NCBI GenBank assembly: GCA_022827625.1
Contig: JAJEIE010000010.1
Span: 1 to 62,689, forward strand
Origin: Candidatus Poribacteria bacterium
GTDB taxonomy: Bacteria > Poribacteria > WGA-4E > WGA-3G
DNA: 62,689 bases
Direction: 5' to 3'
In this document: positions 1 to 62,689 of the stretch, in pieces
Layout of the letters: each line of letters begins with the position of its first letter
Numbering within the stretch: the stretch's first letter is position 1
Notes under the pieces: generated by a model
The model's database searches: none
The model's input: the letters and a program-made list of their open reading frames with translations, nothing else
Told to the model about the DNA's origin: nothing
Position numbers and translations under genes: made by a program

Positions 1-2
1 GC

Positions 3-488
3 GCGGACTTGACACGGCATTATCTGACAACGGATGGTGCGGGGACACCGCTTTTGGTGGACGGCGCGGGGAACGCACGGCTCTGGTTCGGGGATGCGCT
101 GTATTTCGATGTGGCTCCGACTTTTGAGGTTTCGGAACTCCCGAAACTGACGCTGGTGCAGTATGCGGAGATGACACCTGTTGTACTGCCGGCGGGGGTG
201 AGTCCGATCGGGAATGCGTTTACCTATTCGCTGTCGTCGGAAGTTTCTCTTGGGAAAGGGTTGCGGTTTGATCCGCGGACGCGGACGCTCAGCGGGACAC
301 CGGTTGCGGTGATGGCGGAGACGGATTACGTCTATACGGCGACGGATGCGGACGGGCAGGTGATCGCGTTGCCGTTAGCTATTGAGGTGATACCGGCAGT
401 GCAGGCTCCACGGCACATAACGGATGGTGTGGGTAATTTGTTTTTTGCGGATGGCGCAGGCACTCTAATTCGTTGGCACGGATTTTAA
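3..488 (+). CDS. Putative Ig-like (He_PIG-type) tail or surface protein, 5' end probably cut by the window
   Basis: The reading frame is open to the left edge. A TTG at 9 could start it, but there is no visible ribosome site, so the gene is probably partial. The middle (about residues 55-125) reads like a putative Ig domain of the He_PIG kind (LPAGVSPIGNAFTY then RFDPRTRTLSGTP). The two ends carry related motifs, TDGAGTPLLVDGAGN near the start and TDGVGNLFFADGAGT near the end, as in repeat-built adhesins. It lies upstream of other fibre-like genes in the same direction, so a virion surface role is inferred. Confidence 0.6.
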   Translation, partial: ADLTRHYLTTDGAGTPLLVDGAGNARLWFGDALYFDVAPTFEVSELPKLTLVQYAEMTPVVLPAGVSPIGNAFTYSLSSEVSLGKGLRFDPRTRTLSGTPVAVMAETDYVYTATDADGQVIALPLAIEVIPAVQAPRHITDGVGNLFFADGAGTLIRWHGF

Positions 489-664
489 ACTTTCCTTGCG
501 GTTCGATGAGGCGAGATTGGTGAACGACGCTTTATTCCGTATATCCGCTCTCCGCTACGCTTACGAGTTACGCGCTTTGGTTATTCTTTTAATTTTCCTT
601 GCGGTTTTGCGTATTTGGCGATTGTGCCTCGGGATTAACATCTACCGGGCTGGGGAGTTAAACT

Positions 665-1471
665 ATGCCGTCACTTCATAACACACTCTTTTTTCGTGCG
701 TGCGTGAATTATCTTGAGAACGGGGCGCGTGTGAAAAAACGCGGAAACCCTTCACAGATCATCCGTTCGGTTGCGGATAACGACTACGAAACCTTTTCCA
801 CAGAAACCGATTACGATGTCGATATTTCCGTGAACGGCGCGCCGACGCGGGTGGACGCGTTTTTCGTGAAAGGAACAGGTATAACTCGGCATTCGGGAAC
901 ACCGAGTGGCGGTAGCGGTAGCGGATGGACGAATGTCAACCTGCCGGCGACAGTAACGAACTATGAAGGCACGGCAGTCTCGACAACCGACAAGGGCTTC
1001 CAGCATCACCTGTATCTCTTGCCAAACCACTTTACTGCCAAAAGCGTGCGATTGCAGTTTCAAGGCAGCGGTGTGCGGATTTATGAAGTGATGCTGCTTG
1101 AGTTTGGGATCGAGATAGATGCCAATGCCGACTTTATAGAGATTGACCCAAACCTCGTCGATAGAACGGGCAGGATAGAGGCGGGTCCCGGCAGTGGACG
1201 TGTCTACAACGCTCCGATCGGGGCGGAACGCGAAAAATGGGAAGTCGATTACGTCGTGAAAGTTATCCCTGGGAAAACGCTTTTGCAAACGCCAGAAGAA
1301 TTCCTCTACTGGCGGGCAGAGAACCGAAACCACGTGCATGCCGTCGAGCCGTCTCGATTCCCGTGGATGGTGTTCCCAGCTGTGTTTACGCGAAATTCTG
1401 TGCCGGTTCGGTATCGGACAAAGGATAAGACAGCCGGTGAAGTTATCAAATTTCAGGTAGCGGAGCAATAG
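665..1471 (+). CDS. Stand-alone copy of the fibre C-terminal domain
   Basis: This 268-residue protein starts at ATG 665 behind GGGGAG. I recognise no named family. It is clearly a paralogue of the last ~260 residues of the next gene: both share N-ALFFKQCVNYL-type starts, the segment VRLQFQGSGVRIYEVMLLEF, and the ending PGKTLLQTPEEFLYWRAENR followed by HVHAVEPSRFPW. It ends 5 bases before the next gene, so the two are co-translated. A receptor-binding or fibre-tip role is inferred only from position and from the fusion to fibronectin repeats downstream. Confidence 0.75.
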   Translation: MPSLHNTLFFRACVNYLENGARVKKRGNPSQIIRSVADNDYETFSTETDYDVDISVNGAPTRVDAFFVKGTGITRHSGTPSGGSGSGWTNVNLPATVTNYEGTAVSTTDKGFQHHLYLLPNHFTAKSVRLQFQGSGVRIYEVMLLEFGIEIDANADFIEIDPNLVDRTGRIEAGPGSGRVYNAPIGAEREKWEVDYVVKVIPGKTLLQTPEEFLYWRAENRNHVHAVEPSRFPWMVFPAVFTRNSVPVRYRTKDKTAGEVIKFQVAEQ

Positions 1472-1476
1472 AACTC

Positions 1477-4400
1477 ATGGCAACAGCAACAATACGATGG
1501 GACACAGCTACAAAGATTGATAAAAACGGACAAGGCACTATTTTCATTCGCTGGGATGAAGACATTAGCGGGTTCACCGCAGCAGATATTACGCCAAGCC
1601 ATTCCGTAAATCTGATAATCCTCAACTCCTTGAATTATGATAATCAGTGGAGCCTTTTTTTTCGTCTTGTTGACCCCGATGATGCCGATGATTTCTTTAT
1701 CACTATTCGCAAAGATGCCGTAACTGAAGGCAACCCTCGCTATACGTTCCCGGTACAATTCAGCCTACCGGATGCGCCAACTTCGCTTGCGGCGACAGTT
1801 TCAGGGAAATCCATAGAACTGTCGTGGACTGTGCCGGCATCGGATGGTGGCGGCGCGATAAGGCGATATGAATACCGCGTTGCGAAGGGGAAAAGTGCGG
1901 GCGGGACGTGGAAAACGACAGGCGGAACAGGCACAACAGTTACAGTGCCCGGGCTTGACCCAAACACGGAATACACGTTTGAAGTGCGTGCGGTCAACGA
2001 TGCGGGTGAAGGTCCCGCGAGCAACGCTGTCACGGCAACAACAGAGACCGTCGCACCGGATGCCCCACGGAACCTTAAAGGGACTGCGAGGGACACAGAG
2101 GTAGACCTGTCCTGGACCGCACCCGCGGCTAATGGTGGGAGTGCCATTACACGCTATGAATATCGGGTTGCGAAGGGGAAAAGTGCGGGTGGCACGTGGA
2201 AAACGACGGGTGGCACCGGTAGAAACTTCACAGTCACCGGGCTTGAGAAAGGCACAGAATATACGTTTGAAGTCCGCGCCGTGAACGACATATCCGCAGG
2301 GACCGAAGGGACATCAGACGGTAGCAACGCCGTAACGCTCACGACAGAGACGACAAAGCCGGGGGCACCGACGGGATTGACAGTGACACCGGACGGACTC
2401 GGTTTCGATGTGTCCTGGACGGCACCGACTGACGATGGCGGAACACCCATCACAAAATATGAATATCGGTATCAGAGGGGACAGACGGCAGGCGGGACGT
2501 GGACATCCGCTGGGACAGACACCTCCATATCGGTATCAGGACTGAGACCGAACACGCGGTATACGTTTGAAGTCCGCGCCGTGAACGCGAAAGGCAATAG
2601 CGGATCGACACCCGCCGCCACCAAACGCACCGAGCGCACGGCACCCACGGTACCGACAGCGGTATCAGTCGCTACGAAGTCAACCTCCGCAATCCTTTCA
2701 TGGACGGCACCCGCAAGTAACGGTGGAAGTGCCATCACACACTATGAGTATCGCTATAAAGCGAGCAGCGGTAATTACAGTGCGTGGAGATCTACAGGTG
2801 ACACCGGCACAACATTTACGGTAACAGGGCTTACACGTTCAACCGAGTATTCCTTTGAAGTCCGCGCCGTTAACAGCATCGGAAACTCCCCGGAATCAGA
2901 GACGCTTACAGAGACGACAACACAAACAGATGTCTCCGCGCCTCGAACCTTTAAGGTGGTACCAACGGCGACAACGGCAGTCTTGACGTGGACAGCACCC
3001 GCCGAGACAGAAGGCGCGACGATCACTGCGTATGAATACCGGTATGTAGCAGGCGATGCGATTTCTGGGAACTGGACATCGGCAGGCACGGCGTTGACAG
3101 TGACGGCCACAGGACTTGACAAGGGAACAGAATACGCCTTCCAAGTGCGAGCCGTGATTGCCGCGGGTGCAGGGATTGCGTCGGGTGTCGTCACTGCCAC
3201 GACAGATACAACCGTGCCGGATGCGCCAACAGCGGTCGCAGCAACCCCCGCGCAAAAGACAGTCGAGTTGTCCTGGACCGCCCCGGAAGATGATGGCGGA
3301 ACACCCATCACCGATTATGAATATCGGATCGGGACAGGAAACTGGATACGTATCCGAGGAACAGGCACACGCCACACAGTTACGGGACTCACTGGGAACA
3401 CAACATATCGTTTTCAGGTGCGAGCGGTGAATGCGAAGGGTGAATCCTCACCAAGCACCACAACAACGAAAACAACACCTGTTAAGCCGACCGCACCCAA
3501 AAACCTGAGACTGACCCCGTCCGCAAGACACCTTGCAGCTGCCTTTGATGCACCAACCGACGATGGTGGAACGCCCATCACCGATTATGAATATCGGTAT
3601 CGAAAAGGGATAGGGACGTGGACGCTCTGGGCATCCGCAGGAAACGATCTCGCAGAAACAATTACAGGCTTAGAGAGAAACACGGCGTATTCTGTTCAAG
3701 TCCGCGCCGTCAACAGCATCGGAAAATCCCCTCCGGTAACCAAATCCGCGAGAACACTCAAGGAAGCACCGACCGCACCCAAAAACTTACAAGCACGGGC
3801 AGTCGCAACCTCCGTAGACCTGTCCTGGACCGCACCCGCAGATAATGGGGGGAGTGCCATCACGGATTATGAATATCGCTATCGGAAAACGACAGGGGCG
3901 TGGTCCCTCTGGGCATCCGCAGGAAACGATCTCGCAGAAACAATTACAGGATTAGAGAGAAACACGGCGTATTCTGTTCAAGTCCGCGCCGTCAACAGCA
4001 TCGGAAAATCCCCCGCATCAAACGCATCCGCCACAACAGGCGTAACGCTCCCGACCGAGCCAACAGCCGTGACGGTGGTGTTCTTATCGGGAACGACAGC
4101 ACGTTTACAGTGGGACTCGCCCGGCAACGTCACGAGGTTTCAGGTCAACTACGCAGCGGGGGCTTCGATCGGCAGCAACTGGCGTAACACGCTCGCGGCG
4201 CAGACATTCTATGTGGTGACAGGTCTCAAACGACAGACGCAGTATGCTTTCGCAGTTCGGGGGGTCAATGGCGCGGGCGAAGGTCCGAGATCGAAAATCA
4301 AGACGGCGAAAACGCCTATCGCCTCGCCGCATAACGCCCTCTTTTTCAAACAGTGCGTGAATTATCTTGACCATGGGGCGCGCGTCAAGAAACGCGGGAC

Positions 4401-5121
4401 TTCACAAGTCATCCGTGCCGTCGCGGATAACGATTACCGGACGTTCTCACAGGAGAAAGACTACACACTGGATATATCACGCAACGGCGCGCCGACGCGG
4501 GTAGATGCGTTCTTCGTGAAGTGTCAGGGGGTTACTCGGCATTCGGGAACACCGACAGGTAGGAATGGTAGTGGATGGACGAATGTGAATCTGCCGGGAA
4601 CTGTAAGAAACCACGAGGGTAAATCCGTCTCTACGACGGTTGCGGGGTTCCAACACCATTTGTTGCTGCTCACCTCGCACTTCACGGCAAAAAGTGTGCG
4701 ATTGCAGTTTCAAGGCAGCGGTGTGCGGATTTATGAAGTGATGCTGCTTGAGTTCGGTTTAGAGATAGACGCCAATGCCGACTTTACAGAGATTGATACA
4801 AACTTTGTGGATCCGAGTGGCGTGATTCATTTGGGACCGGGAGGCAGGCTCAGCTACGGTTCGCCGATCGGAGCCGGGCGTGACAAATGGCACGTCGATT
4901 ACGTCGTGAAGGTCGTCCCTGGGAAAACGCTTTTGCAAACGCCCGAAGAGTTCCTATATTGGCGCGCAGAGAACAGAAACCACGTGCATGCCGTCGAGCC
5001 GTCCCGGTTCCCGTGGCGAGTGTTCCCATCCACATTCACGCACAATGTTGTTCCTGTGCGGTATCAGACAGACGATAAGACAGGGGGGAAAAATATCACA
5101 TTTCAGGTAGCGGAAAGTTGA
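1477..5121 (+). CDS. Fibre-like protein with nine fibronectin type III domains and a duplicated C-terminal domain
   Basis: This is a 1214-residue protein. After ~95 N-terminal residues come nine fibronectin type III units of about 94 residues, each with a start such as DAPTSLAAT, an LSWTAP strand and a YTFEVRAVN strand. Units seven and eight share a 107-base stretch (3625-3731 and 3907-4013) with one mismatch, a sign of recent expansion. The last ~260 residues repeat the protein of 665-1471. FN3 arrays in phages sit on virion surface or tail proteins and bind carbohydrate or host surface weakly. This is probably an adhesin or tail fibre. A bacterial surface protein is the alternative. Confidence 0.8.
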   Translation: MATATIRWDTATKIDKNGQGTIFIRWDEDISGFTAADITPSHSVNLIILNSLNYDNQWSLFFRLVDPDDADDFFITIRKDAVTEGNPRYTFPVQFSLPDAPTSLAATVSGKSIELSWTVPASDGGGAIRRYEYRVAKGKSAGGTWKTTGGTGTTVTVPGLDPNTEYTFEVRAVNDAGEGPASNAVTATTETVAPDAPRNLKGTARDTEVDLSWTAPAANGGSAITRYEYRVAKGKSAGGTWKTTGGTGRNFTVTGLEKGTEYTFEVRAVNDISAGTEGTSDGSNAVTLTTETTKPGAPTGLTVTPDGLGFDVSWTAPTDDGGTPITKYEYRYQRGQTAGGTWTSAGTDTSISVSGLRPNTRYTFEVRAVNAKGNSGSTPAATKRTERTAPTVPTAVSVATKSTSAILSWTAPASNGGSAITHYEYRYKASSGNYSAWRSTGDTGTTFTVTGLTRSTEYSFEVRAVNSIGNSPESETLTETTTQTDVSAPRTFKVVPTATTAVLTWTAPAETEGATITAYEYRYVAGDAISGNWTSAGTALTVTATGLDKGTEYAFQVRAVIAAGAGIASGVVTATTDTTVPDAPTAVAATPAQKTVELSWTAPEDDGGTPITDYEYRIGTGNWIRIRGTGTRHTVTGLTGNTTYRFQVRAVNAKGESSPSTTTTKTTPVKPTAPKNLRLTPSARHLAAAFDAPTDDGGTPITDYEYRYRKGIGTWTLWASAGNDLAETITGLERNTAYSVQVRAVNSIGKSPPVTKSARTLKEAPTAPKNLQARAVATSVDLSWTAPADNGGSAITDYEYRYRKTTGAWSLWASAGNDLAETITGLERNTAYSVQVRAVNSIGKSPASNASATTGVTLPTEPTAVTVVFLSGTTARLQWDSPGNVTRFQVNYAAGASIGSNWRNTLAAQTFYVVTGLKRQTQYAFAVRGVNGAGEGPRSKIKTAKTPIASPHNALFFKQCVNYLDHGARVKKRGTSQVIRAVADNDYRTFSQEKDYTLDISRNGAPTRVDAFFVKCQGVTRHSGTPTGRNGSGWTNVNLPGTVRNHEGKSVSTTVAGFQHHLLLLTSHFTAKSVRLQFQGSGVRIYEVMLLEFGLEIDANADFTEIDTNFVDPSGVIHLGPGGRLSYGSPIGAGRDKWHVDYVVKVVPGKTLLQTPEEFLYWRAENRNHVHAVEPSRFPWRVFPSTFTHNVVPVRYQTDDKTGGKNITFQVAES

Positions 5122-5156
5122 ACCTATTTCAACATCTTCTAAGCCGAAATAGACAA

Positions 5157-5196
5157 GGGCGGCGTGCGTCTTTGAACATTCCGCCCTCGTTTTATT
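5157..5196 (+). terminator. Rho-independent terminator after the fibre gene
   Basis: GGGCGG at 5157-5162 pairs with CCGCCC at 5181-5186 and is followed by TCGTTTTATT. It lies between the convergent fibre gene and the minus-strand gene at 5205. Confidence 0.7.
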
Positions 5197-5204
5197 CCGA
5201 TTTT

Positions 5205-5627
5205 CTAAAAATCTCTATCGTCGTACCAATACTCCCAATCCGAATCAACCGCGAAGTTTCCCCAGTCAACGACATCTGCATAGGCTCCGGCATCTATTTC
5301 ATTTGGAGATCGCCAATAGAACCGGGATCGCTGTATTTGAGATGTTAGAGGTAAGTAACCCACCCATTCCACATCTTCTACATATGTAGGGCCTACGCCT
5401 TCGATCTCTACGCCTAAGGTGTAGACACCATATTCACTTTCATTTCTTTTAGTTTGGACACTCGCGTAGGAGACGACTTCAATTCCAGGTTCACCCCATA
5501 GATCTCTGGCGTAAATATGTGCGAATGCGCTAACATGCCCATTCCATGGCGTCACGGTATCTGTGAAAGTAAAGGAAAAAAGAACAATTGCGAAACAAAA
5601 GATACAGGTCAAAACAGACTTACGCAT
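5205..5627 (-). CDS. Small exported protein of unknown function
   Basis: This 140-residue protein starts at ATG 5627 behind AGGAG. Residues 1-22 form a signal peptide (MRKSVLTCIFCFAIVLFSFT). The mature part is rich in aromatic and acidic residues (for example DSDWEYWYDD near the end) with no recognisable motif. It lies 13 bases after the lipoprotein gene at 5641, and the two form an operon. A moron-type host-surface role is a guess from context. Confidence 0.7.
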   Translation of the reverse strand: MRKSVLTCIFCFAIVLFSFTFTDTVTPWNGHVSAFAHIYARDLWGEPGIEVVSYASVQTKRNESEYGVYTLGVEIEGVGPTYVEDVEWVGYLPLTSQIQRSRFYWRSPNEIDAGAYADVVDWGNFAVDSDWEYWYDDRDF

Positions 5628-5640
5628 GAGAGTGTTCTCC

Positions 5641-6441
5641 TTATTTTTGATTTAACTCTAAAAATCGGTAGGGGTCTATGCCCCCTTGACCCATCTCTAC
5701 GACACGAACGCCTGAAGGAAGATTGCCGGATAAGGCTTCTTCTTCGGTGATATTTATGTTTGGCGGCGATGTTATTTCACTGATGTAACGCTGCGTTGTT
5801 CCATCTAAGGCTTCGTACGTAGAATAGCGAACATAGGCAACATCGTAATAGTTTGGATACACCTTACCATTTTTCATAAACGCACCATGAACATTACGAT
5901 CGCCTTGATTCCACAACTCAATGAGAACACGAGACATCAGTTCGTAGTTTCTGCACTTATTTTCCCCATGCACTCGGATCGCGTCTTGGATTTCTTCATC
6001 CGATTTATCCCAAAATACGAAACCGGAATAATCTGAGGGGATCTCTGGATAGGGTCCGAATCCCAGAGGCGAAACTCGCTGCGTTTCAGGACTTGTAAAA
6101 AATACATCAGATTCGAGTATCTCTGAATCTGAATCACTGGAGGACTCGTTTGATGAAGGTTCTATGGGTGTTTGAATAGAATCTTTTTCAGAGACGGTAT
6201 CGGATGCGAGAGGACTTTCTTGGAAAGTCTCAAGGCTATAGGTCTCTGTAACATCGTTTTGTGAGGGGGATTCTACTTTTTTCGCAGATTTGAGTTGCTC
6301 TATAGCGCGTTTTGCTTGCAGGTCTTCTTCATTGACTTCACGTTTAACAGAACAACTATAAAACAGGCTACTGGCAACAATACTGAAACTGAACACGAAT
6401 CCGGCTTGAATGGCTCGGTGGGAGAGTAAGCTCAGGAACAT
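5641..6441 (-). CDS. Putative lipoprotein of unknown function
   Basis: The start at 6441 is chosen over the upstream ATG at 6483 because it has a perfect AGGAGG six bases upstream. The protein is 266 residues, with a hydrophobic signal ending in a lipobox-like SSLFYSC near residue 30, then a long acidic, serine-rich linker (residues ~35-135), then a folded domain with SDYSGFVFWDKSDEE and ENKCRNYELMSRVLIELWN. It is probably acylated and anchored in the membrane. It is expressed from a strong promoter at 6522-6550. No family recognised. Confidence 0.75.
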   Translation of the reverse strand: MFLSLLSHRAIQAGFVFSFSIVASSLFYSCSVKREVNEEDLQAKRAIEQLKSAKKVESPSQNDVTETYSLETFQESPLASDTVSEKDSIQTPIEPSSNESSSDSDSEILESDVFFTSPETQRVSPLGFGPYPEIPSDYSGFVFWDKSDEEIQDAIRVHGENKCRNYELMSRVLIELWNQGDRNVHGAFMKNGKVYPNYYDVAYVRYSTYEALDGTTQRYISEITSPPNINITEEEALSGNLPSGVRVVEMGQGGIDPYRFLELNQK

Positions 6442-6521
6442 AGAAAACCTCCTGAAGACGGGATGTATTATATGGGTGTACACCTCTCAATAAAGAGAGA
6501 AGGCTCGCAACCTTGATTTGC

Positions 6522-6550
6522 ATCATAAAAAGAAAGAAAAACGCTGTCAA
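6522..6550 (-). promoter_or_regulatory. Sigma-70 promoter for the lipoprotein operon
   Basis: Read on the minus strand, TTGACA (6550-6545) and TATGAT (6527-6522) are separated by exactly 17 bases. It points at the genes at 6441 and 5627, so this block is transcribed independently of the phage genes. Confidence 0.85.
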
Positions 6551-6778
6551 GCAAAAAAAGGCAACAGGTATCAAATAGAAAATGCGTAAAATCTGTGCGC
6601 ATTTCCCGGAAAACTGAATACCTGGACGCGTCGCGACGCGCAATTGGGATCGGATCTATGCCGTTCTGATGCGTAGTTTTCGCCGCGGTACTGAAAAATG
6701 TGAGGAGCTACAAGTGTATCGCCGTCATAATAGCAGAAAAAGATTTGAAGTGATTCCCGAGGGGTCGTTTCAGAGGTG

Positions 6779-6943
6779 TCAGTTTCGGATCACATACCAA
6801 GAGATATAGATGCCGACCGCAGACCAGACCATACTAAAGAATCCTATCCACGCATGGCTGGCGTGAATCGTCCAGAGTGTGTGAAATACAAATCCAGAGA
6901 TACATCCCAATAGAAATACGATCGCAATCAATTTTCTGATCAT
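6779..6943 (-). CDS. 54-residue membrane protein
   Basis: A small open frame from ATG 6943. It has two hydrophobic segments, IAIVFLLGCISGFVF (residues ~6-20) and IGFFSMVWSAVGIYISWYV (residues ~33-51). It resembles the 56-residue gene at 9428-9598 in length and in the ending IGVY-x-x-W, which supports both as real. Function unknown. The ribosome site (AAGG) is weak. Confidence 0.55.
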   Translation of the reverse strand: MIRKLIAIVFLLGCISGFVFHTLWTIHASHAWIGFFSMVWSAVGIYISWYVIRN

Positions 6944-7004
6944 AATAGAAACCTTATTAAATATACGAAAGATGGTAGAAAACTTTATCCAGTTATTACG
7001 ATTC

Positions 7005-7235
7005 CTACGCGAGTTGACTCAACTCCTCGGACTCTTTCTGAAATGCGTAAATTCGTTCCAGACGATTGTGAGCCTTATGAAGTTTGTTTAGAATCTCTTC
7101 CTCGGAAATCTCAAGGGAATCAGAATTCAGTTGTGAAGAAAGATAGTTAAGTTCTTCTGCAACTTTCAATTCAATGTTACGAACAATAATTAGTCTGCCT
7201 CGTTCCTTTTCTAAAGACTGAAGTTCTTTAGCCAA
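7005..7235 (-). CDS. Small coiled-coil protein
   Basis: TTG start at 7235 with GAGGTGA five bases upstream. The 76 residues are charged and helical (QSLEKERGRLIIVRNIELKV, EEEILNKLHKAHNRLERI) and predicted to form a coiled coil. No family recognised. It lies in the left moron block between membrane and lipoprotein genes. Confidence 0.6.
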   Translation of the reverse strand: MAKELQSLEKERGRLIIVRNIELKVAEELNYLSSQLNSDSLEISEEEILNKLHKAHNRLERIYAFQKESEELSQLA

Positions 7236-7263
7236 TTAAATCACCTCACTTATATACCATCAA

Positions 7264-7632
7264 TTACTTTTTAATGCTTCCAAGAATTTCTCCGGTAAAT
7301 GTTGCTATACCTATACATTCTTTTAGTCGCACGGGGTGCGTACTATGCAGTTTAATATAGGTTTTATCTTGGCGGGCATTATATTGAAGTATTGGATCAG
7401 TTAACTCCACAAATATCACTCTGTTATGTGTAAATCTTTTACCTACTGAATCTTGCAATTCAACGGTAATTTTTGTGAGATATATGAGATGTTCATCCTC
7501 AAATTCCCAGTTATAAATATCCCAACCTATTTCACCCTCTATAATAACTGGCTCAAATACTTCGTAAGTTTTCAAGGAACATCCCAATACGATAACGAAT
7601 ATGCCAAATATAGCAATTGACTTGCTTTTCAT
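7264..7632 (-). CDS. Small lipoprotein
   Basis: The start at 7632 is preferred over 7683 because it has AGAGG upstream and begins directly with a signal peptide, MKSKSIAIFGIFVIVLGC, whose lipobox IVLGC places the acylated cysteine at residue 18. The mature domain (~105 residues) alternates hydrophobic and polar residues like a beta-sandwich (DEHLIYLTKITVELQD). Unknown function. Lipoproteins of this size encoded by temperate phages are sometimes superinfection-exclusion factors, but nothing here proves that. Confidence 0.7.
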   Translation of the reverse strand: MKSKSIAIFGIFVIVLGCSLKTYEVFEPVIIEGEIGWDIYNWEFEDEHLIYLTKITVELQDSVGKRFTHNRVIFVELTDPILQYNARQDKTYIKLHSTHPVRLKECIGIATFTGEILGSIKK

Positions 7633-7689
7633 TATCTGAAAACCTCTAATTTGAGTCGCCAGTGGCAGAAAGCACCAGCGCACTGAATC

Positions 7690-8043
7690 CTAACCCCGTA
7701 GAAACCAGCGTCCCCATAAAACCGCCCGGCGTCTTTTCTTACGAAGCTCCTGTTGATAGACACGCGTGTAGACCTGAACATACTCCGGGGATTTCCCGAG
7801 CAACTCTGATGCCGGGACCTTGCGAGCAGGCGCATACTCCACGTAGAAAAGCGAGAAGATCGGCACCCCACACCCCGCCAGCGCATAGATGCACGTGTTC
7901 GCATCCTGTTTGGCATTCGACGTGGCTTTGTGTTCAACATCACGCATCTGAAAATCGTGGGCCGTGACAGTGGATCGAAAAAATAGAAACAGACTCATCA
8001 GAAGCATTAGACGGAAAACGAAAAATCGGTGCTGTGAAAACAT
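7690..8043 (-). CDS. Small exported protein
   Basis: This 117-residue protein starts at ATG 8043 behind AGGGGC. It has an N-terminal hydrophobic signal (RLMLLMSLFLFFRSTVTAH), cysteines in DANTCIYALAGCG that could bond after export, and a basic C-terminus (ELRKKRRRAVLWGRW). No family recognised. It belongs to the moron-like left block. Confidence 0.6.
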   Translation of the reverse strand: MFSQHRFFVFRLMLLMSLFLFFRSTVTAHDFQMRDVEHKATSNAKQDANTCIYALAGCGVPIFSLFYVEYAPARKVPASELLGKSPEYVQVYTRVYQQELRKKRRRAVLWGRWFLRG

Positions 8044-8204
8044 AATTTAGCCCCTTCGTTACGACACCCAAATTAAAGGGTGGAAGTTTCAGAACGATAG
8101 AAGTCCTGCACCTCTATCATGAGTTTCGGGATGCCATCGGGCATTCTCGGCATGAGTTATGTGGTTGCGAAAATTGTAACGCTCTCATCTCTTCTCCTGT
8201 GAGA

Positions 8205-8540
8205 CTAAACGTTCTGAAGTTTTTCTTTAACCTTATCTATGAGTTCAACCACCACGTCTTCTGACAAACCCATCCTGCTACCAAAACTTTTCGGCATTCC
8301 CAGAGGTGACTTATAAGTGTTTATCCATTCTATAGCATCTCGCCTATTGAGCATGAGTTTTTCAACGGTATCAATATAGTCCTGCCTGCTACAGATAAAT
8401 GTTATATCCTTTACACTGATCCGAAGATGGAATGCCATATCTTTGGGGCTGGCACGATACCACCAACGAAGTTCCGCTATTGTTTGGGTCAATTCAGTTA
8501 AAGCCCGTTGATATATCTTGTTATCTTGCAATTCTGACAT
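8205..8540 (-). CDS. Hypothetical cytoplasmic protein
   Basis: This 111-residue protein starts at ATG 8540 behind GGAGG. It is predicted all-helical, with ELTQTIAELRWWYRASPKDM followed by AFHLRISVKDITFICSRQDY, which could be a weak HTH-like region. No signal or membrane segment. Function unknown. The gap 8044-8204 contains no convincing gene. Confidence 0.6.
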   Translation of the reverse strand: MSELQDNKIYQRALTELTQTIAELRWWYRASPKDMAFHLRISVKDITFICSRQDYIDTVEKLMLNRRDAIEWINTYKSPLGMPKSFGSRMGLSEDVVVELIDKVKEKLQNV

Positions 8541-8593
8541 AGTTTATGCCTCCAGTCTGAATATAACTGCTCAAAATGGCGTAAACGTGCTAC

Positions 8594-8911
8594 CTACTTC
8601 TTCGGCGAACTTGGCTCGGCACCACAATATCGGCAGAGAACTGCTTTGAATTTGACGAGTTCCATACAAGTGAAACACCTTTTCATCTTTCCTTTTGCCA
8701 CGGCTCGCTGCTCCAATGTCTCCTCATTTCTGCCGGACACCAGCACCCAAAGGAGCGCGAAGGGACCGAGTAAAAGGAAACTCAACAATGCCCACCCTAC
8801 AACGTCACGCCCCCGATGATACGCAGCAACACCGGAGACGATCGCTAATAGAACCCAACCGATAAAGGGAGCAAGCATTGTTAATATTGTTAAAAAAGAA
8901 ATCCCTGACAT
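8594..8911 (-). CDS. Membrane protein with C-terminal zinc ribbon
   Basis: This 105-residue protein has two hydrophobic helices (residues ~5-28 and ~39-58) followed by a cytoplasmic zinc ribbon, CFTC then CRYC, near residues 79-97. Membrane plus zinc-ribbon proteins of this kind are common hypothetical genes. It starts 5 bases after the upstream gene stops, so it is probably translationally coupled. It has no clear ribosome site of its own. Confidence 0.7.
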   Translation of the reverse strand: MSGISFLTILTMLAPFIGWVLLAIVSGVAAYHRGRDVVGWALLSFLLLGPFALLWVLVSGRNEETLEQRAVAKGKMKRCFTCMELVKFKAVLCRYCGAEPSSPKK

Positions 8912-8916
8912 AAAAA

Positions 8917-9327
8917 TTACATCCGATTACGTTCTCTATTTCGTCTGAGTTCCGCGATATGACTCATCTCAACAAAAAAGCCTATATCTCCGTCACAATG
9001 TTCCTGAATGTAGTCGCGAACCCTTTTATCGTCGTAAACCAATTCAGACTTAGGGCGCGCCCTTCCGAATGTGTCTAAGAGATGTGTCTCCTGGCGTCGA
9101 GCTTCGTTTCTCAAACCAATTCGTTCAATCCCCAAGATTTCTATATCCTCAACGAAGTAGCGTTGTTCCTCTGCTTGACGTTTGTGAAAATTACCATTGG
9201 CTATTTGTGAGTGTCCGACTTTAATAACGTTGCCGATGGGCAATTTTGTAAAATAGATGAAATATTCTTCCAAGTCTTCTGTGCTTAATTCGTCATAAAC
9301 TGCTTCATCTCTCATTGTTCTTTTCAT
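8917..9327 (-). CDS. GIY-YIG-like nuclease (T5orf172/Mug113 type)
   Basis: This 136-residue protein has the order expected of the compact GIY-YIG relatives of phages: a first strand FIYFTKLPIGN, a second strand VIKVGHSQ in place of YIG, a basic helix with R near FHKRQAEEQR, and a catalytic-type glutamate in RQETHLLDTFGRARP. Such enzymes cut DNA or act as homing or anti-host nucleases. The assignment rests on motif order only. Confidence 0.55.
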   Translation of the reverse strand: MKRTMRDEAVYDELSTEDLEEYFIYFTKLPIGNVIKVGHSQIANGNFHKRQAEEQRYFVEDIEILGIERIGLRNEARRQETHLLDTFGRARPKSELVYDDKRVRDYIQEHCDGDIGFFVEMSHIAELRRNRERNRM

Positions 9328-9427
9328 AGCTCCTTCTCATTGGATAGAATGAAAATTAGCAGAGATTAAAGAAATCCCTGACATAAAATCCCTTGTGTTC
9401 AGCTGAATCGTACCCACATCCATGTCA

Positions 9428-9598
9428 TCAGCGTTTGCCTCGTGAGGTGATCACTGCCCATGCCAAATAGACACCGATGACGTTCAAGACCATAATCACA
9501 AAGGCGATCCATCGGTCATCTGGCAGAATAAACATAAATGCCAATACAAACTCAACCATACACGCGATCAGATAGACCGCGGCGACAAATGCTCTCAT
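9428..9598 (-). CDS. 56-residue membrane protein
   Basis: ATG 9598 with AGGAG five bases upstream. The peptide has two membrane helices (AAVYLIACMVEFVLAFMFIL and WIAFVIMVLNVIGVYLAWAV) and a basic tail RGKR. It is the first gene after the strong promoter at 9724-9752. It is similar in plan to the gene at 6779-6943. Confidence 0.65.
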   Translation of the reverse strand: MRAFVAAVYLIACMVEFVLAFMFILPDDRWIAFVIMVLNVIGVYLAWAVITSRGKR

Positions 9599-9614
9599 AC
9601 AGACTCCTTTCTCT

Positions 9615-9648
9615 ATTTCAATGACGATCTAATTTCAATGACGATCTA
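9615..9648. repeat. Tandem 17-bp direct repeat
   Basis: Two adjoining identical copies of ATTTCAATGACGATCTA, at 9615-9631 and 9632-9648. They lie in the leader of the operon starting at 9598. Confidence 0.9.
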
Positions 9649-9656
9649 CAGGAACA

Positions 9657-9689
9657 CCCCCACCGCGGATAAGATCCACAATGTGGGGG
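9657..9689 (+). terminator. Terminator-like hairpin in leader
   Basis: CCCCCAC (9657-9663) pairs with GTGGGGG (9683-9689), and inside it GGAT pairs with ATCC. On the plus strand it is followed by a T-rich stretch ending TTTTTGTT. On the minus strand it would be a leader hairpin just after the promoter at 9724. Its role is uncertain. Confidence 0.4.
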
Positions 9690-9723
9690 GGCTATTAGTT
9701 TTTGTTGTGATAAATAGAGGTCA

Positions 9724-9752
9724 ACTATAGCATTTCTCGGTATATCTGTCAA
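9724..9752 (-). promoter_or_regulatory. Sigma-70 promoter for the left moron block
   Basis: Minus strand: TTGACA (9752-9747), a 17-base spacer, then TATAGT (9729-9724). It drives the gene at 9598 and probably those downstream. Confidence 0.85.
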
Positions 9753-9780
9753 CTTTCAGTATCACTGTGGACGTGTTTTC

Positions 9781-9796
9781 AGGGGTCGGAATTGGG
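9781..9796. repeat. 16-bp direct repeat, copy A, at the 3' side of the methyltransferase gene
   Basis: AGGGGTCGGAATTGGG, identical to 11310-11325. The two copies bracket the methyltransferase-HNH gene. Confidence 0.85.
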
Positions 9797-9808
9797 GATC
9801 TGAAGTGT

Positions 9809-11233
9809 TTAGTCCCGAAGCACGCCCTGTTCGAGGAGCGACTGAATCAATTCGGCTTGTGTGCGATTGCCTTTCGTGGAGTTGCAGGCTTGGCAGAGGA
9901 GTTGTAGGTTTTCCAATCCATCTGATCCGCCTTTAGAACGGGGTTGGATATGGTCGATTGTAATATTACGAAAATGGAAAGAAACCTGACACCCCGCACA
10001 CTTGCCCTCCTGCATCCCAAAGAGGACATGTTTATGGGTTTTAAAACGTCGGAGGTCTCGTTGGGATAAGGTTTCAAGCATTGATTTGTCTTTTACACCG
10101 AACAACGTCTCAAAATGGATTTGACGCGGTTCTGGTGGGTCGGTTCGCTTCGGAGGCGTCTTTCGGTGTATGACCTGTCCGAGTATACCTGTATTTTCTG
10201 TGAGATTCAAATCACGTTCCAGACGCAGTTTTAAAAGTTCTATCGCCTTCGGGCTTATATCTATACCGATCCACTGCCGTTGTAGGCTTTCTGCTGCGAT
10301 GCAGGTTGTGGCACACCCACAGAACGGGTCCAGCACGATGTCGCCGCGGTTCGACGAGGCGAGGATGATGCGTTGAAGTAATTTCAAAGGCTTTTGGGTC
10401 GGGTAGCCTGTTTTCTCTTTTGCGCTTACCTGCCCAAGCGACGAAACATCTGCCCAGACATCATGCAGTTGCTTTTTTCTGCAATAGTTACCGCGATTGT
10501 TTTTATTCAAGGCAAACATGACTCTCGGCTTTCCTGATTTCGTCCAACGGATACGCCCTTCTCTATCAAGTCTTTCTATGGATCGATCGGTATAACTGCC
10601 ACGCGGTAAATCATAATAGTATCTGCCATCTTCAGTCTTTTTGTATTGCGATAATTCTTCTTGCGATAACTCTCGCAGAGGTGCAATGCCATCAGGGTTT
10701 GCGAAAAACTTATCCGATTTCGCAAATCTTAAGAGTGTGTCATGTTTTTTGCCAAAGTTTTTGGTACTCGGTCTTTGGGGACCATCATAATGCCAAACAA
10801 TCTCATTGCGAAAGTTCTGCTGCCCAAACACCGCATCCATCACCACCTTCAAATAATGGCTCGCTGTCGGATCACAGTGCAAATAAATGCTCCCCGTTTC
10901 CTTCAGTACCCGCCGCATCTCCAGCATCCGTATCCCCATCATAATCAGATACGCCTTCATGCTGGGACCGTGTGCAAACGCCGCCGCACTTATCGCCGCA
11001 TACAGCCCAGGTTCACGCTCGGCGAGCTGCCCGTGCCACGCGTTATCCAGATCCGAGAGCGTCCACGAGTCTTTGAACGCTGCACCCGCGGCAACGCTTC
11101 CGATCGGCGCAGCGTAGGTACGATTCGAGTTGAACGGCGGATCGAGATAGATCAGGTCTATCGTTTCAGAATCCAGCCCCCGCAGGATATGGAGATTATC
11201 ACCTTGAAAAATGGTGCGGTTTTCGACGTTCAT
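9809..11233 (-). CDS. DNA methyltransferase (beta-class, N6A/N4C) fused to an HNH nuclease domain
   Basis: This 474-residue protein is a type II-like methyltransferase with motif IV DPPF at residues 32-35 first and the S-adenosylmethionine motif LDPFCGCATT at ~301-310 later, which is the beta-class order. YPTQKPLKLLQRI before it is motif X. After a proline-rich linker (~355-372) comes an HNH module: CAGC (412-415), IDHIQPRSKGG (His428), ENLQ, and CQAC (447-450). The protein could both modify and cut DNA, or the HNH part may serve homing or mobility. It has no strong ribosome site. Short direct repeats flank the gene. Confidence 0.88.
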   Translation of the reverse strand: MNVENRTIFQGDNLHILRGLDSETIDLIYLDPPFNSNRTYAAPIGSVAAGAAFKDSWTLSDLDNAWHGQLAEREPGLYAAISAAAFAHGPSMKAYLIMMGIRMLEMRRVLKETGSIYLHCDPTASHYLKVVMDAVFGQQNFRNEIVWHYDGPQRPSTKNFGKKHDTLLRFAKSDKFFANPDGIAPLRELSQEELSQYKKTEDGRYYYDLPRGSYTDRSIERLDREGRIRWTKSGKPRVMFALNKNNRGNYCRKKQLHDVWADVSSLGQVSAKEKTGYPTQKPLKLLQRIILASSNRGDIVLDPFCGCATTCIAAESLQRQWIGIDISPKAIELLKLRLERDLNLTENTGILGQVIHRKTPPKRTDPPEPRQIHFETLFGVKDKSMLETLSQRDLRRFKTHKHVLFGMQEGKCAGCQVSFHFRNITIDHIQPRSKGGSDGLENLQLLCQACNSTKGNRTQAELIQSLLEQGVLRD

Positions 11234-11301
11234 GGTAGGAATTTAGCACAACTACAGAAAAAGGGCAAACACACCTATTGGTCAATGATGAGAAAAACGA
11301 C

Positions 11302-11331
11302 TTGCTTTTAGGGGTCGGAATTGGGTATATT
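11302..11331 (+). promoter_or_regulatory. Probable promoter with repeat copy B in its spacer
   Basis: TTGCTT (11302-11307), an 18-base spacer, TATATT (11326-11331). The spacer ends with the second copy of the 16-bp repeat (11310-11325), a position suited to a repressor. It points to the gene at 11375. Confidence 0.5.
11310..11325. repeat. 16-bp direct repeat, copy B
   Basis: AGGGGTCGGAATTGGG, identical to 9781-9796, about 1.5 kb apart in direct orientation. Confidence 0.85.
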
Positions 11332-11374
11332 AAAGAGAGAAACCCCTACGAATTGACAAGGATTCCACAGATAG

Positions 11375-11899
11375 ATGTCCAAAACGAAAAGTGTCGGCAC
11401 ACTCGGTGATGTGATGGGCAATGTGCCGTCGGTACCCAAAAATGAACCCATAACCCTCATGGATGTACTTGGGCGCGTCGAAACGCTTGAAACTGCGTTA
11501 CAGATGCTCATCGAGGAACTCACCGCACTCCGAGCGTCCATTGAACGGCTTGAAAAAACACCACCCAAAGCGAAACCGATGCAGCCGAAACCGACGCAGC
11601 CGGAAACGACTGCCGCCGAAAAACCGCAGACGAAACCCACCACCCCAAAAAGTGTTCACCCCTGGGACGATCCTAAAATCCTCACGCAACTCGAAGCGTG
11701 TCGTCCGCGGATCCTTGAACTCCTCTCAAACGGAGAGGAAGTTACCAAGCAAGGGTGTGCCGACACACTCAATAGTGATCCGGCTTTGGTGGGACGAACA
11801 ATCTCCTACATGATAGCCGTCACAAAAGAGGTGCAGATGATCTCACCGCCGAAAACCGAAGACAATCCCGAACCGAAAAAACGGTTTCGATTGAAATGA
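11375..11899 (+). CDS. Putative DNA-binding protein with coiled coil and winged-helix-like C-terminus
   Basis: This 174-residue protein has three parts: a short coiled coil (residues ~25-65, DVLGRVETLETALQMLIEEL), a lysine/proline/threonine linker (~66-100), and a globular C-terminus (~100-160) with CRPRILELLSNGEEVTKQGC then ADTLNSDPALVGRTISYMIA, which reads like a winged helix. It is transcribed away from the methyltransferase. A regulatory role is inferred, not shown. Confidence 0.6.
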   Translation: MSKTKSVGTLGDVMGNVPSVPKNEPITLMDVLGRVETLETALQMLIEELTALRASIERLEKTPPKAKPMQPKPTQPETTAAEKPQTKPTTPKSVHPWDDPKILTQLEACRPRILELLSNGEEVTKQGCADTLNSDPALVGRTISYMIAVTKEVQMISPPKTEDNPEPKKRFRLK

Positions 11900-11940
11900 T
11901 AGTGACTGACAACTGATAACGACTGTTTCCATTGAAATCA

Positions 11941-11969
11941 GGGCATTTTCCCATGCCCCTGCCTCTTTT
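11941..11969 (+). terminator. Weak terminator-like hairpin
   Basis: GGGCAT (11941-11946) and ATGCCC (11953-11958) form a six-base stem. CTCTTTT follows a few bases later. It lies between the convergent genes ending at 11899 and 11985. Confidence 0.4.
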
Positions 11970-11984
11970 AACGTTTCAAGAGGG

Positions 11985-12128
11985 TTAGACCACAGGAGCA
12001 ACACTCTGAAATGGGTTGTAGGGCATTGTGTGCGTTTTCGTGTTGAGAATCAGGTCAGCCCCTTCCGGCAAGAAATAGAAACCCATGAACGGATGCTCGT
12101 GATTTTCAAGTCCTGAACGCAATTCCAT
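11985..12128 (-). CDS. Possible 47-residue protein overlapping the upstream gene
   Basis: ATG 12128 lies inside the last codons of the gene above, in another frame, giving a 47-residue peptide with HPFMGFYFLPEGADLILNTK. The composition looks protein-like, but there is no good ribosome site. Coupled translation with the upstream gene would be needed. Confidence 0.35.
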   Translation of the reverse strand: MELRSGLENHEHPFMGFYFLPEGADLILNTKTHTMPYNPFQSVAPVV

Positions 12129-13035
12129 CGAAACCGCGAACAATCTTCCCTTCAACGCTTTTCCTTCCATCTTTTACACCCAGCTGCGTCCGTATCTGCT
12201 TAAAAAAAGCGTTACGTGTTACACAAGTTTCAGGATCTTCACAAGACTTTTCATAAGCGGAATAGAGTGCATCTCGCGGCGCAAACCCCTTTGTGTTTTT
12301 TACCAGACGCGTGCGGATGAAGTACGTCAGTGGATCTTCAGTTGTGGTGTTTTCAGTTGTGTCTATTATTGCATCAGGTACGACTTCTGAGGTCTCAAGG
12401 ACAGACTTCACAAAGTCGGCGGCGAACATCGCAACTGCCTGCCAATACGCCGCGCGCCCAACGCTTCTTAATTCTTTGGGTTCGACGTACTCCGCATTGT
12501 AAGCCTTCGTGTTAAACTCAAACTCATCTTCCACGATCGGATCCTTCCTTATTTCACAAAAGTGCCGCAATGTTCCGAGACTTCCTTTTTGATGATGCGA
12601 TGGGGGAAAGAAGGCAACACACCCTTCGCAAAACGGCTTTTCCGTTTCATCTTGATCCTTGCGGAAACTTAATGTTTTTTGGCATCTCGGACAGGGAGGA
12701 AGCGGGATCTGGTAGTCTATAATAGCATGAAAGGTCTCAAGCGCAATCACGGCGTTATTTTCAAGCGGAAGGTACCCAATGTAGGCTTTTCTCAACTCTG
12801 GGTCCGGCATCATCACCGGCTCCATCGCATAGAAGGAACGAATTTGATTCGGATATTTGACCATTATCGGTTCTACGGGTGGAGGGTCTATAACCAGTAC
12901 GGCTTCGGCTGTTACACCGCAACACGAGAAGACTTTCTTCTCATCGAGTTCCGCGGGTATTCCGCAGCACGGGCACGTCGCTGGCGCGATTCGAACCCGC
13001 CGCTTGATGTCATCATAAAAATCGTCCGTCAGCAT
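12106..13035 (-). CDS. Zinc-ribbon protein with D5/primase-type winged-helix C-terminus
   Basis: This 309-residue protein has CPCC near residue 21 and SCC near 38, a second ribbon CPRCQKT and FCEGC (~114-139), and a C-terminal ~75 residues (DPLTYFIRTRLVKNTKGFAP then FFKQIRTQLGVKDGRK) that read like the winged helix found at the end of D5-type phage helicase-primases. No ATPase or primase motifs are present. It could recognise an origin or recruit replication proteins. It lies in an operon with the gene at 13040 downstream of an iteron array, which supports a replication or copy-control role. Confidence 0.6.
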   Translation of the reverse strand: MLTDDFYDDIKRRVRIAPATCPCCGIPAELDEKKVFSCCGVTAEAVLVIDPPPVEPIMVKYPNQIRSFYAMEPVMMPDPELRKAYIGYLPLENNAVIALETFHAIIDYQIPLPPCPRCQKTLSFRKDQDETEKPFCEGCVAFFPPSHHQKGSLGTLRHFCEIRKDPIVEDEFEFNTKAYNAEYVEPKELRSVGRAAYWQAVAMFAADFVKSVLETSEVVPDAIIDTTENTTTEDPLTYFIRTRLVKNTKGFAPRDALYSAYEKSCEDPETCVTRNAFFKQIRTQLGVKDGRKSVEGKIVRGFDGIAFRT

Positions 13036-13039
13036 AATC

Positions 13040-13531
13040 TTATTCCTCAGACTCAGACTTTTCCCGTGGCCTGAACGCCTTCGCCGCCTCTTCAGAAACC
13101 AGCATATCAGGGTCTTGTCCGATTAACAGCTCCGGGATGATTTTGTTATCTTCATCAAGAAGCTTTGACTCTGCCCGCAACTCCCGTAGCAATTTGATTT
13201 GTCTGTCTATGTCATCCGGTTCGACCTCCCTCAGGAGTCTACGGAAATATCGCACACGCCATTTGGGCGATAAGTAGGGCATTTCCTGCTTGTCATTAAT
13301 ATCTTCGCTCTCTCTCAAGGTTTGAATTTCGTCTTGTGCTTTGTCTTTGATTTTTTGGATTCTTCTATAGATTTGGTTATCCGCACGCGCTGCGTCTCTC
13401 TCAGCCCCAACGAAATCGGGATACATATCCTTGAATTCTTCAACTGTCTTTATAAGAGGAAGGTCATGTGCGAGACACTCGATAATAAATGCCCGCTGAT
13501 CTTCCGAGAAATGTGGAAGTTTGTCGCGCAT
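13040..13531 (-). CDS. DUF2280-like helical protein
   Basis: This 163-residue protein starts at ATG 13531 behind AGGAG. Its first ~40 residues (LPHFSEDQRAFIIECLAHDL) resemble the start of DUF2280 proteins, some of which are annotated as small terminases. The rest is charged and helical (KWRVRYFRRLLREVEPDDID), ending acidic. Because it leads an operon behind repeats and far from the terminase, a regulator or replication accessory is more likely than a packaging subunit. Confidence 0.5.
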   Translation of the reverse strand: MRDKLPHFSEDQRAFIIECLAHDLPLIKTVEEFKDMYPDFVGAERDAARADNQIYRRIQKIKDKAQDEIQTLRESEDINDKQEMPYLSPKWRVRYFRRLLREVEPDDIDRQIKLLRELRAESKLLDEDNKIIPELLIGQDPDMLVSEEAAKAFRPREKSESEE

Positions 13532-13603
13532 GAGGTTGAATCTCCTTTGGTAGTTTTGTAGTAGATGATCAGAGTTACAGGCAAGGGGGTATTCCTATTC
13601 AGT

Positions 13604-13648
13604 GGGGTAACATTAATTATACTCAGGGGGTACTATTAATTATACTCA
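13604..13648. repeat. Two tandem operator-like repeats
   Basis: GGGGTA-x-x-ATTAATTATACTCA occurs twice in tandem (near 13604-13625 and 13627-13648). The second copy contains the -10 box of the promoter at 13639-13667, so it is placed like an autoregulatory operator. Confidence 0.75.
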
Positions 13649-13667
13649 ATTTGCTGACGAATGTTAA
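13639..13667 (-). promoter_or_regulatory. Promoter of the zinc-ribbon/DUF2280 operon
   Basis: Minus strand: TTAACA (13667-13662), a 17-base spacer, TATAAT (13644-13639). It feeds the genes at 13531 and 13035. Confidence 0.8.
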
Positions 13668-13689
13668 GGGAAAAGTGTTTGCATCCCCA

Positions 13690-13931
13690 ATGCGATAAGT
13701 GACAGATTTTCTGATATTTCACTGGTAAAATCCCCCTTCTCTTGCCAAAAAAGCAAAAAAAAATCAATCCCCTTGATTTCATTGAATTCTGACGTAATTT
13801 CAGTGTGAATTCGTGTGAATTAAAACTGTCACTTGTGAATTAAAAACTGTCATAAATCACAGAAAAACTGTCACTTATGAAGAAAAACACGTGTGAAAGC
13901 AAAACTGTCACCTGTGGATAAAAACTGTCAC
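13690..13931. other. Candidate replication origin: iteron array with DnaA box
   Basis: Five direct copies of AAAACTGTCAC (one ends CAT) start at 13822, 13843, 13864, 13901 and 13921, mostly 20-21 bases apart, that is two helical turns. Between the fourth and fifth copies, TGTGGATAA (13913-13921) is a perfect DnaA box in reverse. An inverted related site, GTGACAG plus a T-run, lies at 13699. The intervening DNA is A/T-rich. Iterons plus a DnaA box are the hallmark of plasmid-type origins. Confidence 0.6.
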
Positions 13932-14009
13932 CACGCACAGAGTAAAGCAGGAGCACGGCACTGCCCCTGATTTTGTTCCCCCCTTTCAAAACAGAAAAAG
14001 AGAAGGCGC

Positions 14010-14041
14010 AAACGTATCACGCAGATTTCAGTGATATACGT
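14010..14041 (-). terminator. Inverted repeat after the recombinase gene
   Basis: AACGTAT-CAC and GTG-AT-ATACGTT form an imperfect stem. Read on the minus strand it lies beyond the recombinase stop and is followed some bases later by TTCTCTTTTTCTG. It may end transcription or be an arm-type site for the recombinase. Confidence 0.4.
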
Positions 14042-14074
14042 TCACACCCTCTCAATTGGGGTTCGCAATTCCGT

Positions 14075-14782
14075 TTATGTTCCTTTTCGCACTTCATAGC
14101 CGAGTTCTATGACCTTCGCGATTAACAGTTCCGGTGCAAAGTCGTCGAGGGGATCTCGTGGATTGTCTTCGGCTTCCAGCGACATCGCCTCGACCGCCTC
14201 TTGTGCGGTGACGTAGTTGATACCGATATAGTCTTGAGTCGTTGAGACGTTCTTGTGTCCGAGTAGCTCTTTGACAAGATAGATGTCGTTACATTGTTGG
14301 TATAATCTCTGGGCAAACGTCTTGCGCATTGTGTGCGTGGCGAGTTTACCGTTGAGTTCGGCAGCCGAAAACGCATCATCAAGGATCGTGTGAACTGCCT
14401 GGCGTTTCATTGCTATCAGTTTGCCTTTTTTCCGCTTCCGAGAAGGGAAGAGCGGATGGTCGTCTGGCAGTTCCCCGAAGATACCGAACGCGCCACGATT
14501 CCACGCGATAATCTCCTCAATCGCCTTGCGTCCATCGGTGTTAACAGGGATCGTCCGAGCGGTTTCCCCACCCTTGACGATAGATTTATCAAACTGGAAA
14601 CTCGTCACAGGCTGCCCATTCTGCCATACATCGCCCGCGGTGAGGGCGAGCAGTTCGCTCACCCTCCCACCGATCGACACACCGAGCATGAACAGACCGC
14701 GGTTGCGTTGTGCGAAGGCACCCGTGAAGGCATCCCGCACTTTGCGGATTTCATCATTCGTTAGAGGGCGTGTGCCTTTCAT
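14075..14782 (-). CDS. Tyrosine recombinase (catalytic domain only)
   Basis: This 235-residue protein starts at ATG 14782 behind AGGAG. The catalytic set is intact: Arg40 (GGRVSELLAL), His150 and Arg153 (ATHTMRKTF), His176 (LLGHKN) and Tyr185 (TTQDYIGI). It lacks the ~100-residue N-terminal core-binding domain of most integrases, so it is a minimal enzyme. It could integrate the element, resolve multimers of a plasmid form, or invert DNA. It is the last gene of the RadC operon. Confidence 0.9.
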   Translation of the reverse strand: MKGTRPLTNDEIRKVRDAFTGAFAQRNRGLFMLGVSIGGRVSELLALTAGDVWQNGQPVTSFQFDKSIVKGGETARTIPVNTDGRKAIEEIIAWNRGAFGIFGELPDDHPLFPSRKRKKGKLIAMKRQAVHTILDDAFSAAELNGKLATHTMRKTFAQRLYQQCNDIYLVKELLGHKNVSTTQDYIGINYVTAQEAVEAMSLEAEDNPRDPLDDFAPELLIAKVIELGYEVRKGT

Positions 14783-14850
14783 TTGCTATCTCCTTTGTGA
14801 GTAGATCATTTCGGGTCGAAACGCACCGGTGTGGACATACAGATAGCCCG

Positions 14851-15057
14851 TCATCGGTGTACCGACCTCGCTGGTGATTGGACAACTTTCCGCCGCTTCG
14901 ACCACGCACCGCAGCGTTTACACCGCCACCGAAACACATCGTATTCCATTTCTTCCCACAGATGATAACACATATCACCTGACCGAGTTTGCCTGTGTGT
15001 GTGTGGACGGTTGTGCGTGCTGCTTTGGTGTCTCCAAAAATCTCTCCATTCTGACAT
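14851..15057 (-). CDS. Small zinc-knuckle-like protein
   Basis: The start at 15057 fits the upstream AAGGAA better than 15063. The ~68-residue peptide ends in a possible half zinc ribbon, WRCKRCGAW, with further Cys and His in MCYHLWEE, and a basic tail. It lies between a small membrane gene and the recombinase. A competing frame at 14754-14978 is less convincing. Confidence 0.45.
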   Translation of the reverse strand: MSEWRDFWRHQSSTHNRPHTHRQTRSGDMCYHLWEEMEYDVFRWRCKRCGAWSKRRKVVQSPARSVHR

Positions 15058-15167
15058 TTTCATATTTCCTTTCGTTTGTTGGTTTGTGAGTTGCTTTCTG
15101 GTATATCAAATGAGACACCAGAATCCGTTTGTTGGTAGGTGCGATTTCCTAACCGCACCATCGTTTG

Positions 15168-15305
15168 TTAGTTGTCACGGCGGACACCCCGCCGCTCTCG
15201 CTGACGCAGTTCAAGGCGCGCCTGTTTCGTCCGTTGGAGTTCATAGTTCGCTAACACAATACCAGCGGCGAGCATGCAAGCAAGACCGAGAACGATATAA
15301 ATCAA
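15168..15305 (-). CDS. 45-residue single-pass membrane protein
   Basis: TTG start at 15305 with GGAGG six bases upstream. A helix IYIVLGLACMLAAGIVLA is followed by a strongly basic tail (QARLELRQRERRGVRRD). The N-out, short-anchor plan is typical of small phage membrane proteins. Function unknown. Confidence 0.5.
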   Translation of the reverse strand: MIYIVLGLACMLAAGIVLANYELQRTKQARLELRQRERRGVRRDN

Positions 15306-15380
15306 AATAAACCTCCGTCTGTTGGTTTGTTGGTTTGTGAGTGCCAATCCCCCACATCGGGAATTGGGTCACTGCGGCAT

Positions 15381-15406
15381 GGGAAACGCCCCGAAGGACG
15401 CTTCCC
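15381..15406 (-). promoter_or_regulatory. Intercistronic cUUCGg hairpin 1
   Basis: On the minus-strand RNA, GGGAAGCGUCC pairs over 11 bases (two G-U) with GGGCGUUUCCC around a UUCG loop closed by C-G. It begins 12 bases after the stop of the gene at 15418. Confidence 0.75.
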
Positions 15407-15417
15407 CGTTTGTTGGT

Positions 15418-15585
15418 TTACTCAACCGCCTTTTTCAAAAATGCCATCGCCTGTCCCACCAGTGAAGCCAACGGCAAGCGATAACTTTCCCTGCCTTCTA
15501 CCTGCAACTCTGCAATCGCTATCTCAATATGGTTTTTCGCCTTACGAAGTTGCTCAATGCGTGCCGTGCGTTCTGCTTTCGTCAT
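15418..15585 (-). CDS. Small helical protein
   Basis: The start at 15585 (MTKAERTARIEQLRKAKNHI) is preferred over 15699 because the longer version has no ribosome site; GGGG lies upstream of 15585. The 55 residues are an amphipathic helix followed by YRLPLASLVGQAMAFLKKAV. Function unknown. Confidence 0.55.
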   Translation of the reverse strand: MTKAERTARIEQLRKAKNHIEIAIAELQVEGRESYRLPLASLVGQAMAFLKKAVE

Positions 15586-15749
15586 CGTTCTATCCCCGTG
15601 TCTGATGTTTCCGTTTGTGTTCCGATTGACGCGGTTATAGTAGGGTGGAGAAACGGGCGCGATTGTGCCGTGTCGGTCTCGGAGTCCTTTTTTCGCCATT
15701 CTGTAAGTATCGGGGACGCGTCGCCACGCCCCCGCTCCGTTAGAAGATG

Positions 15750-15773
15750 GGACGCGCCCCGAAGGACGCGCCC
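15750..15773 (-). promoter_or_regulatory. Intercistronic UUCG hairpin 2 with covarying stem
   Basis: On the minus-strand RNA, GGGCGCGUCC pairs with GGGCGCGUCC over ten bases around UUCG. The stem sequence differs from hairpin 1 yet pairing is kept, which argues for an RNA structure. It starts 6 bases after the RadC stop at 15780. Confidence 0.75.
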
Positions 15774-15779
15774 GTTGGG

Positions 15780-16832
15780 TTAGATAAAATTTTCTTCTTT
15801 CAGACTTACAAAAATCCCATCTCCGATAATCACATGGTCAAGGACTTTTATCCCTATCTGGTTACCTGCCTCAATCAACTGCTTCGTCGCCCTGATGTCC
15901 TCTTGGCTCGGCTGTGGGTCGCCTGATGGGTGATTGTGAGCAAGGATAACCGAGTTCGCGGCTTCCTGAATTGCGAACCTGAATATCTCGCGGGGGTGGA
16001 ATACACTGGAATTCAGCGTTCCCTCAAAAACCTTGTCAACCGCAAGCATTTTGCCCCACTTCAATTCTTTTGCGTCCTCGCCTGCCTTGCCCGCACTGGT
16101 CACACCGCCTTTCGTGTCAAGAGCAAGCACGACAACAATTTCTTTCTGAAGATACCGCATTTTTGACATCAGCAAGTCGGCAACATCTGACGGACTCGTA
16201 ACCTTCTCCCGTTCTGCGTGGAAACGCGCAAGTCGCTTGCCAATTTCAAACACGGACGCTAACCGCTCGGATCGCGTTTCTCCGATGCCCTTGATTTTGC
16301 CCAATTCCCGCGCCGAACTGCCCGCCATCTGCTTCAAATTGCCGTCATAGGCTGTTAAGACTTCCTCCGCTACCGATAAAGGCGTTCCAAGCACTTTCGC
16401 AAACAATTCGGTGTCTGATAGCGCGTCAATGGGTCGCTTGAGACTGCTTGCCAATGCCTTCGTGCGTTGCCACTGCTGCGCGTGCGTTCCGACTAACGCC
16501 TTACGCTCGGCTTCGGCTTTCGCTTTCGCTTCGGTTTCCTGTTCTTCGGGTGTTCCGTTCACGAGTTCAACGAACCAGTCTGGAGAGATAGGCTTTAGCG
16601 TCTTTTCAACGAATACGGCACGCTCCAAAGTCTCAAGTTCCATCGCTGTGTCGTCCGAGAAGTGGACTACGATTTCATCATCGCCCTGTCCGCCTTCTTC
16701 GTCTATCTCATGGAAACCTGTAAATTTCTCAATTCGGATTATCTGCTTGTCTCCGTCCGTCATCACGCAACCGACCGCAAAATCTCCGTCAAAATGCTTG
16801 TCTAAATAGTCTTGTGAGAGTTCAATTCTCAT
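15780..16832 (-). CDS. radC: RadC family JAMM-domain protein, long form
   Basis: This 350-residue protein has a unique N-terminal ~115 residues, then a helix-hairpin-helix (~178-191, LGKIKGIGETRSERL), then the RadC/JAB1-MPN domain. The metal motif is complete: His299, His301, Ser309 and Asp312 in HNHPSGDPQPSQED. The ending LDHVIIGDGIFVSLKEENF is typical. RadC proteins are common on phages, plasmids and integrative elements; their activity is still unclear, with DNA repair and anti-restriction proposed. A second copy lies two genes upstream. Confidence 0.92.
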   Translation of the reverse strand: MRIELSQDYLDKHFDGDFAVGCVMTDGDKQIIRIEKFTGFHEIDEEGGQGDDEIVVHFSDDTAMELETLERAVFVEKTLKPISPDWFVELVNGTPEEQETEAKAKAEAERKALVGTHAQQWQRTKALASSLKRPIDALSDTELFAKVLGTPLSVAEEVLTAYDGNLKQMAGSSARELGKIKGIGETRSERLASVFEIGKRLARFHAEREKVTSPSDVADLLMSKMRYLQKEIVVVLALDTKGGVTSAGKAGEDAKELKWGKMLAVDKVFEGTLNSSVFHPREIFRFAIQEAANSVILAHNHPSGDPQPSQEDIRATKQLIEAGNQIGIKVLDHVIIGDGIFVSLKEENFI

Positions 16833-16896
16833 GTTTCGGTAACTCCTATAAGTTGGGGTTAAAAATCTCCCAGACTCTCTGGGGTTACCGCTGGTA

Positions 16897-16922
16897 GGGA
16901 AACGCCCCGAAGGACGCTTCCC
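16897..16922 (-). promoter_or_regulatory. Intercistronic cUUCGg hairpin 3
   Basis: Same 26-base core as hairpin 1, beginning 26 bases after the stop of the gene at 16948 and before the long RadC gene. Confidence 0.75.
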
Positions 16923-16947
16923 TTTGCGTTTGTGGGTTGTGCGAATG

Positions 16948-17166
16948 CTACAGCGTTTCTATAAAATCGCGCGCCTGTTCGCATTCGTCAATCGTGCGAA
17001 ACTGGATTTTCTTCACACGTTCAGCGAGTTGAAGGTGGAGGAAATATCCCTGACTCTCATCAGTGTATAACTCGCTCGTGATTTCACACGATGCAATCTT
17101 CGTGCGGTCAAGTGTGATGCCGTTAATTCGTATCCAACGGCTCTTTGGAATTGCTCTTAATTCCAT
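16948..17166 (-). CDS. Hypothetical small beta-rich protein
   Basis: This 72-residue protein starts at ATG 17166 with GGAGAT upstream. It has alternating strands (WIRINGITLDRTKIASCEIT) and a final helix (ECEQARDFIETL), the plan of a small PH-like or bacterial ORC-like fold. It lies between the two RadC genes, with hairpins on both sides. Function unknown. Confidence 0.65.
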   Translation of the reverse strand: MELRAIPKSRWIRINGITLDRTKIASCEITSELYTDESQGYFLHLQLAERVKKIQFRTIDECEQARDFIETL

Positions 17167-17241
17167 TCTTTTCTATCTCCTTTTGTTAAGGGTTTGAATA
17201 TCCACGCTCCCATCACGCGGGAATTGTGGTTACTGCCGCAT

Positions 17242-17267
17242 GGGAAACGCCCCGAAGGACGCTTCCC
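17242..17267 (-). promoter_or_regulatory. Intercistronic cUUCGg hairpin 4
   Basis: Same 26-base core as hairpins 1 and 3, 17 bases after the stop of the short RadC gene. The flanking ~20 bases also match hairpin 1 (ACTGC-x-GCAT). Confidence 0.75.
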
Positions 17268-17283
17268 CGTGCTTGCTGGTCGG

Positions 17284-17946
17284 TTAGATAAAGTTTTCTT
17301 CCTTCATAGAAACGAAAACCCCGTCACCGATGATGATATGGTCTAACACCTTGATACCTATTTCCTTACCCACTTCCACCAATCTTTGTGTCTCCTTGAT
17401 GTCCGCTTGGCTCGGTGTGGGGTCGCCTGATGGGTGGTTGTGAACGAGTATAACCGAGTTCGCTCCCTCCTCAACGGCAAACCTGAAAATCTCGCGCGGG
17501 TGGAAAGTAACGTCGTTTAGCGTCCCCTTGAAAATGGTAGACTCGCCTAACACTTTGCCCCACTTGACATCCTCCGAACCTTCGCCCGCCTTGCCTGTGC
17601 TGATGATACCGCCTTTTGTATCCAACGCCAACGCTACAACGATTTGCTGTTCCAAGTGTCGCATTTTCGGCAGCATCACATCGGAAACATCGGCAGGACA
17701 TAGCAACTTCGGACGCTTCGCTTGGACTTCAGAACATGCCGCGCGTCTGCCTAACTCAAAGACTGCCCGAATTGCCCCTTCCGCTTCATCGTCCATGCCA
17801 CAGGTTAGATTTTTCACGGTGCTATTGAAGGCTCGCGTCAAGTTGCCCGCGTGTGCTGTGATAGCGACATCGGCATCGCCTAAGGATATATCAAACGCTT
17901 CTGCGTAAAGTTCCGTGTTTGAGAGTTTGCATAACTTCTGAGTCAT
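17284..17946 (-). CDS. radC: RadC family JAMM-domain protein, short form
   Basis: This 220-residue protein starts at ATG 17946 with GGAG upstream. The JAMM metal set is present: His169, His171, Ser179 and Asp182 in HNHPSGDPTPSQAD. From residue ~85 it aligns closely with the long RadC (KMRHLEQQIVVALALDTKGG, TFHPREIFRFAVEEGANSVI, same last residues MKEENFI), but the N-terminal ~85 residues are reduced and the helix-hairpin-helix is not recognisable. A gene duplication with divergence of the DNA-binding part is the simplest reading. Confidence 0.9.
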   Translation of the reverse strand: MTQKLCKLSNTELYAEAFDISLGDADVAITAHAGNLTRAFNSTVKNLTCGMDDEAEGAIRAVFELGRRAACSEVQAKRPKLLCPADVSDVMLPKMRHLEQQIVVALALDTKGGIISTGKAGEGSEDVKWGKVLGESTIFKGTLNDVTFHPREIFRFAVEEGANSVILVHNHPSGDPTPSQADIKETQRLVEVGKEIGIKVLDHIIIGDGVFVSMKEENFI

Positions 17947-18038
17947 GATAAAATAATCTCCTTATGGATTGGCACGGGATCAACGCCCGCGCTTTTCTAT
18001 ATTCCACCGAATACGAAATCGGTGGGTTACTGCTGCAT

Positions 18039-18065
18039 GGGAAACGCCCAAACTGGACGCTTCCC
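18039..18065 (-). promoter_or_regulatory. Intercistronic hairpin 5, loop variant
   Basis: The same 11-base stem as hairpin 1, but the loop is AGUUU instead of UUCG. The flank ACTGC-x-GCAT is retained. Confidence 0.65.
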
Positions 18066-18081
18066 GATAGTGTTATGGATT

Positions 18082-18104
18082 GGCACGGGAAAACGCCCCG
18101 TGCC
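18082..18104 (-). promoter_or_regulatory. Intercistronic hairpin 6
   Basis: GGCACGGG (18082-18089) and CCCGTGCC (18097-18104) form a perfect eight-base stem, 9 bases after the stop of the gene at 18113. Confidence 0.65.
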
Positions 18105-18112
18105 TTTCCACG

Positions 18113-18331
18113 TTAAAATATGCTCAACTGCGTGACCTGTGTTTCGCTCTCAAAAAGTTCGGGTTGCATCGTAAGGTTGGGGAAAAACTGAAATACCAAC
18201 TCCACCGATTCAAATTGTGTATATGCCCCGTTGTGGAATACTCTATAAATCCCGTCCGCTTCCTCGCCCTTGTGAACAACGCGCCCTTGTTTGTCGTTTA
18301 GCGTGAAACGCGTCGCTGTTTCTGATACCAT
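18113..18331 (-). CDS. Hypothetical small protein
   Basis: The start at 18331 has GGAGG six bases upstream, better than the in-frame ATG at 18382. The 72-residue protein is beta-rich (TRFTLNDKQGRVVHKGEEAD, GIYRVFHNGAY) with an acidic end. It begins one base after the upstream gene stops, so they are translationally coupled. No family recognised. Confidence 0.65.
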   Translation of the reverse strand: MVSETATRFTLNDKQGRVVHKGEEADGIYRVFHNGAYTQFESVELVFQFFPNLTMQPELFESETQVTQLSIF

Positions 18332-18332
18332 G

Positions 18333-18545
18333 CTATGCCTCCGTTCCAAGTGCTTCCACGAGTAAATCAAACGCGTTCGCAACTCGGCTTTTACGCTCTT
18401 TTATCGCGAGTGCCTCAATCTCTGCGAGTAAGTCAAACGCTCCCGCCTCTCCGATGGTTGCCCCTGATAACGCAAAGTTCAGCGTGCTTAACAGCCGTTC
18501 CAAGTCGTCAGCGTGCATCTCACTAATGCGTTCCTCAATGTCCAT
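18333..18545 (-). CDS. Hypothetical small helical protein
   Basis: Start ATG 18545 with AGGAG seven bases upstream; the longer form from 18593 would include a leader hairpin (GGACGC and GCGTCC). The 70 residues are helical (DIEERISEMHADDLERLLST and LLAEIEALAIKERKSRVANA). First gene of the RadC operon. Function unknown. Confidence 0.65.
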   Translation of the reverse strand: MDIEERISEMHADDLERLLSTLNFALSGATIGEAGAFDLLAEIEALAIKERKSRVANAFDLLVEALGTEA

Positions 18546-18626
18546 GTTGTATCTCCTGTTAAAAGAAAAGGACGCTCCAAAAGGTGCGTCCAACGTGTTG
18601 GCAAATATTCATATTATCCTGCCCCT

Positions 18627-18655
18627 ATCATACCACAGAATGCCCATTTTGTCAA
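18627..18655 (-). promoter_or_regulatory. Sigma-70 promoter of the RadC-recombinase operon
   Basis: Minus strand: TTGACA (18655-18650), a 17-base spacer, TATGAT (18632-18627). All genes from 18545 down to 14075 point the same way. Confidence 0.88.
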
Positions 18656-19187
18656 GTGTTTTTCGGTCTGTAAGTCGTTTATCTGCTGGCGGTTGCTCTC
18701 TGGCGTGCTATCCCCCCAAAATGTAGGCGTGGCGTGGGTTTCTGGGCGTGATTTGAATGATACAAACCAACTATTAGGTCAGATTTAGGCGTATTCGGGA
18801 CGTTTTCAGGCGCGCAGAAAAACGGGACTCCTAAATCGCGCAGGGGGTATGGGCGTGCAGCACCACAGGACGGGTTAAGGGGCGATGTGGGGGGACTGGT
18901 GATTGATTGATTAAAAATTTAAAAAAAATAAAAAATAAAAAAATATCGTAGAAAAAAGAGGCGGTTTTTAGGTAGGACACAAGCACTCTAACCCCACGGG
19001 AGACGCAGGTTCGTTCGTAAGCCGAAATCCTGCGTTTTCCCCACATTTTTCATCCAAGCAGATGGCAAAAATCAACAATTTCACAACGCCCGTAAAGCGT
19101 GAACTTAACGTTTGCGTCCTTCTGTTAGGTTCGGAGGATTCGTTCGCGTGGAGGGGAATAGATGTAACTTACTTGAATGTTTCTCGT
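18656..19187. other. Gene-free region between the RadC and par operons
   Basis: I see no gene here. It contains a very A/T-rich tract (about 18903-18955, runs of A and GATT repeats) and a stem of CGCAGG-TTCG with CGAA-CCTGCG (19004-19034) followed by TTTT. An A/T-rich tract beside tandem repeats and a ParA gene would suit a centromere or an unwinding element, but this is inference. Confidence 0.5.
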
Positions 19188-19219
19188 TTGTAGACTTGTA
19201 GACTTGTAGACTTGTAGAC
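19188..19219. repeat. Four tandem 8-mers upstream of parA, candidate partition site or operator
   Basis: TTGTAGAC repeated four times without gaps, ending at the AAGGAG ribosome site of the ParA gene. ParG-type partner proteins bind short direct repeats at this position to repress the operon and to mark the plasmid. Confidence 0.75.
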
Positions 19220-19235
19220 AAGGAGATAAGCAGGT

Positions 19236-19871
19236 ATGAAGACAATCGCGATTCTTTCTCAAAAGGGCGGCGCAGGTAAGACGACTATCAGTGTCAATCT
19301 CGCTGTTGCCGCAGCTGTGGCAGGCCAGAAAACCTGCCTCATCGATCTCGATCCACAGGCTTCAGCAACCCGCTGGAGCGACAACCGGGACGCAGATAAC
19401 GCACCAAATGTGATTTCCGCGCACGCAATACGGCTGCCTGAAGTCTTACACGCAGCGGAACAGGATGGCGTGACACTCGCTTTCCTGGATACACCCCCAA
19501 GCAAAGACCCTTCACTCGTGGACGTGGCACAGAAGGCAGACTTGGCTCTCATCCCGTGTCGTCCGTCAGGCTTGGACCTTGACGCAATCCGATCCACTAT
19601 ACAGGTCGCTCAGATCGCAAATGTGCCAATGAGGGTATTATTCAATGCGGTAAAGGCGCGGTGCAGTCTGATTCAGAGTGCAAAGCGGGCAGTTGCGGGG
19701 TTTCAAGTAGAGCCGTTGCCGTGTGTCTTGGGCGATAGGGTGGCGTTTTCGCACTCTATTTTGGACGGACTCGCAGCAATAGAGTATGAGCCAACAGGGA
19801 AGGCCTCGTGGGAGGTGCAGCGGCTTTATCAGCAAATAGAGAAAGTCATGGAGGTAGACAGTGGCAGATAG
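19236..19871 (+). CDS. parA: ParA/ParF-type partition ATPase
   Basis: This 211-residue protein starts at ATG 19236 behind AAGGAG. It has the deviant Walker A KGGAGKT (residues 10-16) with the signature lysine at 10, [13 protein letters not shown] for switch I, and FLDTPPS for Walker B. The length fits the small ParF subgroup, which has no N-terminal DNA-binding domain and pairs with a ribbon-helix-helix protein. It uses ATP-driven gradients on the nucleoid to segregate low-copy plasmids. The next gene overlaps it by 11 bases. Confidence 0.93.
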
Positions 19872-20148
19872 AACCGAAAAACTCAACGGATTTTTGAAGA
19901 CGGGTGAGGTTGATAACCCGTTGCCGAACGCCGAAACGCAAGATCCCGTCGATGTGAGTGTTGCCACCAGCCCGAAACGCCAGACAAGTCGTGAAGGCAA
20001 ACGGATGGCTTCGGTGTTCTTGGATACGGAGGCTCACAATCAGTTGAGCATCCTGAAAATTGAGACAGGCTTGAGTCTGCAGGAGCTGCAGATTCAGGGA
20101 CTGAACCTGTTGTTTCAGTCTTACAATAAGCCGCCAATTGCGAAATAG
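19861..20148 (+). CDS. ParG-like ribbon-helix-helix partition partner
   Basis: GTG start at 19861 overlapping the end of parA. The 95 residues have a flexible N-terminal half (to about 48) and a C-terminal ribbon-helix-helix: a strand [13 protein letters not shown], then helices around [20 protein letters not shown]. This is the plan of ParG: a mobile tail that stimulates the ATPase and a dimeric DNA-binding fold for the repeats upstream. The name is inferred from structure type and position, since the sequence of this family varies widely. Confidence 0.75.
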
Positions 20149-20234
20149 GAATCGGGGGTGAAAACCCCTCCTACAAAAACGCGCAGATTGACGCAGAGCG
20201 GAGACACCGACTTTGCGCATGATGTTGTTTTTTC

Positions 20235-20263
20235 TTGACAAAAACGACACTTTTTGCTATAAT
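20235..20263 (+). promoter_or_regulatory. Near-perfect sigma-70 promoter
   Basis: TTGACA (20235-20240), a 17-base spacer, TATAAT (20258-20263), both boxes fully consensus. It drives the gene at 20388. Confidence 0.92.
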
Positions 20264-20276
20264 TCTTAACAGAAAA

Positions 20277-20314
20277 GGCGGTTGGGGATACCACCAAGCA
20301 ACCCCAAACCGCCG
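20277..20314 (+). promoter_or_regulatory. Leader hairpin
   Basis: GGCGGTTGGGG pairs with CCCCAA-A-CCGCC (one bulged base) in the transcript from the promoter at 20235. No T-run follows, so it is a leader structure rather than a terminator. Confidence 0.6.
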
Positions 20315-20387
20315 AATGTCAAACTTCTACGTGATGACATTTTTATTTTAACAGGGCTTGGTATATTCTGTCAAGGAGAAAATTGAC

Positions 20388-21032
20388 ATGAATTTCCAAC
20401 GCACGCCTGGAACGGTCTTTGTAACCGTACCTGACCCGACACCGATAGTTTCCCCGTCCCCTGAAGCCTATGAACGGTCATGGGAGCAAATCGCACAACG
20501 ACTCGCTTTTGAAACATCTGCACCAAAAACTGAAGCGGATACCCCGTCCATCGACGCAGTGTTCGCAGAAAGCCTCCCCCTCTTTATCGAGGCATCCCGA
20601 TGGGGTAGGTATATCATTCCCGGACCCGCCTCTCGGATTCACGATAACCGTGTCTTCGTGTATCACAATCCTTGCGATGGCTTCTGGGATCTATACGATC
20701 TCGCAAAAGGGATCTTTCGAGATTTGGGAATCCGGGTATCGAAAGAGAGAGAGACCTGGATCGCACGCATCCCCATCCGCATTTTGACGGATAAAGTCTT
20801 TATCACCTCGGGACTGGCAGCCGTTGAACAGACACTGCTCGCACACACCGGCATTGATCCTATCGAGATTTTGGCGGAGATCCGGCAACGACAGTTCCAA
20901 GAAACCCAGGACGGATACAGAAATGTCAAACTCCGACAGCGTGAGACGCTCGGGGATGCCGTTGGGGATGCGGTCGGGGCTATCGTTATCTTCGCTGTTA
21001 GCTACTTTGGGTTCGTCGTGGGGGGTATGTAG
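20388..21032 (+). CDS. Hypothetical protein with C-terminal membrane segment
   Basis: The start at 20388 has AAGGAG nine bases upstream; an in-frame codon at 20358 lacks this. The 214-residue protein has a proline-rich start (VPDPTPIVSPSPEAY), a central domain (SRWGRYIIPGPASRIHDNRV) and a final hydrophobic helix (AVGAIVIFAVSYFGFVVGG) that would anchor it. It has a strong dedicated promoter. No family recognised. A tail-anchored host-control or exclusion protein is possible. Confidence 0.65.
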   Translation: MNFQRTPGTVFVTVPDPTPIVSPSPEAYERSWEQIAQRLAFETSAPKTEADTPSIDAVFAESLPLFIEASRWGRYIIPGPASRIHDNRVFVYHNPCDGFWDLYDLAKGIFRDLGIRVSKERETWIARIPIRILTDKVFITSGLAAVEQTLLAHTGIDPIEILAEIRQRQFQETQDGYRNVKLRQRETLGDAVGDAVGAIVIFAVSYFGFVVGGM

Positions 21033-21093
21033 CGTGAAGCGATAACTCGAGACAGGGGTAGGTGAACCACTGCCCTTGTCTTCTACAGAATTG

Positions 21094-21543
21094 CTATGAT
21101 GGATCGTATCTCTCATCGTATCTCTCCACGAGATATTTCGCTAACACCATATGTAGTGCGCTTTCCTGTATTGCTAACTCAACTTCTGTAGCCTCGGAAC
21201 GTTTGAATTGATCCGCTAAAACAGACCGACTCTCATCGGAGGACGCAGCAATAGCAGCAGGGATGAGTTCTTCGTTTCTCAACTTTTTTACCTTTTCTAA
21301 ATCAGATATTACATCTATTAACCGCTTACGCCATTCGTTTATAAAATTGTCCAAGAGCTGGTGCCGGTGATATTTTATCTTAAAATCCAACAAGTTTCTT
21401 TGACGCTCCCATTCCTCCTTATGCCGACGACGATCCAGTGAAATCGCTGCTGAGGTGATTCCCAAATCTCGGGCAATATCTGTGTATGTCCGTTTACAGT
21501 AATGATATTGATAGAGAACATGTTCTCTTTGGTCAGTTGTCAA
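21094..21543 (-). CDS. Putative HTH DNA-binding protein
   Basis: TTG start at 21543 behind GGAG. Residues 5-40 (VLYQYHYCKRTYTDIARDLG then ITSAAISLDRRRHKEEW) form a helix-turn-helix like those of sigma-factor region 4 or resolvases. The rest (to 149) is a long helical, probably coiled-coil region. It is transcribed away from the hairpin-rich region at 21615 and could regulate it. Not a recognised named regulator. Confidence 0.6.
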   Translation of the reverse strand: MTTDQREHVLYQYHYCKRTYTDIARDLGITSAAISLDRRRHKEEWERQRNLLDFKIKYHRHQLLDNFINEWRKRLIDVISDLEKVKKLRNEELIPAAIAASSDESRSVLADQFKRSEATEVELAIQESALHMVLAKYLVERYDERYDPS

Positions 21544-21614
21544 TACAAAATTCTCCTTTGAATGCAGATGAATTCAGACTATTTTATCATTTTTGTTAAA
21601 AAATTACGAAAAAC

Positions 21615-21645
21615 TTGACAAATTTTTAACAGAATATAGTATAAT
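21615..21645 (+). promoter_or_regulatory. Promoter for the non-coding region
   Basis: TTGACA (21615-21620) and TATAAT (21640-21645) are both perfect, but the spacer is 19 bases, longer than ideal. No reading frame follows for over 800 bases. Confidence 0.55.
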
Positions 21646-21651
21646 TGAATT

Positions 21652-22034
21652 TGTTAGCATAAATTCTCAGTTTGTGCTACATTTAAAGACAGTACAGTGT
21701 TGCCCACACCGCACTGTCAAGCGAACTTTTTTCGTAGAGGCTGGGCAGTCTCGTTGACGAAAAAAGCACGCACAAAATCTGCATACCACTCACACCGCAT
21801 CCGCACCTTCGGGGAAGTTTAGCGACCTCGAAGGTGAAGCGGTTCCCACCTAAGTGATGTGCGGATACGGATAAAACGTGAAACGGTACGTAGTAGCCGA
21901 TACAAATATCGGTTCCTTCTTAACTCAAAGAAGTTTAAACCTGATAGGAGCAGGATTTTCCCCAGCGATCGCACGGTTTCTTTGACAACAAAAAAAATAG
22001 CATCATCCCCCCATTGCAGGAGAATGACGCTATT
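21652..22034 (+). ncRNA. Candidate structured non-coding RNA
   Basis: A chain of stems follows the promoter at 21615: GACAGT with ACTGTC (about 21688-21718), CTTTTTTCGT with ACGAAAAAAG (21726-21766), nested ATCCGCAC with GTGCGGAT and ACCTTCG with CGAAGGT (about 21799-21866), CCGATA with TATCGG (about 21898-21913), and AATAGC with GCTATT (about 21997-22034). No convincing gene overlaps it. The ends are not defined and I do not recognise a known RNA family. Confidence 0.45.
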
Positions 22035-22065
22035 TCACTGCGCGGATATAGCGCAAAAAAAACTG

Positions 22066-22094
22066 TTGACTAAAAACGCAAAAACGTATATGAT
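22066..22094 (+). promoter_or_regulatory. Sigma-70 promoter upstream of the primase
   Basis: TTGACT (22066-22071), a 17-base spacer, TATGAT (22089-22094). It leads into a ~420-base leader before the primase start at 22517. Confidence 0.75.
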
Positions 22095-22516
22095 GAAAAT
22101 ATCACGAGTATGAGTCCAACATGTCTTACTCCCTCCATAGCTATGACAGTAGCGACGGAGATCAGCGTAAAACAGGTTGAGACACCAAATAGTCCTGTAT
22201 CTGGTGATCTGGCTGAATTGTATAGCAAAAGTGCTATGTTGTAAAGGTTGACTTTGGATAGTCGGGTTGCAAACGAGGAAACCTATTCTTCGGCTGGCTA
22301 TCACTGACACCTCACCCAATGTGTCATGAATCTCCAGATTTTCTGACCGTGCGATAGAAGCACGCGGGACAAGGGTCGCTCCCTATCCTGTTATTAACCC
22401 TGCATGTTACCTCCGCAGGAAATAGATTTATACCGATCCGGGTGGGAAGTCGAGACCCCGCCCCTCGGTATAGTCTATTCTCTCTGTTCGAGGCAACAGC
22501 AGCATCTGGAGGTAAC
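22095..22516 (+). other. Long untranslated leader of the primase gene
   Basis: I see no gene, only very short frames. It holds small stems such as ATAGCA-AAAG-TGCTAT (about 22220-22235), CGTGC with GCACG (near 22350) and, just before the primase, TATACCGA with TCGGTATA enclosing a G-rich/C-rich pair (about 22430-22470). The length suggests regulation at the RNA level or an origin. Confidence 0.5.
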
Positions 22517-23419
22517 GTGAATACAATCTCAAAAACAAAAAAATGGACGGAAGAAGACTATGGCGGACGTAGGTTTTTCGACTGGAAACCTCGGACACCG
22601 CTTATTTATCCGTGTTCTGAATCAGAAAAGAACGTCTTACATGCCCTCAAGCAAGCGTTCGGTCCGCTGCCACCTTACAAGGTTTTAGAGCAGCAAGCGA
22701 TTGAAAACGATGCGATTGTGGCTATCAATATACCTGTTTCTGACGGATATATCGTTTTCCTCGAAAACACCGTGGAGCAATGCACATCCCCGCAGACGAA
22801 GCATTCACAAGGGGGGATGCAGGGGGCAAGGCATTGGGTACAACGTGTCGATACACCAGAGGGGATGTTTCAGCGATTGATTGATGGTTATGGTATCTCA
22901 CTGATGTTTGGCGAGCGAGAACACCAGTTTATTCGGAATTCAAATAACTGGCGGGGTGCCTCCGGCATAACGCTGGATATTGACGACTGGCGGAAACCTG
23001 TCGCTCCCGGTTCCGTCGAAGAAATGGTTGAAGAACTCTATCAAGATGAAATTGAGAGAGAGCAAATACCTGACTTGCTTGGTATAGAGATGGGTGTTGT
23101 GACCCGCGCGATAAACAACTTCCTGAAGCCAGAACCGTGTTTTTCCCAACAAGAACTCTTCGACCGCTACCCCCTCATCCCTGAGATCTGTTCATTTTTA
23201 ATTCCCTCGGCAACAAGCTTGCATGAGGGACGACCTTTTAAGGCGCGCGGGATCGTGCTGTTCCCGGAACCGGTGACCGACCAACGCGTTTACCGAGAAA
23301 TCGGGGACCGGCTCTGCGAGGAACTCAACTGTATCCCGCAGAATGTCACAAAAAATCCGGTAGCAGTAGGGTTTGGGAATACGCACCACGCACCAGACGC
23401 ATGGAGGGCAGCAGAATGA
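22517..23419 (+). CDS. Archaeo-eukaryotic-type primase (PrimPol-like)
   Basis: GTG start at 22517 with GGAGG five bases upstream; an in-frame ATG at 22442 has none. The 300-residue protein shows the AEP signatures: a metal-binding DxD in SGITLDIDDW (residues 149-158), an S-x-H motif SLH at 234-236 followed by FKARGIVLF, and a late conserved NPVAVGFGNTHHAP. Such enzymes make primers and can extend them. The next gene, a helicase, overlaps its last codons, so the two form a primase-helicase pair for replicating this element. Confidence 0.72.
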   Translation: MNTISKTKKWTEEDYGGRRFFDWKPRTPLIYPCSESEKNVLHALKQAFGPLPPYKVLEQQAIENDAIVAINIPVSDGYIVFLENTVEQCTSPQTKHSQGGMQGARHWVQRVDTPEGMFQRLIDGYGISLMFGEREHQFIRNSNNWRGASGITLDIDDWRKPVAPGSVEEMVEELYQDEIEREQIPDLLGIEMGVVTRAINNFLKPEPCFSQQELFDRYPLIPEICSFLIPSATSLHEGRPFKARGIVLFPEPVTDQRVYREIGDRLCEELNCIPQNVTKNPVAVGFGNTHHAPDAWRAAE

Positions 23420-26400
23420 AAACGACTTGGATAAATGATGAGATGACCAAAGCCAAGTCGGCTGTTCTCTCAAAAGCAACACACCGCAAAAACGAACACA
23501 AACGCAAATCGAAACGCAAAAAACGTTATGCTGCGGCAGGTAAAGGTAAAGGTGAAGGTGAGAATATATCCGCTTTCATCAACAATTGTGATCCTGTCGC
23601 GGAAATGGTTCAGTCCAGGCTACTTACACCTGGGACGGGGAATGAATACCGCTGGCATGAAAGTGGGAGCGATCGGAGTTGTGATATTCTCGACGGCAGC
23701 ATTCACATCTTCTCACAAACGATGTTTGATGCTTCCCCACATCAAATCATAAATGAGGCGGTCGGCGCTCACCGGTTCTATCTCTATCAACTCTCTGGCT
23801 TGGATATGACCAAGGATGTTGATAAACCTCGCATCCGGCAATTCCTATTTGAACTCGGGTATGGCAGCGATCCAAAGGCGTTCGTGGAGAAACGACGGCT
23901 TGAAGTGCCCCATCCGAGTCCGAAGAAAGACACCCCTCGACTCATACAACCCACCACTGACGATATTGCCTCACTTATCGCACAGGCACCGCCTGTTGTG
24001 CGGGAAAGTCCCTCATTTCGGCATTTTTCACCCGAAGCCCGCATGGTGTGCCGCCAAGTCCTTGAAACGTCACCGGATGCCGGATGGCACGGGAAAACGC
24101 CCATCTGGACACCGAAATACAAATATTTGAATGCATTGACGGATAAATTCGCCCTCAATGGTCAACCCAGTGAGATCGAAAAACGACGCGTCTGGTCAAC
24201 CTGCTTTGGGAAATGTCCCCACTGTGGTGGCACGACCGCAAAATGGATTGATCTGTATCTCCTAACGGCAGGCTACTATTGCGATGGCTGCCACAAGGAT
24301 TATCTGCTCGGTTCATATCTCGAAATTGAACTCAACCGCAAACTCCCAAACTCCATCCTTTCAGAACATCAGTGCTTTCTCGGTAAGAATCCCGACTTTA
24401 AAGACTTCAGGTTGTTTCAACCAGGCATGCTCAGTTATCTCGGGGCAGGAATGGGCACCGGGAAGACGACGGAGGGGATCAAGGAGTTAGTCGAACTCGC
24501 TTTACAAGGACTCGGACGCGGAATTATTGTCGTGCCGCGCATCGCACTTGCGTGGGAGCTTGCCTATCAGTTGCGACGCAAGCACGGGCACAACGCATGG
24601 GGGCTTTTTACCGAAGGATCCCCCAAAGGCGACAAGTTTATCGGTGACTTTGGCGCGATTGTCTGTCTACCGTCGCTGCCGAAGGCAGTTAGTGAAGCCG
24701 AGCTCAGTGGGATCGAAAAAGAAAATCTCTATATCATCCTCGATGAACTCGACTTCAGCTATGAACTCCTCACGCTCGACACCAAACGGTCACCGCATAT
24801 CAAGAAGATATTGCGAGATACGCTGAAATCGACCGGCTTGGTCGTGATGGGACAGACGGAATCCACACTCGCACTTGAAGCCTTCGCCGAGGAAAACGAA
24901 GCCGAAGAAGTCCAGGGGTTCTATAACATTGCGCCCCCCGCAGAAGGCCAAGTCGAACTTCGAGAACATGACATCAATACAAATATAAATGCTCTGCTGG
25001 CAAGCGGAATTGACAGCATCGCCGAAAGACTCGAAAAAGGAAAGCATGTGTATGTCTTCGGTGAATCGCGACGCGACATAGATATACTTGCCCACGAATT
25101 CAGTCATTTAAATCCGCTTATCTACACGGCGTATACGCGCGGCAACGACCGCGCACGGGATCTGCTACGGTATCAGAGGATTACGGATACTAAACTTTTT
25201 CTTGGGACGTCTGCGGCAGGGGTCGGTATCTCGTTCCTCGATCGCAAGGCGGAAACGATCATTCTCGGTGGAATGACTTTCGGTTCCCGGCACGCAAACA
25301 TGAAGGCTCAAGAGTCTATGCGGGATCGTGGACGGCAGGGAATGTTGATGCACTACAAAACCTACAACTTCTCCCTCCCCGTCCGCCCGACGGAAATCCG
25401 GGAACGCAGCCTCTACCACGAAGCAATGAAACAGGCTCTTGATACCACTGCAGCACTCAATCTCCCGACGCACGCTATCTCGAAACTCGCCGCAGCACAG
25501 GCACTCGCATCCCTCGCAGATGTCCAGTTTGAAGCGTTCATGCGATACCACATCGGGACCGTGGGCAACATGAAAGTCGTTCATAGTCATGCCGCTGGAC
25601 AGCCGGAAGATGTCGTGGAAGCGATCAAGGCGAAACGCGCGGAAATTAGACGGATCGAGAACGAAGTGAAGATCGAAGGTGCCAAGGGGATCTTGGAAAC
25701 TGTTTTGGGCGATACCGAAACAGAATTGCTCACGTCTTCAGAAATACGAAAGTATCGTAACCAGGGACGGCTTCTAACCGATGAAACACTCGCACACGAA
25801 CTCGCCAACGAGGCAACGCGTGCCGTCGGTTGGGATGATGTCGTCGATCGTTGGGGTGAGGGCGATCCCTTTCACAAACTCTTCACGGATGCTGATATTG
25901 AGGTTGCAGTCGCACTCGCCGAACGCAAAATCGACTTCGCAGCACTGACAAAGAAACGCCGCGGATATCTCGCTGTGAACGCGCCGAATTGGACCGCAAA
26001 CCGATTTGAATTAGAGGTCTCACAGGCGGACGCGCAACTCGTGATGGAAGGGCTTGGCATTGAAATCACTGCTGTCGAGGATGATAGGTTCCTGGGGGAA
26101 CTACTGACGAAACTTCTTGATGCACTCGTCGGGCAGGTGTTCGACACACAATCGCTGATCGCAACCGTCAAGGCAGTGTTTGATATGAAAGGTAGTACCG
26201 GAAAAAATTACGGGCAGGAACTCCGATCGGGTGCGCTCGGTGGCAGCGAATACCGCAAGGCGCGCTTCCTACACTGTGCTGAAGATGAGCATATCAATGT
26301 CGATTGGGTGGCGCGGTTTATCTCGGAATACTACCCCGCACGGCTCGCGAAACGAGAAGACGCTTACGCCCTGCAACCCGATAAGCATGCGCAGCTCTAT

Positions 26401-26826
26401 CTCAAGAGTTTTGAGCAATGGCTACTGCACCAGCCGGATGTCCTTGATCTCGCAGATATTCACCTGGACATCTTTGATCCCATCAATATGCCGGAGTCGA
26501 ACGCTGAAGAACGAAAGGTAGCACGCCAACGCAGAAAGAAGGGCGAAACGCTTAAGTCCATTGCTGAGGATTTAGGGATCTCTGCCAAAACGGTTCATCA
26601 GTGGTGTGAGGGTATTACCCCCCAAAAGCAGCCTAAAACTACCCGGAAAAGCCGTCACCAAGAGAGGCAGTCAAAAAAGCAGATGAATGCCGAATCGAAA
26701 CAGCAACGCATAAATGAGGCATATCGGCTTTACACAAAAGACAAACTCACTTATGAAGAAATTGGCGAGCGTATGGGTAAGTCTGAGAGGACAATTAGGA
26801 GATGGTTAGAGGGCTTTGATTTCTAA
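23416..26826 (+). CDS. Large SF2-type replicative helicase with zinc finger and two C-terminal HTH modules
   Basis: The start at 23416 uses GGAGG upstream and gives 1136 residues. In order: a basic N-terminus, a zinc ribbon CPHC and CDGC (~266-292), Walker A GAGMGTGKTT (~344-352), Walker B ILDELD (~441-446), and a motif GTSAAGVGISF (~597-607). The arrangement resembles herpesvirus origin-binding-protein-like helicases of phages. The end has two HTHs, SIAEDLGISAKTVHQW (~1050) and YEEIGERMGKSERTIRRW (~1115), which could bind an origin. It probably unwinds DNA for the primase before it. Confidence 0.78.
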   Translation: MKTTWINDEMTKAKSAVLSKATHRKNEHKRKSKRKKRYAAAGKGKGEGENISAFINNCDPVAEMVQSRLLTPGTGNEYRWHESGSDRSCDILDGSIHIFSQTMFDASPHQIINEAVGAHRFYLYQLSGLDMTKDVDKPRIRQFLFELGYGSDPKAFVEKRRLEVPHPSPKKDTPRLIQPTTDDIASLIAQAPPVVRESPSFRHFSPEARMVCRQVLETSPDAGWHGKTPIWTPKYKYLNALTDKFALNGQPSEIEKRRVWSTCFGKCPHCGGTTAKWIDLYLLTAGYYCDGCHKDYLLGSYLEIELNRKLPNSILSEHQCFLGKNPDFKDFRLFQPGMLSYLGAGMGTGKTTEGIKELVELALQGLGRGIIVVPRIALAWELAYQLRRKHGHNAWGLFTEGSPKGDKFIGDFGAIVCLPSLPKAVSEAELSGIEKENLYIILDELDFSYELLTLDTKRSPHIKKILRDTLKSTGLVVMGQTESTLALEAFAEENEAEEVQGFYNIAPPAEGQVELREHDINTNINALLASGIDSIAERLEKGKHVYVFGESRRDIDILAHEFSHLNPLIYTAYTRGNDRARDLLRYQRITDTKLFLGTSAAGVGISFLDRKAETIILGGMTFGSRHANMKAQESMRDRGRQGMLMHYKTYNFSLPVRPTEIRERSLYHEAMKQALDTTAALNLPTHAISKLAAAQALASLADVQFEAFMRYHIGTVGNMKVVHSHAAGQPEDVVEAIKAKRAEIRRIENEVKIEGAKGILETVLGDTETELLTSSEIRKYRNQGRLLTDETLAHELANEATRAVGWDDVVDRWGEGDPFHKLFTDADIEVAVALAERKIDFAALTKKRRGYLAVNAPNWTANRFELEVSQADAQLVMEGLGIEITAVEDDRFLGELLTKLLDALVGQVFDTQSLIATVKAVFDMKGSTGKNYGQELRSGALGGSEYRKARFLHCAEDEHINVDWVARFISEYYPARLAKREDAYALQPDKHAQLYLKSFEQWLLHQPDVLDLADIHLDIFDPINMPESNAEERKVARQRRKKGETLKSIAEDLGISAKTVHQWCEGITPQKQPKTTRKSRHQERQSKKQMNAESKQQRINEAYRLYTKDKLTYEEIGERMGKSERTIRRWLEGFDF

Positions 26827-26828
26827 TT

Positions 26829-26918
26829 TTGACAAAAATTGCACGGAATTACCTAAAAATTCCAATTAATATATACCTTAATTAGAATTTTTGGGTAATT
26901 TGGTGCAAAAAATGTCAA
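26829..26918. repeat. 90-base interrupted palindrome after the helicase gene
   Basis: A dyad with one centre (26873/26874): TTGACA, TTGCAC, AATTACC, AAAAATTC and AATTAA on the left pair in exact register with TTAATT, GAATTTTT, GGTAATT, GTGCAA and TGTCAA on the right. 33 of 45 positions are Watson-Crick pairs and the mismatches keep the spacing. It starts 2 bases after the helicase stop codon. It could be an origin, a protein-binding site or a bidirectional terminator. Confidence 0.85.
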
Positions 26919-26956
26919 TTCTGCACCAGTTATAATAAGTATTTTAGGAGTTGATG

Positions 26957-27250
26957 ATGCAAGAATTATTATTTACTGAGGCGGTTTCGCCGCCACCTCC
27001 GGTCCTGGACGCGCAATCGGTATCAGATACAGAGAAATATGAGGTTATCAAGAAAACGATTGATAATTTTGGATACGAACTCTCAGAAGATGACACACTC
27101 TCAGACGATGAGAAACTCCGTGAGTGGGTGGATATACTGAAATGGGGCGTTGAAATGCTGCCCGCTGGATTCGAGAAGACCCGGGAATTGTTGCTTGAAG
27201 GGATTGCGAACCCGCGGCATTCTGATTATGATGCGAAATGGAGAGACTAA
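26957..27250 (+). CDS. Hypothetical acidic protein
   Basis: ATG 26957 has AGGAG six bases upstream; the upstream ATG and TTG in the same frame fit less well. The 97-residue protein has a proline-rich start (AVSPPPPVLD) and an acidic helical domain (YELSEDDTLSDDEKLREWVD). First gene of a co-directional accessory block. No family recognised. Confidence 0.65.
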   Translation: MQELLFTEAVSPPPPVLDAQSVSDTEKYEVIKKTIDNFGYELSEDDTLSDDEKLREWVDILKWGVEMLPAGFEKTRELLLEGIANPRHSDYDAKWRD

Positions 27251-27251
27251 C

Positions 27252-27683
27252 ATGGACAGACTTCAAGAGGCACAGAGATTCCGAGATAATCTTTTTCAAC
27301 GCCTACCGAAACTTGAGTCAGATGGCGAATGTCGTGTACCGAATATCCGTTTCTGGGATCACTATAAGGCAAACAAGCACCTGTATCACGATGCGTGTAT
27401 CGGTGTGAGGGAATTGGAAGACGGCTGGTGGATTATCGCTTACGATTTTGTGGATCGCAAAGCTGAGGCGGAACGCGAAATTCGCGAGATGCTTTCCCGG
27501 CATCGTGCGGTGTGTTCAGGATGTTATCAGACCTGTGAGATAGAGCGATCTGTCATGAAGAATGGCTATCCTCGCTATAACTTCTATTGTCGTCGGTGTT
27601 CATGCCGAATGAGCGGTGCATTGCCGCATAAACTTGTCAATCATCTATTGGCTCAAGGTCAAGAAGTTTTTGATCGCGAATGA
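27252..27683 (+). CDS. Zinc-ribbon protein
   Basis: The start at 27252 lies right after the previous stop with GGAGAG upstream. The 143-residue protein has an N-terminal domain (RVPNIRFWDHYKANKHLYHD) and a C-terminal zinc ribbon with CSGC at ~95 and CRRC at ~120 (FYCRRCSCRMSGALP), like those of nucleic-acid-binding proteins. Function unknown. Confidence 0.7.
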   Translation: MDRLQEAQRFRDNLFQRLPKLESDGECRVPNIRFWDHYKANKHLYHDACIGVRELEDGWWIIAYDFVDRKAEAEREIREMLSRHRAVCSGCYQTCEIERSVMKNGYPRYNFYCRRCSCRMSGALPHKLVNHLLAQGQEVFDRE

Positions 27684-27696
27684 GAGACGAAAGCAA

Positions 27697-28209
27697 ATGA
27701 AACTCACACGTCAGCAACGTCGCAAGAACACACGCGACTTCAACAAGAAAATCCAACAGGAGGGGAGGTCCCTGCTTGGACGCAGACTCTTAGAGCCGGG
27801 AAAAAAAGTGGAGTTTGAGGCATACACCCCCTCAAGCGATTCACCTGCTATCATGCCTTTCTGCATCGCCTTCAATAAAGAGCATGACATCAATGACTAC
27901 ACGCTGTGTTGCCGAGACGGTGCCGAAGCCTTTCTCGATAACGACCAGCCGAAAATCATCGTGCTTATCAAGGAGCCGGGTGTCGAACTCCCCGCTCCCA
28001 AGGCAGAGATGATGAAGATCGGGACACGCATCTTCAATAAACACGCACCGAACAGAACCTACATTTTCATTGAAACAGAAGGCACTCCTGAAGATGCCGA
28101 TGTTGCCGGTGCGATCGGTTTTTTCCTTGGCAGACTCGCTGAAGTTCCTGAAGATGCGCCACCGCCGGAGTGGCTATCAGAATACATTTACCGAGAAAAA
28201 ACGATATGA
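27697..28209 (+). CDS. Hypothetical protein
   Basis: This 170-residue protein starts at ATG 27697; the ribosome site (GAGA) is weak. It has a very basic N-terminus (KLTRQQRRKNTRDFNKKIQQ) and an alpha/beta body ending GAIGFFLGRLAEVPEDAPPP. The stop overlaps the next start (ATGA), a sign of coupled translation. No family recognised. Confidence 0.65.
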   Translation: MKLTRQQRRKNTRDFNKKIQQEGRSLLGRRLLEPGKKVEFEAYTPSSDSPAIMPFCIAFNKEHDINDYTLCCRDGAEAFLDNDQPKIIVLIKEPGVELPAPKAEMMKIGTRIFNKHAPNRTYIFIETEGTPEDADVAGAIGFFLGRLAEVPEDAPPPEWLSEYIYREKTI

Positions 28210-28793
28210 CAAGCCATCCAGTTTCATTCAGAAAGAAGTGGTCCCCCGCGGAGGACTTGGAACTCAGGCGATATATTGAGTTCGGATACTACACTTCTGC
28301 GGAGATCGCCCAAAAATTGCAGCGTACCAAATCCGCAGTAGATGCCCGGAAAAACAAGTTGGGCATCACGACGACGAAAATATCTGCGAAGGATCCAGCA
28401 ACGCTCGCTCAAATACTTAAATTTCGGATGGCGGGCTGGACGCAGAAGCGGATCGGTGAAATGTTCGGTGTGACGCACTCGTATATCTCGGAGATTCTGC
28501 GCATCAATGGTTTTCTTCAGTTTTGCCGCGTGTTTACAAAAGGGAAGCATCCAAGAGCCTGGACAGAAGTCGAACTCGCATCGCTGCGGAAATATCTTGG
28601 CCGTGGCTACACAACCGTTCAAATTCAGCAAGAGTTGCCACACCGGTCTTATGACGCAATCAGTCAGAAGCGCGCTTTGATGACTCGCCATTGGCTGCCG
28701 CGGAAGGAACAGGAACGATGGGAACGGCACCACCGCCGGTGGGCAAACAGGACTGAATTCTATGTCAAGGATGAGCTGACAACTGATAACTGA
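28206..28793 (+). CDS. Putative DNA-binding protein with three HTH-like units
   Basis: Start at 28206 inside ATGA shared with the previous stop. The 195-residue protein has two SANT/Myb-like or GcrA-like units, KKWSPAEDLELRRYIEFGYY (residues ~10-55) and RAWTEVELASLRKYLGRGYT (~115-160), and between them an HTH, GWTQKRIGEMFGVTHSYISE (~78-97). This repeat plan suggests a transcription regulator. Its last codons contain a 15-base sequence also found at 11906. Confidence 0.68.
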   Translation: MTSHPVSFRKKWSPAEDLELRRYIEFGYYTSAEIAQKLQRTKSAVDARKNKLGITTTKISAKDPATLAQILKFRMAGWTQKRIGEMFGVTHSYISEILRINGFLQFCRVFTKGKHPRAWTEVELASLRKYLGRGYTTVQIQQELPHRSYDAISQKRALMTRHWLPRKEQERWERHHRRWANRTEFYVKDELTTDN

Positions 28794-28818
28794 TGACAGA
28801 CAACTGACAAGGAGCATT

Positions 28819-29004
28819 ATGCCGAATCGACAGAAAGCAACCCACAGAACGCTCGGACACAATGTCCGCAAGGCGCGGAAAGCACAGAAACTCACAATTG
28901 AGCAACTCGCAAAGACGGTTAAGATGAAGCCTGACTACATTCGTGATATTGAAAGCGGTAAGATCACGGATGTTCCCGCAGACGTGCTTTTTCAAGATCG
29001 CTAA
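28819..29004 (+). CDS. Small Cro/CI-type HTH regulator
   Basis: This 61-residue protein starts at ATG 28819 behind AAGGAG. Residues 10-50 are a canonical XRE helix-turn-helix (NVRKARKAQKLTIEQLAKTV, KMKPDYIRDIESGK). It is little more than the DNA-binding domain and probably acts as a dimer repressor. There is no divergent partner nearby, so which promoter it controls is unknown. Confidence 0.8.
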   Translation: MPNRQKATHRTLGHNVRKARKAQKLTIEQLAKTVKMKPDYIRDIESGKITDVPADVLFQDR

Positions 29005-29113
29005 CAGTTGTGGCACAACGATCGCAGATTTGCGAAACTTACCCATTCGCACTGCTCCGCGGGGAGCTGAACCGGGTCAACCTTTACACGCAAGGAAAGC
29101 GAGGTAACCTATA

Positions 29114-29371
29114 ATGGTAGAAGAAATCCGTAGTGATGATACAGAAATCACGCTCTACAAAACACTGCGCGCTATCGGTCAGAAAGTGCAGATTTATGAG
29201 GATACTCAGGTCGGTGATGGAGCAACTTACATGAAGGTCGGACACTTCTATAAAGAAGTGGAAATTGATGACGACGGCCATCTCAAAACGATGCTTGGAA
29301 ACTCTTATCTCGAAACGAATGTCCGTATTCAACATAAAAAGTTTCCACCGAAGCCAAGAAGTTTTGCATAA
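29114..29371 (+). CDS. Hypothetical small protein
   Basis: This 85-residue protein starts at ATG 29114 behind GAGG. It is acidic and beta-rich (KVQIYEDTQVGDGATYMKVG, HFYKEVEIDDDGHLKTMLG) with a basic end. No signal or known motif. It may act with the ParB-like protein that follows, judging only by position. Confidence 0.65.
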   Translation: MVEEIRSDDTEITLYKTLRAIGQKVQIYEDTQVGDGATYMKVGHFYKEVEIDDDGHLKTMLGNSYLETNVRIQHKKFPPKPRSFA

Positions 29372-29394
29372 ACCTACCAACTGAAAGAGAAGGA

Positions 29395-29415
29395 GGGAGA
29401 GGGCGGACCTCTCCC
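29395..29415 (+). promoter_or_regulatory. Stem-loop before the ParB-like gene
   Basis: GGGAGAGG and CCTCTCCC form a perfect eight-base stem with a GCGGA loop. No T-run follows, so it may be a leader or weak terminator. Confidence 0.5.
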
Positions 29416-29490
29416 TTGCTAACCATTTACCCAATAGCAAGCAGTACTATTTTATCATAGTGCTGTGCCTACGAAAAGGAGAATTTTCAA

Positions 29491-32400
29491 ATGGCAAGAT
29501 ATGGACGAATTATTCACGAACACAAGGACCGAGGGAGCAACACAAACTATATGAAGTTTGAAACAGTTGCTATCCGTCGAGATTTTCAGCAGGCGTTTCT
29601 CGATTATCATTCCAGTCACGACCATGATGGCCCGGTTCCGGTTTATGAAGACATCACCCGTGGCGATATGCAGTCGTACCAACTGCATCAAGCTGAACAG
29701 CGTCAGTGGCCAGATCCCAGGCTAACGATCGACGGCTATCTCGCACACGAGATTTACGAGTACCATACCCTCACTGGTTTTCAAAATGGTACGCCAAGAT
29801 ACCAGCCCCCAACGAGTTGCATCTCCCCCTGGATCGTTCTGTATACCGATACAGCAGGTAAGAGCGGAGATCTCGTTGACTCCGGCACTCTCGAACGTCA
29901 TGAACTCTCCAGTGATTTTCTTGACATGTCTGACGACGAGTTCAAAAGCATGCTCGCCTCAGTAGAGGACAACGGGTTCTTTGACCCATTGGTAAGGATC
30001 CATGAAGGACAAATCCTCGACGGATGGCACCGGTACCGCGCCGCCAAGGAATTGAACATCGTTCGCATGCTCCGCTTTACTGTCTGGGATATTGAGAAAG
30101 AAGGAACGCCCGAAGACTTTGTGATCGGACGCAATCTGCACCGCCGGCATCTTGAGCCAGGACGCCGCGCACAAATCCTGGTTAAGATCAATAATCGACT
30201 GCAGAGAGGTGATGTCAAATCTCAAAAAGATAGCGATCCATCACGTGATGAACCGAAAACGCGTGACGAATTGGCAAAGGAAGCCAATGTTGGAACCGCT
30301 ACCATCGACCGTGCTATCCAAGTTGAGGAAACCGGACGCGCCCAGGAAGTTATCTCCGGGAAGAAAACTGCGGGGCAGGTCATCAGAGAGGAAAACCTCA
30401 AAACCCTTTGGGAGCAGATAACCCCTGCTATCTCGGCATGGAAGGCGGAACGGGAAGGAGTAGGATACGCCTCAAAGACGATGTTTATCCACGCGGCCCT
30501 TCGCTATGAAGGGCATCCAAGCGATACCAAAACAACGCCTGAAGTTTTGAAGGCACTCTTGGGCATGCTCACAGATAACCCTGATTTTCTTGAGAAACTC
30601 ATTCGGAAACAACTTGACGGCAACTCACTGTGGGCAGAGTTTGAAGACGACGATCCTGATGCTTTAGACGTTGAAGCCGTCCAGCGCGACATCATCAAGG
30701 TGCGTGAGAAAGCAGATACCGAGAACGGTGGTATGGTGAGTTTCCGTCCGATCGCAAATAAGTATGGGATCAGTGTGGAGGAAGTCGTAGAGATCGCCAA
30801 GGATATTAGCGGATCTTCTTTGGTCGCACCTGTTGAATCCCCTGAAAGCGATGGGTATCCACTCCAAAAGTGGCTTGACGAGATGAAATCCGAGAACCCC
30901 AGCATGTCCGACCGTGAAGCCCGCAAGCTCTTGAAAGATAAGAAGCGTACCTGCAAAATGATGTGGGATAAACGCCAAGAGGCTGCTGCATTCTGGATGG
31001 GCGACAGCGTCACAGAGTTAAATCACTATGTCTCTCTCCAGGAACTTGAGAAAGGCTTTGCCGAGAATAATCCCGCGTATGCAGCGTCTTACGAGTCCGC
31101 GATGCTGCGCACGAGTGAGCATAGCTTTAACATCATGTTGGAGAAAGTCCTGGACTCAGGGGTGGACATAGACGTGTTAGAGCGCGAATACAGAGCATTG
31201 CTCACCTATGCCGGGGATATTCGACTCTGGGAACGTGTTGACTGGTCGCCGGATACGAACTGGATCCTGCCCATCATTGAACAGAACAAGGCGAAAGCAG
31301 CTGCGAAAGAGGAGCAACCCGAATCAGACGCGTCCTTGGCGGAACAGATTGAGAGAAACGTCCGTGCCGTTCGAGATGCTTACACTGAAATCTACAAGAA
31401 AGGTGCCGCGTCGGTGAGCGAAATGTTTACCGCGGGGATTACCTACTACAATCTGCCAAAGGAGGGGCTGGAACTCTCGTTAGAGAACCCCACCGGCGGA
31501 TATGAAGATGAGAAGACCCTGACGCGGATTGAGGGCGTTACGGCACAGATGGTGAAGGATTTTCAGGGGCGTGTGCGTGCTGGGTGGATCCGCAAGTTGT
31601 TTCCACAGAAAGAGACCGTCGCCCCACCAGAGTCCGCAGGTACTGACGAACCTGATATGAGCGCGCTTTGGGATGCGTTTCACAAGCAGATGCCGGGGTT
31701 CAAGCAGAGATATGCTGAAACGGATTATATGCATAATGACCTTATCCAAGCCTCCACGGATGAGGACATCTTGGCTGCCGTTCGACTTTATACAAACTCT
31801 GAAGCCAGCGGTCCCCCTTCTGTAGAGGAAATCAAGGATGCGACCGACCTGCTCAAACGTAGGTCTATTCCTTTTGCCAGACGTATTCGGGAGGTTATGA
31901 AGGCGAAGTCTTCCGAGGAAACCACCGAAGACACCGAAAAGGCAGAGGCTTTAGAGAAGTTCGCCAACCAGAAGGCTGAACTCTATAAGCATCTCGATAC
32001 AACCCCACTCCTCCAGGTGAAAGATGAGTTCGGATTCGTCAACACGGACAAAGCGCGGCATGGGGTGATGGTCGAAGCATATAAGGCGTATGAGCTTGAT
32101 GATGCGCTTTTATGGAATGATACCGTCGTGGAGCAATGGACTGCTGAAGACATCCGCGGACTCACTGTCAAGTATTTCCTGATTTTACAGGATTTCTCTG
32201 AACCCCGCGCCGACTGGGTGAGGGCACTGTATAAGGCAGCTGAAAAGGAAGGCGTGTATACGGGTGAACCTGAAATCTCCCACGATGCACTCGGAAAGAT
32301 CGCAAATAAGCTGATAAAAGAGTTCGACGCGTATTTCGAGACATTGGAAATCGTTGGTGAAGAAGCGTATAATAATCTCTTTGAGAAAGCCGCTGTCCAT

Positions 32401-32925
32401 TACTCGTTTGACTTGACACATTTCCTGTATATTACAGATATGCAGGATAATGCGGAGTATAAAGCGTCGAATGCGTATTGGGAATCTCTGACGCCCTCTG
32501 ACCGCCGCGCATGGATGGATATATTGCAGTCAATGCGGCGTGATCTCGAAAATCGTGAGAACTGGGCAGCAGGCATTGACGCGTGTATTCAACCGCCCGA
32601 AACTCCGGAAACCGAACAGGACACCTCCCTTGCGGATCTGAACCTGCCAGCGACAAAGAGCTTTCTTGAAAGCCTTTTGCACCATGTCGGTCAGGTTGAG
32701 CATCCGACAACCCGGGACGACCTCTCGGTAGCCGTCTTGGAAGTGTTTACGGAGCAGTTTGAGGGGATAACCGATCGCGAGACACTCTCGATTTTGATAG
32801 ACTGTGCGCACAGTATTGTTTCAGAGAGTGAGTCGTATCCGCGGGGATCGTTTGATACTCTTGAGAATGAAGTCCTCTGTCCCGATGATGAAGCGGATCG
32901 GCAGGCGATGAATAGCGACCTGTGA
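29491..32925 (+). CDS. Giant ParB/Srx-domain protein
   Basis: This 1144-residue protein starts at ATG 29491 behind AGGAG. Residues ~136-230 are a ParB/Srx-type domain (LASVEDNGFFDPLVRIHEGQ, ILDGWHRYRAAKELNI, GRNLHRRHLEPGRRAQILVK), followed by an HTH (RDELAKEANVGTATIDRAIQ, ~265-285). The remaining ~800 residues are helical and of unknown fold, with HTH-like spots such as REARKLLKDKK. ParB domains bind DNA and often hydrolyse CTP. It is three times the usual size and is not beside the parA gene, so a regulator or nuclease role is as likely as partition. Confidence 0.75.
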   Translation: MARYGRIIHEHKDRGSNTNYMKFETVAIRRDFQQAFLDYHSSHDHDGPVPVYEDITRGDMQSYQLHQAEQRQWPDPRLTIDGYLAHEIYEYHTLTGFQNGTPRYQPPTSCISPWIVLYTDTAGKSGDLVDSGTLERHELSSDFLDMSDDEFKSMLASVEDNGFFDPLVRIHEGQILDGWHRYRAAKELNIVRMLRFTVWDIEKEGTPEDFVIGRNLHRRHLEPGRRAQILVKINNRLQRGDVKSQKDSDPSRDEPKTRDELAKEANVGTATIDRAIQVEETGRAQEVISGKKTAGQVIREENLKTLWEQITPAISAWKAEREGVGYASKTMFIHAALRYEGHPSDTKTTPEVLKALLGMLTDNPDFLEKLIRKQLDGNSLWAEFEDDDPDALDVEAVQRDIIKVREKADTENGGMVSFRPIANKYGISVEEVVEIAKDISGSSLVAPVESPESDGYPLQKWLDEMKSENPSMSDREARKLLKDKKRTCKMMWDKRQEAAAFWMGDSVTELNHYVSLQELEKGFAENNPAYAASYESAMLRTSEHSFNIMLEKVLDSGVDIDVLEREYRALLTYAGDIRLWERVDWSPDTNWILPIIEQNKAKAAAKEEQPESDASLAEQIERNVRAVRDAYTEIYKKGAASVSEMFTAGITYYNLPKEGLELSLENPTGGYEDEKTLTRIEGVTAQMVKDFQGRVRAGWIRKLFPQKETVAPPESAGTDEPDMSALWDAFHKQMPGFKQRYAETDYMHNDLIQASTDEDILAAVRLYTNSEASGPPSVEEIKDATDLLKRRSIPFARRIREVMKAKSSEETTEDTEKAEALEKFANQKAELYKHLDTTPLLQVKDEFGFVNTDKARHGVMVEAYKAYELDDALLWNDTVVEQWTAEDIRGLTVKYFLILQDFSEPRADWVRALYKAAEKEGVYTGEPEISHDALGKIANKLIKEFDAYFETLEIVGEEAYNNLFEKAAVHYSFDLTHFLYITDMQDNAEYKASNAYWESLTPSDRRAWMDILQSMRRDLENRENWAAGIDACIQPPETPETEQDTSLADLNLPATKSFLESLLHHVGQVEHPTTRDDLSVAVLEVFTEQFEGITDRETLSILIDCAHSIVSESESYPRGSFDTLENEVLCPDDEADRQAMNSDL

Positions 32926-32935
32926 GGAAAGACTG

Positions 32936-33392
32936 ATGCGAAACTACTTGATGATAATCGGATGTTCTCAGCGAAAAGTTGAGGTTTCTGAACCGCTCCC
33001 GGCGGTTGAACGGTATGACGGTCCGACGTATCGAATCTTACGGAAGATGCGTCGCGAAGGATTCACACTCAAAAACCTGGATGTCCTGATAATCTCAGCG
33101 AAACACGGGCTGCTGGCATGTCAGCAGCCCATCGAGAACTATGACGAACGTATGACAGAGGAACGCGCAGAGGAACTGCTTTCACAAATCCAAAACGGAC
33201 TACGGACTCCTGTACGTTCTGAACGCGAAGCCCAGGAAGTATGACGAGGTGTTTATCCATCTCGGCAAGAACTACCACCGAACGCTTGAAGGTTTTCACT
33301 GGGGTTTGATTTCCACGCGTGAGGCCTCTGGTGGGATCGGACTGAAAAATCAACAGATGAAGACGTGGCTGGATAGAATAAGAAAGGTATAA
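32936..33392 (+). pseudogene. DUF6884/YaaA-like gene split by a frameshift
   Basis: From ATG 32936 the frame reads a 102-residue protein, LMIIGCSQRK at the start and LIISAKHGLLACQQPIENYD in the middle, as in DUF6884-type proteins. It stops at 33244, but the +1 frame continues from about 33190 to 33392 with LYVLNAKPRKYDEVFIHLGK and then NYHRTLEGFHW, the expected C-terminal half. One base gained or lost around 33195-33240, a programmed shift, or an assembly error would explain this. A perfect nine-base stem (33107-33130) lies upstream in the gene. Confidence 0.6.
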
Positions 33393-33393
33393 A

Positions 33394-33798
33394 ATGAAAT
33401 TTCACGGCAAGATCACAGTCCTTCGCTTTGCCGAAGACAATTTTATCCCTGAATCAACTGTGATCCACGCAGAATCCTTTCATGCCAAGAGCATCCAGTC
33501 TGCCAAGGCGGCACTCACGAAACTCTCCAACGAAACCGAGTTGTTTTCGTGGGTGCAATCTTGGGATAATGAGACACGCATCTACACTGGCACGGACCTC
33601 CGGTGGCGAAACTGGGCGAATCCTCCTGCGCATTACAAGCAGGACAACGGCGTTGAGGTTGCTTTCAGCAGACGGCTCTCAGAAAGAGAATCTGGTGAAA
33701 CGATCTATCCTGCGGAGTGGGGTAAATATGGCAAAAGCGTTCAATACCAAATCGAACTTTCGCTGTTTTGGAAAAAGCCCCACCCCGAAAAGGAGTGA
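33394..33798 (+). CDS. Hypothetical protein
   Basis: This 134-residue protein starts at ATG 33394, 2 bases after the split gene. It is a mixed alpha/beta sequence (KFHGKITVLRFAEDNFIPES, SETELFSWVQSWDNETRIY) with no signal or known motif. Ribosome site weak (AAAGG). Confidence 0.6.
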   Translation: MKFHGKITVLRFAEDNFIPESTVIHAESFHAKSIQSAKAALTKLSNETELFSWVQSWDNETRIYTGTDLRWRNWANPPAHYKQDNGVEVAFSRRLSERESGETIYPAEWGKYGKSVQYQIELSLFWKKPHPEKE

Positions 33799-33805
33799 TT
33801 GAAAG

Positions 33806-34051
33806 GTGAAGGCACCTCGTCGGCTCTGTCAGGGATGTGTCATGTTGACCCCAGAAAGGCACCTGCACATCCCCCATCAGAGCAGCACGATTGAAAAGGA
33901 AATATATGTGTGTGCGCCGTGCCACGCGCGTATTTCAGAAGCGATCGAGACCGACACGGATTTAGACATTTCGGTGGTAGGCTCTCGAATTCTCGGTGTG
34001 CGCACAAAGACTTCGGATCCCTATAGTGGTTGGGAAGCTGCCCGCTTTTGA
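33806..34051 (+). CDS. Small zinc-finger protein
   Basis: GTG start at 33806 with AGGAG ten bases upstream. The 81 residues hold CQGC near residue 9 and CAPCH near 37, a compact zinc-binding pattern. The rest is variable. It lies in a run of small cysteine-rich proteins in this block. Confidence 0.6.
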   Translation: MKAPRRLCQGCVMLTPERHLHIPHQSSTIEKEIYVCAPCHARISEAIETDTDLDISVVGSRILGVRTKTSDPYSGWEAARF

Positions 34052-34132
34052 ACGCTATGGCAGTGGGGTTCGAGGAGGGGGCGGGCAGATCTAAGACCTG
34101 TCCGCACTCATATACAAAAAAAGGAATAAACA

Positions 34133-34246
34133 ATGTTGATCGAACAGGGCAATGTCCAGGAACATCTTGATGCTATGATCCAACGAGGCAATTTCAAACA
34201 GTTCTCTCTGTCTCGTCAAGAGCAGAACCTCCTCAATTCAGATTGA
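34133..34246 (+). CDS. 37-residue helical peptide
   Basis: Short frame from ATG 34133 with AAGGA upstream: GNVQEHLDAMIQRGNFKQFS, a charged helix. Small and without relatives that I recognise, so only moderately supported. Confidence 0.4.
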   Translation: MLIEQGNVQEHLDAMIQRGNFKQFSLSRQEQNLLNSD

Positions 34247-34306
34247 TTTTGACGAAAATCAGATTTGGCTTATAAACCAAGTCGCCGTTTGGCTGGATAA
34301 TTTGAA

Positions 34307-34885
34307 ATGAAATACAATGACCTAATAGGAACACCAAGACCCTGCCAATACCCTGATTGCCAACAAACCGCGATCTACGAACAGATAGGGACGTATCGAG
34401 AGAATACCGCATCGCGATGGCGCAGTGTTGTGGTTGTCGGTAGTTTTTGTGATACCCATAAGGCAGAGCTGCCGAACTTGGATATTTCGTTTCACCGATG
34501 TGGCGGGTTCGCTTATATCGAGGCGGTTAGACGAAACCCTGAGCGAGACGTGCTTTTGCGATGCCTCGCACTGTTTGAAGCAAAATCTGAGGCAGACACG
34601 GAACTCAAAGAAGCCAAACGCGTACTCGACGAACAAGTATTCGCACACTACAAGGCGTTGACTGAAGACGAAATCAAAGCACTTGTGGTTGGCAATTGGT
34701 TTGAGGGTATCCGCGCAGACATCCAAGATGAATTCCAACAGGTTATGCAAGAACTCGCCATCCGTGTAGAAGACCTACAACAACGCTACGCGCAGCCGTT
34801 GCCGGAATTGGAAGACCGTGTGCAAAGTTTGGCGACAAGGGTTGAAAACCTTATGCAAGAGATGGGAATAGAGGTGCAAAAATGA
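34307..34885 (+). CDS. Protein with a C-terminal region like the HsdM tail of type I restriction systems
   Basis: This 192-residue protein starts at ATG 34307. The N-terminal half has C-x4-C (PCQYPDC) and CDTHK, a possible zinc fold. The C-terminal ~80 residues (LTEDEIKALVVGNWFEGIRA, ELAIRVEDLQQRYAQPLPEL, VENLMQEMG) read like the helical tail found at the end of many HsdM methylation subunits, where I recall LTEDEIK-LVVDDKW and ERYATPLP. That tail contacts other subunits, so a decoy or inhibitor of type I systems is a possible function, as yet unproved. The next gene starts inside its stop (ATGA). Confidence 0.6.
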   Translation: MKYNDLIGTPRPCQYPDCQQTAIYEQIGTYRENTASRWRSVVVVGSFCDTHKAELPNLDISFHRCGGFAYIEAVRRNPERDVLLRCLALFEAKSEADTELKEAKRVLDEQVFAHYKALTEDEIKALVVGNWFEGIRADIQDEFQQVMQELAIRVEDLQQRYAQPLPELEDRVQSLATRVENLMQEMGIEVQK

Positions 34886-35088
34886 TAGCACATGACGCAG
34901 CGAAACATTACATCGCTCAGCCAAATGCTTACTCGGTAACCGATCTGCGTGAGAAGTTTGAAGGGAAGCTGCTCATTGTAGGCGGAAAGCCCTACATTGT
35001 TTTCCCGGATGATAGCTCCCTCTCGGTTCAAAAAGTTGTGCAAGCGAAATTTCAACCGGAAAAGGTGCAAAATGGCGAACGAACTTGA
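34882..35088 (+). CDS. Hypothetical small protein
   Basis: ATG 34882 overlaps the previous stop by ATGA. The 68-residue protein is beta-rich (GKLLIVGGKPYIVFPDDSS). Coupled to the HsdM-tail protein, so they may act together. No family recognised. Confidence 0.6.
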   Translation: MIAHDAAKHYIAQPNAYSVTDLREKFEGKLLIVGGKPYIVFPDDSSLSVQKVVQAKFQPEKVQNGERT

Positions 35089-35392
35089 TTCACTCGACTT
35101 TCATATCGTGACGTGCATGGAATGCGGCAGCCTCGATGAAGTGTGGGGTGTCCCGGATGATGCGCACCTCTGTGCCAACTGCGAGGACGCAACCTATTTC
35201 TGTCCGGACTGCCACGAAGTCGGTAGCGATTGCACGTGTGCTTATTGCCAGCATTGCTCCAACATGGAGGAAGATTGTGATTGTCCCAGCTGCGACGATT
35301 GCGGATCCATTGTCTATGAATGTGGTTGTGAGCCGATCGAATACTCGATTACCGACATCTATCCAACCAACGATGACGACATCCCGTTTTGA
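35072..35392 (+). CDS. Cysteine-rich multi-zinc-ribbon protein
   Basis: The start at 35072 lies inside the previous gene's end, with GGAAAAGG upstream. The 106 residues hold about seven CxxC-like pairs (CMECG, CANC, CPDC, CAYCQHC, CPSCDDCG), enough for three or more zinc sites, and an acidic end. It could be a nucleic-acid or protein adaptor. Function unknown. Confidence 0.7.
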   Translation: MANELDSLDFHIVTCMECGSLDEVWGVPDDAHLCANCEDATYFCPDCHEVGSDCTCAYCQHCSNMEEDCDCPSCDDCGSIVYECGCEPIEYSITDIYPTNDDDIPF

Positions 35393-35475
35393 GGGATATC
35401 TCATGGTAAGACAAAACTACCGGGTGGAGCAGCGTAGGTGAAATATAGGATAAACTTCCTAAGGAGGATAAAATA

Positions 35476-35736
35476 GTGTTTAGTGTTAATGCAACTGATG
35501 TTTACGTTGAACAGGTCGTTGGATTGTATATCCAATATCATCCTGAACATGTGGATCATGCAGTATTACAGGCAATCATGCACGGACGCGATAATAAGAT
35601 TGCCTATGGCACTCTTGAAGAAATGCGTCAGCTGAAGGACACAATCAGACGTGCCATGATAGAACATCGTTTTGATACAGGGTACTTTGATGTTCCCTCG
35701 GGGGAATGGGTGCCTAAAAGAGTGACGAATCAGTGA
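35476..35736 (+). CDS. Hypothetical small protein
   Basis: GTG start at 35476 with a perfect AAGGAGG eight bases upstream. The 86-residue protein is helical (DVYVEQVVGLYIQYHPEHVD, YGTLEEMRQLKDTIRRAMIE). The next gene starts in its stop (GTGA). No family recognised. Confidence 0.65.
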   Translation: MFSVNATDVYVEQVVGLYIQYHPEHVDHAVLQAIMHGRDNKIAYGTLEEMRQLKDTIRRAMIEHRFDTGYFDVPSGEWVPKRVTNQ

Positions 35737-36074
35737 CAAAAGACCAAATGATGAAGTGTGAAGCCCCGCGGGTTTACAACAAACGCCGCCCTCGTGAAGT
35801 GCCGAAAGATGCGGTTTACGTCGGCAGACCCTCGCGATGGGGCAACCCATACAGGGTTTCCAAAACCAAAACACGGGACAGGTCCATTCGTGAGTTCCAA
35901 ACGTATGCGGAACTCAAAGATTTTTACGAACCAGACTGGCTTGAACCGCTCCGCGGCAAAGATCTGGTGTGTTGGTGTTCACCCTTACCCTGCCACGCAG
36001 ATGTACTTTTGCGAATGGCAAACGAGGATATAGAAACCAAACGCGCACGCCACGCAGAAATCGGATGGCCATAG
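35733..36074 (+). CDS. DUF4326 protein
   Basis: GTG start at 35733 coupled to the previous stop. The 113-residue protein shows the DUF4326 hallmarks VYVGRPSRWGNPY (~28-40) and LRGKDLVCWCSPLPCHADVL (~73-92). DUF4326 is widespread in phages and its biochemical role is unknown; the conserved Cys, Trp and His cluster suggests a catalytic or metal site. Confidence 0.85.
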   Translation: MTKDQMMKCEAPRVYNKRRPREVPKDAVYVGRPSRWGNPYRVSKTKTRDRSIREFQTYAELKDFYEPDWLEPLRGKDLVCWCSPLPCHADVLLRMANEDIETKRARHAEIGWP

Positions 36075-36290
36075 ATGAATAGTAAAATCAAGCGTTTTAT
36101 CAGAACGCATCCAAGAGCGTCTGATGTTATCGCTGCCATTTCAGCAGGATGGCTTTTGATCGCGTCGTTGTGCGTTCGACTCGGCTATGTGCCACCAGGG
36201 GTCTGGTCGGATCTCGAATTTATGGTAACCGTCACTGCGGGATTGATGCTCGCGCTTTGGGCGGACTGGCGACCTCGAGAAAACAAATAG
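36075..36290 (+). CDS. Small two-helix membrane protein
   Basis: ATG 36075 follows the previous stop directly. The 71 residues have a basic start (KIKRFIRTHPRASD) and two hydrophobic helices (VIAAISAGWLLIASLCV, FMVTVTAGLMLALWAD), in the size range of class II holins. It lies before the lysis block, so a holin or pinholin role is possible but not shown. Confidence 0.6.
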   Translation: MNSKIKRFIRTHPRASDVIAAISAGWLLIASLCVRLGYVPPGVWSDLEFMVTVTAGLMLALWADWRPRENK

Positions 36291-36298
36291 GAGACGCT

Positions 36299-36400
36299 AT
36301 GGAAGATTTGATGTTTTGGTTGATATTATTGAGTGTATTTTTGGATTTGATTTTGATCGGTGTTGAAAGCAAAAAAGGAGACCTTCGGCGGAGCGATTAA
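36299..36400 (+). CDS. 33-residue membrane peptide
   Basis: ATG 36299 with GGAGA upstream encodes LMFWLILLSVFLDLILIGVE, one membrane helix, and a basic tail. It is too short for reliable homology. Confidence 0.5.
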   Translation: MEDLMFWLILLSVFLDLILIGVESKKGDLRRSD

Positions 36401-36509
36401 CATCCCTGACACCACATCCCGCGATGAGGTTTCCGTCCAGCACGCCATTGCCAAAATCAAAGCACTCGGTCGCGACGGTTATAGAAAACGCATAGGAGAC
36501 ACCCGATGA
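36360..36509 (+). CDS. Possible 49-residue protein
   Basis: GTG 36360 gives NIPDTTSRDEVSVQHAIAKI and a basic C-terminus. It has no ribosome site and overlaps the previous frame by 41 bases, but its stop shares ATGA with the next gene's start, which favours it. Confidence 0.35.
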   Translation: MLKAKKETFGGAINIPDTTSRDEVSVQHAIAKIKALGRDGYRKRIGDTR

Positions 36510-36907
36510 ACCTCAAGATTTTTCAGCAACTGACAGCAGAACTGAACCTCGAAGCACCCCCGAAGCCGATAGTGCTTCCTCCGCACCAATACACCCAGCT
36601 GAAACATCTACTCGGAGTACCGAAGAGTTCCAAGGAAGTCCATCGACTGTTGATGGGAGGGATACGCATCTATCCGGAAATGAACTGGACACTTCTCGTA
36701 ATATCAATTTTCATTGGATTCCTCGTGTTTGTGATTGGCTTTGGACGTGCATTCATTCGCAAAATAGTTATAGAGTACGTGCGCGATCAAAATGAAAAAG
36801 ACAACGAAGACAACGAAGAGAGTGAGGATTCGACAACGATAAGAGGGGGGAATGAAATCCGTTTTGTCTCCCGAAACGATAACTGGTACGCTTGGAGGAT
36901 TTTATAA
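36506..36907 (+). CDS. Single-pass membrane protein
   Basis: ATG 36506 with AGGAG upstream. The 133-residue protein has a cytoplasmic N-terminal half (QYTQLKHLLGVPKSSKEVHR), one helix LLVISIFIGFLVFVIGFG (~63-80), and an acidic tail (NEKDNEDNEESEDS). No family recognised. Confidence 0.65.
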   Translation: MNLKIFQQLTAELNLEAPPKPIVLPPHQYTQLKHLLGVPKSSKEVHRLLMGGIRIYPEMNWTLLVISIFIGFLVFVIGFGRAFIRKIVIEYVRDQNEKDNEDNEESEDSTTIRGGNEIRFVSRNDNWYAWRIL

Positions 36908-37171
36908 GTGCCTATAAAATCTAAAAGAGTTAATCTCTCCATCCCGCCATCCAAAATCCAGGGCATTTTTGACGTAGGGCGCAACAACAAACTACAGTCC
37001 AGAGATGGTGCGTTCCGACTCACAAAGATATGCACAGATATTGTCTTTTTCTTCTATGAGCTTTACAGCGACACAGATGTGCAGACTTACTTAAAAAAAG
37101 GAGGGGGTACGCTTTTCGATTTAATTTCACGTCTGGTCAAACAACATGTTTCTAATCAAAATGATAAATAA
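36908..37171 (+). CDS. Hypothetical small protein
   Basis: GTG start at 36908, directly after the previous stop. The 87-residue protein has a basic beta-rich start (KSKRVNLSIPPSKIQ) and a helical end (FDLISRLVKQHVSNQ). No signal. Last gene before the terminator at 37256. Confidence 0.6.
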   Translation: MPIKSKRVNLSIPPSKIQGIFDVGRNNKLQSRDGAFRLTKICTDIVFFFYELYSDTDVQTYLKKGGGTLFDLISRLVKQHVSNQNDK

Positions 37172-37190
37172 TCGCTAAATTTTAAAGAAA

Positions 37191-37242
37191 GTCGTTACGA
37201 GGTCGTTACGAGGTCGTAACGACCCTGTTACGACCTCGTAAC
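37191..37242. repeat. Palindromic repeat cluster before the terminator
   Basis: GTTACGAGGTCGTAAC (37205-37220) and GTTACGACCTCGTAAC (37227-37242) form a perfect 16-base inverted repeat around a 6-base loop. An extra GTCGTTACGAG (37191-37201) gives a second tandem half-site. Confidence 0.9.
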
Positions 37243-37255
37243 TTAAAACTTCTCT

Positions 37256-37280
37256 GGGAGCCTTTTTCGGCTCCCTTTTT
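37256..37280 (+). terminator. Strong Rho-independent terminator
   Basis: GGGAGCC, loop TTTTTC, GGCTCCC, then TTTTT. It ends the accessory block from 26957. The gap 37281-37490 holds no gene. Confidence 0.93.
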
Positions 37281-37490
37281 GTGTTAATATATTTGACAGA
37301 GAAAAACTGCTCCGCACAGAAAACAAAAAATCCCTGCAGCCTCACTACCAAGATTGACCGCAGAGATTTCGTCCGATCCAAAACAAAGCGACTCTTGTGA
37401 GGTTAACATTCCGAGTTGCTGTTACTTTGTCTCATGAAGGGACTTTTCTATTCTACAGTAGATGCCCTTCAGAGAAAAGGATAAAAAATT

Positions 37491-38069
37491 ATGAAACCCT
37501 TATTTTATGGCATCCTCTGGGGCCTGGCACTCCTCTTGATAGCGTTCACGTTGGTGTTGGGCTATCAATGTGTTTTCGGAGAGACTCCCTCAAGATATGA
37601 CTGCTCCCTACAAGACATAGAAAAGCAAGTTTACGATGGCGATACGCTCAAGGATGTCCGGGTTGTGATCCACAGACACGATTTTATCCCTGAAAACTAT
37701 GGTAATCCCTGGCCCGGCATCCATATCACCGAGAGAGGCGTTGAGATTGAAACCGATATTCGTATCAGTGGCATCGACACCCCGGAGAAACGGGTATCGA
37801 CAAAGAACGCAGACGGCACGCCCCGATCGGTAAAAAGTCGCGAAAGAGAGCGTGCCGCCGCCTATGCAAGCCGACAGGCACTGATAGACATGTTGAAAGC
37901 CAACGACGGTCGGCTGTCTATCTCGGATCCGATCTTAGGGAAATATGCGGGTAGGACCGTCGCCAATGTTGCTATCAAGGAGAAGGACGTTGCCACCCAG
38001 CTCATAGAAATGGGGCATGCCAAGGCGTATGATGGGGGACGCAAGCCTGACTGGAACTGGGGGGATTGA
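37491..38069 (+). CDS. Membrane-anchored thermonuclease-like (SNase) nuclease
   Basis: This 192-residue protein starts at ATG 37491. After an N-terminal membrane helix (~6-25) the nuclease fold shows the staphylococcal nuclease set: Asp49 and Asp51 (VYDGDTL), Arg91 (DIRISG), Asp96, Thr97, Glu99 (IDTPE) and Arg155 (GKYAGRTVANV), then LIEMGHAKAY. The domain cuts single- or double-stranded nucleic acid with calcium in known family members. A membrane-tethered phage nuclease could degrade incoming DNA or host DNA in the periplasm. It opens the lysis block. Confidence 0.88.
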   Translation: MKPLFYGILWGLALLLIAFTLVLGYQCVFGETPSRYDCSLQDIEKQVYDGDTLKDVRVVIHRHDFIPENYGNPWPGIHITERGVEIETDIRISGIDTPEKRVSTKNADGTPRSVKSRERERAAAYASRQALIDMLKANDGRLSISDPILGKYAGRTVANVAIKEKDVATQLIEMGHAKAYDGGRKPDWNWGD

Positions 38070-38070
38070 A

Positions 38071-38403
38071 ATGGATTTCATAGCAGTTCTGTCAACATTC
38101 AGCCCGGTTCTGATTCAAGGTGGTTATATCTGCATTCTGATCTGGATATTAGTGAAGTATATCCCGAAGCTCAATGAAGATCACGCCAAAGAACGTCAAG
38201 AACGCGAAGACAAGTTTTTGGCGGTCATTGACTCGTATCGTGAAGCTCTTGAAAAATTCCAAGAAAAGGAAGATGCCTCCCATCAACAACTCATTGAAAT
38301 GGTCTCTGAATGTCGCTCAAACACCTTAAATGAGCATAAGGGACTGATGCGAGTTTTGAAATCTATTGCCAATAAATTGGAAATAACAATCCATGAAGAT
38401 TGA
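38071..38403 (+). CDS. Holin-like protein with membrane helix and coiled coil
   Basis: The start at 38071 has GGGGGGA upstream. The 110-residue protein has one helix near its start (VLIQGGYICILIWILVKYIP) and a long charged coiled coil (KERQEREDKFLAVIDSYREA and on). This is the BhlA/XhlA-like plan of some phage holin or holin-associated proteins. It lies upstream of the endolysin. Confidence 0.6.
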   Translation: MDFIAVLSTFSPVLIQGGYICILIWILVKYIPKLNEDHAKERQEREDKFLAVIDSYREALEKFQEKEDASHQQLIEMVSECRSNTLNEHKGLMRVLKSIANKLEITIHED

Positions 38404-38436
38404 TAAACACGATAAAGAACAGGAGGAAAGAAACAG

Positions 38437-39336
38437 ATGAAGTGCTTACTGTGCGTATTGCTGCTTTTTGTCTTATTGCTCAGTTTTGCGGAGGCTCACC
38501 CTGAGGAAAGACCTCCTGATGATCCTGTCGTCAGACAATATGACACAAAAGCGGATAATTGCCATCATCACGTTTATGCTGACGGTGATAGTTCTGAGTT
38601 TTTCTTAGATGCTATGATGAAGGATCATCCGAACTATAGACCAACTTATGAGCAAGATGCGGTTGCCCCCGAACCAGAGCCGGAGCGAGAGCCTGAACCG
38701 ATACCAGACCCGGAGCCGCCGGTAGTGGTAGCCCCACCGATGACGGTCCCTGATCCGCCAGCATCGTCAATGCCCGTCTCGACACCTGTAGTTATGCCTG
38801 AAAGCGATCCGCCGCAGATTCCGGAGACCCCTAAATCGGAACCTGAGAAAAAAGAGGAAAAACCGGAGCCACGCCCCGCCGTCGAAATCCTGAATGTAGA
38901 GTATTTCGAGAACCCCGATCGGCTGATCGTGACGTTGCGAAACAACATGGAAACCCCTTTCCTTCTCTGTGAGGGACTCGGCAAGTTTGAGTTGAGACGT
39001 AGCAATGGCAAAGTACTCTCCAGCAGCATGTTTCGTCATGTGAACCTGACTTTCAAAAGGACGGCGCCCCCTGTGTTGGTGTCGGGTGAAACCGTCCGGG
39101 TCTACGTTGCGAGCGTCGCAGTGTATAACGATCTGATCCCGCTGTATCGTCAAGAGGACGTGAAACACTATATCCATCTCGGCTGTGTTGACTATTACAA
39201 TCCACGCCAGTCGTTAGTGCTTTACGGATCAGAGAATGGCAAGTTTGTGAAGTTAGACGAGTATCCAAGACCTGTTCAGGGTGCGCCACGTCTTTTGAGA
39301 AAGAAGGCAGTCATCTGGGGAGCCTTGAAGCAATGA
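38437..39336 (+). CDS. Exported proline/glutamate-rich protein
   Basis: ATG 38437 with AGGAGGAAAG upstream. The 299-residue protein has a signal peptide (CLLCVLLLFVLLLSFAEA), a long PE/PD-rich linker (~78-145) able to span the cell wall, and a folded C-terminus (ILNVEYFENPDRLIVTLRNN). Such linkers span periplasm in TonB-like or spanin-like proteins. The next gene overlaps by ATGA. Role in lysis or envelope is inferred from context. Confidence 0.65.
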   Translation: MKCLLCVLLLFVLLLSFAEAHPEERPPDDPVVRQYDTKADNCHHHVYADGDSSEFFLDAMMKDHPNYRPTYEQDAVAPEPEPEREPEPIPDPEPPVVVAPPMTVPDPPASSMPVSTPVVMPESDPPQIPETPKSEPEKKEEKPEPRPAVEILNVEYFENPDRLIVTLRNNMETPFLLCEGLGKFELRRSNGKVLSSSMFRHVNLTFKRTAPPVLVSGETVRVYVASVAVYNDLIPLYRQEDVKHYIHLGCVDYYNPRQSLVLYGSENGKFVKLDEYPRPVQGAPRLLRKKAVIWGALKQ

Positions 39337-39590
39337 ACACGAAGCCGATAACACGAGAGTCAGACGAACAAGATTCGACGGTATCCGTCTGGGGCAACTA
39401 TCTCATGGCGTTCGCGACGACTGCGGGACTTTTTGCCTTAGACATTTTCACCGATAAGGGCATCCTCGACGGGACGCTCATTGGTATGATTATCATTAAG
39501 GTCTGGGATGGTATCTCGAAACAAAACGATTATTACTTTCCCGGACGCAGTAGAACCACAAATCCAACGAACGGAGTCAAACATGATTAA
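39333..39590 (+). CDS. Small holin-like membrane protein
   Basis: ATG 39333 shares ATGA with the previous stop. The 85-residue protein has two hydrophobic stretches (YLMAFATTAGLFALDIF and LIGMIIIKVWDGI) and overlaps the endolysin start by 8 bases, a classic holin position. Confidence 0.55.
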   Translation: MNTKPITRESDEQDSTVSVWGNYLMAFATTAGLFALDIFTDKGILDGTLIGMIIIKVWDGISKQNDYYFPGRSRTTNPTNGVKHD

Positions 39591-40713
39591 ACAGCTCACG
39601 GACGGACAAAAGCAAGCTCTTGCAGCCCGTCTCTCACACGCCAAGCAGTATGAAGGACTACACGAGGTCAACGACGCTGCGAAACTCCGCTCCCTGATTG
39701 CGAAAGCACCCGGTGGTAGCAATCTCAACCTCGCCAGCGATGGCTGGTGTGCGCACTTTGTCGGTAGCATCGACGCTGAATTGGGGTACGTTCCCTACGG
39801 CGGACGCGCAGCAGAGATTGGCACAGCTCAAGTCGAAATAGATCCGAGAATCGCGCCGCCCGGCTGCACGGTGGCTTTCCATGGACACGCGGCATTCCTC
39901 GATGATGTGCTGCAGCATATCTTTGGTGGCAACCAGTCGAACGAAGTCAACAGCCTCCACATGCGCTACTTCGGGGAGCCGATCGGGTATTTTATACCCA
40001 AAGAGATCGCCGAACTCACTGAGGCATCTTTAATCGTAGAAGATTCTCCGATACAGGGGTATGAGTATCGGCATAAGGTAGAAGGCGGGGAGTGGAGTCC
40101 GTGGAAACGGTGTGACGAGGATATGCTACTTTCCAAGTGCTCCGATGACGACATCCGAGCGGAATACGAGCGTCGATTTCCCACTGATGCCACTACAGAA
40201 GCTATTGAAGAAGATGTACCGGAAGACGACATCATAACCCATCCTGACGAGGGACCCGAAACGCCTGAAGGATCGGTAAGTGCGAACGACGTTGCCCAAG
40301 AGCTAATGGAGACATTGCCACGAGACGCTCGTTTCCACGCTTTCTGTATGGAGACAGGGGAGATCGTCAAAGTCCAACCGTTTGTTCTCACAGACGCTCA
40401 CTTTCAAATCCCTACGCGTGAAGCGTTTGAAGCAGAACTTGATAAACTTGACCCTGGTGTATGGGTTGAAGAATCAAACGACTGCGAGGACATCGCACGC
40501 AAAGCGGTTCAGTCGTTCCATGAAGCCGGCATTAAGTCAACAGGATGTGTCTTTTCGTGGAGTGGGAAACATGCGTTCTGTGTAGCGATTGTTCAAGATG
40601 AGGGTGCGATAGATGCGCTTTTCTTTGAACCGCAGACGAAGGAGATTCTGGGGGCAGATAAACTCGGCAGAGGCAACTACAAACTTGATAATGTCTTGAT
40701 GATTATTTCATAG
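39583..40713 (+). CDS. Endolysin-like protein with two cysteine-peptidase domains
   Basis: The start at 39583 (MIKQLTDGQK) gives 376 residues. The first ~135 residues form a CHAP-like domain with Cys56 (GWCAHFV) and His102 (GHAAFL). After an acidic linker (~190-235) the C-terminal ~120 residues hold a second papain-like or transglutaminase-like site: Cys301 region (SNDCEDIARKA), His near 330 (GKHAFCVAI) and a late FFEPQT. It should cut peptide bonds in peptidoglycan; a lectin-type MOA-related peptidase is an alternative for the second domain. No signal peptide, so release depends on a holin. Confidence 0.65.
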   Translation: MIKQLTDGQKQALAARLSHAKQYEGLHEVNDAAKLRSLIAKAPGGSNLNLASDGWCAHFVGSIDAELGYVPYGGRAAEIGTAQVEIDPRIAPPGCTVAFHGHAAFLDDVLQHIFGGNQSNEVNSLHMRYFGEPIGYFIPKEIAELTEASLIVEDSPIQGYEYRHKVEGGEWSPWKRCDEDMLLSKCSDDDIRAEYERRFPTDATTEAIEEDVPEDDIITHPDEGPETPEGSVSANDVAQELMETLPRDARFHAFCMETGEIVKVQPFVLTDAHFQIPTREAFEAELDKLDPGVWVEESNDCEDIARKAVQSFHEAGIKSTGCVFSWSGKHAFCVAIVQDEGAIDALFFEPQTKEILGADKLGRGNYKLDNVLMIIS

Positions 40714-40923
40714 ATGAAGATAACACAACGCGGCATCATCACCGAATCGCTAAAAGGGTCCCAGTTTCGAGTGAAGCTCGAGGACGATGCGACCCACACG
40801 GTCATGGCAACCCCTTGTGGGAAAATGAAAACCCGCCATATCCGCTTGTGTATTGGTGATGAGGTAACCGTGGAACTTTCACCCTACGACCTCTATAAGG
40901 GGCGTATTCTTTGGAGATTTTAA
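40714..40923 (+). CDS. infA: Phage-encoded translation initiation factor IF-1
   Basis: This 69-residue protein begins right after the endolysin stop. It is an S1-type OB-fold close to bacterial IF-1: RGIITESLKGSQFRVKLEDD, CGKMKTRHIRLCIGDEVTVE and LSPYDLYKGRILWRF match the E. coli pattern (V-x-E-T-L, FRVEL, GKMR, GDKVTVELTPYDL, KGRI). IF-1 sits in the ribosomal A site during initiation and aids IF-2 and IF-3. E. coli IF-1 is 72 residues. Host genomes carry it near ribosomal genes, so a copy inside a lysis block points to acquisition by the phage to bias translation. Confidence 0.9.
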   Translation: MKITQRGIITESLKGSQFRVKLEDDATHTVMATPCGKMKTRHIRLCIGDEVTVELSPYDLYKGRILWRF

Positions 40924-40925
40924 AA

Positions 40926-41690
40926 ATGCTTTTCAATAGTTTTAGAGAACACGCATGGTTATGGTTGATTGTAGTTATCGCTCTGATTTGTTTTAGCATG
41001 AGTATGCAAGCCGCTGCGAACACAGTGGGCTTAAGCTACAGCAAGGTTGTTGATGATACCGGTTGGGGTGTCGTTGCGAACATCGGTGGCAATCTCACAG
41101 AACAGATCGACGGCGAGCTGGATGTTCAACTGCAAGGCGGAGACATCATCAAGGGCAGATACACCGCAGAAGTCGGCATATCCGGGATCAGCGTCTTCCA
41201 TTCCGGGAATATCAAGGGCTATAGTTTGGATGGACTCGGCAACGAACTCGACATCGGTGCGAAAGGCACGGTTAACATTGAAGACTTGGATGTTTCGGTG
41301 GGTGTGTTCGGCAGAAACGCTTCCGAATTCGCGGGTCGAACCGCACAGTCGGTCCTCGTCGATGAGAATGGCTTTGACGCAGATACACTCCCAGCGGGGT
41401 TAGATAAGATTTCACCGCCCCCGACGGGGCTAAAGATCGTGCCGGGTAGTTCTGTGAACTTGCTCTTTGAAGCCCAGTTTAATAGGGCAGGTATCAGCTT
41501 CACTGCACGGGGTATGCCGCAACTCACAGGCGAAGTCAAGGCACACCAGGGCCTCTTGATAGCACAAAAGGACATCGACATTACAGAGAAGGTCTCCCTG
41601 ACTCTTGGTGGGGAAGTTGCGCTGCAGTCTCATGAGGGAACGATTGACTATGAAACTGCGGGATTGGCGACCCTCAACGTTGACTTTTAA
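40926..41690 (+). CDS. Exported beta-rich protein, possibly outer-membrane
   Basis: The start at 40926 has GGAG upstream. The 254-residue protein has a signal (WLWLIVVIALICFSM then SMQAAA) and a mature part of short alternating strands (EVGISGISVFHSGNIKGYS, GKVNIEDLDV-type) ending in NVDF, the last residue being the aromatic one favoured by outer-membrane assembly. It follows IF-1 by 2 bases. It might change the host surface. Not a recognised family. Confidence 0.6.
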   Translation: MLFNSFREHAWLWLIVVIALICFSMSMQAAANTVGLSYSKVVDDTGWGVVANIGGNLTEQIDGELDVQLQGGDIIKGRYTAEVGISGISVFHSGNIKGYSLDGLGNELDIGAKGTVNIEDLDVSVGVFGRNASEFAGRTAQSVLVDENGFDADTLPAGLDKISPPPTGLKIVPGSSVNLLFEAQFNRAGISFTARGMPQLTGEVKAHQGLLIAQKDIDITEKVSLTLGGEVALQSHEGTIDYETAGLATLNVDF

Positions 41691-41707
41691 GAACACGGAT
41701 AGGTGTT

Positions 41708-41732
41708 TAGTAGGCATTAAATATGCCTACTA
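41708..41732. repeat. Inverted repeat over the start of the small terminase candidate
   Basis: TAGTAGGCAT (41708-41717), loop TAAAT, ATGCCTACTA (41723-41732). The right arm contains the start codon at 41723, so the hairpin could hide it or be an operator. Confidence 0.85.
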
Positions 41733-42358
41733 ATATGCCTACTAATATGCCTACTGAAACGCCTACTGAAACGCCTACTGAAACGTCTGCCGACAGCTGC
41801 TCAAAAGTCCCCTGTTCGGTACAAATTCTGCAGGTGCTTTCGACGGTGCCAGAGATGCGCACGAAAGACATACATGCGGCGGTGACGACGAAGACGAAAA
41901 GTTACGTCACACAAACGATAAAAGACCTTTGTGATGCTGGCAAGATTCTGAAAGTCAAGCGGGGTTGGTATGAGCTGAACAGGGAGATGATGGCGCGAAC
42001 AGAAACACAAAACACGTGGACTGTCAATATGCTTTTGAATCTCTATGACAGGGAGATGGCGCGGCTCTTGTCAACCCCGGCTGTTGATTATGAAGAGTTG
42101 GAGTCGGTTATGAACGCGTTATATCGCTGTTCGATGGTCGTTGAGCGAACCCTGAAGCGGTGGTATCTCGTCGATCGGGGCTATGACACCAATACACGGC
42201 AAGCTGCCGAGGACGCAAAACACAAAACCGCAGAAAGAGAGAAACAGGAGATAGAGCAACTGCCTCCTGAGAAGCGGATAAAAGTCATCCGCTCTTACGA
42301 TGTGACGATGGAGGAGTTGATTAAGAAGTTGCCCGGCAAGGTAGATCACGAGGTGTAA
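41723..42358 (+). CDS. Small terminase subunit candidate (winged-helix protein)
   Basis: This 211-residue protein starts with a repeated tract MPTNMPTNMPTETPTETPTE encoded by tandem 12-base units that could change in number. Residues ~30-90 form a winged helix (VQILQVLSTVPEMRTKDIHA, KSYVTQTIKDLCDAGKILKV). The rest is helical and acidic. It lies directly before the large terminase, the usual place for TerS, which recognises the packaging site. The name is by position and HTH, since TerS sequences are poorly conserved. Confidence 0.65.
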   Translation: MPTNMPTNMPTETPTETPTETSADSCSKVPCSVQILQVLSTVPEMRTKDIHAAVTTKTKSYVTQTIKDLCDAGKILKVKRGWYELNREMMARTETQNTWTVNMLLNLYDREMARLLSTPAVDYEELESVMNALYRCSMVVERTLKRWYLVDRGYDTNTRQAAEDAKHKTAEREKQEIEQLPPEKRIKVIRSYDVTMEELIKKLPGKVDHEV

Positions 42359-42364
42359 TGTAAG

Positions 42365-43816
42365 ATGTGGGAGAATTCGCAGTACTATGCCTATACGTTC
42401 ATCCCTGGCGACTTTGCGGTTTACGGGAGGATGTGGGACTTATGGGCTTCTGATGCGGGCGTAAAGGTTGCTGGTGGCACCTACGACGCAGGGAAAACCT
42501 ACAGCAGTGTTGCGTATATGGATACTCTTGCGATGGAATGGGATGGGGCGCGGATGACGTTTGTGCATCGCGCACTGAACAGGGTCTATCGCAATATCCT
42601 GCCGACCTACTATAAGTATTTGGGCTATACACCGACGAGTCGGGATGCGAAAAATCCGACCCCGGTTACGCGGTATGGCGGCGAGAAACCGGAGTTTTTT
42701 GAGTATCCCAATGGCACGCGCATCTATGTCAATGGGTTGGATCAACCCAATAACTTGCTCTCTGATTTCTTTGATGCGGGTTTTGTGAACCAGTGTGAGC
42801 TCCTGCCTTTTGAGACATGGGACGAACTGACGGCGCGGGTCTCTGAACGTGCGGGTGTGATGCCGATTGCGCAGTTGATTGGCGATTGCAATCCGAGCAC
42901 CAAAAACCACTGGATCCGTCAGCAGGCGAAGGAGAAGAAGTTAGAGTATTTCGCACTCTCGTTTTTAGACAATCCAGAGATCGTTGACCAGTCTGCCCCT
43001 GGACTTGAGGCGTTCAAGAGGGAATTTGAAAACAACCCGGATCCGAAACGGCTCAAGAAAATAGAGCCATATCTCAGCGACAGTGGACTGCGGCGCGTCA
43101 ATCGTCTGAAGAACTTGGAAGGGTTAAGGTTCAAGCGCGGGTTTCTGGGCGTCTGGGGATCGGGTGAAGATTTAGTATTTGAAGATTTTTATCCGGAAAC
43201 GCATATCGTTGATACGACGATTATGCCGAATTGGCCGCGGTATCTGAGTGTTGACTGGGGGTATCGGGATGCGGCGAGCGTGATTTGGTGGGCGCATGCT
43301 CCGGACGATCGGCTTTACGCCTATAAGGAGATTTACAAGACAGGCTTGATAAAACCGGAGTTGATTCAGCTGATAAAAGAGAACTGTGATAGATACGATC
43401 GGATACGATATGCCGCGGTAGACTCTGCGGATCAGGACGGTGTGGAGCAACTTCGACGCGCAGGTTTCCGAGTCAATGAACCCAAGAAAGATCGAGTTGC
43501 ACAAATCCAGGCATTACAGAAACGCCTAAAAGTTGACGACACCGGTCAACCTGCGATTTTCTTCCTGCGGGATCGGCTGGTGCATCCGCCGGATGAAACC
43601 CTGAAAGAAGATTATCTGCCGACGGAAGTTGTCGATGAGTTTTTGGAGTTGAGTTACAGCGAGAAACGGACAGGTAATCCGCAAAAGGACGATGCCGAGA
43701 CCATCGGAGAGAAGCACGGCATAGATGGCACGAGTTATCTGGTGCGGACTCTGGAAAAAGGTTCGGACAGTATCGGTAGCGGACGGGTTATCCATGGCAG
43801 TGTGAGGATGCGATAG
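42365..43816 (+). CDS. terL: Terminase large subunit
   Basis: This 483-residue protein starts at ATG 42365 with GAGGTG upstream. The ATPase half has Walker A GGTYDAGKT (37-45) and a Walker-B-like segment LLSDFFDAGFVNQ (~130-141). The nuclease half has the acidic triad of the RNase H fold: LSVDWGYRDA (~294-300), YAAVDSADQDG (~348-358) and DDAETIGEKHGIDG (~440-455). It drives DNA into the procapsid and cuts concatemers. Neighbouring portal and protease confirm the role. Confidence 0.92.
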   Translation: MWENSQYYAYTFIPGDFAVYGRMWDLWASDAGVKVAGGTYDAGKTYSSVAYMDTLAMEWDGARMTFVHRALNRVYRNILPTYYKYLGYTPTSRDAKNPTPVTRYGGEKPEFFEYPNGTRIYVNGLDQPNNLLSDFFDAGFVNQCELLPFETWDELTARVSERAGVMPIAQLIGDCNPSTKNHWIRQQAKEKKLEYFALSFLDNPEIVDQSAPGLEAFKREFENNPDPKRLKKIEPYLSDSGLRRVNRLKNLEGLRFKRGFLGVWGSGEDLVFEDFYPETHIVDTTIMPNWPRYLSVDWGYRDAASVIWWAHAPDDRLYAYKEIYKTGLIKPELIQLIKENCDRYDRIRYAAVDSADQDGVEQLRRAGFRVNEPKKDRVAQIQALQKRLKVDDTGQPAIFFLRDRLVHPPDETLKEDYLPTEVVDEFLELSYSEKRTGNPQKDDAETIGEKHGIDGTSYLVRTLEKGSDSIGSGRVIHGSVRMR

Positions 43817-43998
43817 TGAGGAAATATAAGAAAGGTGAAAAAGTCTTTGTGGAATTACCTGACGGGTCAAGCGTGCAAGCGACACTCTTAAGGGTTTCAC
43901 CTGACAGAGAAAATGTGATGGTTCGGATAGATGACCGAACTGAAATGCTCACCGAAACCCGTTTTTTACGAGGAGTGCCTGCGGAACATGAACTATAG
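43816..43998 (+). CDS. Small KOW/SH3-like protein
   Basis: GTG start at 43816 overlapping the terminase stop (TAGTG). The 60-residue protein has a beta-rich, SH3-type pattern (GEKVFVELPDGSSVQATLLR). Likely a minor head accessory by position. Exact role unknown. Confidence 0.6.
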   Translation: MRKYKKGEKVFVELPDGSSVQATLLRVSPDRENVMVRIDDRTEMLTETRFLRGVPAEHEL

Positions 43999-44095
43999 GT
44001 ATAGACGCGCACAGCAACGCAATTGGGAGATTGAGACCCACCAGTGGTTCTTGCTTTTCATGGAATTTCTTTGGAAACTACAGGGGTCGCGCTAA
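43988..44095 (+). CDS. Possible 35-residue aromatic-rich peptide
   Basis: ATG 43988 overlaps the previous gene's end and reads NYRYRRAQQRNWEIETHQWF then LLFMEFLWK, amphipathic. The ribosome site lies too far upstream, so support is modest. Confidence 0.4.
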   Translation: MNYRYRRAQQRNWEIETHQWFLLFMEFLWKLQGSR

Positions 44096-44115
44096 CTTTT
44101 CAACAAGGAGCTATT

Positions 44116-44397
44116 ATGTCAAATCCATTTTACGCTTATATTGCTTTCAGTTTTAGAGGACGTTTTCACTTGGTGAAACGTGATGAAAATCTACTGCTTT
44201 TCTACTTTTTCTATTGGTTGATAAACCCGTATAAATTACTCGGGGCCGGTTGGTATCTATCGGGTCCCAAAGCAGGTATTCAACCGATAAAAAACGGTAT
44301 CCACAGACGCTGTTATCGATCTATACGACACATGTATCTGTGGATAAAACGGGATATAAAAGATCGTAAAAGATGCGCACTCGGTTATATGGACTAA
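44116..44397 (+). CDS. Hypothetical basic protein with hydrophobic patch
   Basis: The start at 44116 has AAGGAG six bases upstream; an in-frame codon at 44044 lacks one. The 93-residue protein has an aromatic hydrophobic stretch (LLLFYFFYWLINPYKLLG) and a basic C-terminus (RRCYRSIRHMYLWIKRDIKD). It could be membrane-associated. No family recognised. Confidence 0.6.
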   Translation: MSNPFYAYIAFSFRGRFHLVKRDENLLLFYFFYWLINPYKLLGAGWYLSGPKAGIQPIKNGIHRRCYRSIRHMYLWIKRDIKDRKRCALGYMD

Positions 44398-44400
44398 CTC

Positions 44401-44613
44401 ATGAAAGTCACCGTTCACGATCTTCAGATTGAGTGTCCCCGGCACGGGAAATTCCCCTACACCGCAACTCCTGATCCAAGCGGTGAGGTGATAACGGTGT
44501 ATTGCCCGCGGTGCTCCGATGAGGCACGGAAACAATACCTACATCAAGATTCGCCGTATCCACTCCAGGGTACATCCCCGTCCGTGCTTGATTTCTGCAC
44601 CCGCGGCGACTGA
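44401..44613 (+). CDS. Small zinc-ribbon protein
   Basis: ATG 44401 follows the previous stop by 3 bases. The 70-residue protein has ECPRHG at ~11 and YCPRCSDE at ~34, a zinc-binding pair in a small beta fold. It is one of several such proteins in this window. The gap to 44790 holds no gene that I can support. Confidence 0.6.
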   Translation: MKVTVHDLQIECPRHGKFPYTATPDPSGEVITVYCPRCSDEARKQYLHQDSPYPLQGTSPSVLDFCTRGD

Positions 44614-44789
44614 GGCTAACGGATACAGCGGTCTGCTGGAAACCGGTTGGAACCCAACGATGATCAATCAAACAGGTTTTTATCTAATTTATTACGCGTG
44701 GCACCACTATTTTGTCAAGTGGATCAGTTTCAATTAGACCGTCTGCTTTTCGAGGAAAGATTGACAGTCAACCGCAAGGAAAAATATTT

Positions 44790-45269
44790 ATGGATTGGAA
44801 AGCAGTAGATTCCACTGACAGCCCTGAAGTCACTGAAGTCATTGAACTCCTCGATGTTTCGTTCCCTGTGCCTCGTGAGTATATCGAGGGTGAGATACAC
44901 AAAACCCTCGCCTATCCAGAGAAAGAAGGTCGGCTTCATAGGCTTCGGTCGGTCGATGGTAGCCTCATCGCAACGGCAATCTACGGGCAGCAATATGGCG
45001 AGGGCTGGAACGGAGAAATGATGGTCCGATTCTTTGCCGTGCATCCTGACCATCGCAGGCAAGGGCATGCGGCGCGAATCATCAAAGAAATCATGGACAG
45101 TGCCATAGCGTGTGGAGCTCCGTGTGTGTGCCTTTCGATTCTGCAGTCCGATACAGTTGCTGCAGGAATATGGAAACGCCGCGGCTTCACGATTTATGCG
45201 ACACAACCCTGCAAAGAGTATTCTGAAAACGGCCTCCACGACTGTTACGTCCACTGGTTAAATGAATGA
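44790..45269 (+). CDS. GNAT-family acetyltransferase
   Basis: The start at 44790 has AAGGAAA upstream. The 159-residue protein has the GNAT acetyl-CoA loop in VRFFAVHPDHRRQGHAARII (~72-91, Q/R-x-x-G-x-A type) and the C-terminal motif B-like region AAGIWKRRGFTIYA. It transfers acetyl groups to an unknown amine. Its place between the terminase and portal genes, with coupled translation (ATGA) into the portal, suggests it acts on a virion or host protein during assembly. Confidence 0.8.
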   Translation: MDWKAVDSTDSPEVTEVIELLDVSFPVPREYIEGEIHKTLAYPEKEGRLHRLRSVDGSLIATAIYGQQYGEGWNGEMMVRFFAVHPDHRRQGHAARIIKEIMDSAIACGAPCVCLSILQSDTVAAGIWKRRGFTIYATQPCKEYSENGLHDCYVHWLNE

Positions 45270-46687
45270 ACCTACAAAGGACACTTCAACACTATAGCAA
45301 ACGGGTTTTCGGTAGGGATCCAAAAGCGATTGCGAGGCACCGCAACACACGGGCATTGAGTGGCGGTCGTGTCTCCATGCAGGATCTGCATCGCCAGCAC
45401 AAGATGTATCAGCTTGCGCCCCCGGGACGCTCGCAGAGTGTGTTTCAGCTCAAAGAGTGGACGGAAGAAGAGCTGTTGCGTCTGCCGGTGGATCAGTTCA
45501 TGAAACTCGTCACGAGTATCAGCCCGGAGGTGAAAAAAGCGTATGAGGATTTCCTACGCAACGCCAACGAGTCTTGGGGTTACCAAGTGAAACCGAAAAG
45601 TGCTATGCCCATCATAGACCGTTTCTTTGACAGGCTTGCGGCGAAACATCATGACCCGGACGTGTTGATTGACAGGGTGTATGCCGGTATCTACAAAGGC
45701 GGTGCTATCTTTTGGGAGTTGGAACTCAACGAAGCGGCGGACATGGCGATGGACATTGCGGTGATGGATCCGTATGTAGCGCGTTTCAACCGACACGGAA
45801 ACGACTGGCATCTCGGTCAATGGCAGCAGGGGAAATGGGTATCGCTACAGGACGATCCGACGGTGATGTATGTGCCGTTCAATGCGGGTCCGAATGAACC
45901 CTTCGGCAGGTCTATGTTGGAATCTGCACCGTTAGACGTGATTCGGATGTTAGGCGTGATGCACGATTTTCGGAGGGTCTTGGAATCACAGGGTTGGGCG
46001 CGTGCGGGTTTTAAGGTGGATTCGGAGAAGTTGAAAGCCTTCATGCCCGCCGATGCCATCGGTGATCCCGAGAAGGAAGACGAATTTATCCAGGACTTCC
46101 TTGCGGGTATCAACGAGAGGTACTCCAGTTTGAAGCCGAACGAGGGGTATGCGTATTTAGACATCGTGGAAGTCGAAATGCCGAAAGGCGGGCAGATGCA
46201 GACCAGTTTCTTCGGGCTGGTCGACGGACTGATGCGTTTGTACGATCGCAGAGTGGGTAGAGCAACGGGGTCAACCCCCATAAAACAGTTTTCCAACGAG
46301 TCCGTGGCCGAGACACACGCCCGGGAACAACGCAAAGACTACCGAGTGAGCATCAGCAGCATCCAGTCGACCGTTGCGGGGGCTTTCTCAACACTTTTGG
46401 GATATGTCTTACGGGCGGAGGGACGGCAGGGCAAGGTCTTGTTTTATTTTGAGAACACCCCCGACCCACAGGATATCAAGATGCTTTCGGAGGCGGAGGG
46501 TGCGAAAATAGACAACCTCAAAAAGTTGAAAGAGCTGCAGGATATGAAAGGGATCGAGGCAAACGTTTACGAGGATGCCGTCGAGAAGTTCAAGGCAGAG
46601 AAGAACAAGCATTCTGCGGGGCTACGGGTTTACGGTGGGAATCCGCAAGCGACACGCGCTTGGTTAGAAAATACACAAGGAGAATAG
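45266..46687 (+). CDS. Portal protein
   Basis: This 473-residue protein overlaps the acetyltransferase stop by ATGA. It has the length and features of the portal: a central domain with DVLIDRVYAGIYKGGAIFWE then LDVIRMLGVMHDFRRVLESQ, a long helix (KNLKKLKELQDMKG-type region near 410-430) and a polar C-terminus. Twelve copies form the ring through which DNA enters. It resembles DUF935/Mu gp29-like portals more than HK97. The call is strong from position. Confidence 0.82.
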   Translation: MNLQRTLQHYSKRVFGRDPKAIARHRNTRALSGGRVSMQDLHRQHKMYQLAPPGRSQSVFQLKEWTEEELLRLPVDQFMKLVTSISPEVKKAYEDFLRNANESWGYQVKPKSAMPIIDRFFDRLAAKHHDPDVLIDRVYAGIYKGGAIFWELELNEAADMAMDIAVMDPYVARFNRHGNDWHLGQWQQGKWVSLQDDPTVMYVPFNAGPNEPFGRSMLESAPLDVIRMLGVMHDFRRVLESQGWARAGFKVDSEKLKAFMPADAIGDPEKEDEFIQDFLAGINERYSSLKPNEGYAYLDIVEVEMPKGGQMQTSFFGLVDGLMRLYDRRVGRATGSTPIKQFSNESVAETHAREQRKDYRVSISSIQSTVAGAFSTLLGYVLRAEGRQGKVLFYFENTPDPQDIKMLSEAEGAKIDNLKKLKELQDMKGIEANVYEDAVEKFKAEKNKHSAGLRVYGGNPQATRAWLENTQGE

Positions 46688-46689
46688 CC

Positions 46690-48066
46690 ATGGAAGACAT
46701 AAGACTGTTTCCTGTAACGATCGGGACGCGTGCGATGCACGGAGATCTCCCCGAAGAGGATCAAGATCGATATTGGGTTAGAATCACCGCAAGTAATGAC
46801 AAGTTGGATCGCCATAATTCTATTATGGATCCCAAGACCACTCTCAAAAACTTCGAGAAGGATGCGAAAGCGAAGCCTGGAATTTCGTTGAAGGATCATC
46901 ACGCGTGGCGGTCGTTCGGGTATGGACGCTCGGCGAATGCGATCCTTACTGATAAGAACGAGTTGCTCATTGATTTCTTTATACTGAAAAACATGGAATA
47001 TGATGGGGGCAGTCGTGAGTTCCGAACGTCTGAGAAGTTAATCCGTGCAATTGAACATGAACTTATCAATCAGGTCTCTATCGGGTTCTACGATGCCCGT
47101 GAGATCTGTAATTTGTGTAATCTCCCAATACGGCGGTATTCCTATTGGGACTGGGAACCCGAACGTGAGGGGATGTGCACTCACAAAATGGGTAAGAAAT
47201 ACGAAAACAAAGATGGCAAAATGGAAACTGCCACATATACGGTGTTCGATGCGAGGCTGAAGGAGGTCTCCCTCGTTGAGTTCGGGTCGAACCGACACAC
47301 TTCCATCGAGAAGCAGCGATTTCTCATGTACGGGTGGGGTGACCCAACCGCTTACGGGTTAGGTAACGCAATGCCTGCCGACATGTCAGACATGTCAGAG
47401 AGCGAAGTCGCGGCTCGGATGCGAAGATTTATGGAGGAATTCAGCGTGAAAGATTCAGAATGGATTGAAAAGTTGCGGGATGCGCTAAAAGTCCCGAGTA
47501 TCCGTTCGACGGATGAACCCGATGATGTTGTGAAGGCATTGGAGACCGAGGTATCGACCCTTCGCACCACCGTTTCAACCCAGAAAGACGAGATCGCGGA
47601 TCTCACGAACGCCTCACAGGATGTGAACACGGCGCGGCAGGCGCTCGTCACGACGTTGCGGGAGGATTTGAATCTCAAGGATGTGCGGTCTACCGATGAC
47701 CCCGATGCCGTCTTAGAGAAAGTGAAAACGGAAGTGACGGATCTCCGAGAGAAGGTTGAGACGCAGAAAGACGAGATCGCGGATCTGACGGAAGCGGCTA
47801 AGGACGGCGAGGCGTATCGCAAAGCGCGCGTTGACGAGGCAATCAAGCAGGGCAATCGTGCCTACGGTGACGACTTCGATGAGGAGTATCACCGCGAGTA
47901 CTACGGCGACATGCCGTTAGAGAAACTCGAAGAGCATATCGCGCAGAACAAGAAGAAAGGCGATGCGGCGTTACCGGCGGGCAGAAGATCGACCGATGAC
48001 CATGAACCGCCCGCAGAGAAACCCACATCTCGCCAACGCCGGCGAAAACGTACCTGGCGCAAATAA
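46690..48066 (+). CDS. Prohead protease fused to a scaffold domain
   Basis: The start at 46690 has AAGGAG upstream. The 458-residue protein begins with a prohead protease: His70/71 (LKDHHAWRSFG), Ser130 (INQVSIGFYD) and a conserved EVSLVEFGSNRH (~192-203). A small zinc site, CNLC and CTH, is inserted at ~140-165. From ~255 it is a coiled coil with two copies of a module (RSTDEPDDVVKALE / RSTDDPDAVLEKVK and QKDEIADLT twice), acting as scaffold. The catalytic triad of U35/S78 enzymes fits. Fusion to the scaffold is known in some phages. Confidence 0.78.
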   Translation: MEDIRLFPVTIGTRAMHGDLPEEDQDRYWVRITASNDKLDRHNSIMDPKTTLKNFEKDAKAKPGISLKDHHAWRSFGYGRSANAILTDKNELLIDFFILKNMEYDGGSREFRTSEKLIRAIEHELINQVSIGFYDAREICNLCNLPIRRYSYWDWEPEREGMCTHKMGKKYENKDGKMETATYTVFDARLKEVSLVEFGSNRHTSIEKQRFLMYGWGDPTAYGLGNAMPADMSDMSESEVAARMRRFMEEFSVKDSEWIEKLRDALKVPSIRSTDEPDDVVKALETEVSTLRTTVSTQKDEIADLTNASQDVNTARQALVTTLREDLNLKDVRSTDDPDAVLEKVKTEVTDLREKVETQKDEIADLTEAAKDGEAYRKARVDEAIKQGNRAYGDDFDEEYHREYYGDMPLEKLEEHIAQNKKKGDAALPAGRRSTDDHEPPAEKPTSRQRRRKRTWRK

Positions 48067-48080
48067 TAGCGAAAGCGTGG

Positions 48081-48159
48081 CGGAAATTGGCGAGATGGCG
48101 AGGCTTCGGCTCGCCATCGGTTACCGACTGCCACTTCGTTGCAGTCTCGCCAATTTCCG
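48081..48159. other. Three-way-junction palindrome between protease and decoration genes
   Basis: The outer stem is 15 perfect bases (CGGAAATTGGCGAGA with TCTCGCCAATTTCCG). Inside are TGGCGAG-CTCGCCA and GACTGC-GCAGTC hairpins, giving a cloverleaf-like shape of 79 bases. It lies in the ~130-base gap before the decoration gene. Confidence 0.8.
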
Positions 48160-48196
48160 AAAAGTTAACTCACTTTAATTTAGGAGGTTAGAGACG

Positions 48197-48727
48197 ATGT
48201 TAAAAGAACACCCGCATGTGATCACAACCAGTATCCCACATGATAAGAAAACGATCACATACGACAAAACTGCTAAGCACCGTAGCACAGCAGTCGGCAA
48301 GGTCTATAAGATCAATGACGATGGCAAAGCCGAATTGCCGGCAGATGGCGAAGCGTTTAATGGCGTCATCATCGCTGTTGACGACACACAGATCACGGGT
48401 GCTTACATCTGTGGCGGTTTACGTGTGCCGCTCGCCAGCGGCGCGACAGTGAAACGTGGCGATACGTTAGTGGCTGGACTTGGACCGAGTAATGCGAAAG
48501 GGTATGTGAAAGCAGTCGCTGCCCTAACTGCCTTACCTGCGGACACCGATGTAGATGACGTTGCTGCGGGCGATGTAGACAGTAACGCCAAAAACGCAAC
48601 GGAGCAGACCCATACGCGTACCTATGCGAAGGGTGTCGGCACAACGGTTGCGGATATTTTGAATGCGTTGAAGGGCAACGGCTCGGTGCTGGAGTTTGAC
48701 ACGACGCACGCGCTGATTACATTGTAA
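48197..48727 (+). CDS. Head decoration-like protein
   Basis: This 176-residue protein starts at ATG 48197 behind TAGGAGG. It is small, beta-rich and polar (VGKVYKINDDGKAELPADGE, GGLRVPLASGATVKRGDTLV), like HK97-type head decoration or DUF2190 proteins, which sit on the capsid surface and stabilise it. It lies between protease-scaffold and major capsid, the usual place. Confidence 0.65.
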   Translation: MLKEHPHVITTSIPHDKKTITYDKTAKHRSTAVGKVYKINDDGKAELPADGEAFNGVIIAVDDTQITGAYICGGLRVPLASGATVKRGDTLVAGLGPSNAKGYVKAVAALTALPADTDVDDVAAGDVDSNAKNATEQTHTRTYAKGVGTTVADILNALKGNGSVLEFDTTHALITL

Positions 48728-48811
48728 ATAGTTTTCGGTTCGCATTGCTACGCAATGCTTTCGGTGGTCAGTTTTCGGTAACAAGAGGTGTTTGGTAACA
48801 GAATATCTCTT

Positions 48812-48839
48812 AACCGACAACCGACAACCGACAACCGAC
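48812..48839. repeat. Four tandem heptamers before the major capsid gene
   Basis: AACCGAC repeated four times, followed by the ribosome site AAGGAG. A seven-base hairpin GCATTGC-TAC-GCAATGC lies about 70 bases upstream. Such heptamers can vary in number by slippage. Confidence 0.85.
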
Positions 48840-48863
48840 AACTCCTAAAAAAGGAGAAATGAA

Positions 48864-50240
48864 ATGTCTTTAATGACGACCCGAGAGGTCATAGAACGCT
48901 ATGGGAATGAGTCGCGGCGAGCGGAGCTTGTTGAGCAAGCCGCGGAGGCAGGTATGCCGTTTTCTGCGTACGTCGATTCCCAATATGACCCAGAGAGAGA
49001 CGGAGAGTTAGGTCCTGATGATGAGGTGCGTACCGGTTTTCAGGTGATCCTTGACGATTTGGAAATGACCACGGAGTGCAACCCTGCTGCGGGTATCTGG
49101 CCGACGCGGTGTGAGGAAGCGATTAAAGATCCTGCGAAAATGTTGGCGCTCAAAGAGATGTGTTTGAACACGTATCGGAGCATCTCGTATCGTCCACAGA
49201 TCGATGCCGCGGCTCGGCAGGCAGCACGGCGTCAACGATGGGAGCGTGCGTCTACGTTCCAGGATGTGCATGACACCCCGCCTGGCTCCACACTCACGCC
49301 TTACATGGATGCCTTGGCACACTGGGACGAAGATATAGAGGTAGACATCGCTCTTGAAGAACTGACGACGCGCTTCGCAGACACGAGCAAAAAAGACTAT
49401 CGCGCCACGATCATGGAGTATGATGAAAATGCCTTCCGTGAAGAAAAGCGGACCCCGTCTGCGAATCCCCCGATGGCGACCTTTGGCACCTCTGAACGTC
49501 CCATCCAGGTGAAAAAGCGTATGCTGGCGATCCCGTTCACGTACGAACATCTCCGAGAAGTTGAGTTCATTGACAAGGCGATGGAACACGTTGAAGAGAT
49601 CGCTGTTGAACGGATCAATGCCAAGGTCGATGAAGGGCTTGAAACGTTTTTACATGGTGCCCCGAACGATAAGGACTTAGACCTCGGTGGCACGATCCTC
49701 CGACTTCAAGACCTCGATTCCGAAGCAACGACGAAAATGACCCCGAAAGCCTGGCTGACGCTCCAAAAGCGGTTCAAACGCTCCTACATGTTGACGTCTG
49801 CGCTTGGCTATGATTCAGACATTACCGACTTACAGCTCGCAAGTATCGCAAGTACAAATGTCATGCTGGTTCACATGAACGAACGAATGAACGCAGAACA
49901 GTCTGGCTATGGCGGGAGTTTCTCTGTGATGAACCAGTTGTCCCAGGGGACACGCATCGGCTGGCACGACTACTTGCGAGATCGTATTTCCGCCAAAGAG
50001 TCCGGGAAAAAAGCTGTCTTGCACAATGCCGTTGTCGTCTACGACAAGCGCAAAGGTGCCGAGTTTGTGTCGCAGATGAATACTGACATCATGGAGACAA
50101 CCAGAGACATGCTCAAGCAGGTCGAATACGTCGTCTGCTCTGAGGTCTGGGGCTGGATTTCCTATCAGCCGAAGAAAGCGATCTACATCGTCGTGATGGG
50201 CAACCCGCCAGCAGGAGCGACCTTAAGCGTCGTAGAATAG
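48864..50240 (+). CDS. Major capsid protein
   Basis: This 458-residue protein starts at ATG 48864 behind AAGGAG. By position (after protease and decoration gene) and size it is the major capsid protein, most likely of the HK97 fold: an N-terminal arm, a helical backbone region (KKRMLAIPFTYEHLREVEFI), and a beta-rich end (YVVCSEVWGWISYQPKKAIY). It probably has no separate delta domain. It forms the icosahedral shell. Confidence 0.82.
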   Translation: MSLMTTREVIERYGNESRRAELVEQAAEAGMPFSAYVDSQYDPERDGELGPDDEVRTGFQVILDDLEMTTECNPAAGIWPTRCEEAIKDPAKMLALKEMCLNTYRSISYRPQIDAAARQAARRQRWERASTFQDVHDTPPGSTLTPYMDALAHWDEDIEVDIALEELTTRFADTSKKDYRATIMEYDENAFREEKRTPSANPPMATFGTSERPIQVKKRMLAIPFTYEHLREVEFIDKAMEHVEEIAVERINAKVDEGLETFLHGAPNDKDLDLGGTILRLQDLDSEATTKMTPKAWLTLQKRFKRSYMLTSALGYDSDITDLQLASIASTNVMLVHMNERMNAEQSGYGGSFSVMNQLSQGTRIGWHDYLRDRISAKESGKKAVLHNAVVVYDKRKGAEFVSQMNTDIMETTRDMLKQVEYVVCSEVWGWISYQPKKAIYIVVMGNPPAGATLSVVE

Positions 50241-50250
50241 CGAGGGTAAC

Positions 50251-50691
50251 ATGGCTGCAAAAGTACTCACTTCCCAATACTACAACGCTGTGCGTGGGTT
50301 GATTGCGCCCGATGTCACTGCGGAGCATATCTCCGATGACTATCTATCGCAGGACCCCTTCGCGCCCGACGCCGAACGTGAGGTGCGCAAACGCTTACGG
50401 GCGGAGAACATCGATGTTGACACCTTGACAGGTGAGCCGCTCGAAGTGGCTCGGTTGGCAATGATACATCAGTGTGCCTCGGAGTTGTGCGTCGTTGCGG
50501 CACAGATACTGCAGTCAGACCAGCTGGACGTTGTCACACGGGTACAAGAGATTGACTGGAAAGAGAAGCGCGCTTTTCATCTCTCAAAGGTCACCGAGAA
50601 GATTGTGGATGTCGTCACGGAGGTTCAGGTATCGGGGTCTCCTTCCGGTTCCCAGACGAAGCGGCGACTTCCGTTTAGCACAGTCGGTTGA
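50251..50691 (+). CDS. Head-tail connector protein
   Basis: This 146-residue protein starts at ATG 50251 just after the capsid gene. It is mostly helical at the start (QYYNAVRGLIAPDVTAEHIS, LRAENIDVDTLTGEPLEVAR) with a strand-rich tail, the gp6-like adaptor plan. Its stop is overlapped by the next start (TTGA). Confidence 0.6.
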   Translation: MAAKVLTSQYYNAVRGLIAPDVTAEHISDDYLSQDPFAPDAEREVRKRLRAENIDVDTLTGEPLEVARLAMIHQCASELCVVAAQILQSDQLDVVTRVQEIDWKEKRAFHLSKVTEKIVDVVTEVQVSGSPSGSQTKRRLPFSTVG

Positions 50692-51035
50692 AGTCATGGG
50701 GCTTTCTCGTGAGATTCAGAATTCCGCCACACCATCGCGAAACGGTGACAATCGTGCGAAAATCGGCAACGAACCCTTCAGAGGAGGAAGTCATTGCCGA
50801 TGGAGTCATCTGTATGATCCAGCCTGTTTCGCAGCGGGAGGCGGTAGAAGTCCGTAACGGTGTAGCGATCCAAGAGACCGACCGGATGGTGTTGTTGTCG
50901 AAACCGAACCCGGCTATCAAAAAAGGTGATTTTCTGAGACAGGCGGATTCGAGTCAGTTCAGAATCATGGATGTGTTGGGTATGCGAGGCAGCCCTGTCC
51001 AAAAACTATATCTTCGCGCCACGGGAGTCTTGTAG
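50688..51035 (+). CDS. Head closure or head-tail joining protein
   Basis: TTG start at 50688 coupled to the previous stop. The 115-residue protein is beta-rich (TVTIVRKSATNPSEEEVIAD, FRIMDVLGMRGSPVQKLYLR) like gp7/FII-type head closure proteins that plug the connector. Name by position and fold type. Confidence 0.55.
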   Translation: MKSWGFLVRFRIPPHHRETVTIVRKSATNPSEEEVIADGVICMIQPVSQREAVEVRNGVAIQETDRMVLLSKPNPAIKKGDFLRQADSSQFRIMDVLGMRGSPVQKLYLRATGVL

Positions 51036-51058
51036 AACCGCTAAGGGGACACGGAAAT

Positions 51059-51547
51059 ATGTTTGATATAACGTTTGATACACTGCGGAAAACAGAGCAG
51101 TTCCTGAACACCCTCGATGTGCGATTGCGGGATCAGAGGCGTTTATGGACGGATTACGTGATGCCGTTCACGCATTCTGAAATAGACGATATTTTTGATT
51201 CGGGCGGTCGCGGTCGGTGGGCGGACTTGGATCCGTTGTATGCGGCTCGGAAAGCGGTCACGCATCCAGGTCGCGGCATACTCGAACGTGAAGGCACTTA
51301 TCGGGATGCGGCGACAACGGCGGGGCATGCGAACAGTCTCGTGGAGGTGGGTCCCACGGAGTTAGTGTTAGGCGTCAGTGGACTGGGTTACCCCGCGTTT
51401 CATGAAGCCGGTGCGGGGGACTTACCTGCCCGTCCGGTCTATGATCTCATTGTGGCGGGGGAACGTTTTGAAGAAAGGACGGCGCAACTTGCGGAAAAGT
51501 GGTCATCTGAGGAGATCGCCGCCGCCGAACGTGGAGGTATCTCATGA
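51059..51547 (+). CDS. Virion morphogenesis protein (Mu gpG / HK97 gp10-like)
   Basis: This 162-residue protein starts at ATG 51059. The block GRGRWADLDPLYAARKAVTH, then PAFHEAGAGDLPARPVY, is characteristic of phage virion morphogenesis and tail-completion proteins that cap the tail. It follows the connector genes and overlaps the next gene by ATGA. Confidence 0.72.
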   Translation: MFDITFDTLRKTEQFLNTLDVRLRDQRRLWTDYVMPFTHSEIDDIFDSGGRGRWADLDPLYAARKAVTHPGRGILEREGTYRDAATTAGHANSLVEVGPTELVLGVSGLGYPAFHEAGAGDLPARPVYDLIVAGERFEERTAQLAEKWSSEEIAAAERGGIS

Positions 51548-52068
51548 AGGTGAAGCACCGCCGGGCAGCGATCCTTGATGCAGTGTATGGACTTTTGATC
51601 CCACTGCGAATAGATGCAGACGATGCTTATGGAGCAGAGTTCCCGATCGAGGCGAAGACGGTTCAGAAACGATATGTGCATTGGACAGCACTTGACCAGC
51701 AGGGCGCGATTCCGGCGATACTCTTGAATTTCGACGAGGTTCTCCGCAAACGCGATGGCGGGGCGAATGCGGAGTTTGCTGCGCTCGGTGAGACCGAAGA
51801 ATATCTGCCCATCGCTGTTGATATTGTGCTCAAAGAGTCGGCTGCATTCCCGACACCGCTAACAGATCAGGTATCGGATGCGATTTATACGATCGAACGG
51901 CTCATCAATGGGACACCGGATTTAGATGTCGAGGGTGTGTATCGGACGAGAGTGGCAGAGGTTCACACGTCTGCTGGCAGGATCAGCGCACTTGAAGGAA
52001 CCCCGTTTGAAATCGTACGTTTTCGGATAATTGTGACACATGTCTACCGATCAAACATCAGCGTTTGA
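51544..52068 (+). CDS. Tail terminator-like protein
   Basis: ATG 51544 overlaps the previous stop. The 174-residue protein has a beta-rich plan (DIVLKESAAFPTPLTDQVSD, FRIIVTHVYRSNI) typical of tail terminators (lambda gpU type) that stop tube growth. Identified by position and size. Confidence 0.6.
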   Translation: MKVKHRRAAILDAVYGLLIPLRIDADDAYGAEFPIEAKTVQKRYVHWTALDQQGAIPAILLNFDEVLRKRDGGANAEFAALGETEEYLPIAVDIVLKESAAFPTPLTDQVSDAIYTIERLINGTPDLDVEGVYRTRVAEVHTSAGRISALEGTPFEIVRFRIIVTHVYRSNISV

Positions 52069-52100
52069 CGCAAACACGAATCAATTAAGAGGATAAGAAA

Positions 52101-53492
52101 ATGGTAAAACGTAGAACAGCAGATAACTTTTCATTCATTATCGCACGGGAGAGTGAAACAAACGGCTCTCCTGTAACGGATGTAAAGAAAGCGGTGCCGC
52201 TGCAATATGTCGTAACGGCCTGGAATCACGACGAGAATTCGGAGAAGCAGCAGAGTCAGGCATTACGTGGGGGGCGTGCAGATGTCTTCGGAGAAGATGG
52301 ATTTTTATGGGGTGAGGGAGATGTCAGTTTGGAAATCCCATCTGGAAAGGGATTCCTTGATATTCTCCAGGGGCTCCTCGGTGATCCGAAACCGGTCAGC
52401 ACAAAACTTAAGACAAAGAAACTTGTCGCGGATACCGTGAATGCCGCAGATGTAGATGCTGACACGTATTTCACCGATCCGGCAAAAAGGGCTGAACGCA
52501 ATCCGGATCGCCCGAGTCTCTTGAAATTTAAACCCAAAGGCTCTTTCGATGCGGTGAAAGCCTTGGTAACAGGCGTACGGAAGGTCGGTCTCGCATCGTC
52601 AGATACCCTTCCGCTGAAAGAGGTGATTACTTTCGATTCCACAAAACAAATCCCCTCAACGAAGTATTTTCATTTTATCGATCAGGTGACGTTCCTCGAC
52701 GGTAACGGTGCCGCGATGGCATCCCCGAAAGGTACAATAGAGATCCTTGCCGATCCGAACGCGCACAGCACAGTGCTGAAGACGGTAGACGATGAATTCC
52801 AAGGCTGGACGATTGAACCCAACTTGGATGGTGAACCGTGGCTTGTGACCCGTGCCGTACCGATTTCAGGCACAATAGAGGTCGGCGAGAACATCGCCGC
52901 GCAGATAGATCTACGGTCCTCCCGTGTTGATAAACGACGGACGATGGGCGGTGGCAATGTAGAACAATTTACGCCAACAAGCTCTGATCAAAAGAAGTTT
53001 CCGTTTATCGGTCGCAGGTTTTTCCCCGGATATGGCAGGTACCTCGTCATAGATGGTGAGGCTGTGATTTGCGATGCTGCACCGATTTCGATTGCCCATA
53101 ACTATGATTTTGCACAAGGGAAGAAACCGGGACGTTTCCGCAGAGGGGTAGAACCGACAAGTCGGCGCAATGTAACAGTGAATGTTCAGACCAAATACGA
53201 ATCCGGGACCTCAGCCGAAGACGAAGGCAAATATATCAAATGGGACGAGAAGTTTCGTAACAACGAGCCCGTCTCTGTCCAGATCGTGACGTATCAGTGG
53301 TTGGGCAACGGACGGCAACTTGAAATCATTTACGATATGACGAACTGTGAAATCACTGCCCCCGTGCGTGTTCCAGCAACGTCTCCGGGTGCGATCCCGA
53401 TTACGATTGCGCTCAAGGCAGTGCCGCCCTCTGGCGAAACCGCGGGCGAGTTGAAAGTTACGATCGTCAACGATGATAAGTGGGCAGGGTAA
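52101..53492 (+). CDS. Major tail tube protein
   Basis: This 463-residue protein starts at ATG 52101 behind GAGGATAAG. It is beta-rich, with SLEIPSGKGFLDILQGLLGD and KYFHFIDQVTFLDGNGAAMA, and long for a tube protein, so it may carry an extra domain (residues ~250-460). In siphoviruses it forms the tail lumen. No sheath gene is seen here, which supports a non-contractile tail. Confidence 0.65.
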   Translation: MVKRRTADNFSFIIARESETNGSPVTDVKKAVPLQYVVTAWNHDENSEKQQSQALRGGRADVFGEDGFLWGEGDVSLEIPSGKGFLDILQGLLGDPKPVSTKLKTKKLVADTVNAADVDADTYFTDPAKRAERNPDRPSLLKFKPKGSFDAVKALVTGVRKVGLASSDTLPLKEVITFDSTKQIPSTKYFHFIDQVTFLDGNGAAMASPKGTIEILADPNAHSTVLKTVDDEFQGWTIEPNLDGEPWLVTRAVPISGTIEVGENIAAQIDLRSSRVDKRRTMGGGNVEQFTPTSSDQKKFPFIGRRFFPGYGRYLVIDGEAVICDAAPISIAHNYDFAQGKKPGRFRRGVEPTSRRNVTVNVQTKYESGTSAEDEGKYIKWDEKFRNNEPVSVQIVTYQWLGNGRQLEIIYDMTNCEITAPVRVPATSPGAIPITIALKAVPPSGETAGELKVTIVNDDKWAG

Positions 53493-53500
53493 AAAGGAGG

Positions 53501-53540
53501 CGGTGTGTCCGCGCCCGAATGAATTCGGAGGGGCACACCG
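53501..53540 (+). promoter_or_regulatory. Hairpin over the ribosome site of the tail chaperone
   Basis: CGGTGTG (53501-53507) and CACACCG (53534-53540) pair. The loop holds the GGAGGGG ribosome site of the gene at 53550, so translation may be limited by folding. Confidence 0.55.
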
Positions 53541-53549
53541 TAGATTTTC

Positions 53550-54521
53550 ATGACAGACAAAAACATACAAGACCAGTTGGATGCTCAGATAAAGGCGAAA
53601 CGGGCTGCACAGGTCGTTGAGGTCTCGGAAGCACCCACGCTCACGTCAGAGATATTCGAGAGAGATGATCGGAGAGAAGCGATCGTTGAAGTGAACTTTC
53701 GTGATATGTCGGCTCGGTTGGTTGAAACTTCGGATGCCCCGAAGCTGACGACCGAAGTGCTACAGACGCTTGGCAAGCCTCTCAAGACGGTTGAGATGTT
53801 CTTCGATAACCAAATCTGGCAAGTGACGGTCCGAGACGGTGTCCCGCTGGAGTTGGAGATACAGCAGTTAAAGATAATCAAAGAATATGCGGATCGAGAA
53901 CACGACCCGACTGTGATGGCAGAATGCGATCGTGCGATTGCGAACCTAATGCTCGCACACATGATAGTAGATCCGCAGTTCTCATACCAAGGCGAAGGAG
54001 AGGACCCTCCGATTGAAGCGCGTTCTTCTGTTCTGATAGATGCGCTCTCTAACGCGCAGGTCGCCGTCAATAATCTCACCGAAGACGAAATCTATCAAGT
54101 GACCGTCCGTCGCGGGATACCTTCCGATGCGTTTGCGATTGCTGGGGAGACGTTTGAATTCTACTCCGTCGGTGGCAAGCGAAGGTCGTATGTAGAGATG
54201 CCCGACGAGGAACTCTCGGTGGAGATGGCGAGGAATACTGCCCGGCGTCAAGTGCTTGTGCCAGCGATGATTGTGGACCCACACCTGTCATACACACCGG
54301 TGTCGGAAGACGTGGAGGTTTCGGGAGGAGACACGGAGGGGTATCCTGTAGGGCTTTTGTCCGAGCGTTTTATGCGGACGCTCATGGAAGCGCACAAGGT
54401 CACCAATATCCCAGAGGCAGGGCTGAGGTCCCTGCAACATCACTTTCGATCTCGCAATCGAGACACCAACGGGACGCAAGAGAGCCGCAAATCTCTGGGC
54501 GATGACGGAGGGACGGGGTAG
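53550..54521 (+). CDS. Tail assembly chaperone, first frame
   Basis: This 323-residue protein starts at ATG 53550. It contains two diverged copies of a unit with QVTVRDGVPL / QVTVRRGIP and MIVDPQFSY / MIVDPHLSY (around residues 90-150 and 183-250). The segment MIVDP plus an acidic stretch is typical of tail assembly chaperones that hold the tape measure. It precedes the tape-measure gene, separated only by a moron insertion. A downstream reading frame (54502-54633) continues in +1, as in gpG/gpGT. Confidence 0.62.
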   Translation: MTDKNIQDQLDAQIKAKRAAQVVEVSEAPTLTSEIFERDDRREAIVEVNFRDMSARLVETSDAPKLTTEVLQTLGKPLKTVEMFFDNQIWQVTVRDGVPLELEIQQLKIIKEYADREHDPTVMAECDRAIANLMLAHMIVDPQFSYQGEGEDPPIEARSSVLIDALSNAQVAVNNLTEDEIYQVTVRRGIPSDAFAIAGETFEFYSVGGKRRSYVEMPDEELSVEMARNTARRQVLVPAMIVDPHLSYTPVSEDVEVSGGDTEGYPVGLLSERFMRTLMEAHKVTNIPEAGLRSLQHHFRSRNRDTNGTQESRKSLGDDGGTG

Positions 54522-54633
54522 ACCCTCGGAGTGGGTCTGTCCTGACGCGGATATAAACTACCGACTCAGTTATGATCAGATATGTTTTGAAGCGTACTGC
54601 TTGGAAATGGAAGCACTGCGAAAGAGCAAATGA
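54502..54633 (+). CDS. Probable frameshift extension of the tail chaperone
   Basis: In the +1 (or -2) frame relative to the chaperone, the reading frame is open from about 54427 to 54633 and encodes SEWVCPDADINYRLSYDQIC then FEAYCLEMEALRKSK, which looks like the T-part of gpGT chaperones. ATG 54502 would allow separate translation, but a programmed frameshift before 54521 is the more usual arrangement. Confidence 0.5.
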   Translation: MTEGRGRPSEWVCPDADINYRLSYDQICFEAYCLEMEALRKSK

Positions 54634-54676
54634 TTTTAACTTGAAGTGAGCGCGAGTTGTGTCGTGTGCTGGGGGA

Positions 54677-55225
54677 TTAGTTAATGGGAGTAGGACGCTC
54701 TAAAAGCAGACCTGCCCATTCATTTCCATCATCCCACCAATGCATCTCAAAATGAAAAATATATTGTCTGCCTTCAACCAACCCGACCAGTTTGGAGGGG
54801 TCATTCAGAGGTTTTGTGATGAATAGCGTGGTTCTATCCAGGGCTTCAAGAAGATTTTTTTTATCAGAAATAATACCGCCATCACGATCCTCTCCAATTA
54901 AAACAAGGTAGGCTTTGATTTTTACTGTATCACCCTCTGTATACGTATTGGAGTTTCTAACAAACTCGTCGTAGGTGATCCAGGGTGTCGCGATATTATC
55001 TTCAACAGACGGTACCGCGGATAAGTTGTCTATACACTCTTTTTCGAGTCTGATGAGATAGTCTCCGTTTTCGATCCTAAAGTCTTCAAGACATGCCGCT
55101 GCGTCAACGGCTAATTCTTCTGTAGTATCGGTAGAACTTAAAGCCTTTACAATATTGGAAGTGTCGCCACAACCTATAATAATAAACAGGGAACTGAAGA
55201 TAAAACACAAAACTAAGTTTTTCAA
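54677..55225 (-). CDS. Lipoprotein of the second moron block
   Basis: TTG start at 55225 with AGGAG six bases upstream. The 182-residue protein has a signal with lipobox IIIGCG and a mature domain with EFVRNSNTYTEGDTVKIKAY and GRQYIFHFEMHWWDDGNEWA. It reads against the tail genes, so it is not structural. A membrane-anchored exclusion or fitness factor is possible. Confidence 0.68.
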   Translation of the reverse strand: MKNLVLCFIFSSLFIIIGCGDTSNIVKALSSTDTTEELAVDAAACLEDFRIENGDYLIRLEKECIDNLSAVPSVEDNIATPWITYDEFVRNSNTYTEGDTVKIKAYLVLIGEDRDGGIISDKKNLLEALDRTTLFITKPLNDPSKLVGLVEGRQYIFHFEMHWWDDGNEWAGLLLERPTPIN

Positions 55226-55234
55226 GAGTGTCTC

Positions 55235-55669
55235 CTATCTGGATTTCAGAGATTTATTTGTAGAAATCGTTTTTGTATCAGTCTTGACAGGGGTAAGCAC
55301 CTCGTATATCACGCCAGATGCATCAACAAATATATTTATAGAGTAAGTTGTGTGCCGTTCTACAAGAAAATAGTTAGCATGAGCCCTGTGACGCTGCGAA
55401 GTGTCCTCTTTCTCAACAGTTACATACGAAAATTCGTGGCGCATGTTTCCGTTGCCAATATCTGTTGATTTAACCAACCTGAGTGTGGGATAGTTGCGAA
55501 AAAGATCATCAAGTCGTGAATCCGCTAAGGACTCAGAAAGCAACTTTAATTCGTTCTCAGCAGTGTTGTGAAAAACAGGAATGAACGCGCACCCTATGAA
55601 CGCCATAGCAAAGACGAAGGCAGCGAATGCGAGCAGGACGAGTAAGAAAAAGTGATGTTTATTTTTCAA
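55235..55669 (-). CDS. Membrane-anchored moron protein
   Basis: TTG start at 55669 with AAGGAG upstream, preferred over 55714. The 144-residue protein has an N-terminal helix (HFFLLVLLAFAAFVFAMAFI) and an exported beta-rich domain (YPTLRLVKSTDIGNGNMRHE). No family recognised. Confidence 0.6.
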   Translation of the reverse strand: MKNKHHFFLLVLLAFAAFVFAMAFIGCAFIPVFHNTAENELKLLSESLADSRLDDLFRNYPTLRLVKSTDIGNGNMRHEFSYVTVEKEDTSQRHRAHANYFLVERHTTYSINIFVDASGVIYEVLTPVKTDTKTISTNKSLKSR

Positions 55670-55710
55670 GGTGTGTCTCCTTTTAAGCGATTTTTCCAAG
55701 TAGGGGGCTA

Positions 55711-56058
55711 TCATACTTTCTGTTGTTTGAGTATCTCAATTTCTTTCTTAAGGGAGTCAATCTGTTGCTGGGTCTCTCTATTCCGCCAAGCCATGAGTGC
55801 TTGAGGCAACCCCACAGCGACGATAATCAATGCGACAAGTGCAATCACGATGTTAGACAACAACGTTAGACGTTTTTCGACACTCTCAAACCTAACATCA
55901 ACGTATTCTTTCACCCGTTTTTCAGATGCGGTAATCTCGGTTTTGACTTCTTCTTTGACAATCAACCGGATTTTATCAAGGTCGGCATCAGAGAGTTCGC
56001 TATAAACCGGTAAAGCAAACACACAAAGCAGTATCAAGAGGGCGAGAATGTGTTTCAT
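55711..56058 (-). CDS. Exported coiled-coil protein with membrane helix
   Basis: ATG 56058 with AGGAG eight bases upstream. The 115-residue protein has a signal peptide (ILALLILLCVFALPVYS), a coiled coil (VKEEVKTEITASEKRVKEYV), a membrane helix (IVIALVALIIVAVGLPQAL) and a second short coil. This plan resembles envelope-stress or toxin-like membrane proteins. Function unknown. Confidence 0.6.
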   Translation of the reverse strand: MKHILALLILLCVFALPVYSELSDADLDKIRLIVKEEVKTEITASEKRVKEYVDVRFESVEKRLTLLSNIVIALVALIIVAVGLPQALMAWRNRETQQQIDSLKKEIEILKQQKV

Positions 56059-56092
56059 CGAGTATCTCCTCTAAATAGTGTACGAATGTTCA

Positions 56093-56338
56093 TCACTTCA
56101 ATAAGGCAATAAGCGCGATGATAACCGCGCCGACAGCCGTGGCAGTCGTGACAATTTGCCAGACGCTTGCTTTGCCTTCTTGCGTGCCTTCAAGTTTGCC
56201 TTTGATCCACGCAACATCATTTTCAAGGGTGCCAAGGCGTTTGTTAACATCCTCAAACTGGTGTTGAATATTATCCAACTGGCGTTGGATATTATCAAAG
56301 TTTTGTTTCATGAATTCATACAATTCTTCAGTCGTCAT
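56093..56338 (-). CDS. XhlA-like coiled-coil membrane protein
   Basis: The start at 56338 has AGAGG upstream, better than 56449. The 81-residue protein has an N-terminal coiled coil (EFMKQNFDNIQRQLDNIQHQ) and a C-terminal helix (QIVTTATAVGAVIIALIALL), the plan of haemolysin-XhlA-like proteins, which are cell-lysis accessories. It is read from the promoter at 56474. Confidence 0.55.
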   Translation of the reverse strand: MTTEELYEFMKQNFDNIQRQLDNIQHQFEDVNKRLGTLENDVAWIKGKLEGTQEGKASVWQIVTTATAVGAVIIALIALLK

Positions 56339-56417
56339 GGGGTTTACCTCTTTAGATTTAGCGCGCATTAAATAATGGGTCTCACACCTCACACCTTTAA
56401 CCCCGTTGAAGTGGGTA

Positions 56418-56458
56418 GGCAGACACGTCACCCAGCGGTGACGCTTCAACTGTCTGCC
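56418..56458 (-). promoter_or_regulatory. Nested leader hairpins
   Basis: GGCAGAC (56418-56424) pairs with GTCTGCC (56452-56458), and inside it CGTCACC pairs with GGTGACG around CAGC. GTTGAAG and CTTCAAC nearby give an alternative stem. It lies in the leader of the minus-strand block. Confidence 0.55.
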
Positions 56459-56473
56459 AGTGTGATAGGAAAG

Positions 56474-56502
56474 AGTTTAACAGTTTTTTTGCTTTTTGTC
56501 AA
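56474..56502 (-). promoter_or_regulatory. Promoter of the second moron block
   Basis: Minus strand: TTGACA (56502-56497), a 17-base spacer, TAAACT (56479-56474). It overlaps the region just before the tape-measure ribosome site. Confidence 0.65.
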
Positions 56503-56518
56503 GTAGGAGATTCGTAAA

Positions 56519-59500
56519 ATGGCAGATGTAACAATTCGATTTCGTGGTGATTCCAAAGAAGCGATACGCGCTATAGACCAACTTCAGTCGGAGGTGTCGG
56601 AGCTTGGCGGTCACTTGACGCGAACCCGGCAGCAGATGGGCATGACGACGACCGAGGTCCAAAAGTTGGGTCGTTCGTTAGGCGATGTGGACGCGCCGAC
56701 GCGTGTTCTGACGGGTTCTCTGGGCAAGATGGGAGGGTTCTTGGCGGGGCTTGGGCTTGTTCATGCGGCACGGCGGGTGGCGCAATTTGGCGCAGCGTCG
56801 TTGAAAGCGGCTGGCGAGTTGAACGGTATGGTTCGGGGCTTGGAAGATGCTTACGGCTCATCAGAGATCGCGACGCGCCGATTTTCGGAGTTTGTGGAGT
56901 TGGCAAAAACGCCGGGCTTGGCGATCCCGCAATTGACGACCTATGATGCGATTCTAAAGAATATCGGGAATACGGCGGGTGAAAACAATGTCATCTTTAC
57001 AGGACTCGCAAAGGGAATTACAACCTACGGGGGCAGTGTCCACGATGTGACCGGAGCATTGCACCAGCTCCAGCAAGCTATGGACGGTAATAGAATTGTT
57101 TCACAAGATTTCCGTCCTCTACTCGAAAGGACGCGCGGATCATTTTTAGCAGTCGCTAAGACGGTGCATGGGTTCACCGGTGGCATTGATGAAATGCGTG
57201 CCTCGTGGCAAGCCTCTGGATCGACGTTGAAAGAGTATTTATTGCCAATCTTTGAACGTATGAATCAGAGATTTGCCGGCGCGCCTGTGGACAGTTACAC
57301 AAACAAAATGGGTAACCTCGAAGATGCCTTTGGATTGCTTCAGGCGGCGATCGGTCAGAAGTTATTGCCCGCTTTTGACAGTATTTCTGATTCGATTTTA
57401 GACGTGATTGAGAACACGACGAAGGCGATAGAAGGTTTTGAGGATTTAACAGATTCTATCTATAGCGTCACGGAAGCCTTCTCGAACCGGCAATCTGTCG
57501 TTGACCATATCGAGGACTTACGCCGTCTGCGAGACGAACAGCAGCAACTCGCGGATGAGAACGCACCGGGTATCCTCGGTATCAACTTCAATCAAGAAGC
57601 GTTTGATACAGCGACGCAGAATGTAGAGGAACTCAACGCAGCGATCAAACTGTATGAGGAAGCGATTGCGGGTGTGCCGGGCAGTGAGCAGGCATTACAG
57701 CAAGCCATCGACACCACCGCAGCAGCTCTGAAAGAACGCAAAAACGCGTACGTTGAATCGTTATCTGCTCTGAAATCCGAACGCGATGCGAACTCGCTTT
57801 TTGTCGATGACGCGACGAAGTTAGTTCTCAATATTGAATCCGAGATCGAAGCACTTGAATCGAAACAGAAGACGCTGACATCTGTCCAAGCCGCGCTTGA
57901 CACGTATAGAGAGTCGCAAAGTGCTGCGAGCGAAGAGGGGACACAAGAGGCAGCGGTTTACAGAGACATCACGAGAGAGCTTGACACCCTCAAAGATACC
58001 CTCGAAACCTATCAAAAGGCACTTGAGGACGCAGAAACACCCAAAGACGCAGCAGCGGCACACCAGGGTATCATAGACACACTGACGGCGTTACAAACCC
58101 TCCAACAAGGGCGTGCAGAAGATTTAGGGGATGCCCGTGCATACTACGCCGCGCACCGTTCATTCGTTGAAGGACAAAAGCAAGCTGCAGAAGACTTAGC
58201 AAAAGCAGAAGAGCGATTCTCAAAACGCACCCAACAACAACGCGAGCGTTCGAGGAAAGAGAGAATTGCGTCCGCAAAACGCGCCCGTGATGTCGAGGTT
58301 GCTGCAAACGAAGCAGCCGCAGCCTCCGGAGAGGCATACGCAGAGCAGTTAGAACGGCTTGAGACGGCATCCCAACGCGAGCGATTTATCCAAATCGTTG
58401 AAAGTTTCCAAGCACAGGGACTGTCATTTGATGAAGCTCGCGAGAAAGCAGAACCCTATATTGATGTGATTGCGGGCATCCCCGGCACAATAACGGATGC
58501 CGACGCTGCCTTGGGGCGGTTTAATAGTAATCTTGTCAGAGATGTAGATCAGTCCGCAGACGCAGTTGTAAACCTGTCCCGTGCGGTTACTGCCTTGGGG
58601 CGGTCCTTGAATGAAAGCCTACCCGATACCGCAGGATCCCTTGAGCGTTCATTATTGAACGAGCAGCGGTATTTTGAAAACACCTCGACCGGAAGAACCC
58701 TTGACGATATTCAAAGGGAAGCCGGAGAAGACGGCTTGGCGTTTCTGAAATCGTTTGAACGCGGTAGGGAGTTTCTTGACGACTATAAGGATGGCGTTCA
58801 CGCAGCTGCAGACGAAACAGAGGGACTTAAGCGAATCGCTAAGGAGCTTGATGCGGTGACGCTGGATAACCTGGTGGGCGAGTTTTCAAGACTGGATGGT
58901 GCTGTCGGTGATATTAGCACGAAGATAGGGCAATTTGATATTCAAGGGCTCGCGAGTGGTAACCCCGCAAGTATCGCCACACTTCCCTTCCAGCTTTACA
59001 ACGCTTTCACCTTTGACCAGCGGCAAGCGGATGCGCGGTTACCTGAGTTAGACAGAAAGAACCGCGAGGCGTATGAGCGCGGTGAGTTTGGGATACCGAC
59101 AGATTTGCTTGATTTCGGACGTGGACGCGTTCAACAGGCAATCGGTTTGACAGATGATCCACAACTCCAGGCACTTCTTGGAGGCTTGAATCCGGTCATT
59201 GGGAAAACAGGTCTTGATGAAGTTGCAAACATCCCTGAACGCATCCGTGAAGCAATTCAATCCTATACGGATCGTGCTTTAGAGGCACTTCAAGAGGAAT
59301 TGAATGAATCTGCATTCAACTTGAACTTCGCAAGACAAACGGGTGGTGATGTTCAAGGCGCGCTCAATGATGTGATTAGCGCAAATACGGCTTTCTACCA
59401 AGAACAGATTGACTCGTATAACCTCCAACGCCAGGCGTTAGGCTACGCCGTCGGGAATGTTGAGGAATTGAACCGTAGGATAAACGAGTTGAATAACGAA

Positions 59501-62500
59501 GCGCGGTTGGAGCTCGCGCCACTTGCGAGTTCAACGCGTTACAATGTTTATCAACGGTATCTCACGACCCGAGACCAACCCACACAGGAAGAAATAGACG
59601 CAGAATATGCCTCGACATTTACCGAAGGCGATCCGAACGCACAATTCAGTTTCAGAGCTGGTGATGGTAGACCTGAAGCCCCTACCGCCGAAACCCTTGA
59701 GAACGTGATAGCGTCTATCAATGACGACATTGGACTTATCAACGCCTCTATCACGAGTATAGAAACGCAAATCGGGCAAGCCTCCGAACCTGCCGAGATC
59801 GCTGCACTCTTGGAACGCATACCAGAACTCATCGCAACAAAATATCAGAGGCTTCGTGATCGGCTGGATGCACAGTACAACGCAGACGAAATCAGTGTTG
59901 ACGCTTATAACGCCAGTCTGACCGAACTCGAAAGCAGTGAGTCACGAGAAGTCGAAGCACATTCGGATGCAGTCTTAGCAAACACAGTGCGCGCCATCAA
60001 CGAAGATGTCCAACTCATAAATGCGTCTATCACGAGTATAGAAACGCAAATAAGTCAGACCTCCGAACCCGATGAAATTATTGCACTCCTTTCGCAGATT
60101 CCCGAACGCATTACACAGAAATACCAACGACTTCGCGATGCCCTCGATGCCAAGTATGCTGCAGGTGAAATCAGTGTTGATGTCTATAACGCTTCGCTCA
60201 TGGCATTAGGTAGCAGTGAAGCTGCTGATATTGAACGCCAATCGGATGCAGTCTTAGCACAAACAATCGGAGAGATTGACGACAATGTGAAATTGATTGA
60301 TGCAGACATCGGGGCGTTGCAGTTGACAATTAGCCAGACGGACGATCCGGAAGTGATTGCGGGGTTATTAGAAGCCATCAAAGCGTTGGTGATGGATAAG
60401 TATAAGCAGTTAAGAGAAAGGCTTGATGCGTTATACGCCGCAGAGGAAATAAGCACGACTGCCTATAATGCGTCCCTCACCGCGTTAGGGACCGCGGAAA
60501 GCACGCAGTTGGCAAACATTGATGCCCAGGAATTTCAAGCGATTTCAACTGCTGCACAGAAACAGGTCGCGCTTATCAACAGCTCTATTGAGAACTTACG
60601 TTTATCTCTCCAGTTGACAGACGATCCTGAGGACATCCAAGATATACTTGAAGCAATAAAGGTATTGACAGCACGGCGTTTTGACGTTCTGATTCAGGAG
60701 TTAAAAGATATTGAAGAAAGCCTCGATCCCGAACAATTTGACACTGCCCTGCGTGGCTTGGAACTCGGCAAACAGGTTTCACTTAAAAATATTGATACCG
60801 AGAAGTTTTCAGCGATCTCCGCAGAGGCACAAAAGCAGGTTGACTTCAAAAACGGTGCGATTGAAAATCTACGACTTTCCTTTCAACTCACAGACGATCC
60901 CGAAAAGCAGCAGCAGATACTTGAAGCGATTAAGGTGTTGACGGCACAGCGTTTTCAAGTCTTACGTGAGGAACTTATTGCCATTCGGGACACACTGAAG
61001 CCAGAAGAATTCAAACAGGCACTTGAGGGAATTAATTTAGGCGAGCAACTTTCACTTAAAAACATCGACACTGAAAAGTTTGCTGTCATCTCTGCCGATG
61101 CTCAACGACAAGTGGATTTTATAAACGGCGATATAGAGAATTTGCGACTCTCCTTGCAGTTGACAGACGATCCCGAGGATCAACAGGCTATAATCGAGGC
61201 AATCAAGGTGCTAACAGCCTCGCGGTTTCGAGTGCTGCGTGAGGAATTAGAGAAGATAAAAGACAGCCTTGACCCTGAAGTGTATAATCAAGCGTTGAAA
61301 GGATTGAATCTCGGTGAGCAGTTGGCGATCCAAAACTTGGACACCGAGAAGTTCAGTCTCATTTCCGCAGCGGCACAGAAACAAGTTGATGCGATCAATG
61401 GCGACATTGAAAATCTAAGGCTTTCCTTTGAATTAGCAGACAGTCCCGAGGATCAACAGGATATAATCGAGGCAATCAAGGTGCTAATAACCTCGCGGTT
61501 TCGAGTGCTGCGTGAGGAATTAGAGAAGATAAAAGACAGCTTGGATGATGAGGAATATGAGAGAGCATTGAAGGGGCTGAATCTTGGTGAACAGGTTGCA
61601 CTAAAAAAGAGCGGCAGTGAAAAGTTTGATATTATATCAGCAGCAGCACAAAAGCAAGCCGATTTTTACAGCGGAAGTATTGATAACCTACGCCTCGCCC
61701 TCCAGTTAACCGATGACCCCGAAGAAGTGCAAGACATCTTAAATTCAATCAAGCTACTCACCGCCGCACGTTTCGATGTCTTGATTCAAGGACTCAAAGA
61801 TATTGAAGATTCTTTTGACGATCCCGCGGTCTTTAGACAGGCACTTCATGGGCTGGAACTCGGCAAAAAGGTTGCTGTGCGGGGGATTGACAACGAGAGT
61901 ATTGGCGTAACGCTCACCGGTATCGGTAATCAGATTTCCGAAACGGATTCAGAGATAACACAACTCTTTGATGAACTCGGCGAACAGACAACCACTGCGG
62001 GAGTTAGAGAAGCGATCGGACGGTTAAGGACGGCAATCACGACAAAGTTTCAACTGATGCGCGACAAAATCAATGAGTCCGCTGAAACAGAAGAAGAAAA
62101 AGCAAAGCAGATCGCAGCGGTTGATTTTAAAGAGGAGCAAGCACTTGGACAGTTAGGCGAACGCGGATTAGGGCAATTCAATTCACTGGTGGATACCGCC
62201 CAGTTTTTATTGGACAATGCATCTGAATCGAAATTTGCGACTCGAAGGCAAGCACTGATCACAGCAATCAAAACTTTCTATGATGAACGTATCAAGTTCA
62301 TTAATGGACTTGATTTGTCAGATACAGATAGAACGAATATGCTGCAGGTTGCGCGCATTCAAAGGAACATCGCACTCGATGCCGTCCCGGAGATGCATGA
62401 AAGCGTCACAGAGCGTCTCAAAATGGAAGAGGACCTCCAAAAAGAGATAGAAGACTTGCGCGATGCGCGGATAGAGAACGAAGAGGACCGTCTTGGGAAG

Positions 62501-62689
62501 TTGGCGGACTTACAGGAAGACCATAACCAGCGGATGTTGGCGTTGGAAGAGCAGTTTCAAGAGGATTTAGACGATTTACGACGGGATCGGAATCAGACGG
62601 GAGCGGACATCCAGCGGGAGTATCAGCGCGACCTCCAAGATTTACAAACAGAGACGGCACGTCGGTTGTTCGATGAGGAGTTCGGGGAT
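56519..62689 (+). CDS. Tape measure protein, 3' end outside the window
   Basis: ATG 56519 with TAGGAG upstream. The frame is open for 2057 codons to the window edge. The N-terminal ~250 residues have the tape-measure features (coiled EVSELGGHLTRTRQQMG, a hydrophobic LAGLGLVHAARRVAQFGAAS, and then GKLLPAFDSIS-type helices near 280-300). From ~59740 come eight repeats of about 92 residues containing ENLRLSLQLTDDPE and EAIKVLTARRF. The length sets the tail length and it may help inject DNA. It is much longer than most, implying a long tail. Confidence 0.85.
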   Translation, partial: MADVTIRFRGDSKEAIRAIDQLQSEVSELGGHLTRTRQQMGMTTTEVQKLGRSLGDVDAPTRVLTGSLGKMGGFLAGLGLVHAARRVAQFGAASLKAAGELNGMVRGLEDAYGSSEIATRRFSEFVELAKTPGLAIPQLTTYDAILKNIGNTAGENNVIFTGLAKGITTYGGSVHDVTGALHQLQQAMDGNRIVSQDFRPLLERTRGSFLAVAKTVHGFTGGIDEMRASWQASGSTLKEYLLPIFERMNQRFAGAPVDSYTNKMGNLEDAFGLLQAAIGQKLLPAFDSISDSILDVIENTTKAIEGFEDLTDSIYSVTEAFSNRQSVVDHIEDLRRLRDEQQQLADENAPGILGINFNQEAFDTATQNVEELNAAIKLYEEAIAGVPGSEQALQQAIDTTAAALKERKNAYVESLSALKSERDANSLFVDDATKLVLNIESEIEALESKQKTLTSVQAALDTYRESQSAASEEGTQEAAVYRDITRELDTLKDTLETYQKALEDAETPKDAAAAHQGIIDTLTALQTLQQGRAEDLGDARAYYAAHRSFVEGQKQAAEDLAKAEERFSKRTQQQRERSRKERIASAKRARDVEVAANEAAAASGEAYAEQLERLETASQRERFIQIVESFQAQGLSFDEAREKAEPYIDVIAGIPGTITDADAALGRFNSNLVRDVDQSADAVVNLSRAVTALGRSLNESLPDTAGSLERSLLNEQRYFENTSTGRTLDDIQREAGEDGLAFLKSFERGREFLDDYKDGVHAAADETEGLKRIAKELDAVTLDNLVGEFSRLDGAVGDISTKIGQFDIQGLASGNPASIATLPFQLYNAFTFDQRQADARLPELDRKNREAYERGEFGIPTDLLDFGRGRVQQAIGLTDDPQLQALLGGLNPVIGKTGLDEVANIPERIREAIQSYTDRALEALQEELNESAFNLNFARQTGGDVQGALNDVISANTAFYQEQIDSYNLQRQALGYAVGNVEELNRRINELNNEARLELAPLASSTRYNVYQRYLTTRDQPTQEEIDAEYASTFTEGDPNAQFSFRAGDGRPEAPTAETLENVIASINDDIGLINASITSIETQIGQASEPAEIAALLERIPELIATKYQRLRDRLDAQYNADEISVDAYNASLTELESSESREVEAHSDAVLANTVRAINEDVQLINASITSIETQISQTSEPDEIIALLSQIPERITQKYQRLRDALDAKYAAGEISVDVYNASLMALGSSEAADIERQSDAVLAQTIGEIDDNVKLIDADIGALQLTISQTDDPEVIAGLLEAIKALVMDKYKQLRERLDALYAAEEISTTAYNASLTALGTAESTQLANIDAQEFQAISTAAQKQVALINSSIENLRLSLQLTDDPEDIQDILEAIKVLTARRFDVLIQELKDIEESLDPEQFDTALRGLELGKQVSLKNIDTEKFSAISAEAQKQVDFKNGAIENLRLSFQLTDDPEKQQQILEAIKVLTAQRFQVLREELIAIRDTLKPEEFKQALEGINLGEQLSLKNIDTEKFAVISADAQRQVDFINGDIENLRLSLQLTDDPEDQQAIIEAIKVLTASRFRVLREELEKIKDSLDPEVYNQALKGLNLGEQLAIQNLDTEKFSLISAAAQKQVDAINGDIENLRLSFELADSPEDQQDIIEAIKVLITSRFRVLREELEKIKDSLDDEEYERALKGLNLGEQVALKKSGSEKFDIISAAAQKQADFYSGSIDNLRLALQLTDDPEEVQDILNSIKLLTAARFDVLIQGLKDIEDSFDDPAVFRQALHGLELGKKVAVRGIDNESIGVTLTGIGNQISETDSEITQLFDELGEQTTTAGVREAIGRLRTAITTKFQLMRDKINESAETEEEKAKQIAAVDFKEEQALGQLGERGLGQFNSLVDTAQFLLDNASESKFATRRQALITAIKTFYDERIKFINGLDLSDTDRTNMLQVARIQRNIALDAVPEMHESVTERLKMEEDLQKEIEDLRDARIENEEDRLGKLADLQEDHNQRMLALEEQFQEDLDDLRRDRNQTGADIQREYQRDLQDLQTETARRLFDEEFGD

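Follow-up and report, generated by a model that had tools for sequence, protein, structure and literature searches.

The window, by which we mean the whole 62,689-nucleotide Poribacteria contig JAJEIE010000010.1, has matches to a terminase, a portal and a major head protein and also encodes ParA and an integrase. A minus-strand messenger runs from a promoter-like site at 18655–18627 to 14075 and includes two small genes, radC1, a small gene, radC2, a 93-aa gene, further small genes and the integrase gene (Table 1). The leader hairpin ahead of the first gene is not reported by the terminator scan, which has a loop limit of 8, and an analogous leader hairpin is present in the related element G020:C85 (GGACGCUCCCGCGCGGAGCGUCUUUUUUU). 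Two classes of hairpin recur in this and related operons, and we defined them after looking at the data: class A hairpins have a GNRA loop and lie between the Shine-Dalgarno sequence (SD) and the start codon, while class B hairpins have UNCG loops, mostly UUCG, and usually lie 6–25 nt past a stop codon with the SD of the next gene further downstream. Weaker stems at 17972–17992 and 18004–18025 can also be read from the window sequence.

Table 1. Features of the minus-strand operon in the window, listed from the promoter-like site onward
Feature	Position	Strand	Remarks
Promoter-like site TTGACA-17-TATGAT	18627..18655	-	Ahead of operon; 11/12 consensus matches, consensus match only
Terminator-like leader hairpin GGACGC/GCGUCC, then UUUUCUUUU	18561..18591	-	Between promoter and first gene; read from sequence
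Small gene, 70 aa	18333..18545	-	Homologues in G020:C11 and G031:C8
Small gene, 72 aa	18113..18331	-	Homologues in four elements
Hairpin GGCACGGG/CCCGUGCC, larger loop	18082..18104	-	9 nt past stop
11-pair variant of the 26-mer, loop AGUUU for UUCG	18039..18065	-	Hairpin scan
Hairpin GCGCGGG/CCCGUGC, third class	17972..17992	-	Precedes radC1; kept ahead of radC in other elements; read from sequence
radC1, RadC-like JAB protein, 220 aa	17284..17946	-	Pfam PF04002, E 3.6e-39
Class B hairpin, UUCG, 11 pairs	17242..17267	-	Exact 26-mer copy
Small gene, 72 aa	16948..17166	-	Matches no family
Class B hairpin, UUCG, 12 pairs	16896..16923	-	26-mer copy at 16897-16922
radC2, RadC-like JAB protein, 350 aa	15780..16832	-	Pfam PF04002, E 2.1e-40
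Class B hairpin GGGCGCGUCC/GGGCGCGUCC, UUCG, 10 pairs	15750..15773	-	7 nt past radC2 stop
SD-like GGAG	15735..15738	-	Abuts class A hairpin on 5' side
Class A hairpin, GCGA loop, 10 pairs	15711..15734	-	Between GGAG and start codon 15699; 11 nt spacer
Gene behind class A hairpin, 93 aa	15418..15699	-	Start less certain
Class B hairpin, UUCG, 11 pairs	15381..15406	-	12 nt past stop; 26-mer copy
Further intercistronic hairpin CCAAUUCCC/GGGGAUUGG	15344..15367	-	Hairpin scan
Further intercistronic hairpin GGUGCGGUU/AAUCGCACC	15138..15159	-	9 nt past stop
Tyrosine integrase	14075..14782	-	Pfam PF00589; ordinary SD in window

A sequence-only reading of this stretch had placed six hairpins after stop codons on the RNA strand of the operon, and all six lie where it put them, at about 12, 7, 25, 17, 48 and 9 nt past the stop for the hairpins at 15381, 15750, 16897, 17242, 18039 and 18082, respectively, the last two following one and the same stop. 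Its three copies of a 26-base core are exact: GGGAAGCGUCC-UUCG-GGGCGUUUCCC occurs exactly three times on the minus strand (15381–15406, 16897–16922 and 17242–17267), with 0 copies expected in shuffles, and the hairpin copies in the window have about 43 nt in common, 3' flank included. The relative at 15750–15773 retains pairing as claimed, with a 10-pair stem and the UUCG core, and each of the four UUCG hairpins contains two G-U pairs that pair on the minus-strand RNA only. The remaining two are correctly placed but differ in form, the one at 18039 carrying AGUUU and the one at 18082 a different stem and no tetraloop. Absent from the list of six were the GNRA hairpin at 15711–15734, the stems at 15138–15159 and 15344–15367, and the two weaker stems mentioned above. 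Across the gaps of the window, 13 sense hairpins were found versus approximately 0.8 in shuffled gaps; those with UNCG loops number four on the sense strand and none on the antisense strand.

We count no fewer than nine phage-like or plasmid elements with such hairpins in sponge-associated Poribacteria. The same operon is found in G020:C85 (70 kb, with a Rep3 initiator and ParA), G020:C11 (69 kb), G031:C8 and G194:C51 (WTGF01000045.1; 70 kb, 420x coverage, filed under Chloroflexi), and three operon-bearing contigs have identical ends of 44–55 nt, as in circular contigs. A pattern search identified the further elements G017:C3, G054:C121 and G048:C87. Of the terminase-bearing relatives G006:C178, G004:C177 and G029:C82, the latter two have no hairpin enrichment, and the feature therefore does not simply follow the terminase. 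The sequence of the 15750 hairpin recurs in G020:C11 and G020:C85. Among 194 genomes, the exact 26-mer occurs on this contig alone, and it had no match in IMG/VR, because that stem is lineage-specific; searches with shorter cores and structure did find relatives. The RadC protein used as bait in IMG/VR also gave no match. Hits of an exact 19-mer in IMG/VR, G194:C51 aside, were mostly lone hairpins without neighbours and were rejected as chance or ordinary palindromes. Rfam covariance models matched nothing in the window at the gathering threshold and nothing in the operon at E values up to 1. The UUCG core and the GNRA stem pattern occur on element contigs only, in one orientation per contig, which is that of the operon, and a UNCG or GNRA hairpin within 30 nt before the start codon precedes 31 element genes versus 0/439 chromosomal genes.

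Loop class and position are linked. After most UNCG hairpins come 18–28 nt containing an SD and then the start codon, and among the hairpins 17–30 nt before a start (n = 13), the loop is UNCG in 11 and an SD intervenes before the start in 10. GNRA hairpins mostly lie a few nucleotides before the start without an SD in between, and their stems are abutted on the 5' side by GAGG, AAGG or GGAG. In a strict set, the near-start hairpins are GNRA in 18/18 cases, an SD falls within a 13-nt window reaching the stem in 18/18 versus 65/506 (13%) in the background, and the stem-to-start spacer contains an SD in 0/18. If the hairpin is removed, the SD-start spacing becomes 7–14 nt with a median of 9 nt; that of ordinary genes is mostly 5–9 nt. 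It is this overlooked GNRA class, between SD and start, that carries the strongest functional signal. The rule has exceptions, as the hairpins at G017:C3:31177 and G054:C121:40550 are GNRA hairpins ahead of an SD.

A loop-blind detector (SD, then a stem of 7 or more pairs closed by any loop of four bases, a start codon 3–13 nt on and an open frame) reported 30 GNRA sites, no UNCG site and 2 others across 562 kb of element sequence, the 30 sites not being independent because the elements are related and the hairpins partly copied. The same detector found 0 GNRA sites in 1.2 Mb of chromosomal sequence including chromosomal radC loci, and shuffles with the frame test omitted yielded means of 0.0 GNRA and 0.75 other sites. 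Up to nine class A sites are present in one 20-kb contig, while the window itself has one only, scored at E 4.5e-6 by covariance model R1. Most sites found with this model were also in its training set; the model's new finds, in G034:C103 and G037:C535, have SD and start in place, and weaker matches (E 0.002–0.01) were set aside, being mostly without a strong GNRA hairpin. Predicted folding gives the hairpin a probability of 0.98–1.00 in 30/30 sites, and partial pairing of the SD is predicted at many sites (unpaired probability 0.02–0.88). Many class A stems lie about 3–20 nt past an upstream stop.

Class A genes lack an SD close to their start codons, so that these starts could be misassigned, and our home-made gene caller left 10/30 of them uncalled. 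However, five class A genes have an in-frame stop just 3–21 nt upstream of the start and thus cannot begin before the hairpin, and almost none of the class A genes has a downstream alternative start with an SD. The integrase of G020:C85 aligns from residue 1 with its SD-bearing relatives. The start of the class A gene in the window is less certain because the gene lacks homologues and the 90 nt upstream contain no in-frame stop.

Pairing is conserved beyond what was used for selection. When tetraloops in gaps between codirectional genes of eight elements were chosen on their four inner pairs only and the next four pairs then checked, the outer pairs formed on the sense strand in 60/60 cells for UNCG, 93/96 for GNRA and 96/204 for other loops; the antisense strand had no UNCG hairpin and two GNRA hairpins, with 3/8 outer pairs formed. 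In class A stems most positions vary, yet pairing is kept in 98.9% of cells versus 69% in shuffles, and the covariation score is 0.849 versus 0.286 in shuffles, the inner four pairs being part of the selection and the outer pairs not; a set of 26 sequences likewise shows conserved pairing. At the junction behind radC, the stems of G020:C11 and G031:C8 differ by an A-U/C-G exchange at one pair, the GCGA loop and the flanks being unchanged, and the stem of G194:C51 at that junction is a different one. A different stem again (CGGGAGCGA/UCGCUCCCG, loop GCAA) occupies the class A position in G006:C178 and G034:C103. An ordinary SD precedes the integrase gene of the window and three of its copies in other elements; two further element copies show no obvious SD, and the copy in G020:C85 has a split site. 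Scatter regardless of gene ends or strand and a lack of conserved pairing, either of which would count against RNA-level, gene-end-bound and strand-specific hairpins as proposed from the sequence alone, were both looked for; the outcome favours the proposal, which is supported in eight elements.

With hairpin positions, strand, loop classes, covariation and restriction to elements as observed here, we favor a model in which the hairpins are RNA structures of a polycistronic messenger, class A hairpins forming part of split ribosome-binding sites and class B hairpins acting as stop-proximal insulators or stabilizers, and we put the probability of this model at roughly two in three. In class A, the order is SD, a hairpin of 8–10 pairs, 4–12 nt and the start codon; the 30S would accept the folded hairpin as looped out, as in T4 gene 25, and the SD would thereby be brought from about 30–37 nt to 7–14 nt from the start. 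Since the hairpin would be needed to bring the SD near the start, translation of class A genes should depend on folding, and an SD lying under a ribosome terminating upstream would suit reinitiation. A class B stem at its usual distance of 6–12 nt past the stop would, judged by the extent of the footprint of a terminating ribosome, begin approximately where that footprint ends and need not be melted; such a hairpin would insulate or stabilize the junction and shorten the effective gap between cistrons, and its function may be insulation, stabilization or processing. Going further, we tentatively speculate, with the odds somewhat against us, that split sites are standard in this element lineage as part of a positional code in which GNRA belongs inside the initiation complex and UNCG after the stop, that GNRA loops may contact the 30S, and that melting could switch off the genes of a set together.

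Intercistronic hairpins elsewhere are thought to define messenger decay segments, and the strongest competing explanation is that class B hairpins are 3' stabilizers or processing sites of this kind, unrelated to translation. Their stop-proximal position, extreme stability and occurrence on the sense strand only agree with this, as do similar CUUCGG hairpins between T4 genes, and we give it a substantial chance, a little below even; however, it leaves class A unexplained. Alternatively, the gaps might have been invaded by short mobile palindromes comparable to REP/BIME or mitochondrial GC clusters, folding just making an insertion between SD and start harmless. Near-identical copies within one operon and between elements, the shared stretch of the window copies that extends into the 3' flank, and integrase gene relatives with and without a hairpin, as insertion would give, are in line with such spread, and the mobile repeat suggested by the sequence-only reading may describe an origin. 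As a full explanation we consider it unlikely: it does not account for the strict sense orientation, for the fixed position relative to stop, SD and start with loop class going with position, or for different stems at the same place in different lineages, and the sampled chromosomes hold no copies.

Recruitment of a protein, also suggested from the sequence alone, would make the hairpins binding sites through which an RNA-binding protein, encoded by the element or the host, controls the whole operon jointly. Proteins are known to recognize UNCG and GNRA caps, and one operon has many copies, but this idea is weakened to the point of being improbable by stem sequences that vary widely and change from element to element while loop class and position are retained, by the presence of two loop classes, and by the lack of any RNA-binding Pfam family among the operon genes scanned. 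Finally, we reject a role as transcription terminators or attenuators as very improbable despite the stable G+C-rich stems and the U run of the leader hairpin that separates promoter and first gene, for no U run follows the hairpins noted here, none of these is listed by a terminator scan that finds no more sites than shuffles, no class B hairpin is terminator-like, and the genes behind the hairpins belong to the same operon.

To our knowledge, split ribosome-binding sites are documented in a handful of genes only. The class A sites provide a natural sequence set for asking how the 30S copes with a stem-loop that separates SD from start and why such loops are GNRA rather than UNCG. Programs that expect the SD right before the start codon will place these genes wrongly or overlook them, as happened with our own caller at a third of the element sites (10/30).

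Both hairpin forms have precedents in phage T4, and the statement of the sequence-only reading that no such family had been described therefore does not stand. Intercistronic CUUCGG hairpins of T4 were reportedly described by Tuerk and colleagues in 1988, and we found more than 10 intergenic CUUCGG hairpins on the messenger strand in 109 kb of T4 sequence. Class B hairpins are likewise intergenic, located on the messenger strand and capped by C(UUCG)G; in contrast to T4, their stems are longer and G+C-rich, with 9–12 pairs and conserved G-U pairs, differ in sequence, and are concentrated in one operon at a regular distance from the stop codon. Split ribosome-binding sites in T4 genes 25 and 38 were reported by Nivinskas in 1999 and by Malys and Nivinskas in 2009 and are reviewed in PMC3014915. 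When the minimum stem was lowered to 6 pairs to suit an AT-rich genome, our detector found genes 25 and 38, and nothing else, in the 109 kb of T4. In these known split sites the spacing is reduced from 27 to 11 nt and from 22 to 5 nt, respectively, and in gene 25 the 30S accepts a folded hairpin between SD and start (PMC3014915). Class A sites, with the SD 5' and the start 3' of the hairpin, a working spacing and conserved pairing, have the features of split sites and are putatively of this type, the hairpin giving a usable distance of 7–14 nt here; unlike in T4, there are about 30 sites in nine elements of an uncultured phylum, which are unrelated to T4, and the loops are GNRA and not AGUU and UUCG, gene 38 having a UUCG loop inside the ribosome-binding site as an exception to the loop rule. 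The E. coli thrS split site and standby modules, as cited in PMC3936740, are comparable with class B in having a hairpin near the SD with single-stranded flanks, but as far as that citation goes thrS is an autoregulated 5' leader whereas class B is a simple gene-junction hairpin. REP/BIME sequences are also short intergenic palindromes in several copies, but the hairpins here are sense-only, limited to elements and not chromosomal, and placed relative to stop, SD and start. What is new with respect to T4 is that split sites are this numerous and concentrated in one operon, and that loop class is tied to position.

The two radC paralogues of the operon lie in tandem (15780-16832 and 17284-17946), with 54% identity between their proteins and 74% identity between their DNA sequences over a 253-nt stretch. 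In five elements the radC genes are preceded by a hairpin of a third class, whose arms GGCGCGGG and CCCGCGCC enclose a loop of roughly 7-10 nt. Immediately 3' of three hairpins in the window operon we also observed a conserved three-codon frame, AUG-CNG-CAG-UAA/UGA, which a pattern search among the loci examined placed in the window contig only.

Features in the window and in related elements
Feature	Position	Strand	Remark
Third-class hairpin	window 17972-17992		also upstream of radC in loci L064 (contig G020:C85), L065, L066 and L108 (WTGF01000045.1)
Three-codon frame	window 15364-15380, 17225-17241, 18022-18038	minus	directly behind hairpins
Promoter-like site and leader with terminator-like hairpin and U run	window 18561-18655		hairpin lies between promoter-like site and first operon gene
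Terminator-like hairpin and U run in leader	L064 13810-13832		
Long inverted repeat	window 37200-37242		17 pairs; outside operon
Long inverted repeat	window 21994-22036		20 pairs; outside operon
Detector site, non-GNRA loop	G020:C11 17193-17212		different operon
Detector site, non-GNRA loop	G194:C51 27466-27485		different operon

The leader hairpins, which in the window and in G020:C85 alike separate the promoter-like site from the first operon gene, might serve attenuation or antitermination. At the only two sites in elements where the scan for an SD, a hairpin with any four-base loop and a start codon returned a loop other than GNRA, AAGGAGGTGAA is followed by GGGUAGGU-CGCC-ACCUACCC, with the start codon 4 nt further.

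WTGF01000045.1, a 70-kb contig with the Poribacteria-type operon and 420x coverage, belongs to a MAG filed as Chloroflexi; it is probably misbinned or a high-copy element. Finally, we note that relatives of the terminase occur in multiple copies per genome (L134 and L149 on G045:C1; loci of genomes G039 and G043), and that in these loci the match is interrupted near query residues 210-237 within a single open frame of about 640 aa, making an insertion such as an intein possible.
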